Shown: positions 1 through 64,000 of the stretch, piece after piece
Layout: the number at the start of each line of letters is the position of its first letter
Numbering within the stretch: position 1 is the stretch's first letter
Assembly: GCA_943789425.1 (NCBI GenBank)
Contig: CALSUB010000002.1
Span: forward strand, 1-64,000
Direction: 5' to 3'
Source of the DNA: an uncultured Luminiphilus sp.
Lineage (GTDB): Bacteria; Pseudomonadota; Gammaproteobacteria; Pseudomonadales; Halieaceae
Length of the DNA stretch: 64,000 bases
Notes under the pieces: generated by a model
What the model was told of the DNA's origin: nothing
The model's database searches: none
The model's input: the letters and a program-made list of their open reading frames with translations, nothing else
Position numbers and translations under genes: made by a program

Positions 1-1150
1 AGTTGGCACACATTTAAAAATTAGCGTGTAAACTTCCACTAATGGAAATAACACTTGACCAAGCTTTGCAACAAGCTGTCGCCGCTCACAGGGAAGGAAA
101 TGCTCAGGAAGCTGAACGGTTATATCTGGCCATCTTGCAAGCACAACCTGACCACCCAGATGCGAACAATAATCTCGGTATATTAACGATAGGTCTCGGG
201 AAAACTGAAGCTGCTTTGCCACTCTTCAAGAAGGCGCTTGAGGCCAATCGTGATATCGAGCAGTTCTGGCTAAATTATATTGATTGCCTTATCAAACTAG
301 AACGTCTTGCCGATGCAGCTATAGCCTTAGCTGACGCGAAACATGCTGGCGTTGCCGCAGAAGAACTCACCTCCTTAGAAGAAGCGCTACTGCTAGCAAA
401 ACAAGGGAGCGGGTCATCCAAGAAAAAGCACGATACGGACCTAGATGCGCCACCTCAGGAACAAATAGACACTCTATTTTCACATTACCAATCTAACCAG
501 CTTGAAGCATTCGAGCAGCTTGCAATCTCAATGACAGAGACGTTCCCTGCACACCAGATTGGCTGGAAGGCCTTAGGGGTCGTATTGAAGCAAACAGGCC
601 GACTGAGTGAATCAGTTGCGCCTATGCAACGGTCTGTGGCGTTGTCACCTCAAGACCCCGAAGCCCACAGCAATCTGGGTGTTACGCTTCAAGAATTGGG
701 CAGATTAGATGAGGCGGAAGCCTGTTACCAGCAAGCGATAGCATTGCAGCCTGACCTTGCCGAGGCCCATTATAACTTGGGTAATACGCGCCACGAGTTA
801 GGTAGATCGGATGCGGCTACGGCAAGTTACCAGCAAGCAATAGCATTACAGCCTAACTACATCAAAGCTCACAGCAATCTGGGTAACGCCCTCCAAGAAC
901 TGGGCAGACTAGAAGAAGCCGAGGAAAGTTATCAGCAAGCAATAGCATTGCAACCTGACTTTGTTGAAGCCCATAGCAACCTAGGTAATACCCTCAAGGA
1001 ACTCGGACGATTAGACGAAGCAGAAGCCAGCTGCAGACAAGCGATCGCGTTGAAGCCTGATTATGCTGAGGCTCACTACAACCTGGGTGTTACGCTCAAG
1101 GAGCTCGGACGATTAGACGAAGCAGAAGCCAGTTATCGACAAGCGATAAC
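1..1150. repeat. Long direct repeat, copy 1 (with 2817..3966)
   Basis: The first 1088 bases match the block starting at 2817 (offset 2816) with no difference that I could find. After one G/A difference at 1089 the match continues to about 1150, then the copies diverge. The repeat covers 41 bases of 5' flank and the first ~370 codons of the TPR gene. Because the window starts inside it, its left end is unknown and it may extend further upstream. Confidence 0.93.
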
Positions 1151-1580
1151 GGTTCGTCCAAATTATACCAAAGCTCACCTCAATCTAGGTAACATGCTCA
1201 AAGAGCTAGGTAGACTAGAGGAGGCTGAAGTAAATTATCGACAGGCGGTAACGTTGGAGCCCAACTATGCAGAGGGCCATTACAATTTAGGGGTCACGCT
1301 CCAACAGTTAGGAAAATCAGATAAGGCTGTAGCAAGCTATCAACATGCGATCGCGCTAAAGCCTGAGTTCCCAGAGGCTTATTATAATTTAGGGAACGCA
1401 CACAAAAATCTCGGCGAACTAAGAGCAGCTGAGGAGAGATATAAACAAGCGATAGCGCTCAGTTCTGGTTATGCCGAGGCTCACTACAATTTGGGTAATA
1501 CACTCCTAGAGCTGGGTAGATTAGATGAGTCCAAAACAAGTTACCAGCAAGCAATAGCGTTACAACCCTCAATATGCTGA
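42..1580 (+). CDS. TPR-repeat protein, N-terminal part of a broken TPR-oxygenase gene (copy 1)
   Basis: A tetratricopeptide-repeat scaffold of 512 aa. Residues 1-100 hold two degenerate TPRs, then a charged linker (about 120-145, SGSSKKKHD) and a run of 34-residue repeats of the form AEAHYNLGxTLxELGRLDEAEASYxQAIALxP. TPR arrays bind protein partners; the partner is unknown. The ORF stops inside a TPR. Removing one base from the CCC at 1566-1568 and one T at 1593-1594 joins it in frame to the ORF at 1622, giving about 830 aa with an oxygenase domain at the end. I therefore read it as the front half of a frameshifted gene. No clear Shine-Dalgarno precedes the ATG at 42. Residues 1 to ~349 are identical to those of the ORF at 2858. 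Confidence 0.85.
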   Translation: MEITLDQALQQAVAAHREGNAQEAERLYLAILQAQPDHPDANNNLGILTIGLGKTEAALPLFKKALEANRDIEQFWLNYIDCLIKLERLADAAIALADAKHAGVAAEELTSLEEALLLAKQGSGSSKKKHDTDLDAPPQEQIDTLFSHYQSNQLEAFEQLAISMTETFPAHQIGWKALGVVLKQTGRLSESVAPMQRSVALSPQDPEAHSNLGVTLQELGRLDEAEACYQQAIALQPDLAEAHYNLGNTRHELGRSDAATASYQQAIALQPNYIKAHSNLGNALQELGRLEEAEESYQQAIALQPDFVEAHSNLGNTLKELGRLDEAEASCRQAIALKPDYAEAHYNLGVTLKELGRLDEAEASYRQAITVRPNYTKAHLNLGNMLKELGRLEEAEVNYRQAVTLEPNYAEGHYNLGVTLQQLGKSDKAVASYQHAIALKPEFPEAYYNLGNAHKNLGELRAAEERYKQAIALSSGYAEAHYNLGNTLLELGRLDESKTSYQQAIALQPSIC

Positions 1581-1621
1581 TGCCCACATAAATTCTGGGT
1601 GTAATTTTTAGAGAATTAGGC

Positions 1622-2542
1622 ATGCTAGCTGCGGCCGAAGCGAGTTATAAACTGGCACTAGCCTTAAAACCTAATTATGCAGAACTTCACAGAAAATTGG
1701 GTGACACGCTCTATGAGTTGGGTAAATTAGACGAGGCTGAAGCGAGCTGCAGACAGGCAATAGCATTAAAGCCTGACTTTTTTTTAGCCCGCCAAAGACT
1801 CTTACAGTGCCTATTTTTACAGGATAAGAAATCTAGCTTTTTTGAGCAATTAAATTATTTGATTAGTGAAGGTCAGACCAACGCGGTGACGGGATCCCTC
1901 GCTTGTCGCGCCGCACTGAAATACGGTGTCGAGATTGTTAATCCCTTTTGTATGCATCCTCTAGAGTATGTGTCGCATATAGATCTGACCTCCGAGTATG
2001 ATTTTGAGCGAGTTTTTGTCTCGCAAGCGATGTCCCTGCTTACGGGGAATATGCTTGCTGAAAGATCTCAGAATCTGCTTATCAGTGGCAAGCAGACCTC
2101 TGGGAACTTATTCGAATTACAAAATGAGGCCCTTAAGGAGGTAGAAGCAATTATTCGAAAAGAGATAGATAAATACAGGCTTGAACTTAAAGACAGCACA
2201 GAAGGATTTATGACGCAATGGCCATCGGAATACACCCTTAAAGGCTGGCTAATTAGCATGAAGAGTGGCGGAAGATTGAAGCCACATATCCACAACGGGG
2301 GATGGCTGAGTGGCAGCATTTACATAAATGTTCCCCCAAAGTCAGCGGCGAACAGTGGCAATCTGAATGTCTCTCTAGGAGAAGATAAGGATGTTACTGA
2401 TATTCATCTAAATACAGGAGAAACAATAAACGTAAAAACAGGAAGCTTGGTTTTATTTCCCTCATCTCTGACACATCACACCACCCCGTTTCAATCTGAA
2501 CAAGAGCGCATCGTCTTAGCATTCGATGTCAAAGTAAAATAA
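1622..2542 (+). CDS. Two TPRs plus putative 2OG-Fe(II) oxygenase (PF13759-like), C-terminal part of copy 1
   Basis: This 306 aa ORF continues the protein started at 42. Residues 1-60 are two TPRs, residues 60-190 a less conserved linker region, and residues 195-306 a jelly-roll domain. Visible motifs are LKPHIHNGGWLSGSIYINVP, with the presumed iron-binding histidines, and GSLVLFPSSLTHHTTP followed by RIVLAFDV. These fit the putative 2OG-Fe(II) oxygenase family PF13759; substrate unknown. The ATG at 1622 lies inside a TPR and has no evident ribosome binding site, so separate translation is doubtful. Two single-base insertions just upstream (near 1567 and 1594) separate it from the TPR platform. 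The domain is unrelated to the oxygenase behind copy 2. Confidence 0.8.
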   Translation: MLAAAEASYKLALALKPNYAELHRKLGDTLYELGKLDEAEASCRQAIALKPDFFLARQRLLQCLFLQDKKSSFFEQLNYLISEGQTNAVTGSLACRAALKYGVEIVNPFCMHPLEYVSHIDLTSEYDFERVFVSQAMSLLTGNMLAERSQNLLISGKQTSGNLFELQNEALKEVEAIIRKEIDKYRLELKDSTEGFMTQWPSEYTLKGWLISMKSGGRLKPHIHNGGWLSGSIYINVPPKSAANSGNLNVSLGEDKDVTDIHLNTGETINVKTGSLVLFPSSLTHHTTPFQSEQERIVLAFDVKVK

Positions 2543-2857
2543 TGCCACTGACCAAAGCGGCATTCAGGTGAAGGGAAGTAACTCTGCTCGAGGGCTATAA
2601 ACTTAATTTTCCCACATCAACAATCTTGCGCTGGAGAGGAGGAAATCAAGAAAATATGAACGTCTTATAGCGAATTGATTTTCCATCGGGAAATAAATCT
2701 TTCTTGAAGTTGCAGTTCAGTTTCGTCAACCCACTCGACGCACTTGGATACCATAATAGAGGCGCCTCTAGGCGGCCTGCGCTTTAAAAACGCCCTCGCT
2801 ATCTACTGATTCCGTCAGTTGGCACACATTTAAAAATTAGCGTGTAAACTTCCACTA
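2543..2857. other. Spacer between the two TPR-oxygenase genes
   Basis: This 315 bp stretch has no credible gene. Just after the stop, AATGCC and GGCATT can form a 6-bp stem (about 2545-2566) but no T-run follows, so it is at best a weak terminator. The last 41 bases (2817-2857) are the 5' flank shared with the start of the window. The left edge of that repeat falls within CTGATTCCGTCAGTTGGC; no insertion-sequence end or target-site duplication is visible. Confidence 0.5.
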
Positions 2858-3966
2858 ATGGAAATAACACTTGACCAAGCTTTGCAACAAGCTGTCGCCG
2901 CTCACAGGGAAGGAAATGCTCAGGAAGCTGAACGGTTATATCTGGCCATCTTGCAAGCACAACCTGACCACCCAGATGCGAACAATAATCTCGGTATATT
3001 AACGATAGGTCTCGGGAAAACTGAAGCTGCTTTGCCACTCTTCAAGAAGGCGCTTGAGGCCAATCGTGATATCGAGCAGTTCTGGCTAAATTATATTGAT
3101 TGCCTTATCAAACTAGAACGTCTTGCCGATGCAGCTATAGCCTTAGCTGACGCGAAACATGCTGGCGTTGCCGCAGAAGAACTCACCTCCTTAGAAGAAG
3201 CGCTACTGCTAGCAAAACAAGGGAGCGGGTCATCCAAGAAAAAGCACGATACGGACCTAGATGCGCCACCTCAGGAACAAATAGACACTCTATTTTCACA
3301 TTACCAATCTAACCAGCTTGAAGCATTCGAGCAGCTTGCAATCTCAATGACAGAGACGTTCCCTGCACACCAGATTGGCTGGAAGGCCTTAGGGGTCGTA
3401 TTGAAGCAAACAGGCCGACTGAGTGAATCAGTTGCGCCTATGCAACGGTCTGTGGCGTTGTCACCTCAAGACCCCGAAGCCCACAGCAATCTGGGTGTTA
3501 CGCTTCAAGAATTGGGCAGATTAGATGAGGCGGAAGCCTGTTACCAGCAAGCGATAGCATTGCAGCCTGACCTTGCCGAGGCCCATTATAACTTGGGTAA
3601 TACGCGCCACGAGTTAGGTAGATCGGATGCGGCTACGGCAAGTTACCAGCAAGCAATAGCATTACAGCCTAACTACATCAAAGCTCACAGCAATCTGGGT
3701 AACGCCCTCCAAGAACTGGGCAGACTAGAAGAAGCCGAGGAAAGTTATCAGCAAGCAATAGCATTGCAACCTGACTTTGTTGAAGCCCATAGCAACCTAG
3801 GTAATACCCTCAAGGAACTCGGACGATTAGACGAAGCAGAAGCCAGCTGCAGACAAGCGATCGCGTTGAAGCCTGATTATGCTGAGGCTCACTACAACCT
3901 GGGTATTACGCTCAAGGAGCTCGGACGATTAGACGAAGCAGAAGCCAGTTATCGACAAGCGATAAC
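2817..3966. repeat. Long direct repeat, copy 2 (with 1..1150)
   Basis: Second copy of the ~1.15 kb direct repeat. Identity is complete to 3904 as far as I can read, with one substitution at 3905 and divergence near 3967. Identity at third codon positions over a kilobase means recent duplication or gene conversion. The internal 102-bp TPR units add shorter homologies that could serve further recombination. Confidence 0.93.
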
Positions 3967-4222
3967 ATTAAAGCCTGACTATGCCGAGGTCCATTATAAC
4001 TTGGGTAATACACTCCTAGAATTAGGCAGGTTAGATGAGGCAGACGCCAGTTATCGACAAGCGATAACGTTGAAGCCTGGCTATGCCGAAGCCCATATCA
4101 ATTTAGGTGAGGCATTAAAAAAGTTAGGCAAGCATGCGGAGGGGCTTAAGGAGCAGATTTTGGGAGGTGGAGTAATATCATTCCACTTTACAGAAGGTTT
4201 CTCAGTAAAACGTAAGGGATAG
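2858..4222 (+). CDS. TPR-repeat protein, N-terminal part of a broken TPR-oxygenase gene (copy 2)
   Basis: A 454 aa TPR scaffold whose first ~349 residues are identical to the ORF at 42. The two diverge within the TPR array, and this copy has fewer units (about 8 against about 12 in the reconstructed copy 1). After the last TPR comes a linker (GGGVISFHFTEGFSV) of the type that joins TPRs to a 2OG oxygenase in related proteins. A TAG at 4220-4222 ends the ORF. The same frame continues past it (LMPRMNLPAQNENPNFIR) up to a +1 shift near 4274, after which the oxygenase at 4254..4832 follows. I infer one ancestral fusion gene split by a nonsense codon and a frameshift. Confidence 0.85.
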   Translation: MEITLDQALQQAVAAHREGNAQEAERLYLAILQAQPDHPDANNNLGILTIGLGKTEAALPLFKKALEANRDIEQFWLNYIDCLIKLERLADAAIALADAKHAGVAAEELTSLEEALLLAKQGSGSSKKKHDTDLDAPPQEQIDTLFSHYQSNQLEAFEQLAISMTETFPAHQIGWKALGVVLKQTGRLSESVAPMQRSVALSPQDPEAHSNLGVTLQELGRLDEAEACYQQAIALQPDLAEAHYNLGNTRHELGRSDAATASYQQAIALQPNYIKAHSNLGNALQELGRLEEAEESYQQAIALQPDFVEAHSNLGNTLKELGRLDEAEASCRQAIALKPDYAEAHYNLGITLKELGRLDEAEASYRQAITLKPDYAEVHYNLGNTLLELGRLDEADASYRQAITLKPGYAEAHINLGEALKKLGKHAEGLKEQILGGGVISFHFTEGFSVKRKG

Positions 4223-4253
4223 CTTATGCCGAGAATGAATTTACCAGCCCAAA

Positions 4254-4832
4254 ATGAGAACCCAAATTTTATTCGGATCTTGGATGATCGAGCCCCTCAC
4301 TATATGTGATGAGCTCATTACTTACTTTGAAGATAATGAAAAGCAGCAGATGAAAGGGATCACTGGGCGTGGGGTGAATTTAGCCGTCAAAAATTCAGTC
4401 GACATAACGAAAGCTCCGAGTGAATTGCTTCTGCCGGGCAATGAAGTTTTTCGCCAGTATTTTGAATCATTATTTGTTTGCTATCAGGACTATGCAAATC
4501 AATGGCCTTTTCTACAGCTATTCGGCGAAGAACTGCATATTGGGAAATTCAACATACAGCGGTATCAAAGCGGGCAGCATTTCCAAAAAATTCATACTGA
4601 GCGATCAGGACTTCAAAACCTTCATCGGATTTTTGCATGGATGACATATTTAAATGATGTTGATAATTGTGATGGAGGATCAACTGTCTTTTCCCATTAC
4701 GACTTGGAGATACAGCCCAAGAAAGGATTAACCCTGATCTGGCCCGCAGAATGGACACACGCGCACAAGGGTAATCTGTTACGAGCACACTCAAAGTACA
4801 TTATTACTGGATGGATGCATTTCCCCTCGTGA
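4254..4832 (+). CDS. 2OG-Fe(II) oxygenase (prolyl-4-hydroxylase-like), C-terminal part of copy 2
   Basis: A 192 aa domain with the layout of 2OG-Fe(II) oxygenases of the PF13640 type. The segment QHFQKIHTERSGLQ carries a likely iron-binding His-x-Glu/Asp. DGGSTVFSHYD is the central strand, and LIWPAEWTHAHKGN supplies the distal histidine and cofactor region. Likely role is hydroxylation of a protein or small-molecule side chain; substrate unknown. The ATG at 4254 has no Shine-Dalgarno and gives odd first residues. The ATG at 4226 has AAGGGA six bases upstream but is in another frame and leads to a stop at 4309. Dropping C4274 restores NENPNFI-GSWMIEP, so the true start was most likely the upstream TPR gene. 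Confidence 0.78.
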   Translation: MRTQILFGSWMIEPLTICDELITYFEDNEKQQMKGITGRGVNLAVKNSVDITKAPSELLLPGNEVFRQYFESLFVCYQDYANQWPFLQLFGEELHIGKFNIQRYQSGQHFQKIHTERSGLQNLHRIFAWMTYLNDVDNCDGGSTVFSHYDLEIQPKKGLTLIWPAEWTHAHKGNLLRAHSKYIITGWMHFPS

Positions 4833-5279
4833 GCACAAACAGGCGCCCATTCTTCAGGATCTCACTCCGCCCTTCAGCAATGCTTGCCCCCGGTAAAGTG
4901 TCGGCGCCTGCCTAGGCTCGGGCCAACTAGCGAAACCAGTCATCGACCATAGGAAACATCTCGTCCGAAAACTGACGTTGCGCCCGCTACTTGATCAAAT
5001 TCCTATCGCTGGGAGCATCCGCGACATCAGCTTCTCGGTGGACTCCCACGGTCGCTTCGCCGAGGCGAAGCTGCCACATTTTCCTACTGCTCTTGATTTT
5101 ATTGCCTCGACTGCCAACTCCGCGGCTTTAGCAACCGCGATTGCTGGTTGTACAAAGCCTTTCCCAGTAGAGGGGTGGGGCTTGTAGAGCGCCTCGCAAT
5201 TGATTCCCCACACCGAGAAATCTAATTGAGTTGCATGTCCGTAAACTATCCAAATAAGTGAAATAAAAGAGGAGCCGCT
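4833..5279. other. 447 bp without a supported gene
   Basis: Two overlapping ORFs on opposite strands (4978..5187 plus, 4995..5213 minus) match nothing I recognise. The minus strand also reads QFSDEMFPMVDDWFR before a stop near 4929, in a different frame, so a decayed minus-strand gene is possible but not shown. GC is higher than in the TPR genes, so the composition boundary lies near 4830. Confidence 0.4.
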
Positions 5280-5336
5280 ATGGATTACATGACATTAGCC
5301 ATTTGCGCCGATGTTTTGGGTGGTCGTCAGCATTGA
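5280..5336 (+). CDS. Possible 18-residue small ORF or frameshifted start
   Basis: An ATG at 5280 follows a good ribosome binding site (AAGAGGAGCCGCT) and encodes 18 residues, MDYMTLAICADVLGGRQH. A second ORF in another frame (ATG 5311, ending 5394) begins with the hydrophobic MFWVVVSID. One base removed near 5309 would join them into a 37-residue peptide with one membrane segment. It could be a leader peptide, a small protein, or the wreck of a gene; the ribosome binding site is the only real support. Confidence 0.25.
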   Translation: MDYMTLAICADVLGGRQH

Positions 5337-5414
5337 TGCCGCGTCTCGGCAAAAACCGCTACTGCTGCTCGATCGAACCAATAAAACCCGCTAGCCCAGC
5401 GCGGAGACCGCCGA

Positions 5415-5666
5415 ATGAACTGGCTTGTGATTGGCTTCTGGGGCTGTGCAGCCATGTGGCTTATCAGCCTTGCTGGGGATATCGGCTTGGCTCGCGATGA
5501 GCGGGTCGCCCCAGGCATGCAGTGGTTAGCGCTAATCAGTGCGCTGCTGGCCTTCATAGGGATGTGCTACTTCGGCGCAGCCGCCAGACCTATTTGGTTG
5601 GTCGTAGCCGGCTTAGCGTTTACCGCACCCGTCGCCACCGCGCCGATCAACTGCGCATCTTGTTAG
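5415..5666 (+). CDS. Small hypothetical membrane protein
   Basis: An 83 aa ORF with three hydrophobic stretches: residues 3-22 (WLVIGFWGCAAMWLISLAG), about 36-53 and about 57-73. A GGAGAC about eight bases upstream is an acceptable ribosome binding site. I do not recognise the family. It ends just after the third membrane segment in CASC. It shares its strand and a 26-base gap with the tiny ORF pair upstream. Composition is like the core genome, not like the TPR genes. Confidence 0.42.
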   Translation: MNWLVIGFWGCAAMWLISLAGDIGLARDERVAPGMQWLALISALLAFIGMCYFGAAARPIWLVVAGLAFTAPVATAPINCASC

Positions 5667-5925
5667 TCGCAGACCGCGGCCCCCAAGCAAACACATCAAC
5701 CATCGAGCGTCGCGTGCTGTTTTTTTATCGCGCTCCAAGGCCGTTCGCGCTCATTGAGCGATCTCTACACTATACCCCTGACCGCGCCTCGACCCCAGTC
5801 AGGCCTCGGGCTCCTGTTAGACAGCTATCGAGAGATCCGCAGCACGTCGTATTTTTTTTCGCCGAGAGACAGGTAAAATGGTGTCATCACCAGTCGGTAA
5901 CAGACCTTCGAGGGAGTCCACCACC

Positions 5926-7281
5926 ATGAAAGTGCCAGCACCCACGCTCGATACATGGCCAGAACAAGCCATTCGGGGCGATCGTATTGTCGGATCACGC
6001 TACACCTCTCGGGACTTTATGGAGCAAGAGTGGGATGGCATGTGGACACGGGTGTGGTTGCTGTTGGGTCGCGAGGCTGAGATCCCTCAAGCCGGTGACT
6101 GGCAAATGGAGCCGGTGGGACGAGAAGAAATTTTAATGGTGCGTCAGCAAGACAGCACCATTAAGGCGTTTTATAACGTTTGTCAGCACCGCGGCAATCC
6201 GCTGGTCGATGACCCCAAGGGGAGCAACCCCCGTCGTTTCGTTTGTCGCTACCACAGCTGGGCCTTTTTACCCGATGGTGAGCTGCAGTTCGTTCCGGAC
6301 CGAGAAGATTTTCCTGAGGGAAACCCCTGTGGGAAACTGCGCTTAGCAGAACTTCGCTGCGAAACCTTCGCGGGTTTTATCTGGGTCAATATGGACCCTG
6401 ACTGCCAACCCCTCCGGAACTTCCTTGGACCCATTTGGGATGAGTGGAACGCCAGAGAAGTCGCCAACTGGCAGCGCACGATGGCCAATACGACATGGCT
6501 GCCCTGTAACTGGAAGGCCGTACTGGATAATTTTAATGAGTCCTATCACGTGCCCACCGTCCACATGGGTGCAACCCCGTCAACCGACCGCACTGCTATT
6601 GCCGGCGGTATCAATACCTACTTCAAAGAAACGCGTTTCGACCTCGCTGACGAGGGACATGCGCGCATGGTGATGAAGGGGGGGTACGGAGCTGGCGTCA
6701 CGGACGCCGAGGGAAAAATAGCAGAGCCCCTTGCGTCACTGCTCGCCTATTGGTCCCTCGACCCAGATCACTTCACAGGCAGGCCCGATGACACCCGCGA
6801 GGCTTTGCAGGAAGCAAAACGATCACTAGGCCCTGAAAAAGGCTACACCCATTACAGTGCAGTCCCGGATGAACAGCTAACCGATGCCTTTCATTACACA
6901 ATTTTTCCAAATTTCGCAGTATCGCTCTGGGCCGATGGCTTTCACTTTTTACGGGCCCGACCGCACCCAAGCGACCCGGAACAGTGTTTGTTTGATAACT
7001 GGTGGTATGCCAGCCCCGCCAGCATTCAAGCCGAACTGGACGACGGCATGAGTGCCACGGATTCACTCATCGGCGACGGTCAGGGCGATGCGCCGGTAAA
7101 GTGGCTCAATCTGGACGAAGAGTCCATCGGCCCTGCCATTGAAGATGATGTGGCCGTGCTGGTGACCCAACAGCGCGGTGTACGCTCAAGAGGATTCACA
7201 GGCGCCTACTTATCGGGCCAAGAGAAGCGCATTAGCCGCTACCATGAGCGCATTGATGACTATATTGCGGGCAATCTGTGA
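5926..7281 (+). CDS. Rieske non-heme iron ring-hydroxylating oxygenase, alpha subunit
   Basis: Catalytic subunit of an aromatic-ring-hydroxylating or demethylating oxygenase, 451 aa from the ATG at 5926. I chose this over 5878 because GAGGGAG stands just upstream. The Rieske [2Fe-2S] ligands are visible as NVCQHRGNP and FVCRYHSWAF (Cys-x-His, then Cys-x2-His) around residues 80-105. The mononuclear iron site appears as DNFNESYHVPTVH near residue 205, with a third carboxylate expected in the C-terminal third. Such enzymes need a ferredoxin and reductase; neither is nearby, so electrons must come from elsewhere. The next gene, 20 bases downstream, is an NTF2-fold protein that may be its small subunit. 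The substrate cannot be told. Confidence 0.88.
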   Translation: MKVPAPTLDTWPEQAIRGDRIVGSRYTSRDFMEQEWDGMWTRVWLLLGREAEIPQAGDWQMEPVGREEILMVRQQDSTIKAFYNVCQHRGNPLVDDPKGSNPRRFVCRYHSWAFLPDGELQFVPDREDFPEGNPCGKLRLAELRCETFAGFIWVNMDPDCQPLRNFLGPIWDEWNAREVANWQRTMANTTWLPCNWKAVLDNFNESYHVPTVHMGATPSTDRTAIAGGINTYFKETRFDLADEGHARMVMKGGYGAGVTDAEGKIAEPLASLLAYWSLDPDHFTGRPDDTREALQEAKRSLGPEKGYTHYSAVPDEQLTDAFHYTIFPNFAVSLWADGFHFLRARPHPSDPEQCLFDNWWYASPASIQAELDDGMSATDSLIGDGQGDAPVKWLNLDEESIGPAIEDDVAVLVTQQRGVRSRGFTGAYLSGQEKRISRYHERIDDYIAGNL

Positions 7282-7301
7282 CCCTGAGGGAGAAATCGAA
7301 T

Positions 7302-7712
7302 ATGACCGCAACCGATGACCGTCAACGCATTCAGGACCTGATGCTGGCTTATGCAGCCGCCGTAGACGATAACGATATGACTGCCTACCGCAACTGCTTC
7401 GCCGATGATGTTGAGATTGTGGGTTTTGGAGAGTCAACCGTTCACGGTGCCGATAAGTGGGTTGCCTCCGTCAGTGATCAACTCGAGGCCTTTTCAGGCA
7501 CCCAACATCTGCTCAGCCCACCGCTGGCTACTGTGGCAGGGGATCGCGCGTCAGCGCGAACCGATGTCCAAGCACTCCATTTTCTCAAGACGCCCGCTGG
7601 CGGGACTTTTACGCTGTGGGCGACCTACCTGACCGATTTCGTCCAAACCCAAGATAAGTGGACAATCGCGCGACACGAGTTAGTGGTGCGCGGCACGCAG
7701 CAACTGCCCTAA
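7302..7712 (+). CDS. SnoaL-like / NTF2-fold protein (possible oxygenase small subunit)
   Basis: A 136 aa protein starting at the ATG at 7302 (MTATDD), preceded by GAGGGAG nine bases upstream. The ORF-track start at 7278 lacks this. The pattern, a helix with DLMLAYAAAVDDNDMTAYRNCFADDVEI followed by alternating strands ending TIARHELVVRG, is that of the SnoaL/NTF2 cone fold. The same fold forms beta subunits of ring-hydroxylating dioxygenases. Its position 20 bases behind the Rieske alpha subunit favours a partner role over an independent isomerase, but this is inference. Confidence 0.72.
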   Translation: MTATDDRQRIQDLMLAYAAAVDDNDMTAYRNCFADDVEIVGFGESTVHGADKWVASVSDQLEAFSGTQHLLSPPLATVAGDRASARTDVQALHFLKTPAGGTFTLWATYLTDFVQTQDKWTIARHELVVRGTQQLP

Positions 7713-8596
7713 TCAAACGAGATGTTGTCATTACACTAACGTCCTTTACGCTCAGTATTCGTTATCCACTGCAGTGTTGGCTGCTGAGATTGGCGGTGAC
7801 GTTGAGTGCGAGCAGTGCGTTCGCTGCGGCACCGATCCCGCAGATCGTCTCGGCTGACAACGCCAGACAGTGCGACACAGCGTTGCGCGCCGCTAGACGA
7901 GAGGCGACGGCGGGAGGCCTAGCATTTCCCCTTAACGTGTTCAGCTGGAATGTACACAAAGTCCAGCAGCCAGCCGTACTAGATGACTTCGGCGAGCTGG
8001 CCGACACCGCGCACCTCATTTTTGTACAAGAGGCGGTACCAAGTCGCCAACTGCCCAGCCTCGCAGATCAAGCCTTTGTCCCAGCTTTTGTTCCCGGCTA
8101 CGTACAAAACGAGACACCGACAGGCGTCCTCACCCTAGCCAGAACGTCACACCTAGTCCACTGCCGCTTGCTCTCGCTAGAACCCTGGTTGCGCACGCCT
8201 AAAGCAACCAGCGTCACCCTGTACCCACTCGCTGATCGTCAGGAAAAATTGTTAGCCATCAACTTACATGCCATCAACTTCACCTTCGGCGTGAGTGATT
8301 ACCAAAACCAACTCGCCGCACTGACGACGCTGATCGCCGAGCACGAGGGACCCGTTATTTTTGGTGGAGACCTGAATACGTGGAGCCCCGGCAGGCAGCA
8401 AGTGCTGCAGCACTTCACCTCCGCGATGGGATTAGTGGCCGTGCCGTTTGATCCCGACCATCGGATCACCGTATTGGGACGACCATTAGACCACCTCTAT
8501 GTCCGCGACCTAACGTGGGGGCACACCACAACCCATAAATTCACGACGTCCGATCACAACCCACTAATGGCAACACTACTGAGTGATGGCTCATGA
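7658..8596 (+). CDS. Secreted endonuclease/exonuclease/phosphatase (EEP) family protein
   Basis: Metal-dependent phosphodiesterase fold, 312 aa as tracked. EEP motifs in order: FSWNVHK, FVQEAV (metal-binding Glu), INLHAINF, GGDLNTW (Asp/Asn), LDHLYVRD and TSDHNPLMATL (catalytic Asp-His). A hydrophobic run ending AFAAAPIP at residues 40-58 looks like a signal peptide. The ATG at 7658 overlaps the upstream gene by 55 bases and places the signal too far in, so the real start is probably a non-ATG codon near 7720-7790 that I cannot fix. DNA, phospholipid or inositol phosphate substrates are all possible. It overlaps the next gene by four bases (ATGA). Confidence 0.75.
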   Translation: MDNRATRVSGARHAATALIKRDVVITLTSFTLSIRYPLQCWLLRLAVTLSASSAFAAAPIPQIVSADNARQCDTALRAARREATAGGLAFPLNVFSWNVHKVQQPAVLDDFGELADTAHLIFVQEAVPSRQLPSLADQAFVPAFVPGYVQNETPTGVLTLARTSHLVHCRLLSLEPWLRTPKATSVTLYPLADRQEKLLAINLHAINFTFGVSDYQNQLAALTTLIAEHEGPVIFGGDLNTWSPGRQQVLQHFTSAMGLVAVPFDPDHRITVLGRPLDHLYVRDLTWGHTTTHKFTTSDHNPLMATLLSDGS

Positions 8597-8988
8597 CCGT
8601 AAAGCGGTTCGTAGCGACACTTGTCATAAGGCTTACTCATACTGAAGAGCCTTTACCGTGCAAGGCTGCTGACACCACAGAGCATGAGGTACGCCTACTG
8701 ATCGATGCCATTGCCGCAAGTCACTGTGATTTCAATCGCAATGGGCGTCAGCACACGGCCGAAGAAGCGGCGGCGCACTTGGAGCTTAAATATGCGAGAG
8801 CAGGAAAACACATCGATTCGGCTGACGAATTCATTACGCAGTTAGCAAGCAGCAGCTCATTCACCGGAAAACCTTATCTGATGAGCTGTGAGGGTGACAC
8901 CCTCCCTGCAGGAGAGTGGATGATCGATGCGTTAGAGCAGATTCGTGTTCACACTCAGAGCCTCGATGAATCAACTGTTTCTGGCTAG
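8593..8988 (+). CDS. DUF5329 family protein
   Basis: A 131 aa protein translationally coupled to the EEP gene (ATGA overlap). The segments LLIDAIAASHCDFNRNGRQHTAEEAAAHLELKY, SADEFITQLAS and GEWMIDALEQIR match my memory of DUF5329, a family of small, mostly exported proteins of unknown function. Residues 1-25 are only weakly signal-like. Coupling suggests it acts with the upstream hydrolase. Confidence 0.65.
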   Translation: MTVKRFVATLVIRLTHTEEPLPCKAADTTEHEVRLLIDAIAASHCDFNRNGRQHTAEEAAAHLELKYARAGKHIDSADEFITQLASSSSFTGKPYLMSCEGDTLPAGEWMIDALEQIRVHTQSLDESTVSG

Positions 8989-9046
8989 GCTCAAGACGCC
9001 TCGAGTTCAGTCCAAGGTGCCTTGCGTTTGGCGCCGACGAACACCG

Positions 9047-9510
9047 CTAGGCATCCATGAAGCACTGAAGGTTGGATAAATGGGCCGCCTCATCGGGGGG
9101 CAATTTATCGGCACTGCCCCACAAGGCGCGGTTGGCAAGCGCCGTGTCGAAGCCCTCTATCAAGGCGACAATGCGGCCGTCTCGAATTTTAAAAATATGG
9201 ATGTACTGCTGGTCGTAGCGCGTTTCTGCGCGGGAAAAGCCACTATTTTGCGCCATTGCTACGACCACCTCGCCCGCTATCAACAATCACTCTCGTGGGC
9301 AGCACAGAATGTGATGTCGTCTGACTGCACACTACCGAAAACATGGGGGGTCACCTCTTCAAAAAAGCGATGCTTGCCGCGATAAACGCCCGACAAAACA
9401 TGGTCCTGTGTCGGGCAAATTAAACAGAATTCCGGATCGATCAAGGCGTCAAGAGCGGGCACATCACCCGAGCGAATCGCGTCATAGAACTGGTTAACCA
9501 TCTCACTCAT
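9047..9510 (-). pseudogene. SnoaL-like (NTF2-fold) gene broken by a frameshift
   Basis: Two minus-strand ORFs (9280..9510, 76 aa; 9047..9286, 79 aa) are the two halves of one SnoaL-like protein of about 155 aa. The first half starts MVNQFYDAIRSGDVPALDALIDPEF, a typical opening helix, with GAGGAG about nine bases before the ATG at 9510. The second half (VVVAMAQNSG...YIHIFKIRDGRIVALIEGFDT) is the typical closing sheet. The break lies at 9279-9286, where one lost base moves the reading frame. The second ORF begins at an internal TTG with no ribosome binding site, so it is not an independent gene. Either true decay or a base-call error. Confidence 0.7.
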
Positions 9511-9575
9511 TGCAGACTTCTCCTCAAGAATCAGTAAACCCTAGCTGGCCGACATCCATCCTGTCACCGCAAACT

Positions 9576-9926
9576 TTAGGTGGCCCGCAGGCTTTGCAGC
9601 CCGCGAATAATAAAATGGACGAAAGCGAGCCACAGCGTCACGTAGGCGAGAGAAAAACCCCACTGCCAACCCAGGTAACCCAACACCACCCCAATCACCG
9701 GCAACATGGCAAACCAATGCCCCGTTACCCAGGCTGAATGCTTCCAAGAAAAATAGATAGCGGCAATGGCGGCCACTACCATGAGCACAGAAAAAACAGA
9801 TTGAGCCCACGGTACAACGTACATTAAGCCCCCCACAATGACGGCGGACAGCCCTGCGACGGCGTGTGTTACCGCACCCCAGTCAATTTTAGACGCTGGC
9901 CTCTCGGGTTCTGGCGCGCTCGTCAC
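9576..9926 (-). CDS. Small integral membrane protein, function unknown
   Basis: A 116 aa protein starting at a GTG (9926) with GAGGGCG upstream. A polar N-terminus (MTSAPEPERPASKIDW) precedes about four hydrophobic segments (residues ~18-40, 45-62, 68-85, 88-108). I recognise no family. It lies 27 bases downstream of the ABM-like gene on the same strand and may be co-transcribed with it. Confidence 0.6.
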   Translation of the reverse strand: MTSAPEPERPASKIDWGAVTHAVAGLSAVIVGGLMYVVPWAQSVFSVLMVVAAIAAIYFSWKHSAWVTGHWFAMLPVIGVVLGYLGWQWGFSLAYVTLWLAFVHFIIRGLQSLRAT

Positions 9927-9953
9927 GCTAGCGCCCTCGACAGGGGTTCACCA

Positions 9954-10422
9954 TCATGGCGATAGGTCACGAATGTATCCCAGCACATTAGCGTAGTGCG
10001 TCACAGAGTTGCCCGTTGCTCGAAGCGCAGCAACCGCCTCGTCAGCCACCGCACCGTAAAGCTCGATGGTGAAGCTGTCTAAATGCGGTGAAACAGCCTC
10101 CAGATACGCACCGAGATCGGCGTTATTCAGGTGAAATAGTAAAGCGTCGCTATCGGCATACACCTCGGTCCAAACAAACCCCAATGCATCCTCGGGATCC
10201 GCATCAAAGGTGTGCAGCAACATGCCCGGCTCCCCGCGCTCAACCTGAGCATCGACCGCTCGTGATAATGCCACTACCTGGATCTGCAGTATCGGGCAGC
10301 GCATGCAATCGGGCGATCAGAACAAAAGGGGACGGGCCTGCAGCCAGCGAACCCTGCTCACTCGCCACCCCATAGGGCACACTGCAGAGCAGAAAAAAGA
10401 GTAATAACCCACGCAACACCAT
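9954..10422 (-). pseudogene. Exported ABM-domain (antibiotic biosynthesis monooxygenase-like) gene with frameshift
   Basis: A signal peptide (MVLRGLLLFFLLCSVPYGVASE, ATG 10422, AGAGGAG eight bases upstream) leads into PFVLIARLHALPDTAD in one frame. The domain then continues in another as VVALSRAVDAQVERGEPG, MLLHTFDADPEDALGFVWTEVYAD and so on. Joined, they give about 155 aa with a ferredoxin-like dimeric alpha/beta-barrel (ABM) pattern. The shift lies near 10270-10285. The ORF track shows the parts as 10240..10431 and 9954..10304. Function of intact relatives is varied, including quinol oxidation, heme degradation and plain binding. Confidence 0.62.
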
Positions 10423-10613
10423 ACTAAACACTCCTCTAATGACTGATTTTTGGCTGAAACGAATCCCTCTTTTCCTGAGAAACGCTCGCCACTGAACGGC
10501 GCACCCGGTGTAAGCTGAGACAGCCCTGTTGTGGCACCCGCCCTCCCAATCAATATAGCACCAGCGGAGAAGACGCCAAAACAGACGATATCTCGGTATA
10601 AGGTCAGTACGTC

Positions 10614-11048
10614 ATGATTGTCAGCATCGGAAACTTTGGGGTTATTTTAGCGGCCATTTTATTGTCTACCTCTGTGCACTATTTTTTTCTGCGGCATCTT
10701 AATGACGGTGGATGGCTAGCCAGTCGATATCCTCACCTACGGCTTGGCTATGGCGTGTTGATGGCACTCATTGCTCATTCCATCGAGGTGTCGCTGTTCG
10801 CCATAGCCTATCTCGTCTCCATTCGCTTGGGATTCGGCACATTGGAGGGTGAGTTTACGGGCACAGCTGCGGATTATGTTTACTTTTCCTACGCCGCTTT
10901 CACCACCGTTGGTTTTGGCGACATTACGCCTACCGGGCCATTGCGCTTACTCGCAGGGGTCGAAGCGCTAACCGGCCTTGTCTTGATCACTTGGACTGCC
11001 TCTTATCTCTACATAGAGATGACGCGCTTGTGGAAGACTCAGCCTTAG
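10614..11048 (+). CDS. Two-helix potassium channel (Ion_trans_2)
   Basis: A 144 aa inner-membrane protein. The pore loop FTTVGFGDITPTG carries the K+ selectivity filter (TVGFGD) at about residues 99-110. Hydrophobic helices lie before it (about 5-22, 45-68) and after it (about 113-136). No RCK or cyclic-nucleotide domain follows, so gating is unknown. It ends head-on with the DUF1653 gene, their stop codons overlapping by three bases at 11046-11048. Confidence 0.82.
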   Translation: MIVSIGNFGVILAAILLSTSVHYFFLRHLNDGGWLASRYPHLRLGYGVLMALIAHSIEVSLFAIAYLVSIRLGFGTLEGEFTGTAADYVYFSYAAFTTVGFGDITPTGPLRLLAGVEALTGLVLITWTASYLYIEMTRLWKTQP

Positions 11049-11272
11049 CCCCCCGGCAAAGGCGCTATCAGATCAAAGCGCGGCACTTTGCCTTCCGGAG
11101 TGACCACCTGCTCTTGGAACATCGATAGAGGACGAACCCAGAGCCCTCGCGCCCCATATTCGGGCCGATAGACGACCAGTGACTCCCCAGTTTCCGAGTG
11201 TTGGGCAACGCCGATGACCGAGTAGGTCTGTCCTTTATAGTGGCGATAACGCCCGACGATAAGATCGCTCAC
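11045..11272 (-). CDS. DUF1653 family protein
   Basis: A 75 aa protein with the DUF1653 pattern GRYRHYKGQTYSVIGVAQHSETGESLVVYRPEYG, then LWVRPLSMFQEQV. Small, beta-rich, of unknown function in its family. Its ATG overlaps the rdgC stop (ATGA at 11269-11272), so the two are translated together. Confidence 0.85.
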   Translation of the reverse strand: MSDLIVGRYRHYKGQTYSVIGVAQHSETGESLVVYRPEYGARGLWVRPLSMFQEQVVTPEGKVPRFDLIAPLPGG

Positions 11273-12171
11273 TCAGCCAACCCACCAAACGCCTTCACCA
11301 TTGCGGTTTGTAGGCCTTCTAAAATCTCGCAAAGAATCAAAAAATCGGCGTCCGCTCGAGCCAAGGGATCCTCAATCAGCTCGTCATTGGCCTCACGAAT
11401 CGCGTCAGTAAATTTGAGGCGGCGAAAAGAAAGGTCTTTATCGACCACCGCGGCAACCCGATTACCCCATTCGAGGGCAAGTCGCGCCACTTGGTGCCCA
11501 GAAGAAAGATGCGCGAGCACCTCCTCACTATCGAGCGGAACGCCACGCACCTTGACCGAACTCCCCTCCTCGCGCTGATCGATGAAATCAGCTTCATCAG
11601 TCAACTCCACTGACTCAGGAAGCGATTGATGTAACAACCATTGCGTCATAACGTGTGCTGGCGCCTTTTGCGTCTCTGGTAGTACCACCGGTAAATTACC
11701 CAGTGCCTCTCTTAAATGATTCAGCACTTCTTCCGAACGACCCGCGCTGCTGCTGTCGACCCAGATCCAACCCGCACGGTCCGCAATAATCGCTCTCACA
11801 GAAGTAGAACGAGAGAATGCCCGTGGCAACAAATCTTGCGTCACCTCGTCGGTGATCGCTTGTCGTTCTCGGCGACTCACCTTACGCCCTTGTGCTTTGG
11901 CGATCTGACTGCAACGCTCGTTCGCTTGCTCCCGCACAACCGTCGCAGGTAATAATTTTTCTTCCCGTTTTAAGCGCACCATCCAATAGGGCCCCGCCGC
12001 GTGCACTAGCGCTGAGGCAGTCTCGTCGAGGGCGGGCACCCACCCCAAGCTGGTCGCTTGAGCGGGCGAACACGCGGTAAAAGGGCGGGACTGCAGGCGC
12101 CTTTCTAGCTCCTCAGCATCGATGCCGAGACGGCTGGGTAAACGGTAAGGACGCAGAGAACGAAACCACAT
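11269..12171 (-). CDS. rdgC: Recombination-associated protein RdgC
   Basis: A 300 aa protein of the usual RdgC length. RdgC is a ring-shaped dimer that binds double-stranded DNA without sequence preference and limits RecA loading. Diagnostic segments are MWFRSLRPYRL at the start, GWVPALDE, KREEKLLPATVV and a C-terminal LKFTDAIREANDE. It is the first gene of a two-gene unit with DUF1653 and diverges from gloA across 111 bp. Confidence 0.93.
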   Translation of the reverse strand: MWFRSLRPYRLPSRLGIDAEELERRLQSRPFTACSPAQATSLGWVPALDETASALVHAAGPYWMVRLKREEKLLPATVVREQANERCSQIAKAQGRKVSRRERQAITDEVTQDLLPRAFSRSTSVRAIIADRAGWIWVDSSSAGRSEEVLNHLREALGNLPVVLPETQKAPAHVMTQWLLHQSLPESVELTDEADFIDQREEGSSVKVRGVPLDSEEVLAHLSSGHQVARLALEWGNRVAAVVDKDLSFRRLKFTDAIREANDELIEDPLARADADFLILCEILEGLQTAMVKAFGGLAE

Positions 12172-12282
12172 AAAATAACACTTCCCAGTTGAGTGAAACG
12201 CAGGGCAGGCAGTGTATCGTAGTCTCTGCTTTTGAGGGTCGAGTTCACTTAATATCGCGTTCTGAGACAGGAGAATTTGGCC

Positions 12283-12723
12283 ATGCGCTACCTACATACT
12301 ATGATTCGAGCCGCTAATTTAGAGCAGACACTGCACTTTTTTGTCGATCAGCTTGGCTTGGTCGAGGCCTATCGTTATGAGAATGAGGCTGGCCGATTTA
12401 CCCTCGTCTTTCTCAGCGCACCAGCAGACCTCGACAACGCGAAAACACAACAAGCGCCGTTAGTCGAAATCACTTATAACTGGGACCCAGAGACCTACGA
12501 GGGTGGTCGGAATTTTGGCCACTTGGCCTATCAAGTCGACGATATTTATCACACTTGCCAGCAGCTGCTAGACCGTGGGGTCACACTCAATCGGCCTCCT
12601 CGGGACGGCCGCATGGCCTTCATCAAGTCGCCAGACGGCATTTCCATTGAGCTATTGCAGGCGGGCCCTGCACTTGCCGAAGCGGAGCCTTGGTCATCGA
12701 TGGCAAACCAAGGCAGCTGGTAA
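12283..12723 (+). CDS. gloA: Lactoylglutathione lyase (glyoxalase I)
   Basis: Converts the methylglyoxal-glutathione hemithioacetal to S-lactoylglutathione. At 146 aa from the ATG at 12283 (CAGGAGA upstream; the tracked TTG at 12277 is not needed) it is slightly longer than E. coli GloA. The four metal ligands are placed as in that enzyme: His in MRYLHTM, Glu in LVEITYNWDPE, His in FGHLAYQVDD and Glu in SIELLQ. It converges on the amidotransferase gene with five bases between the stops. Confidence 0.93.
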   Translation: MRYLHTMIRAANLEQTLHFFVDQLGLVEAYRYENEAGRFTLVFLSAPADLDNAKTQQAPLVEITYNWDPETYEGGRNFGHLAYQVDDIYHTCQQLLDRGVTLNRPPRDGRMAFIKSPDGISIELLQAGPALAEAEPWSSMANQGSW

Positions 12724-12728
12724 CGCCA

Positions 12729-13430
12729 CTACTGTCTTAAAAAATCGAGTATCCAGCGCGCCGCTCGGCCTCCCTCGTGTTTTTCGGATACAAGGCTTTT
12801 AAGGCCCTCTGCGGCCCGCTCTTCGCCAATCATATCGTGGCGAAAAGACAGGATTGCTCGGGCATATTCGGGGGTGAACTCAGGATGCCCCTGAAAGGTC
12901 AAAATATGCTCCCCCAACACCATACCCGCCACCTCACAGTGCGCATTAGTGGCTACTTTTTTGGCGCCGGGCGGCATCTGCATCACTTGGTCCTGATGTG
13001 ACGCCAACAAGCAGAGATCCGTGCCGTCTGCCTGCCTAAATAGGATGTCGTCCACCGCATAAGCGTTAACACCGACCCCCCACCCCTTATTCGATTTTGC
13101 CACCGTGCCACCTAACGCTTGGGCAATGAGCTGATGGCCAAAACAAATACCAATTAACTTACTGCGGGTCGCGTGTAGCGTGCGAACAAAGTCCTCGAGT
13201 GATCGGATCCACGCCTTATCGTCATAAACGCTACTTTTGCTGCCGGTGATAAGAAACGCATCTGCCACATCGTAGGCAGCGGGCAGCTCTCCCGCCTCGA
13301 CGTCCCAGGTGGTGAAGTGCAAAGCATCATCTTGCTCTGTCAGTAGACGTGCAAACATGTCGGGATACTGCCCATGCTCCGCCACCCACTCAGGCCTCAC
13401 CGAATCAGTCCGTAAAATACCAATGTGCAT
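12729..13430 (-). CDS. Class I glutamine amidotransferase-like protein
   Basis: A 233 aa stand-alone GATase1 domain. The nucleophile elbow GICFGHQLIAQALGG carries the catalytic Cys near residue 97, and FQGHPEFTPEYA carries the His and Glu of the triad. ITGSKSSVYDD is the oxyanion strand. Related proteins are labelled GMP-synthase-like but lack the synthetase domain, so the amide acceptor is unknown (gamma-glutamyl hydrolase-like roles occur). Confidence 0.85.
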   Translation of the reverse strand: MHIGILRTDSVRPEWVAEHGQYPDMFARLLTEQDDALHFTTWDVEAGELPAAYDVADAFLITGSKSSVYDDKAWIRSLEDFVRTLHATRSKLIGICFGHQLIAQALGGTVAKSNKGWGVGVNAYAVDDILFRQADGTDLCLLASHQDQVMQMPPGAKKVATNAHCEVAGMVLGEHILTFQGHPEFTPEYARAILSFRHDMIGEERAAEGLKSLVSEKHEGGRAARWILDFLRQ

Positions 13431-14036
13431 AGCTCTGCCCTATCTAATCATTCACTTCGCGGTGGCGATGCGCCTACCTTGGTCGGTGCGCACCAGCCTG
13501 CCGCAGCACTCAGCCACTGTCTATTAGGTCATGGCGTAGGACTAACGGCCTCCCTCAAAAGGACGCTCAGCACGCCAATGTAAACGATTTAAATAACGGA
13601 GTGCGAACGGTTCAGCAAAACGTCGACGTTCATCGCGTCGGCTGCATCTTCTGTGGCTCGATTCGACTAGGCCGACTTTGCTGGGCCAACCGCTACCATG
13701 CATTATGGTACCGGCATTTATTGTTGGCATCTTTAGAAAGGTACAAGATCTTTTTGTGACCATACGGCGGGGCGCGACCCGATGCTATCGCCAGTGGTTG
13801 AGCCGCACTGAGGGCTGTATCTATTGCCGTATCAGCGCGTAAAGTTCGGTCGCTATGATTCCCGAGCAAGGCGCCCTTTAATAATGGACATAAGTCCGAT
13901 TTCATTGCAAAGACCATCGACAATAGTCAACACTGGCACGGCTAAAATGAGTTTTCCAAAATTGCAGTATCAAAACGGTTCCGGAGTGCCTCCATCAGTG
14001 CAACCCCAGTGTCAGTCACCTTTTGCTGAAGCCAGG
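13431..14036. other. ~600 bp mostly non-coding stretch upstream of the multiheme cytochrome
   Basis: No gene I can support. Minus-strand ORFs 13542..13763 and 13693..13923 have no recognisable domains. The plus frame of the cytochrome is open from 13824, but residues before 14037 look random. TACCAT (13694-13699) and ATGGTA (13705-13710) form a short inverted repeat around GCATT, a possible operator half-site pair. Confidence 0.4.
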
Positions 14037-16349
14037 ATGGCCAATGGCCGACAGCGCGCAAGCCATGACAGATTGATAGCGTGCAATTGGTGGGCGCTGT
14101 ATCAGTGCGCCACTCAATTGCTGAGCGCTTTGCTACTGACCGTCGGGGGTTGCCTCGCCGCCCACGGCGCTGTTACAGCCACAGCGCCTGCCATGGTCGC
14201 TGATTATGTTGGTAACGGCGCCTGCGCTAACTGCCACGGCCAAGCGACAGCCGACTGGACGGATTCGCATCATGACCTGGCCATGCAGGAAGCCACACCC
14301 AACACCATATTGGGTGACTTTGATAATGCACAATTTCACTATCATGGTGTGACGACGACGTTCTCTCGGCGCGGTGATGATTATTTCATCACCACTGATA
14401 ACGCAACGGGCGCACTCGAGACATTTCCTGTTAAGTACGTTTTTGGCGTCGAACCGCTTCAACAGTATCTGTTGCCGCTACCGGGTGGTCGCCTGCACGC
14501 ACTGGCCATCGCATGGGATACGCGTCCTGTCCAAGCTGGCGGACAACGCTGGTATCACCTTTACGAAGAAGAGCCCGTTTTGGCGGGCAACCCCCTGCAT
14601 TGGACAGGTGGCTATTTCAACTGGAATACCAGCTGCGCAGAGTGCCATAGCACTGACGTTAAAAAACGCTACAACCCAGAAACTGATCAGTTCGATACGC
14701 ACTACGAACAAATCGACGTCGGTTGCGAGGCCTGTCATGGGCCAGGCAGCACCCACCAGCAGTTGGCGCAGCAAGGCGCGTTATCGGCAGAGCAAACCGG
14801 TTTTAAAATGAGTCTGAGCGCGCGCGGCGTATGGCAATGGCCCGAGGGCGCTGATATCGCGCGTCGAACAGAAGCGTTAGATAACACGGTACAAATTGAC
14901 ACCTGTGCAAGATGCCATGCCCGTCGCAGCACGCTCGGTGACTACCACCCGGGCAGGCTCCTATTAGACACCCACCGCCTAGCACTCATCGACACGCCCT
15001 TGTATTGGCCAGATGGCCAGATTCGCGATGAAGTCTATGTCTATGGCTCCTTCATCCAAAGCAAGATGCATCAGGCCGGTGTCGTTTGCACCAACTGCCA
15101 CAACCCCCATAGTAATGAGCTCATTGCCGAGGGTAATGCCGTGTGTGGCCAATGCCACACAGCTGCGCAATACGACACCCCCTCGCACCACCGACACCCT
15201 GCTAAGAGTGCTGGCACTGCCTGTGTCGCTTGCCATATGCCAAGCCAAATTTATATGGGCGTGGATGCCCGACGTGACCACAGCATGCGAGTCCCTCGAC
15301 CCGACTTATCACTCAGCACCGGCAGCCCAAACGCCTGCAACCAATGCCATACCGAAGAGAGTGCCGATTGGGCCTACTCCGCATTACTGGACTGGGGCGT
15401 GCGATTCACGGGTCAGCGAAATCACCCTGCGCGAGCTTTTCATGCGGCCGATCGTGGTGATGTTCGTGCCACAGCAGTGCTCTTAGAGACCGCCAATAAC
15501 CAAGCCAATAGCGCCCTGTTACGCGCCTCGGCAATCAGCCACCTCAACTCGCTGATACCCGCGCGCACCGCTTCCTATTTAAGCCTCTGGTTGAGCAGCT
15601 CGGATCCTCTTATTCGCCAAGCAGCCGTCGAAGCCGCCGGTCATTTGCCTCCCGAACAGCGTCTGAGCATACTCACGCCCGTGCTAGAGGACCCTGTACT
15701 GGGGGTTCGCATGACAACGGCGGAACAACTCGCAGATCTCCCAGCTGCAAAGCTAAGTACTCAGGCAGAACGGATCGCTGCGCTCAACAAGGAGTATCGT
15801 GAGGTTCAGTCACAACACCTTGACATACCCTCGGTATTGGCTCAGTTAAGCCGATTTCAACTCGCGCAGGGAGAAACGCAGGAAGCCGAAGCGGGGCTCT
15901 TATCGGCGCTCAAAAAGAATCCACAATCAAGTATCGCCAGAGTCAATTTAGCCGATCTATATCGATCATTAGGTGATGACACTGCTGCCCGGGCGATCCT
16001 CGAAGCAGGCCTCACACTCAGCGCAGACGATGGCGCGATCTGGTTCAGTAAAGGCCTCTTAGAAATTCGCGATGGCAACCCTCAAGCGGGGCTCAAAGCG
16101 CTCGAAACAGCGGCAGCCCTCGAGGGGACCCCCGGTTATTATCACTACGTCCTCGCAGTGGCACAGAACGACCAAGGCGACCTCGACAAGGCGCTAGCAA
16201 CCCTTCAACATATTCATAAGGTGGCGCCGGGGCAACCCAATGTCCTGTCAGCGCTCATGCAATACAGCAATACTGCAGGGGATAGAACTGCTGCGGAGCG
16301 TTATCGAACGGAGCTCCGCGCAACGCTTCAAGCAGCTGGCCTGCGGTAA
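14037..16349 (+). CDS. Exported eight-heme c-type cytochrome with HEAT-like and TPR repeats
   Basis: A periplasmic multiheme cytochrome, 770 aa from the ATG at 14037. A hydrophobic signal (LLSALLLTVGGCLAAHGA) follows, so earlier ATGs (13824, 13884, 13947) are less likely. Eight CxxCH sites occur in order: CANCH, CAECH, CEACH, CARCH, CTNCH, CGQCH, CVACH, CNQCH. Their spacing is like cytochrome c554/NrfA-type families. After residue ~430 come HEAT-like helices (LLRASAISHLNSL, PLIRQAAVEAAGHL), then TPRs to the end. Likely an electron-transfer protein or reductase docking on other proteins through the TPRs; the acceptor is unknown. A YceI-family gene converges on it. Confidence 0.87.
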   Translation: MANGRQRASHDRLIACNWWALYQCATQLLSALLLTVGGCLAAHGAVTATAPAMVADYVGNGACANCHGQATADWTDSHHDLAMQEATPNTILGDFDNAQFHYHGVTTTFSRRGDDYFITTDNATGALETFPVKYVFGVEPLQQYLLPLPGGRLHALAIAWDTRPVQAGGQRWYHLYEEEPVLAGNPLHWTGGYFNWNTSCAECHSTDVKKRYNPETDQFDTHYEQIDVGCEACHGPGSTHQQLAQQGALSAEQTGFKMSLSARGVWQWPEGADIARRTEALDNTVQIDTCARCHARRSTLGDYHPGRLLLDTHRLALIDTPLYWPDGQIRDEVYVYGSFIQSKMHQAGVVCTNCHNPHSNELIAEGNAVCGQCHTAAQYDTPSHHRHPAKSAGTACVACHMPSQIYMGVDARRDHSMRVPRPDLSLSTGSPNACNQCHTEESADWAYSALLDWGVRFTGQRNHPARAFHAADRGDVRATAVLLETANNQANSALLRASAISHLNSLIPARTASYLSLWLSSSDPLIRQAAVEAAGHLPPEQRLSILTPVLEDPVLGVRMTTAEQLADLPAAKLSTQAERIAALNKEYREVQSQHLDIPSVLAQLSRFQLAQGETQEAEAGLLSALKKNPQSSIARVNLADLYRSLGDDTAARAILEAGLTLSADDGAIWFSKGLLEIRDGNPQAGLKALETAAALEGTPGYYHYVLAVAQNDQGDLDKALATLQHIHKVAPGQPNVLSALMQYSNTAGDRTAAERYRTELRATLQAAGLR

Positions 16350-16364
16350 TCGCTCAGCGAGTGT

Positions 16365-16955
16365 TCAGCGCTGCTGGCGCACTAACTGAAGGTTTACCGT
16401 CACGGGGATTACGCGGCTGATTGCATCCAAAGCAGCAATACTCTGTAACGCAGCGACACCTGACTCCAAACCAAACTCGGCTGCCGTTAATAGGATGGGT
16501 GCCACACTGACCACGCTGAGCCCTTGCTCGTTAGGTGCCACTTGCAATGTCGCAGTCCGGTTAATAACTTGCCCATGAAGATCAATGGCTAACGTCGTTT
16601 CAACGGTTTGACTTTGTGTCGCACTCACTACGCTGGGTGCCAGCTGGGCCGTAATTTTCGCCTCTGGAAATAAACCGACCTCGAATAGCAGTTCCTTCAT
16701 ACGCTCGTTGCGGATACCCACATTGGTCTCAACCGTTTTCAGCGCCACGCGGATATCCACTTGACCCTCGTCGCTTACTGTCCCAACAACGGACTCAAAC
16801 TGACTCAGCTCTCCCACCGCATTATTCTTGATCGAAATAAATTGAACGACTGAGCCGCTAGCAACTTCCCAACTGCTCCAAGCGGGGAATGAAGTCAGTA
16901 ACAAAATCATCCAGCTCATTTTTCCGATATTGCATCTCATGATCAACGCTCTCAT
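16365..16955 (-). CDS. YceI family periplasmic protein
   Basis: A 196 aa protein with a signal peptide (ILLLTSFPAWS) and the lipocalin-like YceI pattern: SVVQFISIKNNAVGELSQFESVVGTV, RNERMKELLFEVGLFPEAKIT and a final VPVTVNLQLVR. The family binds isoprenoid-like lipids such as polyprenyl quinones. Proximity to the multiheme cytochrome, which would need a quinol or similar donor, is suggestive only. Start may be 16955 or the ATG at 16940, which has GAGAG eight bases upstream. Confidence 0.85.
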   Translation of the reverse strand: MRALIMRCNIGKMSWMILLLTSFPAWSSWEVASGSVVQFISIKNNAVGELSQFESVVGTVSDEGQVDIRVALKTVETNVGIRNERMKELLFEVGLFPEAKITAQLAPSVVSATQSQTVETTLAIDLHGQVINRTATLQVAPNEQGLSVVSVAPILLTAAEFGLESGVAALQSIAALDAISRVIPVTVNLQLVRQQR

Positions 16956-17184
16956 TGTTTTGGGGCGCGACAGGGTGTGGTTTTTTGAAAACCGGGGTCA
17001 CGCGGATTTATAAGGGTAACGGAATGTATTAGCGACTGCGAAATGAGGAATCATGAATTTGCTCATTAAACTCTTTTCACCACTCAGTAGTCGCAACTGC
17101 CAGCAAGCAACTCGACATTGCCTTAGTCAAAATGCTTCTAATCAACACACTCTGTGCTGCGTTGAGCCAACACTTTACTCAGCG

Positions 17185-19074
17185 TCAGCTGGCAATATCG
17201 GCCAAATCACCTTTCTGCTCCAGCCAGACTTTTCGGTCACCGGCCCGCTTCTTGGCAAGTAATAAATCGAAGGTACTGTCTGTATCGGCCTGCTCATCCA
17301 GAACCAACTGCACCAGTCGGCGGGTATCGGGAAACATCGTGGTCTCACGAAGCTGGGGCGGGTTCATTTCTCCGAGGCCTTTGAAACGCTGAACCGAGGG
17401 TTTCGCGCGCTTGTTCTCCGACTCGAGCCGCTCAAGAATGCTGTTCTTCTCCCCTTCATCTAAGGCGTAATACACCTCTTTACCAAGATCGACTCGATAC
17501 AGCGGCGGCATCGCTACAAAGATGTGGCCTGCACGCACCAAAGGCCTAAAGTGGCGCAGAAACAAGGCGCAGATGAGTGTCGCAATATGCAGGCCGTCAG
17601 AGTCGGCATCGGCAAGAATACAGACCTTGTGATAACGAAGCTGGCTGAGATCGGTACTGCCCGGATCAATACCCAACGCCACAGAGATATTATTGACTTC
17701 CTGAGAAGCGAGAATCTCTAGCGAGTCGACTTCCCAAGTGTTTAAGATTTTACCGCGCAACGGCAGAATCGCTTGGTACTCTCGATCTCGCGCTTGCTTT
17801 GCGGACCCACCCGCAGAATCGCCCTCGACTAAAAACAATTCACTGCGACTTGGGTCCTCCGTCGAGCAATCAGCTAACTTACCCGGCAAGGCAGGCCCCG
17901 CGGTCACCTTTTTGCGCACCACTTTTTTCGCTGAGCGCAGCCGTGCCTGTGCTCGCTCGATACACAGCTCGGCCAGACGCTCCGCATCAGACGTATGCTG
18001 GTTCAACCACAGACCAAACGCGTCCTTTGCCGCACCAGAGACGAGTCCAGCCGCCTCTCGCGAGGAGAGTCGCTCTTTTGTCTGCCCAGAAAACTGGGGG
18101 TCTCGAAGCTTGCAAGACAAGACAAAACAGCAGCGATCCCAAACATCCTCGGCGGTGAGCTTAACGCCCCTTGGCAGCAAATTGCGGATCTCGCAAAACT
18201 CCCGCAATGCATCTGCTAAGCCAGAGCGCAATCCGTTAACGTGTGTGCCGCCTTGCGCCGTGGGAATCAGGTTGACATAAGACTCTGCGATCACCTCGCC
18301 ACCCTCGGGCAACCACTGAATTGCCCAATCTACCGCCTCCGAACTGCCTTCAAAATGCGTCGTAAAAGGTTGCTCTGGAATCACCGGGCAATCGATTGTG
18401 GCGTCGGCGAGATAGTCTGCAATCCCGTCCTCGTAATACCATTGTGTCGTTTCTTTTTTCTTTTCGTCCGTCAGCGTCACCCTCAGACCCGGACACAACA
18501 CCGCCTTAGCGCGCAGCGCATGACTCAGCTTGGGTACCGAAAAAGTCGCCGAGTCAAAATAACTGGCATCTGGTTTGAAACGGATGCCCGTTCCTGTGTT
18601 GCGCTTGCCGCAACTGCCTGACACAGTGAGCTCATCGGTTTTATTACCCCCAGAAAACGCCATCGAATAAATATTGCCGTCACGACGAATCGTCACCTCC
18701 AAAACTTCTGAGAGTGCGTTGACCACAGACACACCAACACCGTGCAAGCCCCCGCTAAATTGGTAGCTCTTATCAGAGAATTTACCGCCCGCATGCAAGG
18801 TCGACAGGATGACTTCAACTCCGGGTAATTTTTGCTCCGCATGCAAGTCAACCGGCATGCCGCGACCATCATCGGTCACACTCAACGCCCCGTCGCTATG
18901 CAACACCACATCGATTTGGCTGCAATGCCCAGCGAGCGCTTCATCAACCGAATTATCGATCACCTCCTGAGCGAGATGATTCGGGCGCGTGGTATCCGTG
19001 TACATGCCAGGCCGCTTACGAACAGGATCTAGTCCGGTCAGTACCTCAATCGCATCAGCGTTATATTCGGTCAT
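17185..19074 (-). CDS. parE: DNA topoisomerase IV subunit B
   Basis: ATPase subunit of topoisomerase IV, which decatenates daughter chromosomes with ParC. At 629 aa it is the normal ParE length and lacks the insert of GyrB. The GHKL site is visible in EVIDNSVDEALAG, TDDGRGMPVD and QFSGGLHGVGVSVVNALS. The TOPRIM part shows LVEGDSAGGSAKQARDREYQAILPLRGK and DADSDGLHIATL. The C-terminal RFKGLGEMNPPQL is typical. It follows cpdA on the same strand, with a minisatellite in the gap. Confidence 0.95.
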   Translation of the reverse strand: MTEYNADAIEVLTGLDPVRKRPGMYTDTTRPNHLAQEVIDNSVDEALAGHCSQIDVVLHSDGALSVTDDGRGMPVDLHAEQKLPGVEVILSTLHAGGKFSDKSYQFSGGLHGVGVSVVNALSEVLEVTIRRDGNIYSMAFSGGNKTDELTVSGSCGKRNTGTGIRFKPDASYFDSATFSVPKLSHALRAKAVLCPGLRVTLTDEKKKETTQWYYEDGIADYLADATIDCPVIPEQPFTTHFEGSSEAVDWAIQWLPEGGEVIAESYVNLIPTAQGGTHVNGLRSGLADALREFCEIRNLLPRGVKLTAEDVWDRCCFVLSCKLRDPQFSGQTKERLSSREAAGLVSGAAKDAFGLWLNQHTSDAERLAELCIERAQARLRSAKKVVRKKVTAGPALPGKLADCSTEDPSRSELFLVEGDSAGGSAKQARDREYQAILPLRGKILNTWEVDSLEILASQEVNNISVALGIDPGSTDLSQLRYHKVCILADADSDGLHIATLICALFLRHFRPLVRAGHIFVAMPPLYRVDLGKEVYYALDEGEKNSILERLESENKRAKPSVQRFKGLGEMNPPQLRETTMFPDTRRLVQLVLDEQADTDSTFDLLLAKKRAGDRKVWLEQKGDLADIAS

Positions 19075-19171
19075 GATCTACCACTGTTGGTGTCTAGTTT
19101 GTTGTGACGTTGGCTGTCGTTGCGTTGGAGGCAATCCGCTTATTGAGCGATCGACCCTTTGAACGCGTTCT

Positions 19172-19290
19172 GTTAAGCCGCTCTACTAAAGCCACTCTAT
19201 TGCAGCCACTTCGTTTAAGCCGTCCTGTTTAAGCCGTCCTGTTTAAGCCGTCCTGTTTAAGCCGTCCTGTTTAAGCCGTACTGTTTAAGC
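19172..19290. repeat. 14-bp minisatellite between cpdA and parE
   Basis: Five consecutive 14-bp units GTTTAAGCCGTCCT run from 19213 to 19282, the last with one change (CCGTACT), and a partial unit ends at 19290. Three decayed units (GTTAAGCCGCTCTA, CTAAAGCCACTCTA, TTGCAGCCACTTC) precede them from 19172. The final unit supplies the cpdA stop codon. The repeat lies on the cpdA-to-parE transcript. Confidence 0.93.
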
Positions 19291-20109
19291 ATAGCCGCGC
19301 GAGGTCAGATCAACCGTAAAGGTCTCATCAACCACTCGCAACACGTCAGCTTCCCACTGCCCGTCCTCGTGCAGCGCTAATAATCGACACCCCGGTGCCA
19401 CATCATCAACCTGGAACTGAGCAGATCCTGGCGCGAACTGAACACAGGTAGAGGGCGCTGTCATGCATTGTACGCCGCGATGCGCCTGAACAGAATCCTG
19501 ATGAACATGTCCCGACACCACCACTGCCCGGTTACCCAGTGGGATTAACAGGTCGAGCGCCTCCGACGCATTCCGCACGTTTTGCTCATCGAGCCAAGCG
19601 CACCCCACTGGCATCAACGGATGATGTGTCGCTACGAGCAGCGGTCTATCCGTCTTGATCGCTTGCTGAACCGCCTCGCGCAAAGCCAGTAATTCCGACT
19701 CAGCCAGCAGTCCCGCTACTGCGCCGGGTTGTTGCGTATTCAGCATGACAATATCCCAGTGGGACAGTCCAATATTACGCCTGAAATAATGCGCCAACGG
19801 ATGGCTCGCCTGCCAAATGGCATCATGGTTTCCCGGCAACCAAAAACTGGGGATGCCCAGCGGCTCTATCAGCGTGCACAATCTTTCGTAGGCTTTTTCA
19901 CTCTCATCACCAGCCAAATCACCGGTTAATAACAGTGCGTCGACACGCTCCTGCCCGGCAATCAAACGACAAACGGCTGCCAGTGACTGATCGGTGTCAA
20001 TGCCTACGAGTCGCCCTCCGGATTCCGCCATGAGATGCGTATCTGATAGTTGGAGGATCCGCGCCGAGCTGGGCGTAGTGAGCTCGGTCTCGCCGCTGAG
20101 CGGGGTCAT
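19285..20109 (-). CDS. cpdA: 3',5'-cyclic AMP phosphodiesterase
   Basis: A calcineurin-like metallophosphoesterase of 274 aa, the usual CpdA size. Metal-binding motifs are LSDTHLM with GIDTDQSL, LTGDLAGDES, LPGNHDAIW, VATHHPLMPVG and VSGHVHQDSV. It hydrolyses cAMP and so tunes CRP signalling. Its ATG overlaps the DUF1249 stop by four bases. The stop codon sits in the last unit of the 14-bp minisatellite. Confidence 0.9.
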   Translation of the reverse strand: MTPLSGETELTTPSSARILQLSDTHLMAESGGRLVGIDTDQSLAAVCRLIAGQERVDALLLTGDLAGDESEKAYERLCTLIEPLGIPSFWLPGNHDAIWQASHPLAHYFRRNIGLSHWDIVMLNTQQPGAVAGLLAESELLALREAVQQAIKTDRPLLVATHHPLMPVGCAWLDEQNVRNASEALDLLIPLGNRAVVVSGHVHQDSVQAHRGVQCMTAPSTCVQFAPGSAQFQVDDVAPGCRLLALHEDGQWEADVLRVVDETFTVDLTSRGYA

Positions 20110-20591
20110 GGCGCTGAGGTATCGGCGTCAGGCAATACGGCGTCGGCTGAGCGCCCGTGGGTCAGGCAAAACGATAGCAGTTCGGATGCAAATCGATTTT
20201 GCTGATATTTTTCGTCCCGCTGCAGCATGTCAGGATTGGGATACCGATACCGGGCCTCAAAACGGCGTGACGTGCTGCAGTGCACTATCTCAGCCATTCT
20301 GGCGTCATGATAAAGCCTGAGATCAAAGTAACTGCCCGCCCACACCCTGGGGGTGGCACTGTGATAACGCAGCCGCATGTCAGTGGTGTAACGGCCACGG
20401 GCCGTGACCTCAAGTGCCACCGTGACATCACCAGCAGCAAAATCCCAGTCTGAGCGCTGCTCGTAATCGGGAAACAACCGCATAAGACGATGGTAGTTCA
20501 CCTCACAGAGCGCATGCAGATCTGCCAGATCTATTTGATAACCGCGACGCCGTCGCCGGCGCAATGCCGTCTGGTTTTTCTTTTCAGTCAT
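20106..20591 (-). CDS. yqiB: DUF1249 family protein (YqiB)
   Basis: 161 aa from the ATG at 20591 (MTEKKNQT). The longer tracked ORF would run into tolC. Family segments are DLADLHALCEVNYHRLMRLFPDY, MRLRYHSATPRVWAGSYFDLRLYHDARMAEIV and KYQQNRFASELLSFCLTHGR. Function unknown; the gene is regularly next to cpdA and parE. It is divergent from tolC with about 125 bp between starts. Confidence 0.88.
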   Translation of the reverse strand: MTEKKNQTALRRRRRRGYQIDLADLHALCEVNYHRLMRLFPDYEQRSDWDFAAGDVTVALEVTARGRYTTDMRLRYHSATPRVWAGSYFDLRLYHDARMAEIVHCSTSRRFEARYRYPNPDMLQRDEKYQQNRFASELLSFCLTHGRSADAVLPDADTSAP

Positions 20592-20716
20592 AGACGCTAG
20601 TGTATCAAGGCCCTGCCCCCCCGCGAACAGCCAAAATCTTAACGGCTTTGGATGCTTAAAAACGCCGCTCGCAGTGGTAGACTCGCCTCCTTTATACCCG
20701 CTAGGTACTACGCCAC

Positions 20717-22153
20717 ATGATGAAGTTCCAACGCCGCTTTTGCGCTCCACTCACCCCCTTGGCTGCTTTTGTTCTGAGCTGGGTCAGTGTCACTACCCAG
20801 GCCGATACGTTGGTTGATATTTATGAGTTAGCACTAGAGAACGACGCGCTATTAAAAACCAAGGTGGCACAGTATGGTGCCGATTTGGAGCTCGAGAACC
20901 TCGCGCGCGCACCCCTGCTTCCTCAAGCGGTGGCGGGATATCAGGTGTCAGAAACCGAGACAGACACAACGTCACCGACCATTATTCAGGACCCAAACCT
21001 GGGTTTTGTCGTCATTGATGGCAACTCGGTGAGAAATATCGACAACGAGGGTTACGACGTCAGTTTGTCGCAAACGCTGTTTAATCTGTCGGCCTGGTTT
21101 GGCTGGCGAGCGGGCAAAGAAACCTCACGCCAAGCAGAAGCGAACCTCGCTGCAGCGCAGCAGGACCTGATTGTGCGCGTGGTACAGGCGTATTTTGCAG
21201 TTTTGAGGGCACAGGACAATCTGCGTGCTTCGCAAGCTCAAGAGCGCGCCTTTGAACGCCAACTTGAGCAGACGCGCCAACGCTTTGAGGTAGGTCTCAT
21301 TGCTATCACCGATGTGTATGAAGCAGAAGCGGCCAGAGACTTAGCCCAAGTAACCCGTATCGTCGACGAAAATAACGTTGCCGTAGCGAAGGAAAATCTG
21401 TCGGTGTTAACGGGTCAGGCCCCTGGCACGCTTTACGTGTTGGGAGAGGAGTTTGACCCCAGACTTCCCGAGCCCAGTGATCGATCGGAATGGGTTGATT
21501 TTGCGCTATCCAATAACAGTGAGCTTGCGGCCGCGCGTTATGCGGAAGAAGCCGCGCGTCAAAATGCCACCTCCTCCAAGATGGAGCACGCACCGACGGT
21601 CACCGCGACTTATCGTTATCAAGATACCGAAACGACTGGCAGCATCGATCAAAACCCCCCTAGCCTGTTCAATCTGCCGCCAAACTCGGATCAGACCAAT
21701 GAGACGTGGCAAGTCAGGTTTGACATGCCGTTATTTTCTGGCGGCGCGGTCAGCGCTAACCGGCGACGCGCTGCAGAGCAATTCAATGTCGCTCGTGAGT
21801 CACGCATCAACCTAACCCGCAATACCGTCACGCAAGCGCGATCCCTGCACATGACCGTCGTATCAGATGTCTCTAGAGTCAAAGCACGACAGCAGTCAAT
21901 CATCTCCAGCCAAAGTGCACTCGACGCGACGCAAGCTGGCTACGAGGTCGGCACGCGTAACATCGTAGACGTACTCAATGCGCAAAATAAGGTGTTTGCG
22001 GCACAACGTGACTACGCCAACAGTCGCTATGACTTCATCATCAATTCACTGAGGCTCAAAGAGATCGCGGGCACGCTATCTCCAGAGGATATCGCTCGGC
22101 TGGAGGGCTTTTTACTGCAGCCCGTCGCCCCGACAGCATCTGCTGCTGAGTAG
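20717..22153 (+). CDS. tolC: TolC family outer-membrane efflux channel
   Basis: 478 aa with a signal peptide (FVLSWVSVTTQA) and the duplicated coiled-coil channel layout. The first half has SQTLFNLSAWFGWRAGKE and QARFEVGLI-type motifs (QTRQRFEVGLIAITDVYEAEA). The second half has MPLFSGGAVSANRRRAAEQ and AGYEVGTRNIVDVLNAQ. It forms the trimeric exit duct for type I secretion and RND pumps. Its stop is separated from the convergent waaA stop by one base. Confidence 0.92.
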   Translation: MMKFQRRFCAPLTPLAAFVLSWVSVTTQADTLVDIYELALENDALLKTKVAQYGADLELENLARAPLLPQAVAGYQVSETETDTTSPTIIQDPNLGFVVIDGNSVRNIDNEGYDVSLSQTLFNLSAWFGWRAGKETSRQAEANLAAAQQDLIVRVVQAYFAVLRAQDNLRASQAQERAFERQLEQTRQRFEVGLIAITDVYEAEAARDLAQVTRIVDENNVAVAKENLSVLTGQAPGTLYVLGEEFDPRLPEPSDRSEWVDFALSNNSELAAARYAEEAARQNATSSKMEHAPTVTATYRYQDTETTGSIDQNPPSLFNLPPNSDQTNETWQVRFDMPLFSGGAVSANRRRAAEQFNVARESRINLTRNTVTQARSLHMTVVSDVSRVKARQQSIISSQSALDATQAGYEVGTRNIVDVLNAQNKVFAAQRDYANSRYDFIINSLRLKEIAGTLSPEDIARLEGFLLQPVAPTASAAE

Positions 22154-22154
22154 G

Positions 22155-23471
22155 TCAGGGCAAGTGGGCTGATAACACCGCCCATTGTGCCTCTATCACA
22201 CCGCTTTGCGCTGACTGGAAAACGCCAGCGCGAGCTCCTATTTCTGAGGCTTGACTCCGATCTGAATCCGGCCCGATCAAACCCATCACAGCGTCGGTTA
22301 GCGTCTGAAGCTCGACTTGCCGAGCGCCACCACATCGCACTAAGTCGCGGTACATGGTCGCAAAGTTAAACGTGTAAGAGCCGGTAAGAATGGGCAACTG
22401 CCACACCGCCGCTTCTAATGGGTTGTGGCCGCCGTGAGGCACCAAACTCCCGCCGACAAATACCAAATCGGCAAAACCGGTGAGCGCACCCAAAGACCCC
22501 AAGGTATCAATCAGCAATACGTCATCCGATCCTTGCATGTCGCGCTGCTCACTATGACGTATTACCTGTAAAGCCTGCATCACCGGCAGTGCGAGAATGG
22601 AGTCTGCGCGCTCTGGGTGACGCGGTGCCAGCATCAACAGCGCGTTCGGCGAGACGCCCTTCAAGGCTAAAAACGCGTTTAATACGGCCTCCTCCTCTCC
22701 GGGGTGTGTGCTGGCAGCCAACCAAACAGGTCTATCTTGAAGCGCCCCGCCCAGCCGCTGATGCTCAGCCTGATAAGCCGCCCGCAACGCCAGCGGATCC
22801 ACCGCAAATTTTAAATTTCCCGTTACGACGACCTGATCAGGGCGTGCACCCAGCGCAACCAGCCGCCTCGCGTCAGCGCGTTCCTGGGCGGCAATTACCG
22901 AAAAAGAGGCAAGCGTCGGGCGGATCACGCTCGACACGCGCGCATACCCTCTGGCAGATCGCTTTGACAGACGAGCATTCAGCAGCACCACGGCTATGGC
23001 TTTCGCATGCGCCTGTGCCACCATATTGGGCCAAATTTCAGTCTCAACAAATACGCCAACACGGGGCTGCCAGTGAGTGAGAAAGCGACGCACCGCGCCG
23101 GGGGTATCAAAAGGAATCCAATCACTAAAGACCCGCTCGCCAAAACGCTGTCGAACTTGAGCGGCGCCGGTTGGCGTCGTCGACGTAATGAGCAGGGAGA
23201 GGTCGTCCCGATCACCCAGCAAACGCTCAATGAGTGGCGCGATCGCCAAGGTCTCACCAACCGAGACCGCGTGGATCCATATCAGCTTGGGTGGCCGAGA
23301 CGCCGGCGCGGTGCCATACCAGCCTAGGCGACGCCATAAATGCGCTCGATAACCTGTTTGATTCCGCCCACGCCACCATAGACGCGCCAGAAAGAGTGGC
23401 ACTAAGAGCCGCATCACCCAGGAATAAACAAGGCGATTAATAGAAGGGGACCACCGGTTTCGAACGCTCAA
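22155..23471 (-). CDS. waaA: 3-deoxy-D-manno-octulosonic acid (Kdo) transferase
   Basis: Adds Kdo to lipid IVA at the inner membrane. About 438 aa, GT30 family. Evidence: N-terminal membrane anchor (VMRLLVPLFLARLWWRGRN), IWIHAVSVGETLAIAPL, ETEIWPNMV, LLNARLSKRSARGY, FVGGSLVPHGGHNPLEAAV. The tracked start is a TTG at 23471. Alignment with relatives points to a start nearer codon 11 (an ATT before AATCGC) or an ATG at 23414, so the N-terminus is uncertain. The 5' end is only 40 bp from the divergent methyltransferase. Confidence 0.92.
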   Translation of the reverse strand: MSVRNRWSPSINRLVYSWVMRLLVPLFLARLWWRGRNQTGYRAHLWRRLGWYGTAPASRPPKLIWIHAVSVGETLAIAPLIERLLGDRDDLSLLITSTTPTGAAQVRQRFGERVFSDWIPFDTPGAVRRFLTHWQPRVGVFVETEIWPNMVAQAHAKAIAVVLLNARLSKRSARGYARVSSVIRPTLASFSVIAAQERADARRLVALGARPDQVVVTGNLKFAVDPLALRAAYQAEHQRLGGALQDRPVWLAASTHPGEEEAVLNAFLALKGVSPNALLMLAPRHPERADSILALPVMQALQVIRHSEQRDMQGSDDVLLIDTLGSLGALTGFADLVFVGGSLVPHGGHNPLEAAVWQLPILTGSYTFNFATMYRDLVRCGGARQVELQTLTDAVMGLIGPDSDRSQASEIGARAGVFQSAQSGVIEAQWAVLSAHLP

Positions 23472-23511
23472 GACAATCGTATACTCTCAAACTGATCAGA
23501 GGGAGCCTACC

Positions 23512-24123
23512 ATGCCACAGCCACCCCACGCCGATGTCCGTGGATTTTTGCCAGACGACGAGGGCCTGCAACTTTACGAGTGGGCACTGGCCGCAACCGC
23601 TACTGGCCCTCTTTTGGAAATTGGCAGCTACTGCGGTCGCTCAACGATCTGGTTAGGTCAAGCTGCACAAGCACGGCAAACCGCCGTATTCGCAATAGAC
23701 CATCATCGCGGCTCTGAGGAGCATCAAGTAGGAGAGAGCCACCATGATGCTGAGTTAGTAAACGACGAAGGATTATTCGATACCTTTGCGGCGTTTCGTC
23801 GCAATATCGCTCAGGCTGATCTCGAGCAAGTCGTCATTCCCATCGTAACCGGAAGTGCACAGTTCGCAGCTCATTGGGCGGGCCCATTAAGCGTTGTATT
23901 TATCGATGGTGGTCATAGCCTCGACGCGGCGCTCGCTGATTATCGCCACTGGGCTCCGCGTATCGGACCGGGCGGGGTCCTCGCCATTCACGACGTTTTT
24001 CCAGACCCTGCTGACGGTGGTCAGGCGCCTCATACTATTTGGCGGCTGGCGCAACAATCAGGGCTCTTTGCCCCCGAGGGAACAGTGGGAAGCCTGCGCG
24101 CCCTGCGCCGACTGGCGGGCTGA
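23512..24123 (+). CDS. Class I SAM-dependent methyltransferase (Methyltransf_24-like)
   Basis: 203 aa. Motif I is GPLLEIGSYCGRSTIWLGQAA, and VVFIDGGHSLDAALADYRHW followed by GGVLAIHDVFPD is typical of the Methyltransf_24/CmcI-like branch. Acceptor unknown. It converges on the toroid-protein gene and is probably part of the same surface-glycan module. GAGGGAG lies just upstream of the ATG. Confidence 0.82.
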   Translation: MPQPPHADVRGFLPDDEGLQLYEWALAATATGPLLEIGSYCGRSTIWLGQAAQARQTAVFAIDHHRGSEEHQVGESHHDAELVNDEGLFDTFAAFRRNIAQADLEQVVIPIVTGSAQFAAHWAGPLSVVFIDGGHSLDAALADYRHWAPRIGPGGVLAIHDVFPDPADGGQAPHTIWRLAQQSGLFAPEGTVGSLRALRRLAG

Positions 24124-24143
24124 CGCACTCACTAGACCCCCGC

Positions 24144-25223
24144 CTACGGCGACGATATCTCTAGCGAGTCATTCAGAGTCGAGCCCATAAATAGCCGACA
24201 AGCCGCGGTGTGCTCAGTCAGTGCATCCGCTGCCAATAACACGGCACCCGCGGTCCACGTGGGCTTTTCTAATGGCCAGAGCGTCCGCTCAGCAAACTGA
24301 TACCCAGTCCACCATGCGCCATCATTATCTCGCCACTGCGCCAACCAGCTGAACAATTCGGCTGCCTGCTCTCGCTGCCCCGCTGCCAATAATGCCAAGG
24401 TCAACTCGCAGGATTCTGCGACGGTGGCCCAGGGCTGGTGATTTTCACAGCGACAGCCGATCCCGGGCTCAACAAATTCTGACCAACGACTGCTCAACCG
24501 CTGTTGCGCCGCTTCGCCTTCGAACACTCCGGTTAAGATCGGGTAAAACCAGTCCATTGCATAGCGAGACTTGCTCTCCCAAGTGCGATCAAAGCGTGCC
24601 GGCTTATGTCGTAATGCCTCACCGAGTCGTGATCTGGCGTTTTCCCAATGATCTCGCTTTTGACCTAGCTGATCGGCGATCAATATGCCGCACTCCAGCG
24701 ATTTGTAGATAGAACTGCAGCCGGTCACCAATGCGTCACCTAGTGGCGCACCCAAGCTGTCAACCGCCCAATCAATCTCGCCCTCTGGGCCCTGATAACG
24801 CAATACAAACTCTAGTGCGCGCACAACCACAGGAAACAACCGCTCGAGGAATAGGGCATCTTGTGCAATCAAAAAATGATGCCAAACCCCTGTCGCAATA
24901 TAGGCTATGTAATTGGTCTCGCGTCGCTCCACTGATCGATCGGGTTGGCCCCCGCGGTAACAGGCCCACCAACTACCATCGACAAGCTGCGTGTCTGACA
25001 GCCAGAAATAGGCGCGCTCTGCCGCATCCATTTCACCGGCAATACTCAGCGCCATCGCTGCCTCGGTGTGATCCCAGGGGTCAGTGTGCCCTCCCTCGAA
25101 CCACGGTATTTCGCCAGATGGCTTTTGGGTATTCAGGATGAAGTCGACGGTTGGCCGCAACCAGCTATCAGGATACGAACCGCCGCTCAGTCGCATGGTC
25201 TGCACAGATGGCGCCGTCATCAT
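24144..25223 (-). CDS. Toroid (alpha/alpha)6 protein of the 'prenyltransferase' type
   Basis: 359 aa built of helical repeats with motifs such as GEIPWFEGGHTDPWDHTEAAMAL, DGSWWACYRGG and DGAWWTGYQF. These are the QW-like repeats of squalene cyclase/prenyltransferase-fold or glycosidase (alpha/alpha)6 toroids. Databases often call such proteins prenyltransferase, but no DDxxD-type prenyl diphosphate site is visible. A sugar-chain role is at least as likely given the glycosyltransferase context. Its ATG overlaps the upstream methyltransferase stop (ATGA). Confidence 0.7.
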   Translation of the reverse strand: MMTAPSVQTMRLSGGSYPDSWLRPTVDFILNTQKPSGEIPWFEGGHTDPWDHTEAAMALSIAGEMDAAERAYFWLSDTQLVDGSWWACYRGGQPDRSVERRETNYIAYIATGVWHHFLIAQDALFLERLFPVVVRALEFVLRYQGPEGEIDWAVDSLGAPLGDALVTGCSSIYKSLECGILIADQLGQKRDHWENARSRLGEALRHKPARFDRTWESKSRYAMDWFYPILTGVFEGEAAQQRLSSRWSEFVEPGIGCRCENHQPWATVAESCELTLALLAAGQREQAAELFSWLAQWRDNDGAWWTGYQFAERTLWPLEKPTWTAGAVLLAADALTEHTAACRLFMGSTLNDSLEISSP

Positions 25224-25927
25224 GCGGGCTTAGTAAAATACAAAATAATGCTTTTACCCATAAACGGATTGAGTAGCCCATCGATCGCACGGGTCAGCCA
25301 TGGCCTTTTCATCAAGTCCCATACTAGGAGGCGGTGATAAGCTTTAACCAGCCACGGCTCTCGGTCGTGGCGCCAAAAAAGGCACTTTAACCACCAGTAA
25401 GGCACGTGCAAGGCATGAGCGCTACCCCGGCCAACACACACAAAACCCAAACGCTCCACTTCACGACGGAGATGCGTGGCGTCAAAAATACGAATATGCC
25501 CACCAGGGCTCGTTCGATACCCCTCACTCAAGCGCCAGCAAATCCACTCTGGCCATTGGCGCGGCACACTGATCCCCAGTTTGCCACCGGGTTTTAAAAC
25601 CCGCATGGCCTCCTCTAGTACCAGGAGGTAGTTTGGAATGTGCTCTAGTATCTCACTGGCAATCACGACATCGGCGGTATTATCGGCGATGGGCAGTACG
25701 GTGGCATCACCCACTCCAAATCCAATCTCGCCCTGAGGCGAATGACACTGCATGTCGCTCATTCTTTCAGTAGCAGTCGCTAGCGCCGTTTCAGAGAGAT
25801 CGATACCCACTGCGTGAACGTCGGGCAAACAATACGCTGCCAAGGAATGTCGACCCTCGCCACAACCGATATCCAAACACAGATCACCTGGTTTCAGCGC
25901 CAATGCGTCTAAATCCAGCGTCAGCAT
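25220..25927 (-). CDS. Class I SAM-dependent methyltransferase
   Basis: 235 aa. Motif I CLDIGCGEGRHSLAA, acidic end of strand 2 AVGIDLSE, then VVIASEILEHIPNYLLVLEEAMRVLKPGGKLGISVP, a textbook Methyltransf_11 layout. The C-terminal third (WWLKCLFWRHDREPWLVKAYHR) is hydrophobic and basic and may sit at the membrane. Overlaps the glycosyltransferase stop by seven bases and the next ATG by four, so it is the middle gene of a coupled trio. Confidence 0.87.
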   Translation of the reverse strand: MLTLDLDALALKPGDLCLDIGCGEGRHSLAAYCLPDVHAVGIDLSETALATATERMSDMQCHSPQGEIGFGVGDATVLPIADNTADVVIASEILEHIPNYLLVLEEAMRVLKPGGKLGISVPRQWPEWICWRLSEGYRTSPGGHIRIFDATHLRREVERLGFVCVGRGSAHALHVPYWWLKCLFWRHDREPWLVKAYHRLLVWDLMKRPWLTRAIDGLLNPFMGKSIILYFTKPA

Positions 25928-27165
25928 GAATCAATGCATCGCTGATACTGCTCGACCATCTGTCGAGCGCAGACCGACCAAGAGAAAGTGCGATGCGCGC
26001 GGTGTTGCCCTCGATTGATCAGCTCGGCAGCTACATCAGCATCGGACAACACCACATCAACCGCCTCAGCAAGTGCTTTGGCATCGCCGGCAGACACCAA
26101 TAACCCGCCATCACCCACCACCTCTGCTAACGCACCACCATCACTCGATACCAGTGGAATACCGGACGCCATCGCTTCGACAGCCGGCAAGCCAAACCCC
26201 TCGTAAAGTGATGGGACCACTGCGACCGTGCTCTCTGCGTACAAGCGAACAATATCAGCGTGGGAAGCGCCGCCTACAAAGTGAATGCGGTCACCGAGTT
26301 GTAGTTGACTGATCAGCGCCTCGGTGTCACCCCCGGGCTTCGGTGAGGCAATTAACACCAACTGCAGGGCCGGTCGGTCAGCGCTGAGTAATTTAAACGC
26401 GTGTAACAATACAGCCAAGCCCTTTAAGGGCGCGTCAGCAGACGCTGTCGCGATCAACTGAGCGGATTTTCGGGTAACATCCGGCAACGCTCGGAACAAC
26501 TCAGTATCCACCCCATTGGGTATGACCTGGATGGCACTGGGCAGAACACCAAAGTCGGTGGCAATGTCAGCTGCTGACGCACTCGAGACGGTCACAATGT
26601 GATTCAGTTGCGCAGCTACTCGCGCCTGCATCGTTAAAAAAGAATGCCAGCGGCGAACCAATAATCGCGCACGCCAGCCTGACGCACCGGCCAACGCCAT
26701 GTTCAAATCGCGACTAATAGGATGATGAATCGTGGTCACGACGGGCAGGCCCGCCTGTTGCAGATCAAGAATGCCATCTGCCAGCGTTTGGTTGTCGTGT
26801 ATGACATCAAAGTGCTGGGCATGGGTCAGTATCCAATCACGTGCGCGTTCACCAAAAGTCCAAGGCTCAACGAAGCCGCCGCTTAATTTGCTAATCCACT
26901 CTCGCCGATTCAAAGGGTCGCGCAGTTCAGTTCGTGTGACGCTCCCTAAATCTCGGGCGTATAGATCAAGACTCGGTAGCTTAATCAGCCTGACAGTGTC
27001 AGCGAGGTCTGGATAGGGCGGCCCCGAAATCACCGTCACCTCATGACCCAATGCCGTCAGCGATTGACTGAGATAACGCAGATAAACGCCCTGCCCGCCC
27101 GAAAAGGGGGCAGACCGATAACCCAACAGCGCAATGCGGAGGCCGCGCTCAGGGCGCTGATCCAT
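25921..27165 (-). CDS. Glycosyltransferase family 4 protein
   Basis: 414 aa GT-B fold. The N-domain has RIALLGYRSAPFSGGQGVYLRYLSQSL. The C-domain has VIPNGVDTELFR, SADAPLKGLAVLLHAF and ESTVAVVPSLYEGFGLPAVEAMASGIPLVSSDGGAL, the EX7E nucleotide-sugar motif of GT4. Sugar and acceptor unknown. First gene of the trio with the methyltransferase and the toroid protein; divergent from rfbA. Confidence 0.88.
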   Translation of the reverse strand: MDQRPERGLRIALLGYRSAPFSGGQGVYLRYLSQSLTALGHEVTVISGPPYPDLADTVRLIKLPSLDLYARDLGSVTRTELRDPLNRREWISKLSGGFVEPWTFGERARDWILTHAQHFDVIHDNQTLADGILDLQQAGLPVVTTIHHPISRDLNMALAGASGWRARLLVRRWHSFLTMQARVAAQLNHIVTVSSASAADIATDFGVLPSAIQVIPNGVDTELFRALPDVTRKSAQLIATASADAPLKGLAVLLHAFKLLSADRPALQLVLIASPKPGGDTEALISQLQLGDRIHFVGGASHADIVRLYAESTVAVVPSLYEGFGLPAVEAMASGIPLVSSDGGALAEVVGDGGLLVSAGDAKALAEAVDVVLSDADVAAELINRGQHRAHRTFSWSVCARQMVEQYQRCIDSC

Positions 27166-27357
27166 CCCAGTGAGCGCAGGATGAGGCGAATGAATCGGCG
27201 CGTTAATGGGTTACTCCAGATCGAGAAAACTAATGGCAGTCTGCCTGCCACAATATCGGCTGACAGCGTCAAAGTACAGCGGCGCTGAGTGTATCGCCCA
27301 CTCGCCAAGCCTGCCACCGGGCTGTAGACTGCGAGCGTCCTATAAAGTCATACCGTT

Positions 27358-28266
27358 ATGTCACTTTCCACGCACTACAAGGGCATCATTCTCGCTGGTG
27401 GATCTGGTACCCGACTGCACCCATTAACGACTACCGTCAGCAAGCAGCTGATGCCAGTCTATGACAAACCCATGATTTACTACCCGCTTGCCACCCTGAT
27501 GCAATCGGGTATACGTGATGTGCTGATCATTACCACGCCGCAAGATCAACTGGCCTACGCCGATTTATTGGGGGATGGCCGCCAGTGGGGAATCAATATC
27601 CAATACACACTGCAACCTAGCCCAGACGGCTTGGCACAGGCTTTTTTACTCGGGGAGGACTTTATTGGCGACGCGCCGGTCTGTTTGATTCTGGGCGATA
27701 ACATTTTTTACGGTGCCGGTCTCACGACCAAGCTGAGGCGGGCTGCGCAACGTGATGACGCAGCATCGGTCTTTGCCTACTACGTCAATGACCCAGAGCG
27801 CTATGGCGTGGTTGAATTTGACGCCCAAGGGTGTGCCATTGGGATTGAAGAAAAGCCAGACCAGCCGCGCTCACACTATGCCGTCACCGGTCTGTATTTT
27901 TATAATAACGATGTCATCTCGGTCGCCAAGGGTATCCGCCCTTCTGCGCGAGGTGAGCTCGAAATTACCGATATTAATCGCCATTATCTCGCGCAGGGCA
28001 CATTACAAGTCGAAGTCATGGGGCAAGGCACCGCATGGCTCGATACCGGCACGCACCAATCATTGCTCGATGCCGGCAACTTCATCCGCGTCATTGAAGA
28101 ACGGCAAGGCCTCAAGGTCGCTTGCTTAGAGGAAATCGCCTATCGGCTAGGCTACATTGATGCCGATCAGGTGCTGGCATTGGCCGCACCGCTAACCAAA
28201 AGCGGTTACGGCGTTTACTTAGAACGACTCGTGAATGAAGGCGAGTTCATCTTCGATGGAGATTGA
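27358..28266 (+). CDS. rfbA: Glucose-1-phosphate thymidylyltransferase
   Basis: First step of dTDP-L-rhamnose synthesis (dTTP + Glc-1-P). 302 aa. Signature [44 protein letters not shown], and the product-binding [10 protein letters not shown] and [10 protein letters not shown]. It overlaps rfbC by 11 bases. All four pathway genes are present in the window, in two convergent pairs. Confidence 0.95.
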
Positions 28267-28825
28267 ACCCACACCGATAGCGGGCGCTTCTATACTGCGC
28301 CCTAACGTCCATGGTGATGCCCGTGGATTTTTTCTTGAAACTTGGCACGCAGATCGATATGCCGAAGCGGGCATCGACCAGCCATTTGTTCAAGATAATC
28401 ACAGCCGGTCATCACGCGGGATTCTACGTGGAATGCATTTCCAAACGACGCAGCCACAAGGCAAGCTCGTCCGGGTGACTTCAGGCGAAGTCTTTGATGT
28501 GATCGTCGATTGCCGCGCCGATTCACCAAGTTGTGGCCAGTGGTATGGCGTCACACTGACAGCGGAAAATCACAAACAACTCTGGGTGCCACCTGGCTGT
28601 GCTCACGGCTTTTATGCTTTAAGCGACAGCGCCGACTTTTTGTACAAGTGCACCGACTACTACCACCCCGGCAGCGAAATCACGTTGGCCTGGGATGACC
28701 CGACCGTTGGCATCAATTGGCCCATCCTCAACGGAACACGGCCTCAAGTGTCAGAGAAGGACTGCCACGGTATTCACTGGGACGACCTGCCCTTGTTCAG
28801 CAATGAAGCACTCCGTCAGCCGTAA
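28256..28825 (+). CDS. rfbC: dTDP-4-dehydrorhamnose 3,5-epimerase
   Basis: 189 aa cupin enzyme. I start it at the ATG at 28256 (MEIEPTP), behind GAAGGCGAG and inside the rfbA stop region, rather than 28235. Motifs: [35 protein letters not shown] (catalytic His region), [25 protein letters not shown], and [12 protein letters not shown]. Third enzyme in rhamnose synthesis, coupled to rfbA. Confidence 0.95.
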
Positions 28826-28969
28826 CCACCCATCCCAAGCACAACATAAGCACACAAGGTTCTAAGGTGACACGGTTTGGATGCCCCCACTAGTAGTTGT
28901 ATCCCCGTGCGCCGATCGATAAGCACGCGATCGATGGCGTGAGCTACTTCAATGGCTTAAACCAAATCG

Positions 28970-30028
28970 CTACAGCAGTGGCCGCCACCAGTCCTCGTTG
29001 TCGAGATACCAATCAACCGTTTTACTGAGTCCACTTTCAAAAGTCTCCTCAGGCACAAAGCCCAGCTCACTTTCGATTTTTGATGCATCAATCGCATAAC
29101 GCCAATCGTGGCCAGCACGATCCGTCACAAACTCGATCAGGCTCTCGCTGGACACACTCCGCGCCGGCGGTGCATTTGGAAATCGTCGAGCTAACGTATC
29201 GTCCCCTGCAAAGCGTTCGTCTAGCACCCGGCACAGCAATCTCACGATATCGAGATTAGCCCATTCATTCTGACCACCAATGTTATAGACCTCACCTGAT
29301 GTACCTCTCTGAAGCACAGCCGCAATGCCACGGGCGTGATCTGCCACATATAGCCAATCACGAATATTGGTGCCATCACCATAAATAGGCAGTGCGCCAC
29401 CGTCTAAAATACGCGTCAGGCACAGGGGGATTAATTTCTCGGGGAAGTGATAGGGCCCGTAATTATTCGAGCAATTACTTGTCGTGACCTGCAACCCATA
29501 AGTATGGTGATACGCCCGCACCATGTGATCACTCCCCGCCTTACTCGCCGAATAAGGGGAATTCGGCTCGTAGCGAGTGGTCTCTGTGAAAGGTGGGTCA
29601 TTAAGAGTGAGTGATCCGTATACCTCGTCCGTAGAAACGTGATGAAAACGGTGCTCGCAACCCGAGCCCGACAGCCAAGCGTTACGAGCAGCGGAAAGTA
29701 AGACGTGGGTGCCCTGAAGATTCGTGCGGATAAACTCATCGGGGCCCGTGATCGATCGGTCGACATGGCTCTCTGCAGCAAAATGCACGATGGTGTCAGT
29801 ACCATAGTCGCTCATGACACGCGCCACGAGCGCCGAATCACAAATATCTCCTTCGACAAATTCAACGCGGCCACTGCCTTCCAACGGCGCTAAGCTGGCG
29901 CGATTCCCGGCATAGGTGAGCGCATCGAGGACCACTAAAGTGTGGTCCGGGTGCGCCTGCGCCCAATGGTTCACAAAGTTCACACCAATGAACCCCGCGC
30001 CACCGGTTACCAGCAAAGACTGTGTCAC
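28970..30028 (-). CDS. rfbB: dTDP-glucose 4,6-dehydratase
   Basis: 352 aa extended SDR. NAD motif LLVTGGAGFIGVNFVNHW, FAAESHVDRSI, HVSTDEVYGSL with the catalytic Asp-Glu pair, and YSASKAGSDHMVRAYHHTYGL (YxxxK). GTG start at 30028 with GGAG ten bases upstream. It follows rfbD with four bases between genes. Confidence 0.95.
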   Translation of the reverse strand: MTQSLLVTGGAGFIGVNFVNHWAQAHPDHTLVVLDALTYAGNRASLAPLEGSGRVEFVEGDICDSALVARVMSDYGTDTIVHFAAESHVDRSITGPDEFIRTNLQGTHVLLSAARNAWLSGSGCEHRFHHVSTDEVYGSLTLNDPPFTETTRYEPNSPYSASKAGSDHMVRAYHHTYGLQVTTSNCSNNYGPYHFPEKLIPLCLTRILDGGALPIYGDGTNIRDWLYVADHARGIAAVLQRGTSGEVYNIGGQNEWANLDIVRLLCRVLDERFAGDDTLARRFPNAPPARSVSSESLIEFVTDRAGHDWRYAIDASKIESELGFVPEETFESGLSKTVDWYLDNEDWWRPLL

Positions 30029-30032
30029 GATA

Positions 30033-30914
30033 TTAAGACTCCCTCGCCTTGACGGCTCTTAAATTGTCACGCAACGCATCGCGCCAAGGGCGCTGCACCA
30101 CGCCTAGTTGGTGACACGTTTGTTTTACATTCAGCACACCGTAAGCGGGCCGCTTAGCCGCAGTCGGAAATGCTGAGGTGGTAATGGGATCTACCGTGAC
30201 CGGGGTCGTTAACAACCCGATGGCCGTCGCCTCGTCACGAATAGCGCAGGCAAATTCATACCAACTGATTTCACCTTCGTCGCTCCAATGGAAAAGACCC
30301 ACCGCCTCAGGCGCCTGCGCAAGGCGCCAACAAATATCAGCTAAGCCGGATGCTGCCGTAGGCGCACCCATCTGGTCACTGACAACGCCCACGACGCCGC
30401 GCTCTCGCATGAGTTGTAACATCGTGAGCATAAAATTCTTGCCTTGAGGGGCATAGACCCAACTCGTGCGCACCACCGCATGGCTCGCGTCACTGGCGAG
30501 TACTGCTTGCTCCCCCTGTAATTTCGTTTCGCCATAGACCCCAAGTGGTGCAGGGTTGTCTGTCGTTAGGTAAGGAGTTTTTGCGGCGCCATCAAACACA
30601 AAATCAGTCGACACGTGCACGAGGCGAATACCCCGTTCGGCACAGAGTGTGGCTAATCGTTGCGGTGCTTGAGCATTGAGCGCCTGCGCAGTGTCGCGAT
30701 CATCTTCTGCCGCATCCACCGCTGTGTAGGCAGCGGCGTTAATGATTATTTGGGGTGACAAGCGTTGCAGACAATCACGTAGAACCCCTTCGTCGGTCAC
30801 ATCACATTGCACTCGAGTCAGCCCATTAACACGCAGTTGCGATGGCGCTGCTGCCACACACGCTTGCCCAAGTTGACCGCCCGCGCCCAACACCAGTGCC
30901 CGCGAATCACTCAC
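30033..30914 (-). CDS. rfbD: dTDP-4-dehydrorhamnose reductase
   Basis: 293 aa from a GTG at 30914 that overlaps the upstream hydrolase stop (GTGA). The tracked GTG at 30932 would lie deeper in that gene. Motifs: ALVLGAGGQLGQACV (NADPH), INAAAYTAVDAAEDD, VHVSTDFVFDG, YGETKLQGEQAVL (YxxxK) and VVRTSWVYAP. Last step to dTDP-L-rhamnose. Confidence 0.94.
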   Translation of the reverse strand: MSDSRALVLGAGGQLGQACVAAAPSQLRVNGLTRVQCDVTDEGVLRDCLQRLSPQIIINAAAYTAVDAAEDDRDTAQALNAQAPQRLATLCAERGIRLVHVSTDFVFDGAAKTPYLTTDNPAPLGVYGETKLQGEQAVLASDASHAVVRTSWVYAPQGKNFMLTMLQLMRERGVVGVVSDQMGAPTAASGLADICWRLAQAPEAVGLFHWSDEGEISWYEFACAIRDEATAIGLLTTPVTVDPITTSAFPTAAKRPAYGVLNVKQTCHQLGVVQRPWRDALRDNLRAVKARES

Positions 30915-31717
30915 AAATGCGCTTCTAGCCACTCTGCAAATCGGGCCATGACTGCCTCGGACTCCGGTTCATTAAAAATCTCGTGGTAGAGGCCCGGCCA
31001 CCAATCCAGCGTTTTATCTTGGGATCCCAATGCCTGAAAAAAGGCGCGTGATCCATCGGGCATGGCCATGACATCTGCTTCCCCATGAGCAATGTAGATC
31101 GGCAAAGTAATGTGCTGCGCGCCCACGATGGCGTCGTCCATTGCACTCAGTAGTTCCATCCCCAACGCGGCGGTGATTTTGCCGTTATAAACCAGAGGAT
31201 CGGCAATATAATCGGCCACGACCGCAGGATCGCGACTGATCTGGTCCGCCTCTAAACTCATCATGCCTATTTTGGGCATGACGGCGCGCAACAGCCGGCC
31301 CAACCAAAGCGTTACGGGTGACACTGCCTCATCTGCGGAAAAGGCCGGGGCAGAGAGCATAGCGCCTCGGTAAGACTGCGCATCCTGAAGTAGTAGGTGC
31401 GCGGCAATTAAACCGCCCATGCTGTGCCCGAGCATAAACGCGGGCGTATCCGGATACCAACCAGTCATCGCATCACGCAACTCGATGAGGGGAGCAAGAT
31501 ACTCACTGAACTGGGCCACATAGGCGCGAGTACCCGGCGACGCACCGTGGCCGATATGATCAGGACCCACGACGGCGATGTTTCTCGCGTTAAAGTAAGC
31601 AGCTAAACGCTCGTACCGCCCCGTATGCTCTGCCAGACCATGTATCAACAAAATGCAGGCTTTTGCCTGTTGTGCCGGCCAATGCCGATACTGAATGCCC
31701 GAAGACAAGGTTTCCAT
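30911..31717 (-). CDS. Alpha/beta hydrolase, monoacylglycerol lipase/lysophospholipase type
   Basis: 268 aa from the ATG at 31717 (GGAG 12 bases upstream). ILLIHGLAEHTGRYERLAAYF is the oxyanion loop; FMLGHSMGGLIAAHLL carries the nucleophile Ser (GHSMGG); the acid is expected in YIAHGEADVMAMP and the His in GLYHEIFNEPE. Cytosolic, hydrolyses monoacylglycerols or lysophospholipids. It leads the rfbD-rfbB unit. Confidence 0.87.
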   Translation of the reverse strand: METLSSGIQYRHWPAQQAKACILLIHGLAEHTGRYERLAAYFNARNIAVVGPDHIGHGASPGTRAYVAQFSEYLAPLIELRDAMTGWYPDTPAFMLGHSMGGLIAAHLLLQDAQSYRGAMLSAPAFSADEAVSPVTLWLGRLLRAVMPKIGMMSLEADQISRDPAVVADYIADPLVYNGKITAALGMELLSAMDDAIVGAQHITLPIYIAHGEADVMAMPDGSRAFFQALGSQDKTLDWWPGLYHEIFNEPESEAVMARFAEWLEAHL

Positions 31718-31842
31718 TATGTGATCTCCAACCAACCCGAACACGGCTGCTGAGGCGCGCTAAGGCACAACTCCAACCCAATGCCCTTTGTTACGTCACG
31801 TCGCCAACCGTCACACAGTGGCTTTTTAATCCCGCAATCCCG

Positions 31843-32766
31843 CTATGCGACAGGGGCCAGCCAATCAGCATAATCTGCCTGTGCGCCGCGCACTGACTCG
31901 AGATAAATTCGTTGTAAGGTTTCAGTAATAGGCCCGCGTACCCCGGTACCAATCGTGCGGTTATCGACTTCACGAATCGGAACAACCTCAGCCGCCGTAC
32001 CGGTAAAAAAGGCCTCATCTGCAACATAGACTTCATCGCGGGTTATACGCTTTTCCTTCACGGTAAGACCCTGATCTTCTGCGATACGAATAATACTGTC
32101 GCGCGTGATGCCCTCTAAGCAAGAGGTCAGCTCTGGCGTGTACAGCACCCCATTGCGCACCAAGAAGACGTTCTCGCCACTGCCTTCAGCGACGTAACCT
32201 TCGTTATCTAACAGCAGTGCTTCTTCGAAGCCGGCATCCAGTGCTTCCCTCAACGCGAGAATAGAGTTGATATAGTTCCCATTGGCTTTGGCCTTACACA
32301 TGGTGATGTTCACATGGTGCCGCGTGTAACTCGACGTCGCGACACGAATTCCGCGGTTCATTGCTTCCGGGTCCATATACGACGGCCATGCCCACGCGGC
32401 CACCATCACGTGTGTTTTAAGATTATCGGCGCGCAATCCCATTCCCTCCGAACCGAGAAAGCACATCGGACGGATATACGCCTCATCTAACCCGTTGGCA
32501 CGCACCACCTGACGCTGTGCCTCACTCAAAGTCCCTTTGTCAAAGGGCATCTCCATGCGCAAAATGTGGGCGGAACGAAACAAACGATCGGTATGCTCTT
32601 GCAAGCGGAAGATAGCGGCGCCTTGTGAGGTGTTATAAGCACGCACACCCTCGAAAACACCCAGTCCGTAATGGAAGGTATGCGTCAAGACATGCACCTT
32701 CGCTTCTTGCCAGGGCACCATTTCGCCATCGAGCCAGATGTGGCCGGTAAGTTGTGAGAGATCCAT
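31843..32766 (-). CDS. ilvE: Branched-chain amino acid aminotransferase
   Basis: 307 aa fold-type IV PLP enzyme that performs the last step of Val/Leu/Ile synthesis. Motifs: HTFHYGLGVFEGVRAYN, the Schiff-base lysine in ITMCKAKANGNYINSILA, EALLLDNEGYVAEGSGENVFLV and CLEGITRDSIIRIA. Lies 34 bp downstream of glnE on the same strand. With ilvD and leuA it makes this window rich in branched-chain genes. Confidence 0.95.
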   Translation of the reverse strand: MDLSQLTGHIWLDGEMVPWQEAKVHVLTHTFHYGLGVFEGVRAYNTSQGAAIFRLQEHTDRLFRSAHILRMEMPFDKGTLSEAQRQVVRANGLDEAYIRPMCFLGSEGMGLRADNLKTHVMVAAWAWPSYMDPEAMNRGIRVATSSYTRHHVNITMCKAKANGNYINSILALREALDAGFEEALLLDNEGYVAEGSGENVFLVRNGVLYTPELTSCLEGITRDSIIRIAEDQGLTVKEKRITRDEVYVADEAFFTGTAAEVVPIREVDNRTIGTGVRGPITETLQRIYLESVRGAQADYADWLAPVA

Positions 32767-32800
32767 ACTACGTCCTTAATCGCGCCACCAAGGCCCGATT

Positions 32801-35695
32801 CTATGTTGCTTGAAGACCGGGCAATAATGCCTCTGTCACCCGTTTTACCTGTTCGCGACCCGCCGCATGCTCGGACGCCTCAACCTGTGTGTCTGCACCT
32901 TGCAGCGCCAGCCCGTGTAATGCACTTCGGTAGATCAAATAACGGCTCGACAGCACAGCCGCCTGATCCGCACTTAAGACTCCCACTTGTTCGAGGGTTT
33001 CCAATAAACGGATCACATCTGACCACTGCGCCAACGCTGGATACTCAGACGCATGAGCTAGCACAAGGTATTGCACCACAAATTCGATGTCGACAATACC
33101 ACCTTGATCACGCTTGATATCAAAGCGCTCACCGCCGCGGTTCATCAATGACTGCTCAGTCAGCATTTTGTGCCGCATGTCTCGCACGGCTGCTGACAAT
33201 GCGGGCGCTTCCCGAGGCATGATCAGTACCTCTCGACGCAGTTGCTCCAGCGACGCCCTCAGAGAGGGGTCACCCGCGACCGTGCGGCTGCGCACCAAAG
33301 CCTGATGCTCCCACGTCCATGCAGATTCGAGTTGATAACGTCTGAAGCCGGTGAGGGTCGTGGCAACCAACCCAGAATCCCCGTCAGGACGCAGTCGAAG
33401 ATCCACCTCGTACAACCTTCCTGAAAACGTTTGCGCCGACAGCACATGGGTCACCCGCTGAGCGAGTCGCGTGTAAAAGCGGCTATTGTCGATCACTTTA
33501 GGACCAGCGGTTTGTCCGTCCGCACCATTAAAAATAAAAACCAAATCAAGATCTGACCCATAACTCAACTCAATGCCACCTAATTTCCCATAGGCCATTA
33601 CTGCGAATCCAACCTGCTCTGCTTGAGGCTCTCCATAGCGTTGCACCAGCTCAGCACGAGCAACTGCGATCGCTTGCTCGATCATCACCTCAGCGAGAAA
33701 GGTCAAATTGTCACTCACTTGCATCACTGGGAGCGTGCCAGATAGCTCACTGGCGGCGACTCGCAATATTGCGCCCTCCTTGATGCGGCTTAATGCGCCC
33801 ATCTGCCCTTCCAAATCCTCCTCCGGAATCCGCAGCAGCTGTTGCCGTACCAACCCTTTTATTTCGTCGCGACTCGGTGCGCTGAAAAGTTGTGCCTCAT
33901 GAAGCAACTCATCCAATAGTTCCGGGCGCGACGCCAAGCGGTCAGCCACCCAAGTGCTGGCCGCAACAAGGGACAGCAAATGTTTCAAGGCGGCAGGGTT
34001 TTCCTGTAGTAACACGAGATAGGCACTGCGTCGGCAAACGGCCCTCACAAAGGGTAACGCCCGTGTTAAGGCAACGTCTGGGTTGGATTCGTGGGCAGCC
34101 ATCTCGCACAGCAGCGGCAAAAATGCTTCAAAGCGCTGACGGCCCTCCCCTTGTAAGCTCGCCACCCAAGGACTATCAAGCAATGACCCCACCGTCTCCC
34201 ATGTGAGATCAGATTGTCGATAACCCAATGTCGTCAGCGTCTCCGCACTGAGCGCAGAAAAGCGCGTTCGGGATGCAACAAGTTCATCGCTCGACGAGTC
34301 ATTTGGGTCGGCAATCAGATCACTAAACACCGCATCGACCTCGCTGCGCGCAGTAACGAGGTCGCGCTCGAGCGCTTCCCACGAAGCGTACCCCACTAAG
34401 ACAGCCAATTTGGCCTTGTCGAGTAGCTCAGTCGGCAAGGCTTGAGTCTGTCGATCAGCCATCCCTTGGAGCCCGTGTTCCACTCGTCGGAGCAAACGAT
34501 AATGATCAGATAAATGCCTGGCCTGTTGAGCTGACAAGACCTCAGCCTGCATCAAGGCCTGCAGGGTCGGCAGGAGTGATTGCAAACGCAGCGCGGGCAT
34601 GCGCCCCCCATGAATTAGCTGCAGACTCTGCGCAATAAATTCAATTTCGCGGATACCTCCTGAACCGCGTTTCACGTCCGCCTCTATCCTTAAACGGGTC
34701 ACCTCAGCACGCATCATCGACTTCATGCTCCGCAGGGCCGAAATGACTGAAAAATCCGTATAGCGCCGATAGACAAAGGCAGACAGCATGGACATCAAGC
34801 TGGTTTTTGCTGCGGCAGTGCCGGTAATGGGGCGCGCTTTCACCATTGCATAGCGCTCCCAATCACGCCCCTGCTCCTGATAATAGAGCTCTAATGCGCT
34901 GAAAGCGCCGACCAATGCACCGCTGTCACCATAGGGCCTTAATCGCATGTCGACTCGGAACGCAAAACCGTCTTCGGTCACCGCGTCGAGTAGACGAATC
35001 ACCAGCTGTCCCAGTCGCACAAAGTACGTTTGATTGTCGAGCCGCTGCTTACCCCCCTTTGTCTCACCCGCCTCGGGATAGGCGAAAATGAGATCGATAT
35101 CAGAAGACAGATTTAATTCGTTGCCACCGAGCTTGCCCATTGCCAACACCACCAAGGACTGCTCGTCGCCGGACTCTTGACCGATCGGTAAACCGTATTT
35201 CGGCCGCAGCACCCCCACAGCGAAAGCGACCGCAGCACGAACACAACAATCGGCAAGGCCACTCAACTCAACGAAGGTGTCTTCCACTGTGGCTAACTGC
35301 GCTGCTTCGCGCCAGAGCATGCGTACCAAATGCCGATGTCGAAACGTGCGCAAAGCCGCGAGATATTCAGGTTCAGTGGCGTCGGGCCCATGCAGGGTCG
35401 CGAAGGCCGCATCCCATCGATCCGCCGTCCAGTCGCGCGTTACCAGCAAGGTGCCGTCATCAAGTGCATCGCGCAGCCAAGCAGATTGCCGGCCAGCTTG
35501 GTCGACGAAAAAATCACTGCTGGCCATCAAAGTGCGGAAAGCCCTCAACTGATCAGTCGCCGCAACGACCTCACAAAGGGCTTCATAAGCGTTGTCGCCC
35601 ACTCGAGCAATCAATCGTACTGCTGATGCGCTGACGCTGTCGTCAAACCAATCTGGCGCTAGCGCATCGGTTGCAGGAGCGATCGGAGGTGGCAT
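32801..35695 (-). CDS. glnE: Bifunctional glutamine synthetase adenylyltransferase/deadenylase
   Basis: 964 aa with two nucleotidyltransferase domains separated by regulatory helices. The N-terminal removase has MGKLGGNELNLSSDIDLIFAY (about residue 190-210) and the C-terminal transferase has YGKLGGIELSYGSDLDLVFIF (about 705-725), both with the SDxD metal site. Controls glutamine synthetase by adenylylation in response to PII. A possible plus-strand hairpin terminator lies upstream, between it and argA. Confidence 0.95.
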   Translation of the reverse strand: MPPPIAPATDALAPDWFDDSVSASAVRLIARVGDNAYEALCEVVAATDQLRAFRTLMASSDFFVDQAGRQSAWLRDALDDGTLLVTRDWTADRWDAAFATLHGPDATEPEYLAALRTFRHRHLVRMLWREAAQLATVEDTFVELSGLADCCVRAAVAFAVGVLRPKYGLPIGQESGDEQSLVVLAMGKLGGNELNLSSDIDLIFAYPEAGETKGGKQRLDNQTYFVRLGQLVIRLLDAVTEDGFAFRVDMRLRPYGDSGALVGAFSALELYYQEQGRDWERYAMVKARPITGTAAAKTSLMSMLSAFVYRRYTDFSVISALRSMKSMMRAEVTRLRIEADVKRGSGGIREIEFIAQSLQLIHGGRMPALRLQSLLPTLQALMQAEVLSAQQARHLSDHYRLLRRVEHGLQGMADRQTQALPTELLDKAKLAVLVGYASWEALERDLVTARSEVDAVFSDLIADPNDSSSDELVASRTRFSALSAETLTTLGYRQSDLTWETVGSLLDSPWVASLQGEGRQRFEAFLPLLCEMAAHESNPDVALTRALPFVRAVCRRSAYLVLLQENPAALKHLLSLVAASTWVADRLASRPELLDELLHEAQLFSAPSRDEIKGLVRQQLLRIPEEDLEGQMGALSRIKEGAILRVAASELSGTLPVMQVSDNLTFLAEVMIEQAIAVARAELVQRYGEPQAEQVGFAVMAYGKLGGIELSYGSDLDLVFIFNGADGQTAGPKVIDNSRFYTRLAQRVTHVLSAQTFSGRLYEVDLRLRPDGDSGLVATTLTGFRRYQLESAWTWEHQALVRSRTVAGDPSLRASLEQLRREVLIMPREAPALSAAVRDMRHKMLTEQSLMNRGGERFDIKRDQGGIVDIEFVVQYLVLAHASEYPALAQWSDVIRLLETLEQVGVLSADQAAVLSSRYLIYRSALHGLALQGADTQVEASEHAAGREQVKRVTEALLPGLQAT

Positions 35696-35929
35696 TCAAC
35701 ATTCCTGTGGTGGCAGCGCTTCTTCGGGCTCAACTTTGCCGCACGTCGTCCGACTAGCCTATCGGTAACGCGAGATGGCTGCCAGTCGGATCCCGCCGTT
35801 GTCTTCCGACGACGGTTTTTTTACTCTTTCTCGAGGTGTCATGACTCAGGTAGGATGCCATCCCCCAGAGGAACAGCGGACTTAACATAGCGTTAGTGGG
35901 TCACAGCACACGCATACCATTAGGTAATC
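35696..35929. promoter_or_regulatory. glnE-argA divergent intergenic region
   Basis: 234 bp between two divergent starts. Holds the hairpin at 35796-35822. TTGCCG (35737) with a weak TATCGG about 18 bases later could start a short plus-strand transcript ending at the hairpin; the match to sigma70 is poor. No clear ARG box was found. TAGGTAATC precedes the argA ATG. Confidence 0.3.
35785..35822 (+). terminator. Hairpin plus T7 in the argA leader: terminator or attenuator
   Basis: CCGTTGTC-TTCC-GACGACGG (35796-35815) folds into an 8-bp stem, with one U-G pair and a four-base loop, followed by seven T (35816-35822), a textbook rho-independent terminator on the plus strand. GTCGGA (35785-35790) can pair with TCCGAC (35805-35810) and CGTCGTC (35744-35750) with GACGACG (35808-35814); both would break the terminator stem. 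No plus-strand gene ends here; argA starts 107 bases downstream. Attenuation of argA, or the 3' end of a small RNA, are both possible. Confidence 0.6.
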
Positions 35930-37237
35930 ATGACTTCAGAAGACAGCAACATCGCATGGTTTCGTTATACGGGCCCCTATATCAAGGCACACCGGGGGCG
36001 AACGTTTGTCGTTTATCTCGGCAGTGGCGCACTCGACACGCCGCGATGCGTCACACTGGTTCATGACTTAGCGTTGCTGCATTCTCTCGGGGTGCGCCTC
36101 GTACTCGTCCACGCCACACGCGAAGCCATAGGCGAGAAGCTGGCCGCAAATGATACAGCTGAGCAGTTTCATCACGGTGTCCGCATTACCGACGATGACA
36201 CGCTGGCCATTGCGAGCGAAGCAGCGTCACATCAACGGCTACACTTAGAGCGCATGATGTCGACAGGGCTGCCCAATACCCCACTGCTGGGCGCACGGTT
36301 ACGTGTGATCAGTGGCAACTTTGTTACCGCGCGTCCACTGGGTATCTATGATGGCGTTGACTATCTTCACAGCGGTGCGGTTCGAAGAGTGGATGCCGAA
36401 GGCATCGTGTCGGTGCTCGACAATGACGCGATTGCCCTCATTTCACCATTGGGCTACTCGCCGGCAGGGGAGCTTTTCAGCGTCAGTGCGAGTGAAGTCG
36501 CAGAAGCCGTCGCGGTGGCGATCGGCGCAGATAAACTGCTATTCCTCGATCGATACGAGGGGCTTATGACCGCCGACGGCCAGCTGATCCGTCAATGCAC
36601 CGTCGCCGCAGCAGAACAACTGATCATCAATGATCAAGAGCAAAAGCGGCTCCGAGACGCCGCCTGTCGCGCCTGTAGCGCCGGGGTAGACCGCAGCCAT
36701 GTCATCAGCTTCGAGCGTGAAGATGCACTGATGGAAGAATTGTTCACCCATGACGGATCCGGCACGCTGATCGCGCAAAATCAGTATGAGCAAGCCAGAC
36801 GCGCGCACATAGACGACATCGCGAGCATTGTAGAACTGATCCGTCCGCTGGAGGACAGTGGCGCCTTAGTCAGAAGGTCCCGGGAGCGGCTCGAAGAAGA
36901 AATCGGCCACTTTTCAATTCTTGAGCGCGATGGCAGAGTAATTGCCTGCGCGGCACTCTATGCTTACCCGAACGAAGCGGTGGGCGAAATCGCCTGTGTG
37001 GCAACCCACCCCGATTACCGGCGCGCCGGACGAGCCGAGCAACTGCTTCAAGCGCTGCTGGGCCAGGCCGCAGAGCACGCTCTGACGCACGTTTTTGCGC
37101 TCACCACACAGACGACTCATTGGTTTCTTGAGCAAGGCTTTGCGCCAACCACGCAAGACGCATTGCCGGTCGAGAAACAACAACTGTATAACTGGCAGCG
37201 TAATGCAGCCGTCCTGGTAAGGCCGGTATCACACTGA
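35930..37237 (+). CDS. argA: N-acetylglutamate synthase
   Basis: First enzyme of arginine synthesis. 435 aa with an N-terminal amino-acid-kinase-like domain (residues ~1-280: FVVYLGSGAL, SVLDNDAIALISPLGYSP, DKLLFLDRYEGL) that binds arginine as feedback inhibitor. A C-terminal GNAT acetyltransferase domain follows (~285-435: ACVATHPDYRRAGRAEQLLQALL, acetyl-CoA loop). Classical long ArgA, not the short ArgJ/ArgO forms. Confidence 0.94.
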   Translation: MTSEDSNIAWFRYTGPYIKAHRGRTFVVYLGSGALDTPRCVTLVHDLALLHSLGVRLVLVHATREAIGEKLAANDTAEQFHHGVRITDDDTLAIASEAASHQRLHLERMMSTGLPNTPLLGARLRVISGNFVTARPLGIYDGVDYLHSGAVRRVDAEGIVSVLDNDAIALISPLGYSPAGELFSVSASEVAEAVAVAIGADKLLFLDRYEGLMTADGQLIRQCTVAAAEQLIINDQEQKRLRDAACRACSAGVDRSHVISFEREDALMEELFTHDGSGTLIAQNQYEQARRAHIDDIASIVELIRPLEDSGALVRRSRERLEEEIGHFSILERDGRVIACAALYAYPNEAVGEIACVATHPDYRRAGRAEQLLQALLGQAAEHALTHVFALTTQTTHWFLEQGFAPTTQDALPVEKQQLYNWQRNAAVLVRPVSH

Positions 37238-37290
37238 ATGACCGCCAGTGATAAGCTGACCCTCGTTTTTTTAACACTTGGGAGAATTCA

Positions 37291-39132
37291 ATGCCCCAAT
37301 ACCGATCCCGCACTTCAACCGCTGGACGTAATATGGCAGGTGCTCGCGCGCTATGGCGGGCCACTGGCATGCAAGATGGTGACTTTGAAAAGCCGATCAT
37401 TGCGGTGGTTAATTCATTCACTCAGTTTGTACCCGGGCACGTGCACCTTAAAGACCTTGGGCAGCTCGTCGCACGAGAAATCGAGGCATCCGGTGGCGTC
37501 GCTAAAGAATTTAATACCATTGCCGTCGACGATGGCATCGCGATGGGCCATGACGGGATGCTCTACAGCTTGCCCTCTCGTGACCTCATTGCGGATTCGG
37601 TCGAGTACATGGTCAATGCACACTGCGCCGATGCCATGGTGTGTATTTCTAACTGCGATAAAATCACACCGGGGATGCTCAATGCGGCCATGCGCCTCAA
37701 TATTCCGGTGATATTCGTCTCGGGTGGCCCAATGGAAGCAGGAAAAACCGCCCTATCAGAGCACAAACTCGATTTAGTGGATGCAATGGTTATTGCCGCT
37801 GACTCGAGTGCCGATGACGAGACAGTAGAAGCTTATGAGCGTTCAGCTTGTCCCACCTGCGGTTCATGCTCCGGCATGTTCACAGCCAACTCGATGAATT
37901 GCCTCACCGAGGCGCTGGGCTTAAGTTTACCGGGCAATGGCTCGCTACTCGCCACACATGCCGACCGTGAGCAGCTTTTCCTGCGGGCTGGACGTTTGAT
38001 TGTAGAGGTCGCTAAGCGCTGGTACGAGCAGGATGACAAGACCGCCCTGCCTAGAGAAATTGCCAGTAAAAAAGCCTTTGAAAATGCCATGACACTCGAT
38101 GTTGCGATGGGCGGATCAACCAATACGATCCTACACCTGCTCGCAGCAGCACAAGAGGCGGGGGTGGACTTTGATATGGCAGACATCGACACGCTATCGC
38201 GCAAAGTGCCACAGCTGTGCAAAGTCGCTCCGAGCACGCCGCTCTATCACATGGAGGATGTGCACCGCGCCGGCGGCGTAATGGCGATTCTTGGCGAACT
38301 GGCGCGCGGTAACTTACTGCACCTCGATTGCCCCACGGTCCACAGTGATAGCCTGGCCAGCGCATTATCAGACTGGGATATTATGCAAACCGAGCGCGAC
38401 GATGTGCGCACACTGTATGCGGCGGGCCCCGCTGGCATCCCTACCCAACAAGCCTTCAGTCAGGCAGTACGCTGGCCAACACTGGATACCGATCGACACT
38501 CGGGCTGTGTCAGGGATATGGCGCACGCTTACTCACAAGAGGGCGGGCTCGCTGTGCTGTTTGGCAATATCGCTGAGTCGGGCTGCGTGGTCAAAACGGC
38601 TGGCGTCGATGATGCTTCGTTATGCTTTAGTGGCCCCGCATATATTTGCGAAAGCCAAGAAGCCGCCGTCAGCGACATTCTCGAAGATCGGGTAAAAGCG
38701 GGGGACGTGGTTGTCATCCGCTACGAGGGGCCGCGTGGCGGGCCCGGTATGCAGGAGATGCTTTACCCCACCAGTTACCTCAAATCCAAAGATTTGGGTA
38801 AAGCCTGCGCCCTGATTACAGATGGCCGCTTCTCGGGCGGTACATCAGGGTTATCCATAGGGCATGTTTCACCCGAGGCGGCAGCGGGCGGGGCAATCGC
38901 CCTGATCGAACCCGGCGATACCATTGAGATTGATATCCCTGCGCGGCAGATCAATGTTCTGCTCGATGAAGCCACGCTAGCATTGCGGCGAGACGCCATG
39001 AATGACCGGGCGAGAGGATGGAAGCCAGTCGATGAGCGACCCAGAAAAGTCTCTACTGCGCTCAAAGTTTATGCCAGCATGGTCACCAGTGCTGACAAAG
39101 GCGCCATTCGCGACAGCAGTCTGATTGACTGA
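37291..39132 (+). CDS. ilvD: Dihydroxy-acid dehydratase
   Basis: 613 aa Fe-S dehydratase for the third step of branched-chain amino acid synthesis. Visible: [44 protein letters not shown] (cluster Cys), [19 protein letters not shown] (cluster Cys), and [22 protein letters not shown] near the C-terminus. GGGAGAATTC is the ribosome binding site. It follows argA by 53 bp. Confidence 0.96.
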
Positions 39133-39145
39133 CGGATAGTCCGCA

Positions 39146-40027
39146 TTAATCCACGCCCGCAAGTTGGGCGAGGTCGTCGCGTAAGGCGCTGAGCCGTCGC
39201 TTTAACTTGTTGTCTTGCTTGCTGCTGCGCTGAATGAGCACGTCGCGAACGAGTTGCAGGATCACCTCGCCATTATGTTCAATGCCTTCTCGGTAGGCGG
39301 GAAGTTGCGCCTCATCGCGACCGGCGATCAGTGCTCGCACCTGTTGCGGCCAGTCGGCGCTATCCGCAATGAGAATCTCCGATAACGTCGTAATCCAGAC
39401 CCGTCGATCCGCTAACCAAAACGTGTCCAGTCTTGTCATTTCTGCCACGCCGGTGCTAATCCGCTCTGTCTGTCGATCGGATAGCGGCCCAAGGTAGTCC
39501 GACATTTGCTCGTCAAAACGCTCGGCAATGTCCACGCGATAGTCCTCGTCATCCCGAGCTAATCGGTCTGCTTCCAATTCCTCTTGTTTAGCGAGCAAAA
39601 CCTCGACAAAGTTCTGGCGCTGCGAGCGATCGAGCGTTTGTCCTGTGCTCAACAACAAATCTAGAAAGGGACCTTGAATCCGGTTAGCGGCCGCCTCTAT
39701 TCTGGCCGCCATTAAGCGTGCCGACTCAACTGGTACGCCCTCGTCAAGAATAACCAAAGTGTCATCAAGCAGCGTGACATAACTGGGCAACTCTTCTTGA
39801 CGGTGCCAAGACAATAAGTCGTCGAGTCGCTCATCAAATTGTGCCTGTTGATCACGACTCAAAGAAACGTAATCGTCGAGATACCAACGAATAACAATAT
39901 CGACTCGGTTATAAATAAATTGGGTCGCGGAACAGCCCGATACTAAGCACAGTATCAGACACATGAGCAGCCTCAATGAGCGGCCAGTGCGGCCGCGCGT
40001 ACCGGTTGCGCGATGAGGTTCGGTCAA
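39146..40027 (-). CDS. DUF6279-like lipoprotein
   Basis: The tracked ORF runs back into leuA and has no ATG before the lipobox. I place the start at a TTG overlapping the leuA stop (40027), giving 293 aa; a later TTG is possible. LLMCLILCLVSGCSATQ is a lipoprotein signal with lipobox LVSGC. The rest is helical and charged (YNRVDIVIRWYLDDYVSLSRDQQAQFDERLDD), as in DUF6279 proteins of unknown function. Coupled to leuA. Confidence 0.7.
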   Translation of the reverse strand: MTEPHRATGTRGRTGRSLRLLMCLILCLVSGCSATQFIYNRVDIVIRWYLDDYVSLSRDQQAQFDERLDDLLSWHRQEELPSYVTLLDDTLVILDEGVPVESARLMAARIEAAANRIQGPFLDLLLSTGQTLDRSQRQNFVEVLLAKQEELEADRLARDDEDYRVDIAERFDEQMSDYLGPLSDRQTERISTGVAEMTRLDTFWLADRRVWITTLSEILIADSADWPQQVRALIAGRDEAQLPAYREGIEHNGEVILQLVRDVLIQRSSKQDNKLKRRLSALRDDLAQLAGVD

Positions 40028-41700
40028 GCCGCGTTGGCAGTGATCAATCCCCGGCCGTCTAGAGCAGACAGAATAGCCGCTAGTGATGCGTGCACGATGT
40101 CGTGACTTCGACCGACGCCGCAGGGCCGCTCGCCATCGATATTGAGCTGGACGTAACACACTGCCTCCGCATCGGCGCTCTGCCCTAAGGTGTGCTCAGA
40201 ATACTCTACTACCACGATGTGTCGACCCGTGACGGACTCCATGGCCTGCACAAAGGCATCGACTACGCCATTTCCTTTACCACTGAGCGTAACGTCACCG
40301 CTTGGCCCTGCCAACGTAACCTCTAAACCATCGCTGCCGTCTTGTCTTAATAACTGGTAATTCCCAAGCTGCCATCGATCGGCAGTCATTAAATAAGTTT
40401 GCTGAAAAAGCGCATAGATCTCGCCAGAGGACACCTCTGCTTCGCTGTCTTCTGCTAAATCTTGCACCGCAGTACTGAAATCGACCTGCAACCAGCGGGG
40501 TAACTCGAGACCATAATCTCGCCGCAATACATGGGCGACGCCGCCCTTGCCCGATTGGCTGTTGATTCTAATCACTTCCTGATACGTCCGCCCGATATCA
40601 GCGGGATCGATCGGTAAATAAGCGACATCCCAACCGCTGTCAGCGTCACGCTTGGACAGGCATTTGTGAATAGCGTCCTGATGGCTACCCGAAAAGGCGG
40701 TAAACACCAACTCACCCGCGTAAGGGTGTCTAGGATGAACCGGTAATTGGGTGCACTCCCGCGCCACCGTGCAGATCTCATCCATATGAGTGAAATCAAG
40801 TTTGGGGTCGACCCCTTGGCTATACAGGTTCATCGCCATGGTAAGAATGTCCATGTTGCCGGTGCGCTCACCATTGCCAAGCAACGTGCCCTCTACCCGA
40901 TCAGCGCCCGCCATCAAACCCAATTCAGAAGCGGCTACTGCGCACCCTCGATCGTTGTGCGTATGCAACGACAAAATTAACGATTCGCGGTGACGCACGT
41001 GATCGCTGAACCATTCTATTTGATCGGCATAGATATTAGGTGTGCTCATCTCGACGGTTGCGGGCAGATTGATGATCATCGGATTTTCCGGCGTCGGGCC
41101 CAGTACCGCACTCACCGCGTCACACACCGTCACCGCAAAATCCAACTCGGTGCCAGTGAAGCTTTCTGGACTGTACTCAAAGACCCATTCTGTCTCGGGC
41201 TGGGCTTCAGCAGCGGCCTTCACTAACTGTGCGCCGGTCACGGCAATCTCAGTAATACCGGCTCGATCGAGGCCGAATACGTATTCACGTTGTACCGTAG
41301 AAGTGCTGTTATAAAAATGAACGACCGCCCGGCGCGCACCCGCTAACGCCGCAAAGGTCTTAGTAATCAAATCGGGGCGCGCTTGAGTCAGTACCTGCAC
41401 TGTGACGTCCGCTGGAATGCGGTCCTCCTCGATCAATTTGCGCAAAAAGGCAAAGTCATGGCTAGACGCCGAAGGAAAACCCACTTCGATCTCTTTAAAA
41501 CCAATGGATATCAACAGTTCCCACAAACGAAGTTTCTGTGCCGCGTTCATGGGCTCAACCAAAGCCTGGTTACCATCACGCAGATCGACTGAACACCAAG
41601 AGGGTGCCTGGGTAATCCGCTGATCCGGCCAGCGGCGATCGGGCTTAGCAATCGGCTCAAAAGCGCGGTACTTACGATGGTCAAAGCGCGGCATGCTCAC
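40024..41700 (-). CDS. leuA: 2-isopropylmalate synthase (long LeuA type)
   Basis: 558 aa, committed step of leucine synthesis. The TIM barrel has WCSVDLRDGNQALVEPM, IEVGFPSASSHDFAF, LSLHTHNDRGCAVAASELGLMAGADRVEGTLLGNGERTGN (HxH metal site). A linker and a regulatory LeuA dimer domain (from about residue 430: SGEIYALFQQTYL...GVGRSHDIVHASLAAILSALD) would bind leucine. Divergent from an Lrp-type regulator. Confidence 0.95.
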   Translation of the reverse strand: MSMPRFDHRKYRAFEPIAKPDRRWPDQRITQAPSWCSVDLRDGNQALVEPMNAAQKLRLWELLISIGFKEIEVGFPSASSHDFAFLRKLIEEDRIPADVTVQVLTQARPDLITKTFAALAGARRAVVHFYNSTSTVQREYVFGLDRAGITEIAVTGAQLVKAAAEAQPETEWVFEYSPESFTGTELDFAVTVCDAVSAVLGPTPENPMIINLPATVEMSTPNIYADQIEWFSDHVRHRESLILSLHTHNDRGCAVAASELGLMAGADRVEGTLLGNGERTGNMDILTMAMNLYSQGVDPKLDFTHMDEICTVARECTQLPVHPRHPYAGELVFTAFSGSHQDAIHKCLSKRDADSGWDVAYLPIDPADIGRTYQEVIRINSQSGKGGVAHVLRRDYGLELPRWLQVDFSTAVQDLAEDSEAEVSSGEIYALFQQTYLMTADRWQLGNYQLLRQDGSDGLEVTLAGPSGDVTLSGKGNGVVDAFVQAMESVTGRHIVVVEYSEHTLGQSADAEAVCYVQLNIDGERPCGVGRSHDIVHASLAAILSALDGRGLITANAA

Positions 41701-41789
41701 AATGGTCTTCCTAAAGAGGGTTAACGAGCGACGTAGTCTATCCAGCCAGCGCGAGGGATAGTCACTTAAATTTGCGGTAATTCACACAT

Positions 41790-41841
41790 AGTTAGTGATA
41801 TTCGCCAAATTAATAGGATATTATATGTTAAATCACTAACT
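41790..41841. promoter_or_regulatory. Inverted repeat between leuA and the Lrp-type gene (possible operator)
   Basis: AGTTAGTGAT (41790-41799) and ATCACTAACT (41832-41841) are perfect 10-bp inverted arms. Their centres are 42 bp apart, close to four helical turns, so both lie on one face of the DNA. Between them the AT-rich spacer holds TATAAT on the minus strand (41820-41825), a likely leuA -10, and TATTAT on the plus strand (41819-41824). An Lrp/AsnC octamer wrapping this segment is the natural reading but is inferred. Confidence 0.65.
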
Positions 41842-41852
41842 TTGAGCGTTTT

Positions 41853-42329
41853 ATGGGCGTGGATGACCTAGGGCTAGACCGTGTTGATCGTAAGATTCTG
41901 AACATCTTGCAACGTGATGCTGGGCTGAACAATCTTGAGCTTGCCGAACGTGTAGGCCTATCTCCCACCCCCTGTGCTCGCCGGGTGAAACGCCTTTGGA
42001 CAGAAGGCGTAGTGACCCACCAAGTCGCAATGGTAGACCCCAAAAAACTGGGCCTCCATCTCACTGCGCACGTGAGCGTCACCATGGACCGACATACGCC
42101 GGATCGCTTCGAAGTGTTTGAAGAGACGATCGCAGATGTCCCCGAGGTGGTGGACTGTTGCGTCGTAACAGGTCAAAGCGCTGATTACCTGCTAAAAGCT
42201 GTGGTAAGAGACATGGCCCACTATGAACAATTTTTGTTGGGGACACTAACGCGTATCGCTGGGGTCAGTGCGGTGCACTCAAGCTTCGAATTACGACGCG
42301 TGCTATCCCGTACTGCAGTGAGCGTTTGA
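41853..42329 (+). CDS. Lrp/AsnC family transcriptional regulator
   Basis: 158 aa. Winged HTH at residues 5-60 (LDRVDRKILNILQRDAGLNNLELAERVGLSPTPCARRVKRL) and RAM ligand domain from about 70 (VSVTMDRHTPDRFEVFEETIADVPEVVDCCVVTGQSADYLLKAV). The divergent leuA and the inverted repeat between them suggest it controls leuA and itself, with leucine or another amino acid as effector. No clear Shine-Dalgarno before the ATG. Confidence 0.92.
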   Translation: MGVDDLGLDRVDRKILNILQRDAGLNNLELAERVGLSPTPCARRVKRLWTEGVVTHQVAMVDPKKLGLHLTAHVSVTMDRHTPDRFEVFEETIADVPEVVDCCVVTGQSADYLLKAVVRDMAHYEQFLLGTLTRIAGVSAVHSSFELRRVLSRTAVSV

Positions 42330-42337
42330 CAGGCTGG

Positions 42338-42988
42338 TTACTCGGCGGCTAACTCTTTTTCAACGAGGTATTGCGCGATCTCCAACATATTGGTCTGGCT
42401 ACCCGCAGATCGTGTCTCAATGAGGTATTTTCCCGCCACCATTAATGAAGGCGTTCCCGATATTTTTGCGGACTTTGCGCGTGCGTCGGCCTGTCGAACT
42501 TGAGAATCCACGCCAAACGAATCAAACGCCTTATCGAATTGCACGGGGTCAACACCACTGTCCTCGAACAAATCACGTAACGCGAGCCGAGAGGACAGGC
42601 GCTCGCGTTTAACATGCATGGCATCAAAAATAATCGGGTGCACAGTTTCTTTAACACCCAGCACCTCGGCTATGTAATACGCCTTGGCATGTATTTTCAT
42701 CCCTTCGTTCCAGACCGCTGGTGAGGGTTGCACCACGGCACCCTCTGGTAGCTGCTTACCCCACGCCGTGAGCATGGGTTCAAAGGTGTAGCAGTGCCCA
42801 CAGCCGTACCAAAAGAACTCAGTCACCACCACGTCTTGAGAACGACCGGTAGCAACGGTGGGGGTGAGTATTTGGTAATGCTGCCCCTCCACCCAGCGCT
42901 CTTCTGCTATCCCTCTGCCACTCAACGTGGTCAAAACAAGCAATACAGCGCAAGCCCAAAAAATGGGTCGAGTGATGGTGTTGATCAT
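42338..42988 (-). CDS. dsbA: Thiol:disulfide interchange protein DsbA
   Basis: 216 aa periplasmic oxidase of cysteine pairs. Signal peptide (WACAVLLVLTTLSGRGIAEE), active site FFWYGCGHCYTFEP (CGHC, a variant of the CPHC of E. coli), cis-Pro loop ISGTPSLMVAGKY. Third gene of a cytochrome c5 - c4 - dsbA unit, a common order near polA/engB. Confidence 0.93.
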   Translation of the reverse strand: MINTITRPIFWACAVLLVLTTLSGRGIAEERWVEGQHYQILTPTVATGRSQDVVVTEFFWYGCGHCYTFEPMLTAWGKQLPEGAVVQPSPAVWNEGMKIHAKAYYIAEVLGVKETVHPIIFDAMHVKRERLSSRLALRDLFEDSGVDPVQFDKAFDSFGVDSQVRQADARAKSAKISGTPSLMVAGKYLIETRSAGSQTNMLEIAQYLVEKELAAE

Positions 42989-43054
42989 AGAGATCTCTCC
43001 ATGGAGTGGGTGACCAGTGTCACCCGTCGGTACTATGAATTAGCGATGAAATAG

Positions 43055-43711
43055 CTATGGGTTAGGTTGCAGCCCCGCAATGTAGCTCGCCACCGCCTCA
43101 ATTTCCATATCGCTCATCCGGAACGCCGTGGTACGCATGATCCGAGCTTCACCACCATTTGTGCGGCCGGTTGGGTCCTCGTAACCCTTTCTGAACATTT
43201 TAAGCTGCGACGCAATGTACTCGGCGTGCTGCCCTCCGAGAGAAGGATACCCTGCTAAGCTGTTGCCGTTTCCAGTAGGGCTATGACACCCGGAACAAGC
43301 GGGGACCTGTCTGTCCGCAATACCGGCTAAATACACCTTTCTGCCGAGCGCGACTTTATCGGGATCACTCATACCGCCCGATCGCTCTTGAGCGTCATAA
43401 AACGCAGCGATATCTGACAGGTCTTCATCGGTCATGTTGTCGACCTGCCCCGCCATGAGCGCGACCGGACGACGGCCATCGCGGATATCTTGCATCTGTT
43501 TGAGCAAGTATTTATGCCCTAGGCCAGCCAGCTTAGGGAACGTAGGGACGGCACTGTTGCCATCAACCCCGTGGCAGGCGACGCAGGTAGCGGCCTTAAC
43601 TTGGCCTGCTTCGGCGTCACCATTACTGGCGCTTACCGCGGCACCGCTACCGAGCAACGCGATGAACAACAAACTTTGAGTTTTTTGGGCCAAACGCTGA
43701 AACATAATCAT
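43055..43711 (-). CDS. Cytochrome c4 (diheme)
   Basis: 218 aa, signal peptide followed by two class I cytochrome c domains: CVACHGVDGNSAVPTFPKLAG and CSGCHSPTGNGNSLAGYPSLGGQH. Axial Met ligands in ALMAGQVDNMTDED and in the second half (RTTAFRMSDMEIEAVASYI). Periplasmic carrier between the bc1 complex and terminal oxidases, likely feeding the cox cluster of this window. Confidence 0.9.
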   Translation of the reverse strand: MIMFQRLAQKTQSLLFIALLGSGAAVSASNGDAEAGQVKAATCVACHGVDGNSAVPTFPKLAGLGHKYLLKQMQDIRDGRRPVALMAGQVDNMTDEDLSDIAAFYDAQERSGGMSDPDKVALGRKVYLAGIADRQVPACSGCHSPTGNGNSLAGYPSLGGQHAEYIASQLKMFRKGYEDPTGRTNGGEARIMRTTAFRMSDMEIEAVASYIAGLQPNP

Positions 43712-43726
43712 TCTCGTTCGTCAGTA

Positions 43727-44050
43727 TTATTGTGCGGTGGACATGTAAGTGATGAGTGCCGCGTAATCTTCGTCACTGCAGCTATTGCATAGCCCGCCCG
43801 GCGGCATCGCACCCAGGCCATTGCGGACTGACGCGACCAGTGCGTCCATACCCTTCTCCATTCGCGGCGCCCAGGCAGCCTCATTGCCCGTTGCCGGTGC
43901 TCCTGCCACACCCACAGCATGACAAGCACCACATGAGGCAGCGTATTGGGCTGGTGGATCACCAGCGAACACGGTCGGCGCCACAACCAATGCAGCGCCA
44001 GCAGCTAGGCGCATTGCAGCGCGAATAAATGCGATTGTTTTCATGATCAA
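43727..44050 (-). CDS. Cytochrome c5 family protein
   Basis: 107 aa. Signal peptide AAGAALVVAPTVFAG, heme site CGACHAVGVAGAPATG, axial Met in LGAMPPGGLCNSCSDEDYAALITYM, whose extra Cys pair is the cytochrome c5 disulfide. Single-heme periplasmic carrier. 15 bp upstream of cytochrome c4. Confidence 0.88.
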   Translation of the reverse strand: MIMKTIAFIRAAMRLAAGAALVVAPTVFAGDPPAQYAASCGACHAVGVAGAPATGNEAAWAPRMEKGMDALVASVRNGLGAMPPGGLCNSCSDEDYAALITYMSTAQ

Positions 44051-44241
44051 ACCCTCTAAAAGCTTCTTGTATGTCGTGAGTCAAATACGGTTGCGCACTG
44101 TCGGCGGCTCACTGTCGCCGCTATCACAAACGGAGACCTTGCTGCTCATCGCTATCATGCAGCAATTTACACTTTTAACCTGCACCGCCATTAAGACAGC
44201 GTGGCATTATAGACGTTCCGTGTCGTGGCACAAATCGCAAA

Positions 44242-44907
44242 ATGACCGAGCAAACAACGTCGCCTATTAAGCTCAATTTTCGTGAGGCGACCTTTCTCCA
44301 GAGTGCCAGCGCTATTGAGAATGCACCGGCCGATAGCGGCTGGGAGGTGGCGTTTGCCGGCCGATCTAACTCTGGAAAATCGAGCGCAATCAATGCCTTA
44401 ACAGAACAGACAAAGCTGGCGCGCACCTCCCGCACGCCGGGGCGTACGCAATTAATTAACTTTTTTTCGCTGACTGATCACCAACGGATAGTCGATCTAC
44501 CCGGCTATGGCTTTGCCAAAGTACCCCTCGCGGTCAAAAAGAAGTGGAACCAGCAGCTCGAACGTTACCTGCAACACCGACAAAGCCTCCGAGGACTGGT
44601 CATGCTGATGGATGTTCGTCACCCACTGACCGAACCGGATCAACAAATGCTGGGCTGGGCCATCTCCGCGACAATGCCGGTCCAAATTCTGCTCACCAAA
44701 GCCGACAAACTCAAACGGGGGCCCGCACAAAACACGCTACTGTCTGTTCAAAGTCGACTCCGAGAGCATGAAGAGCTGGTCCGAGTACAGTTGTTCTCAT
44801 CACTCAAGCGGCAAGGGGTAGACGTCCTCGGGAAACAGATTAATCGATGGTTAACCGACGACTCTGTGCTCGCTGATGAGACCAAGTCGCCATCCGAGAC
44901 CTCTTAA
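44242..44907 (+). CDS. engB: Ribosome biogenesis GTPase EngB (YsxC/YihA)
   Basis: 221 aa. P-loop [13 protein letters not shown]2/G3 region [11 protein letters not shown] and [13 protein letters not shown]4 TKADKL. Needed for 50S assembly. Divergent from the cytochrome c5 gene and convergent with polA (nine bases between stops), the classical arrangement. Confidence 0.95.
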
Positions 44908-44916
44908 CACCAACGA

Positions 44917-47682
44917 CTAATGAGCCTCATCCCAGTTATCGCCCGTACCGACCTCTACCACGAGCGGGACATCCAGCCAGCCGATGTCTGACATCAGCGC
45001 GGCGACCTTCTCGCTCAGGCTGGCGACAGCATCGTCAGCCACCTCGAATACCAGTTCATCGTGGACTTGCATCATTAATCGAGCATCCACCCCTGACGAA
45101 TCAATCCACGCATCAACGGCTAGCATGGCCAATTTAATCAGATCCGCAGCGGTGCCTTGCATCGGCGCATTAATCGCAGTGCGCTCAGCGGCCTGTTGCC
45201 GCTGTCGATTGCGGGCATTGATCTCGGGCAGGTATAAGCGCCTTCCTTTGAGCGTTTCAACATAACCTGTCTCATGCGCTAGGGCGCGCGTCCGCGCCAT
45301 GTAGTCGGCGACACCGGGATAGCGTGCGAAGTACACGTCGATGTATTCCTGCGCCTCGTGTCGCCCAATACCCAGTTGCTTTGCGAGCCCAAAAGCAGAC
45401 ATGCCGTAAATCAACCCAAAGTTAATCGCTTTAGCCTTGCGTCGTTGGTCAACCGATACCTGCTCAATAGCAACGTCAAATACTTCAGCCGCAGTAGCGC
45501 TGTGAACATCGAGACCCTCAGCGAAAGCAGCCAACAAGCCGGGATCCTGAGAGAGGTGCGCCATAATACGCAGCTCTATTTGCGAGTAATCGGCCGCGAC
45601 AATTTTACAGCCCGGAGCGGCAATAAACGCTTGTCTAATGCGTCTGCCCTCTTCTGTGCGAATCGGAATATTTTGCAAATTGGGATCTGAGGACGATAAC
45701 CGACCCGTCGCTGTAACGGCCTGATGATAAGAGGTATGAACTCGCCCCGTTTTGGCGTCGATCATTCCTGGGAGCTTGTCGGTATAAGTCGATTTAAGCT
45801 TGCTGAGACTTCGATATTCCATCAACACAGCGGGCAGCGGATAATCCAAAGCTAACTCTGCCAACACCTCTTCCGCAGTCGAGGGTGCGCCTTTAGGCGT
45901 TTTCTTCAGCACGGGCAGCTCAAGCTTATTGAAAAGTATCTCGCCAAGCTGCTTAGGTGAGCCGAGGTTAAACGCACCGCCCGCTAGCTCGTGCGCCTTA
46001 GTCTCAAGCACCAGCATTCGCTGACCGAGCTCAGTACTTTGCGCCGCCAGTTGCTCGCGACAGACCAACGCACCGTTTCGCTCGATACGAGACAGCACGG
46101 GCACTAACGGAACCTCCAACTCTCGGTATAACTGCTGAAGAGACGGCTCCGCTTCTAATCGAGCAGACAACAGTGCATGCAACCGCAAGGTGACCTCGGC
46201 ATCCTCGGCCGCATAGGGCGCTGCTTGTTCAACTGGCACTTGGTTGAAGGTGATCTGCTTAGCCCCTTTACCCGCTATGTCCTCGAAGTGAATAGTGCGC
46301 TGCCCCAAATATTTCAGCGCCAGCGTGTCTAAGTCATGGCGACTGCCAGTCGCGTCGAGTACGTAAGATTCAAGCATCGTATCCTCGCGAATTCCCCGCA
46401 GAGTAATGCCGTGGTTCATCAAAACATTGGCATCATATTTCAGATGCTGACCCAGCTTTCCTTTTGACTCATCCTCTAGCAATGGCCTCAGCTGAGACAG
46501 CACCTCATCCCGACTGAGCTGCTCTGGCGCACCGGGGTAGTCATGTGCGAGGGGTACGTAAGCGGCCGTACCCGCCTCCACCGCAAAAGAAACGCCCACG
46601 ATTTCTGCGACCATATAATTCAGGCTGGTTGTTTCGGTATCAAAGGCGAAAAAATCGGCGGCTGAGAGTCTGTTTAGCCAATCAGCCAAGGTAGCCGAAT
46701 CCAGTATGGTAACGACGTTGAGGGGGTCGCCGACCTGTGGTGGCCTATCCTCAGATAACGTGTCTTCTGTCGGCTCATTGGAAGCGGCTTCCACCATGGC
46801 ACCAAGGCCATTATCGAGTAACGCCTCCAGCCAATTTTTAAACTCAAGGTCGCGAAACAAAGCAATCAATGCCTCGTTATCAGGTGGGGTCGAATTCAAA
46901 GCACCCACTTCCAAGCCCAGCTCACAGTCTATTTTGATCGTCGCTAATTCGTAACTCAGCACTGCCTCGGCTTGCGCAAGTTCTAGCTTGCCCGCAAGGC
47001 TTTTAGCGCCGCGAATCGGCAAGGCTGCAACGGCATCTAGCTGTTGATAGATCGCAGTCATACCACCGAGGTGCTGTAATAACGCGGTTGCCGTCTTCTC
47101 ACCAACACCAGCCACTCCAGGAATGTTATCGACTTTGTCTCCCATTAAAGCCAGCAAATCGATAATCAGCTCTGGCGGGACACCAAACTTATCGACAACG
47201 CCGGCACTGTCCATCGCGGTATTGTTCATGGTGTTAATCAGCGTGACTTTGTCGTTGACCAGCTGCGCCATATCTTTATCACCGGTCGAAATGACCACCT
47301 CGCGACCACTGCTCGCTGCCTCAACAGACAGCGTCCCAATCACGTCGTCTGCCTCAACGCCTCCTATGCAGATCAAGGGCAAGCCCATCGCTTTGATCGC
47401 AGCATGAATCGGCTCTATCTGCTCACGCAATTCGTCTGGCATGGGCGGCCGGTTGGCCTTGTAGTCGGCATACATCTCATGACGGAAGGTCGGCCCCTTG
47501 GCATCAAAGACCACCACGACCTGATCGCCATCGTAATCGGCGACCAACTTGCGGATCATCCCAATCACGCCTTTCGCGGCGCCAGTATTCAAGCCTTTTG
47601 AATTGGTCAGTGGGGGTAACGCATGGTAAGCGCGGAACAGATACGAAGAGCCATCCACCAAAATCAGGCGATTTGACATCAT
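44917..47682 (-). CDS. polA: DNA polymerase I
   Basis: 921 aa with all three activities: 5'-3' exonuclease (residues 1-290, VDGSSYLFRAYHALP, GDKVDNIPGVAGVGEKTA), 3'-5' proofreading exonuclease (FFAFDTETTSLNYM keeps the Asp and Glu), and polymerase (VAADYSQIELRIMAHLS, KAINFGLIYGMSAFGLA, MMQVHDELVFEV). Okazaki fragment processing and repair. Confidence 0.96.
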   Translation of the reverse strand: MMSNRLILVDGSSYLFRAYHALPPLTNSKGLNTGAAKGVIGMIRKLVADYDGDQVVVVFDAKGPTFRHEMYADYKANRPPMPDELREQIEPIHAAIKAMGLPLICIGGVEADDVIGTLSVEAASSGREVVISTGDKDMAQLVNDKVTLINTMNNTAMDSAGVVDKFGVPPELIIDLLALMGDKVDNIPGVAGVGEKTATALLQHLGGMTAIYQQLDAVAALPIRGAKSLAGKLELAQAEAVLSYELATIKIDCELGLEVGALNSTPPDNEALIALFRDLEFKNWLEALLDNGLGAMVEAASNEPTEDTLSEDRPPQVGDPLNVVTILDSATLADWLNRLSAADFFAFDTETTSLNYMVAEIVGVSFAVEAGTAAYVPLAHDYPGAPEQLSRDEVLSQLRPLLEDESKGKLGQHLKYDANVLMNHGITLRGIREDTMLESYVLDATGSRHDLDTLALKYLGQRTIHFEDIAGKGAKQITFNQVPVEQAAPYAAEDAEVTLRLHALLSARLEAEPSLQQLYRELEVPLVPVLSRIERNGALVCREQLAAQSTELGQRMLVLETKAHELAGGAFNLGSPKQLGEILFNKLELPVLKKTPKGAPSTAEEVLAELALDYPLPAVLMEYRSLSKLKSTYTDKLPGMIDAKTGRVHTSYHQAVTATGRLSSSDPNLQNIPIRTEEGRRIRQAFIAAPGCKIVAADYSQIELRIMAHLSQDPGLLAAFAEGLDVHSATAAEVFDVAIEQVSVDQRRKAKAINFGLIYGMSAFGLAKQLGIGRHEAQEYIDVYFARYPGVADYMARTRALAHETGYVETLKGRRLYLPEINARNRQRQQAAERTAINAPMQGTAADLIKLAMLAVDAWIDSSGVDARLMMQVHDELVFEVADDAVASLSEKVAALMSDIGWLDVPLVVEVGTGDNWDEAH

Positions 47683-47683
47683 G

Positions 47684-48334
47684 TTAGTGGTCCCAGAGAT
47701 ACTGCGCGGATCGTAATGTTACCCGCATTTTGGGTATGTCGAGCGGCGCACGAAAAAAGCCATGATAATCCCCTCTGGGGTTCATCAGCGCCACGTTGGC
47801 ACTGTGCTCCATCTGGTAACTGCCGTCGCTGGCAGTGACCTTACGAAAAGGCGCGTTTAAGCGCTGAGTCACACTTAAGATCGATTCAAAAGCGCCCGTC
47901 ACGCCAAGAAAATCCGGGTGAAAATACGGAACATATTGCGATAACCGCTCGGGTGTATCTCGGGCGGGATCCACCGACAGCATCACCACAACAGTCTCAT
48001 CAGCCTCGGTGCCTTGCAGCTGTTGTTTCAACTCGGCCAAATCAGAGAGTGTTGTCGGGCAGATATCAGGGCAATGCGTAAAACCAAAAAACAACAAGGT
48101 CCAGTGACCCTCGAGACGATCAGCGGTAAACGGCGCGCCAGCGTGGTCAATCAATGAAAAATTGCCCACATCACGGGGGGTATCGAATAAAAATAATCCA
48201 TTGATGCGACTCTCAGCGAGGCTCATCACGCGCGGCTCACCCACGCGATGGACAAAGCTCGCCACGACAATGGCCATGAACACCAGTACGCCAAAAATCG
48301 TCCAGCGAATCCCGCTTCGATCCGATACCGTCAC
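47684..48334 (-). CDS. SCO1/SenC family copper chaperone
   Basis: 216 aa with an N-terminal membrane anchor (WTIFGVLVFMAIVVASFV) and a thioredoxin fold. Copper motif CPDICP in FGFTHCPDICPTTLSDL, distal His in YQMEHSANVALMN. Helps assemble the CuA site of cytochrome c oxidase subunit II. Last gene of the cox cluster; its stop is one base from the polA start. Confidence 0.92.
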   Translation of the reverse strand: MTVSDRSGIRWTIFGVLVFMAIVVASFVHRVGEPRVMSLAESRINGLFLFDTPRDVGNFSLIDHAGAPFTADRLEGHWTLLFFGFTHCPDICPTTLSDLAELKQQLQGTEADETVVVMLSVDPARDTPERLSQYVPYFHPDFLGVTGAFESILSVTQRLNAPFRKVTASDGSYQMEHSANVALMNPRGDYHGFFRAPLDIPKMRVTLRSAQYLWDH

Positions 48335-48415
48335 CCATCACTCCTTTCTTTTCAACTTAGATTGAGCGCCCCTTCGTGGGATTCCCGCAGACACATGCCG
48401 ACAACAGATCCCGTG

Positions 48416-49093
48416 TTAGCTGCCCGAGTTCTTTAGTAAAAATCGGAGATCACTAATCACATCTTTATAGTAAAGATCATTTGCCACCTGCATCATGATC
48501 CAGCCTGCCGGATCAACAACATGCCAATGACCGCCATCACCAAGGTTCGACGGCATCAGTTGCTCGATTTCTGCTGCGGGCAACGTCATTGCGGTCACAC
48601 CCGCATGCTCGACCGCGATCCAATCGGCCAAAGTGCCATCAAAAGTCGAGGGGGCAGCTGATGCTGTCTCGTCCGCAGGCGCGACCGCGATGCGGTCTGC
48701 AGGCAGATCCGTCAACACGACACGCCCTACGCGGTTAAAGTCTTTGCCAAGAGCGATGTGGATCTGCCGAGTTTGATACAGTTTTTCTTGGCAGATTGCC
48801 CCACACACGCCGCCACGATGAACGATCAAAAAATGCCATTTTACCGGCAGGTCCTCCCAGAGCAGATCGGCAGCGCCGTCATCCGAAAAAGTCCTCTGCG
48901 ACAGACTTTTCGGAGGCACGATCAACTCGCCATGGTTGGCCGTTCCCATTGCGCCAACAATATCGAACTGCCCCTCTGCTACAGCCCACCACAACAACGT
49001 TGCCGCCAACATGATGCTCAGTGGAATCCCGGCTATAAGCAGCAATACCCGGCGTCCTTGTTGTCGCTTCACGACCTCATTACCGGTATTCAT
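48416..49093 (-). CDS. Membrane-anchored hypothetical protein of the cox cluster
   Basis: 225 aa from the ATG at 49093, which overlaps the SURF1 stop (ATGA). One membrane helix (VLLLIAGIPLSIMLAATLLWWAV), then a periplasmic domain with WHFLIVHRGGVCGAICQEKLYQTRQIHIAL. This is a degenerate SCO/thioredoxin-like segment in which two Cys are spaced Cys-x3-Cys. Proteins of this type regularly sit between SURF1 and ctaA in gammaproteobacteria; a copper or redox role in oxidase assembly is plausible. Confidence 0.72.
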   Translation of the reverse strand: MNTGNEVVKRQQGRRVLLLIAGIPLSIMLAATLLWWAVAEGQFDIVGAMGTANHGELIVPPKSLSQRTFSDDGAADLLWEDLPVKWHFLIVHRGGVCGAICQEKLYQTRQIHIALGKDFNRVGRVVLTDLPADRIAVAPADETASAAPSTFDGTLADWIAVEHAGVTAMTLPAAEIEQLMPSNLGDGGHWHVVDPAGWIMMQVANDLYYKDVISDLRFLLKNSGS

Positions 49094-49857
49094 GAGGAAG
49101 GCCTGCCCGCGACAATCTCTCGTATGTTCGACATGAGCAGCACTCCGATTAGCAACAAAACAGCAGCCATGGCAAACCATTGGACCGCGTACCCCATATG
49201 TTTAGCCGATGACTGATTCACAACCGGCCATTCAGCCACTAAGGCTAACGGCGAGGCAGGGTCTATCCTGACCTCATATGGGAATACCGACTTACCCGTT
49301 AGCGATGCCAGCGTGTCGAACCACTGGTCCCAGTACAAAGTTTGCACGGTTGACGGCAAGCGATCGGGTGGCGGTTGTTCGACCATCATGATCGGCTTAG
49401 CACTTGGAACATATACCTGCCCCTCGATTAGCGCGGCGCCGTCCATCACATTAACAACTGGGACCGTTCGACGGGATGGGTCGCCCGCCAACCAACCCAG
49501 ATTGACTGGCACCGACCCGTCACCGGCCTCAATCAATGCAATCACGTGATACCCCACACGTCCTCGGTGCAAGCGATTATCCAGCAGCAAATAAGCTTCA
49601 GGATCCAGCACGCCCTGCCAGCGTACGCGGCGATCCGCATATTGAGTGACATCCGACGTCTGCAACAGTGCCGAGGGCGTGACCGCTGGCAACGCGCTCC
49701 GCGCTTCCCAGCGCATTTGCAGCAGGTTTTTTTCGTCTGCGCGCCCAAGCTGCCAAAAGCCCAAATTCAGTAACAGGGCGAACAGCACCGTGCCTGCGAC
49801 GCACGCCCGCACATCACCCTTAATCTCCAAGCGCCCGATGCTTCCGTTAAACTGCAC
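49090..49857 (-). CDS. SURF1 family cytochrome oxidase assembly protein
   Basis: 255 aa with two membrane helices at the ends (ACVAGTVLFALLLNLGFWQLGRADEK and GYAVQWFAMAAVLLLIGVLLM). Signature segments include LGFWQLGRA, YHVIALIEAGDGSVPVNLGWL and HMGYAVQWFAMA. Supports heme A insertion into subunit I. Divergent from the DUF2909 gene. Confidence 0.92.
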   Translation of the reverse strand: MQFNGSIGRLEIKGDVRACVAGTVLFALLLNLGFWQLGRADEKNLLQMRWEARSALPAVTPSALLQTSDVTQYADRRVRWQGVLDPEAYLLLDNRLHRGRVGYHVIALIEAGDGSVPVNLGWLAGDPSRRTVPVVNVMDGAALIEGQVYVPSAKPIMMVEQPPPDRLPSTVQTLYWDQWFDTLASLTGKSVFPYEVRIDPASPLALVAEWPVVNQSSAKHMGYAVQWFAMAAVLLLIGVLLMSNIREIVAGRPSS

Positions 49858-49922
49858 TCACTGATCCTCCATGCTGACTCGGAACTAGACACCCACCGGG
49901 CACCACCAGAAAGGTTAACCCC

Positions 49923-50174
49923 ATGCTTAAAGCGCTCATAATCCTGCTCATGATAGCCCTTGTAGTGAGCCTCGCGTCAGGACTAATCTTTCTTTTATCG
50001 GATCAAGGTAACACTGAGAAACGCCGATTATTCAACTCGTTGGGCATACGACTTGGACTTGGCTTTTCTTTGCTGTGCGTGATCCTATACGGAGTCATGA
50101 CGGGCCAGCTGGGCCATCGCAACCCCTGGGACGCAGAACCGGTTACCGAGACGCCGACTAACACCCCGAGGTAA
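49923..50174 (+). CDS. DUF2909 family twin-TM protein
   Basis: 83 aa with two membrane helices (LIILLMIALVVSLASGLIFLLS and LGLGFSLLCVILYGVMTG) joined by DQGNTEKRRLFNSLGIR. Typically placed inside cox clusters opposite to the oxidase genes, as here. Function unknown; an oxidase assembly aid is inferred from context. AAAGG lies 11 bases before the ATG. Confidence 0.85.
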   Translation: MLKALIILLMIALVVSLASGLIFLLSDQGNTEKRRLFNSLGIRLGLGFSLLCVILYGVMTGQLGHRNPWDAEPVTETPTNTPR

Positions 50175-50248
50175 CGCACCGGCCACAACAGCAGGACCTC
50201 CAACAAGACGCTTAACGAATCGTGCTCTTACGGTGACAAGCGATTATC

Positions 50249-50293
50249 AAAAAAGGCGCCGCAGCGCCCTCCTTCGTGGGTTTAAGGCGCCTT
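50249..50293 (-). terminator. Rho-independent terminator of the cox operon
   Basis: On the minus strand AAGGCGCC...GGCGCCTT, an 8-bp stem (50286-50293 and 50253-50260) closing a loop of about 25 bases with some inner pairing, is followed by TTTTTT. The hairpin starts within the coxC stop codon (50292-50294), so transcription ends right behind coxC and SURF1 needs its own promoter or read-through. Confidence 0.75.
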
Positions 50294-51272
50294 ACAGAAT
50301 ATAAACAAACAAAAATAAGAAAACCCACACGACATCAACGAAGTGCCAATACCAGCTCGAAGCTTCGAAGCCAAAGTGATCCGATGCCGTAAAATGCTCA
50401 TTCTTCACAGAGCGCACCAACTGAATCAGTAACATGGTCATACCCATGGCAACGTGAAAACCATGAAAACCCGTTAGCATGAAAAAGGTCGAACCATAGA
50501 TTCCGGAGTTGAGTGTTAACCCGTATAACACGTAAGCCTCGTAGTACTCCGCAGCTTGGAGCCCCAAAAAGATCAGCGCAAGCCCAACCGTGATCCCCAG
50601 CCAACGATTAAACTTTGCTCGATCACCCGCCAAAATGGCCGTATGCGCCACATGCACCGTCGCACTTGAAGACAACAAGATAATCGTGTTCCACATAGGC
50701 AGCCAGGCGTACCACGCATGCGCGTCGGCGGGCGCCATCGACTTTTCCTGCGAAACAAAATCACCATTATTGGCAATCACCTGCGCATCGGCCCCACCTA
50801 CCGTCTCCTGCGGCGTAATAGAAGGCGGCCACGTGAACTCGAAACCCGGCCATAGCAGATCGTTCATCCGTCCACCTTCGCCCTCGCCCGCAAGCCAAGG
50901 ACCTGCCAACTGCCGCACGTAAAGCAACGTGCCAAAGAAAGCAGCGAAAAACATGACCTCAGAAAAAATAAACCAAAACATGCCCAAGACGTAGCTCTGG
51001 TTAACCTGCCCACTGTTCAAACCGGCGATGTTCTCTTTAATGACCGTCCTAAACCAGCTGGTGAGCGTCAGAATGAAAAAAACCAACCCCGCTGTCAGCA
51101 CCCAACCTGAATAGCTGGCGTCGTCTGCCGAGCCATAAGTCATCTCATTGAGCATCAAACCGCCACCGAAAACCGACAGTAACAAGCCAATCGTCGCTCG
51201 CACGGCGAGACTGGAAGACTCGGGCACGTAGTACTTCTCATGCCCGGTTGCGGTGGATGGGTTACTGGACAT
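50292..51272 (-). CDS. coxC: Cytochrome c oxidase subunit III
   Basis: 326 aa, about seven membrane helices. Motifs: YYVPESSSLAVRATIGLLLSVFGGGLML, FWFIFSEVMFFAAFFGTLLYVRQL, and the C-terminal LTGFHGFHVAMGMTMLLIQLV and WYWHFVDVVWVFLFLFVYIL. The insert around residues 120-180 (GEGEGGRMNDLLWPG...) is typical of the gammaproteobacterial long form. Confidence 0.95.
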   Translation of the reverse strand: MSSNPSTATGHEKYYVPESSSLAVRATIGLLLSVFGGGLMLNEMTYGSADDASYSGWVLTAGLVFFILTLTSWFRTVIKENIAGLNSGQVNQSYVLGMFWFIFSEVMFFAAFFGTLLYVRQLAGPWLAGEGEGGRMNDLLWPGFEFTWPPSITPQETVGGADAQVIANNGDFVSQEKSMAPADAHAWYAWLPMWNTIILLSSSATVHVAHTAILAGDRAKFNRWLGITVGLALIFLGLQAAEYYEAYVLYGLTLNSGIYGSTFFMLTGFHGFHVAMGMTMLLIQLVRSVKNEHFTASDHFGFEASSWYWHFVDVVWVFLFLFVYIL

Positions 51273-51295
51273 AGGAGTCTCCTAGAGTGCGCTGA

Positions 51296-51862
51296 TCAAC
51301 GGGCAGCGACTTGGTCAGTCACCGCGTCGGTGACATCAAACAATGTATAAGACAGCGTAATGGTATGGATATCGCGAGGCAGGTCTTGATCGACAATAAA
51401 CTGGAGCGGCATGTCAGCCGCGGCCAATCCTGCGAGCCCCTGCTGCTCGAAACAGAAACACTCTGTCTTATGAAAATAAGGGGCAGCTCGGCTCGGCGAA
51501 ATACTGGGGATGGCCTGAGCCACCATAGGCGCAGTGGTTGGATTAGTGGCTCGAAATATCGTGCCATTAGCAGCGCCTGGATGCACCCGCATGATTCTCT
51601 CATCAGGAGAGAAGCCCCAGGGCATTTCATTGTTCTTGATGGCGACAAACTGAACCGTGACTTCCCGACTCTCGTCGATCATCACGGGCACTGACGTGTA
51701 AGCCGACCCCGCAGTCTTACCATTAATACCCAGTACGTCACACAACACGTTATAGAGTGGCACCATCACGACGAACACAAAAGCAAACATCACTACTGCG
51801 ACACCGCTTAACTTCAATGCGGTATCGATAGCAGGTACTTTACTGAGGCGCACGTAAGCCAT
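51296..51862 (-). CDS. ctaG: Cytochrome c oxidase assembly protein CtaG/Cox11
   Basis: 188 aa. One membrane anchor (GVAVVMFAFVFVVMVPLYNVLCDVLGI), then an immunoglobulin-like periplasmic domain with the copper-binding TECFCFEQQ (CFCF). Inserts CuB into subunit I. 23 bp upstream of coxC and 21 bp downstream of coxA. Confidence 0.94.
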   Translation of the reverse strand: MAYVRLSKVPAIDTALKLSGVAVVMFAFVFVVMVPLYNVLCDVLGINGKTAGSAYTSVPVMIDESREVTVQFVAIKNNEMPWGFSPDERIMRVHPGAANGTIFRATNPTTAPMVAQAIPSISPSRAAPYFHKTECFCFEQQGLAGLAAADMPLQFIVDQDLPRDIHTITLSYTLFDVTDAVTDQVAAR

Positions 51863-51883
51863 CGTCAGTTATCTTGCGACGAC

Positions 51884-53464
51884 TTAAAACGTGCCCGCTG
51901 GTTTGGACACCAACGGTGGCTCTTCAAAAGTGTGATAAGGCGCAGGAGTTGGAACAGTCCACTCGAGACCTTCCGCACCATCCCATACTTTTTCGTCGCT
52001 GACTCGCTCGCCGGAGACGATGGTCGCAATCACGTTATACAAAAATAGCAGCTGCGACGCGCCGTAAATAAAGGCACCAATCGACGACATCATGTTGAAG
52101 TCGGCAAACTGCAACGCATAATCGGGGATCCGCCTCGGCATGCCGGCGAGCCCCACAAAGTGCTGCGGGAAAAAAGTGATATTGAAACCAATGAAAGAAA
52201 TCCAGAAATGGATTTTACCCATTGATTCGCTGTACATGCGCCCACACCATTTCGGCAACCAGTAGTAAACCGCAGCCGTCATCGAAAACACTGCACCGGC
52301 CACCATCACGTAGTGGAAGTGGGCCACGACAAAATAGGTGTCGTGGTACTGGAAATCTGCCGGCGCAATCGAGAGCATCAAGCCAGTAAACCCGCCCAAG
52401 GTGAACAACACCAAAAAGCCGATTGAGAACAACATGGGCGTCTCAAAGCTCAACGAGCCACGCCACATGGTTGATATCCAGTTGAAGACTTTCACGCCGG
52501 TCGGTACTGCAATCAGCATGGTGGCGTACATAAAGAACAACTCGCCAGCAACAGGCATACCCACCGTGTACATATGGTGCGCCCAAACGACGAACGATAA
52601 AAAGGCGATCGACGCAGTGGCGTAAACCATTGAAGCGTATCCAAACAATGGCTTACGAGAAAAGGCGGGAATGATCTGCGAGACCACGCCAAACGCCGGG
52701 AGAATAATGATGTACACCTCTGGATGGCCAAAAAACCAGAAGATGTGCTGAAACAGCACCGGATCACCGCCGCCAGCGGCTGAAAAGAAGCTGGTGCCGA
52801 AGTGGATATCCATCAGCATCATCGTCACGGCACCCGCTAACACTGGCATCACGGCAACCAGCAAAAAGGCAGTGATCAACCAGGTCCAAACGAACATGGG
52901 CATTTTCATGTATGTCATGCCCGGCGCACGCATGTTCATCACCGTGGCAATGATATTGATCGAGCCCATGATCGATGACACGCCCAAGATATGGATGGCA
53001 AAAATAAAGAAGGTGACCGACGGCGGCGCGTACGTCGTTGAAAGGGGGGCATAAAAAGTCCAGCCAAACGCAGGCGCGCCGCCTTCCATAAACAGGGTTG
53101 AAGCGAGCATCAAGAAAGCCGGTGGCAAAATCCAGAAGCTCCAGTTGTTCATGCGCGGTAGCGCCATATCAGGCGCCCCAATCATCATCGGAATCAGCCA
53201 ATTAGCCAAGCCAACGAAGGACGGCATAATGGCGCCAAACACCATGACGAGTCCGTGTAAGGTGGTCATCTGATTGAAAAATGCTGGCTCTACCAACTGC
53301 ATACCGGGCTGGAAAAGCTCCGCCCGAATAACCATGGCGAAGAAACCCCCCAGCAGGAACATGGCAAAGGAGAACCAGAGGTACATCGTACCAATGTCCT
53401 TGTGGTTGGTCGTGAACAACCAACGCGTCACACCGGTTGCCGGCCCATGATGATGATCACCCAT
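51884..53464 (-). CDS. coxA: Cytochrome c oxidase subunit I (aa3 type)
   Basis: 526 aa with twelve membrane helices. CuB/heme ligands: IFWFFGHPEVYIIILPAFG (His cross-linked to Tyr in the H-P-E-V-Y motif, marking an A-type oxidase), VWAHHMYTVGM (His pair) and VVAHFHYVMVAGAVF (heme a3 and a ligands). Reduces O2 to water and pumps protons. Confidence 0.96.
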   Translation of the reverse strand: MGDHHHGPATGVTRWLFTTNHKDIGTMYLWFSFAMFLLGGFFAMVIRAELFQPGMQLVEPAFFNQMTTLHGLVMVFGAIMPSFVGLANWLIPMMIGAPDMALPRMNNWSFWILPPAFLMLASTLFMEGGAPAFGWTFYAPLSTTYAPPSVTFFIFAIHILGVSSIMGSINIIATVMNMRAPGMTYMKMPMFVWTWLITAFLLVAVMPVLAGAVTMMLMDIHFGTSFFSAAGGGDPVLFQHIFWFFGHPEVYIIILPAFGVVSQIIPAFSRKPLFGYASMVYATASIAFLSFVVWAHHMYTVGMPVAGELFFMYATMLIAVPTGVKVFNWISTMWRGSLSFETPMLFSIGFLVLFTLGGFTGLMLSIAPADFQYHDTYFVVAHFHYVMVAGAVFSMTAAVYYWLPKWCGRMYSESMGKIHFWISFIGFNITFFPQHFVGLAGMPRRIPDYALQFADFNMMSSIGAFIYGASQLLFLYNVIATIVSGERVSDEKVWDGAEGLEWTVPTPAPYHTFEEPPLVSKPAGTF

Positions 53465-53478
53465 CGTGTTCTACCTCT

Positions 53479-54591
53479 CTATCCGTTGTTCATTCCAGTG
53501 ACATCGCCCGGTTGGACAATATCGCCTGTGTTATTGCCAAAAGCGTTGCGTTGGTATGTAAGGACCGCGGCCAACTCTACGTCGTTCAGCTGGGCATCAA
53601 ATGCCTGCATAGCCGTTCCCGCAACGCCCTTCGCGACAATTGCCATGTGCTGCGATAAATCGCCCATCACCACCGAGCTCCCTGCGATCGCATTACCAAT
53701 CCCGCCCTCGCCCTGGGCACCGTGGCAGGCAACGCACGCTGTCTCGTAAACCGTCTTTCCCTGCGCCATCAGCTCGTCGGCAGAGAGCGTTTGCAGAGCG
53801 AGCTGGCTTTCGGCCTGTGCAGCGCCGCGTTTGGCGGCCTGCCATGCCTGAAATTCGTCTGGCGAAACGGCATGCACGACAACCGGCATAAAGCCGTGGT
53901 AGGCGCCACACAGTTCCGTGCACTGGCCCCGATAAATGCCTTCTTGCGGCACGCGAGTCCATGCCTCGTTAATAAAGCCCGGAATCGCATCCCGCTTGAC
54001 CGCAAGCTCAGGTACCCACCACGAGTGAATGACGTCGTTTGCTGTGATCAAGAACCGGACTTTCGTATTGGTCGGGATCACCAGCGGCTCATCGACCTCG
54101 AGCAAGTAGTGGTCGCCTTTAGTTTCCGTGTTGTAGATCTCTTCTTGCGGCGTCGTCAGATTAGAGAAAAAGGAGATATTTTCGCCCGTCTCGTCCAAAT
54201 ACTCATACTTCCACTTCCACTGATGTCCCGTTATCAGCACGTCGAGTTCAGCCTCGTCGTTGTCATAGACCTCTAATAATGTGGACGTTGCGGGGACCGC
54301 CATAGCGATCAAAATTAAAAACGGCACCACCGTCCAGGCGATCTCTACCTTCGTGCTTTCATGAAACTGCGATGCCTCATGCCCGCGTGACTTACGGTGC
54401 GCGTAAATGGAGTAAAACATCACCGCAAACACGGCGACGCCAATCACAACGCAAATCCACATAATCAGCATGTGAAGTTCGAAGATGTCAGCGCCGATCT
54501 CGGTAACACCGGGCGACATGTTGACTTGATTCTGTGCAGCCGTAAACGACGCAAACAGTGCCAAAGGCACTCCTGAGAAGATTCTTCCCAT
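53479..54591 (-). CDS. coxB: Cytochrome c oxidase subunit II with fused cytochrome c domain
   Basis: 370 aa from the ATG at 54591 (GGAG ten bases upstream); the tracked TTG start is longer. Signal sequence, two membrane helices, cupredoxin domain with the CuA motif CTELCGAYHGFM. A C-terminal class I cytochrome c domain (CVACHGAQGEGGIGNAIAGS, axial Met in GTAMQAFDAQLND) marks a caa3-type arrangement that takes electrons directly from periplasmic carriers. Confidence 0.95.
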   Translation of the reverse strand: MGRIFSGVPLALFASFTAAQNQVNMSPGVTEIGADIFELHMLIMWICVVIGVAVFAVMFYSIYAHRKSRGHEASQFHESTKVEIAWTVVPFLILIAMAVPATSTLLEVYDNDEAELDVLITGHQWKWKYEYLDETGENISFFSNLTTPQEEIYNTETKGDHYLLEVDEPLVIPTNTKVRFLITANDVIHSWWVPELAVKRDAIPGFINEAWTRVPQEGIYRGQCTELCGAYHGFMPVVVHAVSPDEFQAWQAAKRGAAQAESQLALQTLSADELMAQGKTVYETACVACHGAQGEGGIGNAIAGSSVVMGDLSQHMAIVAKGVAGTAMQAFDAQLNDVELAAVLTYQRNAFGNNTGDIVQPGDVTGMNNG

Positions 54592-54639
54592 CGCGTGCGT
54601 ACTCCATTTGTTGATGTGGCGCCGAACCCCGAGCCACAA

Positions 54640-54807
54640 AGGGGTAAACCAAAGCGCGGCGATTATAACGAAGTTATAAGAAAATACATGGGGAGAACTA
54701 CACAGCTGGCGCGAAATGCACAGGGTCTGGCGCGGGCTTTATGAAAATTAATGCTTTTTGTGTATCCGGTACATAATTGCAAGTTATAAGTTGGGCAAAG
54801 GGGTCGG
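54640..54807 (-). promoter_or_regulatory. Region upstream of coxB with a likely promoter
   Basis: On the minus strand TATAAT (54662-54667) would start a transcript about 65 bases before the coxB ATG; no good -35 box is visible. CTTATAACTT occurs twice on this strand (54671-54680 and 54781-54790), 110 bp apart, the second perhaps another -10 region or half of an operator. No terminator for the zinc-ribbon gene is evident. Confidence 0.35.
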
Positions 54808-55053
54808 TCAGCCGTCGATGAGTTTAACCGGGTCAGAGGGCGTCTCGACGCGCCTGGCCGCCGCACGCGTGACGCGGGTAGCCGGCAGATCAGCCGACGC
54901 AACCGGGCGGGCCTCGACATATCCACAGGCCACGCAACGGCGCTCATCGGCGGCCACGTCGATCACAATACGATCTTGTTCCTGACAACTCGGGCAAACG
55001 GCACCGGCGACAAAGCGCGGCCGTTGATTGGTGTCAGGCTGAGAATCAGACAT
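54808..55053 (-). CDS. Small zinc-ribbon protein (DUF2387/YheV-like)
   Basis: 81 aa from the ATG at 55053; a GTG at 55059 is also possible. A four-Cys ribbon FVAGAVCPSCQEQDRIVIDVAADERRCVACGYVEARP is followed by a basic and acidic tail. Matches putative metal-binding proteins of the DUF2387/YheV type, function unknown. Divergent from the carbonic anhydrase gene. Confidence 0.8.
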   Translation of the reverse strand: MSDSQPDTNQRPRFVAGAVCPSCQEQDRIVIDVAADERRCVACGYVEARPVASADLPATRVTRAAARRVETPSDPVKLIDG

Positions 55054-55116
55054 ACTCACGTCGCCTTTAAAGTGACGCGCTAGTGTAGCAAGTTAGATTG
55101 GCGCAGGAGACCCAGT

Positions 55117-55680
55117 GTGACCCAAATTAATTTCAGAGGCGAAGCACATATCCGTGAGGCACTCGGGGTAACGCCCAGCCTCGGCGCAAGAGTGCTGATT
55201 GACCCGACGGCGGTAGTGATGGGTGACGTTTGGCTCGGTGACGATGCCAGCGTATGGCCTCATGCCGCGATGCGGGGTGATGTGCAAATTATCCGCATTG
55301 GCGCGCGCACCAACATTCAAGACGGCACCGTGCTACACGTCACGCATGAGGGGCCCTATAACCCCGACGGGTATCCATTGCACATCGGTGATGATGTCAC
55401 AGTAGGACACCGAGCATTGCTACATGGTTGCACCGTCGGTCATCGTGTGCTGGTCGGGATGGGCGCCATTGTCATGGACAAAGTTGTGGTCGAGGATGAG
55501 GTGATGATCGCGGCGGGGTCACTGGTCACGCCCGGTAAGAGACTCCGCAGCGGGCACCTTTATGCGGGCAGCCCAGCGCGCGAAGTGCGCGCCCTGACCG
55601 AGAGCGAGCAACGTTTCCTGCAATACAGCGCCGATGGTTATGTCTCACTCAAGCAACGATACCTCGACAACAGCAGTTAA
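55117..55680 (+). CDS. Gamma-carbonic anhydrase family protein (YrdA-like)
   Basis: 187 aa left-handed beta-helix of hexapeptide repeats (VVMGDVWLGDDASVWPHAAMRGDVQIIRIGARTNIQDGTVLHVTH). The metal-binding His residues in HVTHE and VGHRALLHGC are in the gamma-CA positions. GTG start with AGGAGA upstream. Activity as an anhydrase is often absent in this branch. Next to aroE as in many gammaproteobacteria. Confidence 0.9.
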   Translation: MTQINFRGEAHIREALGVTPSLGARVLIDPTAVVMGDVWLGDDASVWPHAAMRGDVQIIRIGARTNIQDGTVLHVTHEGPYNPDGYPLHIGDDVTVGHRALLHGCTVGHRVLVGMGAIVMDKVVVEDEVMIAAGSLVTPGKRLRSGHLYAGSPAREVRALTESEQRFLQYSADGYVSLKQRYLDNSS

Positions 55681-55683
55681 GGG

Positions 55684-56526
55684 TCAGTCCCCCGGGGCAG
55701 CGCGCAAAGACGATACCACCGATGTGGTCTCTGGGTGTTCACCACGCCAGAGGAAAAAGCTCTCTGCTGCCTGTTCAACCAACATGCCCAAACCATCCAA
55801 GACTTCCACAACACCGTGAGCGCTCGCCCATTCCATAAAAGGTGTTGGTGCGCGCCCGTAGGCCATGTCGTAGGCGCGACACTGTGGCGCGAGTCCCATC
55901 GAGCTCGATAAAGCGGGCATTTCATTACTCAAACCGGTACTGGTGCCATTAATAATCAGGTCCCATGGCTCTGTCGGTATCGCTTGGTAACCGCCGCCCG
56001 AGACAGGTACGGCATCGGAAGTCCACTGCTGGGCTAATTGCTGCGCACGCTCAGGGGTCCGATTCGCCACAAATAGGCAGTGCGGGACTTCAGCGAGTAA
56101 TGCGGGTATCACCCCCCGAACAGCGCCCCCTGCGCCCAATATGAGAATGCGGGCACCGCGCAAAAGCCAGCCAGCATTGACCGTCATATCAGTCACTAAT
56201 CCCCTGCCGTCGGTGTTATCCGCAATGATGCTGCCGGCCTCGTCACGCATTAAAAAATTGGCAGCGCCCGCCGCTTGAGCACGCGGAGAGGCCTGATCCG
56301 CTAACGTAAAAGCACGCGTCTTAAACGGCAGCGTCACATTCAGACCATGACCTCCGTCGTCAAAAAACTGCTGGACCCACTGCTCAAACGAATCCACTGC
56401 CACCAACACCGCCTGGTAATCGATCGCCTGATTCGTTTGTTTCGCAAATGCAGAGTGGATAGCCGGCGATAGGCTGTGGCCAATCGGATTACCCACGACA
56501 GCAAAACGGTCACGAAGCATTTGCAT
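55684..56526 (-). CDS. aroE: Shikimate dehydrogenase (NADP+)
   Basis: 280 aa from the ATG at 56526 (GAGAGG ten bases upstream); an ATG at 56535 is possible and the tracked start runs into hemF. Motifs: FAVVGNPIGHSLSPAIHSAF, NVTLPFKTRAF, ADNTDGRGLVTDM, ILILGAGGAVRGVIPALL, INGTSTGLSNEMP. Fourth step of chorismate synthesis. Downstream of hemF by 67 bp. Confidence 0.94.
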   Translation of the reverse strand: MQMLRDRFAVVGNPIGHSLSPAIHSAFAKQTNQAIDYQAVLVAVDSFEQWVQQFFDDGGHGLNVTLPFKTRAFTLADQASPRAQAAGAANFLMRDEAGSIIADNTDGRGLVTDMTVNAGWLLRGARILILGAGGAVRGVIPALLAEVPHCLFVANRTPERAQQLAQQWTSDAVPVSGGGYQAIPTEPWDLIINGTSTGLSNEMPALSSSMGLAPQCRAYDMAYGRAPTPFMEWASAHGVVEVLDGLGMLVEQAAESFFLWRGEHPETTSVVSSLRAAPGD

Positions 56527-56593
56527 GCTAGTCATACCTCTCTTCTCTTGCTCAAGTAGCTGACGATCAGTGAGACAGAGACGCAATGACCGG

Positions 56594-57550
<957 letters not shown>

Positions 57551-57561
57551 CTAAATGCCAG

Positions 57562-58140
57562 CTAAGGTCGGACAAGTGTGCCATCCCCTACGCGGCGAAT
57601 AGTTGATGGCTTACCCGCTTTCTCCAGCATCCCTGGCATAGCCGGTAACGTTACCCCAAAGTAGCGCCGCAATGACCATAAATAATGGGGTGGGGGTAAT
57701 CCCGCGGGGTTGGCGCTGGTTGAAACCAAGGGCCCACCAAAGGACTCACTTAACCGCTTGAGTGGCAACGCTGACGTCACACGAATAGCGACGTCAGTGC
57801 TATCCCCCGTTATCCAGTCCGGGAAGACACCCTGATTGGGTACTAACCAAGTGTTAGGGCCTGGCCACGATGCGCACACCCGTTGACGCTCATCGGGTGA
57901 CAGAAAGGACAGCACCCCGTCGAACATTGCCGCATCAGCGGCCACCACAATGAGCCCTTTGTGGACTGAGCGCCGTTTGAGGGTCAATAAGTCATGAACC
58001 GCCACTTCACTGTAAGGGTCGCAACTCAGCCCCCAAACACCCTCTGCGGGGCAGGCTACCACCCCATCGCTATCCAAAACCGAGCGGAGCAACGGCAGGC
58101 GCCATTGCGCATAAAATGGAACTTGATGGAGTGGGCGCAT
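57562..58140 (-). CDS. tsaC: Threonylcarbamoyl-AMP synthase (TsaC/YrdC)
   Basis: 192 aa of the short TsaC form without a Sua5 domain. Evidence: GVVACPAEGVWGLSCDPYSEVAVHDLLTLKRRSVHKGLIVVA, PGPNTWLVP and GPLVSTSANPAGLPP. Makes the precursor of t6A in ANN-decoding tRNAs. Next to dprA as usual. Confidence 0.93.
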   Translation of the reverse strand: MRPLHQVPFYAQWRLPLLRSVLDSDGVVACPAEGVWGLSCDPYSEVAVHDLLTLKRRSVHKGLIVVAADAAMFDGVLSFLSPDERQRVCASWPGPNTWLVPNQGVFPDWITGDSTDVAIRVTSALPLKRLSESFGGPLVSTSANPAGLPPPHYLWSLRRYFGVTLPAMPGMLEKAGKPSTIRRVGDGTLVRP

Positions 58141-58204
58141 AACCGTCGCTCACAGCGAAAGACGCTATTTTACCGCACCCTGTGGGCAGGGAGCTAACGC
58201 ACTT

Positions 58205-59407
58205 TTAGCGCATCGCACCGTAACCTTTTGGGCCCTTTTGTATCCAGCCTTGCACTTCTAAGGCAGACAAGCACGCCAGACAGCGGTCCATCTCCCAATT
58301 AAGTCGCAGCGCTAAGGCCTCTGCTGGATGAGATTCCCGCCCCAGCAAAGACAGTATCTCACGCTGGTCCAGCGGCAGTGATTGAGGCTGAGCCGGCACA
58401 GCGCTGGCGTGACGAGCCACCGACTCGGTCATTAACTGGTCCGGTATCCTGAGGTCTAAGCAGTGGGCAAGATCCTCTGGCGACTGAATGAGCATCGCAC
58501 CCGCATCGAGAAGATATCGACACCCCGCACCCTCGGGGTGATAGATCGACCAAGGTAATGTCATCACGTCGCGACCCTGATCGGCGGCAGCGGTGGCGGT
58601 GATGAGCGTCCCGCTCGGCCGTCCGGCCTCAATCACTAGCGTCGCCTGACTGAATCCCGATAGGGTCCGATTGCGACGATGAAAATGGTGTTTTCTTGGC
58701 GGGGTGCCCAACGGAAATTCACTCACGACAGCACCCGACTTCGCGATATTCGCTGCCAATTGACGGTGTCTCGAGGGGTAGATTTGATCAAGGCCAGAGG
58801 GTAATACCGCTATCGTTTTACCCTTTGCCGACAGTGCCGCTTGGTGCGCAACCCCGTCGATGCCGAGGGCCAAGCCACTCACAACAGTGAGACCCAGCGC
58901 AACCGCCGCATGGGTTAAATCCGTCGCAGCGCGTTGCCCATCTAAGGAAGGCTTACGGGTTCCTACAACAGACAGTGTGGTGCTTCTTAGGTTATCCAGA
59001 TCTCCCTGCACGAAGAGAAAGGGAGGACGGTCGCCGCACTCGGCCAGCAGCGGCGGATATAAAGGATCGCGTATCGTCACAAGATACAGTGACGATGATT
59101 TTGGCAGGCAACGCAGCAGTCGATTGGGGGGCGCGCTATCGATCATCCGCTGCAAAGACGCCCAACCCGCTGGCCGATCATTCGTCTCGTAGTTGGTCTC
59201 ACCATTCGCCTCATCATTCGTCTCACCATTCGTCTCACCTCTCTCACTATGAGCAGAACACGACACTGCACTATCGCCCAGTATCGACTCAGGTGATGGC
59301 CACCGCTGCAAAACCTGATCTAACCAACCCGCACCGCGCTCAATCATTTGCGTGAGCGCAATCCAGCGCGCGTCAGCCTGAGCGTCCAGCCCAAATTGGT
59401 GTGCCAT
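58205..59407 (-). CDS. dprA: DNA-processing protein DprA (Smf)
   Basis: 400 aa from the ATG at 59407, with CAGGAG upstream. A helical N-terminal domain, then the Rossmann-like DprA domain: FVQGDLDNLRSTTLSVVGTRKPSLDGQRAA, VVSGLALGIDGVAHQAAL, VLPSGLDQIYPSRHRQLA, PPRKHHFHRRNRTLSGFSQATLVIEAGRPSGTLITA. C-terminal winged helix (AEALALRLNWEMDRCLACLSALEVQGWI). Loads RecA on incoming single strands in transformation. A 12-bp coding repeat inserts NGETNDEANGETNYETND-type sequence between the first two domains. Confidence 0.93.
   Translation of the reverse strand: MAHQFGLDAQADARWIALTQMIERGAGWLDQVLQRWPSPESILGDSAVSCSAHSERGETNGETNDEANGETNYETNDRPAGWASLQRMIDSAPPNRLLRCLPKSSSLYLVTIRDPLYPPLLAECGDRPPFLFVQGDLDNLRSTTLSVVGTRKPSLDGQRAATDLTHAAVALGLTVVSGLALGIDGVAHQAALSAKGKTIAVLPSGLDQIYPSRHRQLAANIAKSGAVVSEFPLGTPPRKHHFHRRNRTLSGFSQATLVIEAGRPSGTLITATAAADQGRDVMTLPWSIYHPEGAGCRYLLDAGAMLIQSPEDLAHCLDLRIPDQLMTESVARHASAVPAQPQSLPLDQREILSLLGRESHPAEALALRLNWEMDRCLACLSALEVQGWIQKGPKGYGAMR
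59177..59236. repeat. 12-bp in-frame tandem repeat inside dprA
   Basis: Five 12-bp units run from 59177 to 59236 on the plus strand, pattern (A/G)(C/T)CATTCGTCTC with one decayed unit (GTAGTTGGTCTC). On the coding strand they give repeated Gly/Asp/Tyr-Glu-Thr/Ala-Asn. Unit length is a multiple of three, so copy-number change keeps the frame. Confidence 0.9.
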
Positions 59408-59516
59408 AAAAACTCCTGAAATGAATGATCGAAAACACGACTCGACAATCACATTGCACCGGCGCGCGATGCCCTGCGAGCGATGCTCCCTACGAGCGAT
59501 GCTAAGGTCGGCTGTA

Positions 59517-60575
59517 TTAAGGGCTCCGCAGGGCATCGCCGACTGCTAGCGGTCGATTGGCCTCCAGTACCAACCCAAAACTGGCTCGATCAAAGACGGC
59601 AAAAACCATCAAGACGCCGGCTCGACGATCGGGCAGCACAACTGATTGAGCCGTCAAGGAGTCCTCTGCTGGAGGCGGTCGCTGCTGAATCATCAGCACG
59701 TCCCCCTCGTGCACCGACTCGCGCGCACCACGATTGATCGCAACAATATCCAGTGCACTGATCTGTGCCATACCACTGGCAGCCGCAATTATTAGGGCAT
59801 TTTCGATCAGAACGGCCGGCGCCTGAGGGTGATACGCCGCTTGAGCCATGACCTCGTCAACGGGTAACAGGCGGTCACCTAGGCGAACTTCTTGCCGCGC
59901 TTGCGTCACCACCAGCGCGCTCAACCCCTCTGAACTCAGTGAGCTGTTAACGCTAGCTCGCCCAATATCAGTCACGAAAATGCCGAGGTCCTCCTCCGTC
60001 AGAGGGTCGATCAGTGCCGCTTCCTGTCGCACCAAGTGATAGGTGCCTGTGTTAACCCCAATGCCCCTGCTATAAAGCGTGTCCCCAACACTACTGAGCA
60101 GACGGTCGGCGTCAGTCGCCACCACATAGGGGACTTGACCTAACGCGGCAGATTCAATGACGCGATGCTGCCGCAAAAAAGGCGCAATTTGCGCTTGGGG
60201 AATGGCGGGGATGGCCGCATGTAATGGGCCACGCCGCAAACTCGGTGATAGCGTCACATCACCCCGCTCAGTCGCCTTCAGGGTCGGCCTGCCATCGCCC
60301 CAAACAACGCTCAGTACGTCGCCGGGCTCAATAGCGTGAACATCATCAATGTGTTCATTACTAACCCACAGCTCTTGCCACCGCCATGGCTCTCGCAGAA
60401 ACAGTGATGCAATGTCCCATACCGTATCGCCGGCCTGCACTGTGTAGTCTTCGGGAGCGGTCTCGCTCAGCGTTAGTGGCGGCTCCTCTTGCGCAGCATT
60501 GAGCTGCACCGTTGGTATTAATAGTGTGATCAACAAGCCAGCACGCCCTAAGCGCCCAACTTTGTTCTGCAGCAT
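59517..60575 (-). CDS. LysM domain protein
   Basis: 352 aa from the ATG at 60575, which places a signal peptide (AGLLITLLIPTVQLNAAQEE) at the front; the tracked start at 60659 is possible but adds an unlikely leader. One LysM domain (YTVQAGDTVWDIASLFLREPWRWQELWVSN...IEPGDVLSV) binds peptidoglycan. The rest is a beta-rich region found in the LysM protein next to dprA in many gammaproteobacteria. Envelope role, exact function unknown. Confidence 0.85.
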   Translation of the reverse strand: MLQNKVGRLGRAGLLITLLIPTVQLNAAQEEPPLTLSETAPEDYTVQAGDTVWDIASLFLREPWRWQELWVSNEHIDDVHAIEPGDVLSVVWGDGRPTLKATERGDVTLSPSLRRGPLHAAIPAIPQAQIAPFLRQHRVIESAALGQVPYVVATDADRLLSSVGDTLYSRGIGVNTGTYHLVRQEAALIDPLTEEDLGIFVTDIGRASVNSSLSSEGLSALVVTQARQEVRLGDRLLPVDEVMAQAAYHPQAPAVLIENALIIAAASGMAQISALDIVAINRGARESVHEGDVLMIQQRPPPAEDSLTAQSVVLPDRRAGVLMVFAVFDRASFGLVLEANRPLAVGDALRSP

Positions 60576-60780
60576 CGCAATCCATTTGCTTTTTTCCAAG
60601 GCATCCACTCCATTGGCTTCAACGCGATTCAATCCATTGAGAGGCTGCCCACCTGCCATCCATGCAGATCAGTGCCATCGCGGTATACTGTCAGTGTGCG
60701 AGGCTGTCGAGCACAGGGCAAGACCAAATCCGAACACTTTTCTACGCTGACGAACACGCTCCGAACCGGACTCACCAAGC

Positions 60781-61290
60781 ATGGCGCTACTTCAGATTCT
60801 CGAATTTCCTGATCCGCGGCTACGCACACGGGCAGTGCCCGTGGATCAGGTCACTGAACGTATCCAAACGCTGATCGATGATATGTTTGAAACCATGTAT
60901 ACCGCTCCCGGGATCGGGTTAGCAGCGAGCCAGGTCGATGTGCACGAGCGCATCATCGTGATGGACTTGTCAGACGATCACTCAGCACCTCGGGTCTTTA
61001 TCAACCCTGAAATCAAAGTGATTGACGAGGATTTGGGTTCCTATGACGAAGGCTGTCTATCGGTACCCGGTTTTTATGAAACGGTTCAGCGTCCCAAGGT
61101 GATCGCCGTGAAAGCCTTAGATCGGGACGGAAGTCCGTTTACTGAAGAGTTAGACGGCTTGATGGCTATCTGCCTCCAACACGAGATCGATCACCTTGAA
61201 GGAAAGCTCTTTGTCGACTACCTGTCGGCATTAAAACGTCAACGCATTCGCGGCAAGCTAGTCAAAGATCAAAAGCGTCGCGACTCCTAG
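60781..61290 (+). CDS. def: Peptide deformylase
   Basis: 169 aa type I enzyme that removes the formyl group from nascent proteins. Three motifs: [22 protein letters not shown] (metal Cys) and [11 protein letters not shown] (HExxH). Abuts fmt (stop at 61290, ATG at 61291). The start lies 206 bp from the divergent LysM gene. Confidence 0.96.
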
Positions 61291-62262
61291 ATGACCGCGC
61301 CACTGAATATTGTCTTTGCAGGCACGCCTGAGTTCGCGGCAGCGCACCTGACCCATTTAATAGCCGGGCCCCATCGGGTCGTCGGCGTATTAACTCAGCC
61401 AGATCGACGCGCAGGCCGTGGTAAAAAACTGCAACCATCGGCTGTCAAGTCAGTGGCGCTCGACGCCAATATTTCGCTTTGGCAACCCGACACGCTGAGA
61501 GACTCGGCAAGCGAGGCACAATTAGCTGCTTATGATGCAGATGTCATGGTCGTCGTAGCCTACGGCTTGATTCTGCCCGCAGCGATACTGGCCATACCTC
61601 GTATCAGCTGTCTTAATGTCCACGCCTCCCTATTGCCTCGATGGCGGGGCGCTGCGCCGGTACAACGTGCAATAGAAGCTGGGGACCGTAAAACGGGTGT
61701 CAGCATTATGGTGATGGAGCCCGGTCTCGACACGGGGCCGGTCCTACTGCGCAAGGAGGTGGCCATTACCGACAACCATACCGGAGGCACGCTACTGGCG
61801 GAACTTGAGCGGGTTGGGACACAGGCGCTCACAGTATGCCTCACGGACATTGCGTCGCGGCTGTTAAGCGCACAAGCGCAGGATGAACAGCAAGTGACTT
61901 ATGCAGCAAAGATCGAGAAAGCCGAAACCGCCATCGACTGGGATCTCGGTGCCATCGAGATCGATCGTAAAGTCCGCGCACTACTGCCCTCACCCGGTTG
62001 CTTTACGATGTTGAACGATGATCGACTTAAAGTGTGGGCGGCACACGTCCTTGATCAAGCCCACGATGCGGCCCCCGGTGAGATTGTGAGCGCCAATCAC
62101 GACGGACTGGGCGTCGCCTGTGGTGAGGGTGTTCTGGTGATTACGGAAGCACAAATGCCCGGCGGAAAACCCCAGTCCGTGGCAGCACTGCTCAACGGCC
62201 ATCAAGACAAACTCAAGCTTGGCGCGCAATTCACCCTCACCGGCAACCGTGCGCATGTCTAG
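61291..62262 (+). CDS. fmt: Methionyl-tRNA formyltransferase
   Basis: 323 aa. NIVFAGTPEFAAAHL at the start, LTQPDRRAGRGKKL, and the catalytic-loop signature CLNVHASLLPRWRGAAPVQRAIEAGD. Formylates initiator tRNA with 10-formyl-THF. Overlaps rsmB by eight bases. Confidence 0.96.
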   Translation: MTAPLNIVFAGTPEFAAAHLTHLIAGPHRVVGVLTQPDRRAGRGKKLQPSAVKSVALDANISLWQPDTLRDSASEAQLAAYDADVMVVVAYGLILPAAILAIPRISCLNVHASLLPRWRGAAPVQRAIEAGDRKTGVSIMVMEPGLDTGPVLLRKEVAITDNHTGGTLLAELERVGTQALTVCLTDIASRLLSAQAQDEQQVTYAAKIEKAETAIDWDLGAIEIDRKVRALLPSPGCFTMLNDDRLKVWAAHVLDQAHDAAPGEIVSANHDGLGVACGEGVLVITEAQMPGGKPQSVAALLNGHQDKLKLGAQFTLTGNRAHV

Positions 62263-63547
62263 TGCACGCCAAGTGGCGGCCGACATCATCGGCCGTGTCC
62301 TCAGTGGGGAGTCACTGAATCATTTACTCCCGGCGGCATTCGATCAGGTAGCTGACGGGCAAAGACCGCTGTGTCAAGAATTGGTCTATGGCACGCTCAG
62401 AGAGTGGCCTATGCTTCAGGGTATTATCAACAGCCTGATTAAAAAACCGCTACGTAGAAAAGATAACGATGTGCTCGCATTAATCGGCAGCGCGCTTTAC
62501 GAATTCACCCAACTCAGCACCCCAAAACATGCCGTGGTATCCGAAACCGTCAATACCGTTCGACTGATGAAAAAACAGTGGGCATCCGGGTTGGTCAACG
62601 GCGTCTTACGGTCCTTTCAACGCGCAGAGCCGCTGTCTGGGTTCGCCCTGACACCCGCGCAACGGCGGGCGTTACCTAGCTGGCTTGACGCGCTCATTGA
62701 GCAGGAATACGACGACCACTTAGACGCCATTGCGGAGGCATCGCGTCACCGCCCACCCATGACACTGCGCGTCAATAACATCCGTAAGGAGCGGGACGCT
62801 TACCTAAGCCTGCTAACCGACGCTGGTCTTTCAGCGCACCCTCATGATCATCTGCGTGACGGTATTACGCTGCAACAACCCGTTGATGTGACTTCATTGC
62901 CAGGCTTTTTCGATGGGCTGGTCAGTGTTCAAGATAGCGCCGCACAGCGCGTGGCCGATCTCATCAACCCCCAGCCCGATGAGCGGATTCTTGACGCTTG
63001 TGCTGCACCCGGCGGAAAAGCCTGCCACCTACTTGAACGACAGCCCGGCCTGAAAGAACTCGTTGCTTGTGATGCGAGTGCTGGTCGTTTGCAACGAGTC
63101 TCAGACAACACCGAACGACTTGGCCTGACCCCAACGATTATCGAAGCTGACGCACGTGCACTTCCTTCGGCGATGTTATCACCAGGGTTCGATGCGATTT
63201 TGGCAGATGTGCCTTGCTCGGCTACGGGGGTGATGCGCCGCAATCCCGACGTCAAGCTCTTGCGCCGAACAGTGGATATCCGTCAGTTTGCTGAACAACA
63301 GTTAGCCATCTTGCAGGGGTTATGGCCGGCGTTAAAGCCGGGCGGACGACTGCTCTATGTCACCTGCTCAATACTCGATGCTGAAAACGATGCCGTCGTG
63401 AAAGCCTTTTGTCGGCAACACGAGGTTCACATCATGCCGATTGTGATGGAACGAGGCATCGCACGGGACGCTGGTTGGCAAGTAATGCCCGAGGTCGACG
63501 GTGGTGATGGTCTCTACTTTTCATTACTGTCCAGGCCGGGAGAGTAA
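62255..63547 (+). CDS. rsmB: 16S rRNA m5C967 methyltransferase
   Basis: 430 aa from the ATG at 62255 inside the fmt stop region. N-terminal NusB-like RNA-binding domain (residues 1-140: AADIIGRVLSGESLNHLLPAAF), then a Rossmann domain with ILDACAAPGGKACHLLE, DVPCSATGVMRRNPDVKLLR (motif IV Cys) and LLYVTCSILDAENDAVV (motif VI catalytic Cys). Confidence 0.95.
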   Translation: MSSARQVAADIIGRVLSGESLNHLLPAAFDQVADGQRPLCQELVYGTLREWPMLQGIINSLIKKPLRRKDNDVLALIGSALYEFTQLSTPKHAVVSETVNTVRLMKKQWASGLVNGVLRSFQRAEPLSGFALTPAQRRALPSWLDALIEQEYDDHLDAIAEASRHRPPMTLRVNNIRKERDAYLSLLTDAGLSAHPHDHLRDGITLQQPVDVTSLPGFFDGLVSVQDSAAQRVADLINPQPDERILDACAAPGGKACHLLERQPGLKELVACDASAGRLQRVSDNTERLGLTPTIIEADARALPSAMLSPGFDAILADVPCSATGVMRRNPDVKLLRRTVDIRQFAEQQLAILQGLWPALKPGGRLLYVTCSILDAENDAVVKAFCRQHEVHIMPIVMERGIARDAGWQVMPEVDGGDGLYFSLLSRPGE

Positions 63548-63644
63548 TCGCTTCGCGTCGCCCGCAACGTGACTAATCCACATGGCGTGGTGGGTTTGAC
63601 ATAGTTTAAGGTGAGGCAGCATCGTTGAGAGGGTCCAGAGGCCC

Positions 63645-64000
63645 ATGAAAATCATTATCCTCGGAGCAGGTCAGGTGGGAGGTACGCTCGCAGAGCACCT
63701 CGCTGACGAGCAAAACGATATTACCGTGGTTGACGAACGGGCGGCGACGCTAAAGCGTCTGCAAGAGCGGCTGGATATCCGCACGGTCTTAGGTAACGGC
63801 GCCCACCCCACAACGCTTATGAACGCTGGCGCTGACGATGCCGATATGCTGATCGCGGTAACCGATAGCGATGAGATCAACATGCTCGCCTGCTCAGTCG
63901 CCTTCACGCTTTTTCGGACTCCAACTAAAATCAGCCGCGTGAGGTCCACCGATTATTTATCAGAACACGCTGCCTTATTTGCCTCTGGCGCAATTCCAGT
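63645..64000 (+). CDS. trkA: Trk system potassium uptake protein TrkA (5' part, runs off the window)
   Basis: The first ~118 codons of a TrkA. It starts [31 protein letters not shown], the NAD-binding GxGxxG of the first RCK domain, then [33 protein letters not shown]. Cytosolic regulator of the TrkH/G channel. Full protein expected near 460 aa; the rest is outside the window. GAGAGGG lies about 15 bases upstream. Confidence 0.9.

Follow-up and report, generated by a model that had tools for sequence, protein, structure and literature searches.

Proteins in which a TPR array is fused to a single modifying enzyme are already known, with AspH and OGT as examples. AspH carries a TPR solenoid N-terminal to a 2OG oxygenase domain, as does the first of the two genes described here, and gives the best solved-structure matches of that gene's head with its two TPR units. 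However, AspH belongs to PF05118 whereas the head of our gene is a PF13759 domain with an HxH motif, the TM-score is low (0.39), and the EGF-like substrates of AspH have no known counterpart here. Proteins of the OGT/SPINDLY type (TPR-GT41) also modify proteins on a TPR scaffold, and distant carriers of the N-terminal module described below have GT41 heads, although the genes of our locus carry oxygenases instead. Prolyl 4-hydroxylases (P4Hs), including viral vCPH, Pseudomonas P4H and PHD2, resemble the second oxygenase of the locus in fold, in the HxE...H...K residues, and in PDB sequence and fold matches; the latter differs in having HxE for the usual HxD and in being encoded in trans, behind a gene for a TPR protein with a C-terminal tail. 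Cassette systems that keep one front and vary the 3' end, e.g. polymorphic toxins, are also known. Our family shares with these one common front, varied C-terminal enzymes and a break inside repeats, but the resemblance is in working only: in the loci read, no toxin or immunity gene and no silent 3'-end array were identified, and exchange appears slow.

We describe genes with a common N-terminal module (N-module), a TPR array and diverse catalytic heads, in which head type conflicts with the N-module tree and genes have been replaced at loci with shared flanks. The window analyzed covers the opening 64 kb of contig C2 in a 1.70-Mb, 18-contig assembly that is about 80% complete. We hold with moderate confidence that it contains one recent event in a family of TPR-scaffolded enzymes with a patchy distribution, the 5' halves of which have occasionally recombined. 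The enzymes are probably protein-modifying. Features of the locus are given in Table 1.

Table 1. Features of the two TPR genes and their oxygenases (positions in the window)
Feature	Position	Strand	Description
Tract copy 1	1..1150	+	41 bp leader, N-module, first TPR units; starts at contig edge
Copy 1 TPR ORF	42..1580	+	512 aa; N-module (aa 1-202) and TPR array; ORF ended by frame break
Two apparent one-base insertions	1566..1594	+	shift from TPR frame to oxygenase-head frame
Last two TPR units and PF13759 2OG-oxygenase head	1622..2542	+	head is ORF residues 209-302; HxH...H...R kept
Tract copy 2	2817..3966	+	near-identical to 1..1150
Copy 2 TPR protein	2858..4222	+	454 aa, complete ORF, no enzyme domain
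C-terminal tail GGGVISFHFTEGFSVKRKG	4163..4219	+	motif GxGV[IV]xFxxxxG, common to G034a and G052 TPR proteins
P4H-like 2OG oxygenase gene	4254..4832	+	PF13640; HxE...H...K; frame differs from copy 2 ORF

The original prediction was of one TPR platform bearing two different, exchangeable 2OG oxygenase heads, with copy 1 ending in a PF13759-like domain. The family assignment of copy 1 was borne out, since the stretch KPHIHNGGW...SSLTHH matches PF13759 (2OG-FeII_Oxy_5) at 1.2e-20, with 74.2 bits against a curated cut-off of 27. Its putative metal- and 2OG-binding residues (H222, H224, H285 and R296) are invariant across 14 sequences. An AlphaFold model of 1622-2542 has a mean pLDDT of 91.5, and Foldseek placed this model closest to AspH oxygenase with its TPRs, followed by P4H and PHD2. 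PF05118 is absent from the Pfam matches of copy 1, which is thus not assigned to the AspH family. In PF13759 heads, here and in relatives, HxH takes the place of the HxD/E found in most 2OG oxygenases. The continuity of TPR array and head did not hold. The two lie in different frames, split by apparent insertions at about 1566-1568 and 1593-1594, with the TPR consensus picking up again across both. As assembled, copy 1 is a broken fusion and not a single ORF. We consider the frame breaks local because a gene cluster on contig C3 of the same genome has intact ORFs; sequence error or decay could be the cause.

Copy 2 had been expected to end in a P4H-like domain, which proved incorrect. Its protein has the same front as copy 1 and a few differing TPR units, then runs into the tail and ends ...KEQILGGGVISFHFTEGFSVKRKG, with the stop directly after GGGVISFHFTEGFSVKRKG; the P4H is a separate ORF. 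Copy 2 is a two-gene module and not a fusion, and TPR and P4H ORFs are likewise separate in G034a and G052. The HTERSGLQ...EWTHAHKG stretch matches PF13640 (2e-11, 45.1 bits, cut-off 27), such that an HMM search places the two oxygenases in different families, as predicted, with remote likeness only (hhalign probability 35%). Among solved structures the P4H ORF matches a PDB P4H (E 1.9e-7), and its model (pLDDT 78.6) has vCPH, Pseudomonas P4H and PHD2 as predicted fold matches. Its N-terminus extends upstream in another frame (MPRMNLPAQNENPNFI) and matches how the G034a and G052 genes, both intact, begin, which indicates one more frame break, a third apparent one-base insertion at about 4273-4276 that cuts the P4H start. 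The true start is probably at about 4226, in that other frame.

A tail-bearing TPR gene with a P4H gene directly after it was found in three genomes, as copy 2 of the window, as G034a (locus L045; stop at 5968, P4H start at 5972) and in G052 (L128), where the two genes overlap at 1165-1190. The three P4Hs are 53-74% identical. The G052 TPR protein falls outside the N-module subgroup of the window. P4H homologues in other families (28-43% identity) had no TPR-tail neighbor in the loci read. This linkage, drawn from three cases, suggests that the tail recruits the P4H or is its target, acting as docking site or substrate. L128 (G052:C96:528-2980) also has a PF13759 gene ahead of the TPR-tail and P4H genes, in the same order as the window.

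The claim of a shared platform is confirmed by direct comparison. Positions 1-1150 and 2817-3966 differ by a single mismatch, at base 1089 (V/I), a likeness far above chance level. Past the end of the tract, identity between the copies drops to background: the next two or so units remain in TPR register (50-72%), and what follows is unrelated. The break lies inside a TPR unit, where YRQAIT is followed by VRPNY in one copy and by LKPDY in the other, in agreement with the predicted recombination in repeats; at family level, exchange has been only occasional. The near-identical pair was found in one genome only, other within-genome pairs reaching at most about 88% DNA identity over short pieces, and a search of the window's own assembly gave two tract copies and no third. 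We favor, as part of the overall explanation, one recent gene conversion or unequal crossover between the window genes. A transfer from the PF13759 gene to its P4H neighbor is modestly favored by the N-module tree and by the identity residuals given below.

The 202-aa N-module was used as query against 147 relatives. Strong matches were restricted to a handful of same-genus relatives, namely G028 with about ten genes, G034 with four, G032 with two, and G001 and G024. Weaker matches in many other relatives were ordinary TPR proteins, and the two groups stand well apart (E 1e-29 to 1e-63 in the genus versus about 1e-4). The module aligns end to end in 13 sequences, including a non-TPR linker region, with invariant non-consensus positions. 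Sulfotransferase heads (PF13469, by Pfam) occur in G028 b, c, f, g, h and j and in G001; SAM methyltransferase heads in G028 a, d and e, G034 b and G032 b; and PF13759 heads in G028 i and k and G032 a, both G032 assignments being by similarity. Among strong members from same-genus relatives, G034 a has the tail and P4H gene. Farther afield, a Methylobacter member has a GT41 head. An N-module profile found members in 12 of 399 genomes of a phylum sample (11 of 398 when our own is set aside), and nine of ten such loci examined had GT41 and one a sulfotransferase. A class-wide survey of 369 genomes with the profile gave no member besides our own genome. We saw nothing to suggest that phages or plasmids spread the family, as phages gave one weak partial match and plasmids weak TPR-level matches only.

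Head exchangeability was upheld in part. At least four head types occur in one genus and head type departs from the N-module tree, but copy 2 is not a fusion and heads are not freely exchanged. On a maximum-likelihood tree of N-modules (22 rows, some of them only half as long, and many branches weak), head type changed 8 times, against a minimum of 3 and a mean of 9.6 for shuffled labels; 33 of 200 shuffles were as low, and head type thus clusters no more than shuffled labels. The N-modules of our genome and G032 fall together in a clade (support 96/94) that combines PF13759, P4H-tail and methyltransferase genes. An AU test, covering the methyltransferase (p=0.0004), sulfotransferase (p=0.0025) and PF13759 (p=0.001) heads and leaving out P4H with its two rows, rejected a single clade for each. 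Two loci of G034 and G028 have flanking genes in common (dS 0.09-0.67, 80-97% identity). At the first, the TPR genes diverge with a dS of about 1.4-1.5; at the second, a single methyltransferase gene in one genome corresponds to a four-gene array in the other, half of it with sulfotransferase and half with methyltransferase heads. The survey of related loci thus gave the anticipated result of one N-module with varied heads, and neither a fixed pairing nor a single family for both heads was found. Joining of the same front to differing ends in related genomes is as in cassette-type systems. In the loci read, which were not exhaustive, no store of silent ends or dedicated recombination mechanism was seen.

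Within head classes, identity of the N-module is correlated with that of the head (r=0.83 over 32 pairs), and this co-divergence indicates that exchange is only occasional. Identical scaffolds had been predicted to imply a shared binding partner, which is hypothetical; in relatives, paralogues with different heads have N-modules just 25-78% identical. Apart from the one near-identical pair at a contig end, the signs are of old exchanges only. Our P4H and that of G034a are 73-74% identical while their N-modules are 53% identical, placing this pair 10 points (1.7 SD) under the trend of other pairs, which is suggestive of a replaced copy 2 front. On these comparisons, pairing appears to be not fixed but sticky, with slow exchange. 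In G028, genes a, b and d have 70-bp leaders with 81-91% identity despite methyltransferase and sulfotransferase heads and an a-b N-module dS of 1.23, and there is no resemblance between G028 and G034 leaders. We weigh the G028 likeness lightly because the leader is partly a dispersed repeat. This intergenic element of about 51 bp (core GGTTGGACTTGATGGGGTGTTGAAGGTGTAAAGTA) occurs in G028, G034 and G024 (L132-L142), with several copies directly before G028 N-module genes and others away from the N-module family. An ARAGORN scan of eight element loci found no tRNA. No Rfam family was matched, and with copies away from the family a promoter or tRNA reading was set aside in favor of a dispersed repeat.

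Position 1 of the window is the first base of C2 and lies within the repeat, and copy 1 is thus at a contig end. Since an identical tract at a contig end is a natural assembly stop and also a natural misjoin site, copy 1 may be misassembled. A mis-extended end would have joined the 5' half of copy 2 to the PF13759 gene, and no near-identical front would then be common to both genes. We think this unlikely but take it seriously, given that the contig begins within the repeat, no other contig has a piece of the tract, and frame breaks cluster here while the C3 ORFs are intact. On the other hand, real repeats also end contigs at the repeat boundary, the join is in frame and in TPR register, and the tree places the copy 1 N-module with the module of the PF13759 gene from G032, where a genuine copy 1 should fall; head exchange at family level is independent of the window pair.

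The frame breaks in the window also bear on simple tandem duplication with decay, in which one copy gained the downstream oxygenase, both genes are pseudogenes and no recurrent exchange took place. Plain duplication fits poorly with one mismatch in 1150 bp ahead of unrelated parts and with the conflict between N-module tree and heads among genomes. G032 and G001 copies do have broken frames, although those of G032 look assembly-wide in a genome that appears error-rich throughout. The methyltransferase-headed G034b has a true-looking nonsense codon (TAT to TAG) in its TPR array (L047:5587-5640). However, the reading frames of the G028 copies are open over 543-906 aa, and dN is far below dS in N-modules and P4H (dN/dS well below 1), indicating that the relatives are or were functional. 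We regard this history as quite improbable. Still less credible, and very improbable, is generic TPR similarity, with arrays spreading independently before unrelated enzymes and the N-module a mere TPR consensus; TPR families span most of the protein and weak matches to many unrelated TPR proteins do occur, but the end-to-end alignment through the non-TPR linker and the gap in E values argue against it.

We propose that this TPR-scaffolded family, with its occasional recombination, works as follows. Each member has the conserved N-module, a TPR solenoid most likely binding the target protein or its carrier, and a catalytic part. The latter is fused C-terminally (PF13759 oxygenase, sulfotransferase, methyltransferase or GT41) or, alternatively, provided in trans as a next-gene P4H behind the short conserved tail. 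The fused enzyme or tail-recruited neighbor would then modify the TPR-held partner, as AspH and OGT do. In the window, gene conversion or unequal crossover would have equalized the leader, N-module and first TPR units, with the PF13759 gene as putative donor and the tail/P4H neighbor as recipient, and over the longer term such exchanges would have broken the link between the N-module tree and head type.

A more ambitious and doubtful proposal is a re-heading system, in which recombination in leader, N-module and TPR array puts one recognition scaffold before different heads, and a headless version recruits a trans prolyl hydroxylase via the conserved tail. One target class could then receive sulfotransferase, methyltransferase, oxygenase or glycosyltransferase modification, and the tail may itself be a P4H docking site or substrate. 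At issue is a set of paralogues in small genomes with one common N-terminal module and four or five enzyme chemistries, fronts and heads having recombined according to the trees. A limited literature search, with most subscription journals outside its scope, found no description of such a set. If correct, this would be a natural case in which post-translational modification is retargeted in a modular way, and it could supply recognition and catalytic parts that can be interchanged. The tail-then-P4H arrangement offers a concrete enzyme-substrate hypothesis.

The C3 cluster of our genome (L118, G000:C3:1-10641) encodes a TPR-PF05118 protein of AspH type, a P4H, TPR-PF13759 and TPR-sulfotransferase proteins, and a TonB-dependent receptor. 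Parts of it, with the receptor beside TPR-PF13759, recur in G028, G030, G006 and G024, and its gene content suggests a modifying-enzyme set around an outer-membrane receptor. TonB-receptor modification was rejected as the role of the window genes, as the cluster is a separate locus and its TPR proteins match the N-module profile weakly. Neighboring genes of the N-module family vary from locus to locus. In G001 (L050:2851-9001), the sulfotransferase-headed member, whose frame is broken, sits immediately ahead of a run of apparent flagellar rod/hook genes, as read from sequence. In G028 (L043:13898-17494), an RTX-repeat protein of >1,190 aa, its ORF running off the locus edge, lies beside three N-module genes and is a candidate substrate; L043 also encodes a glycosyltransferase and a small protein that matches no Pfam family and is possibly a methyltransferase.
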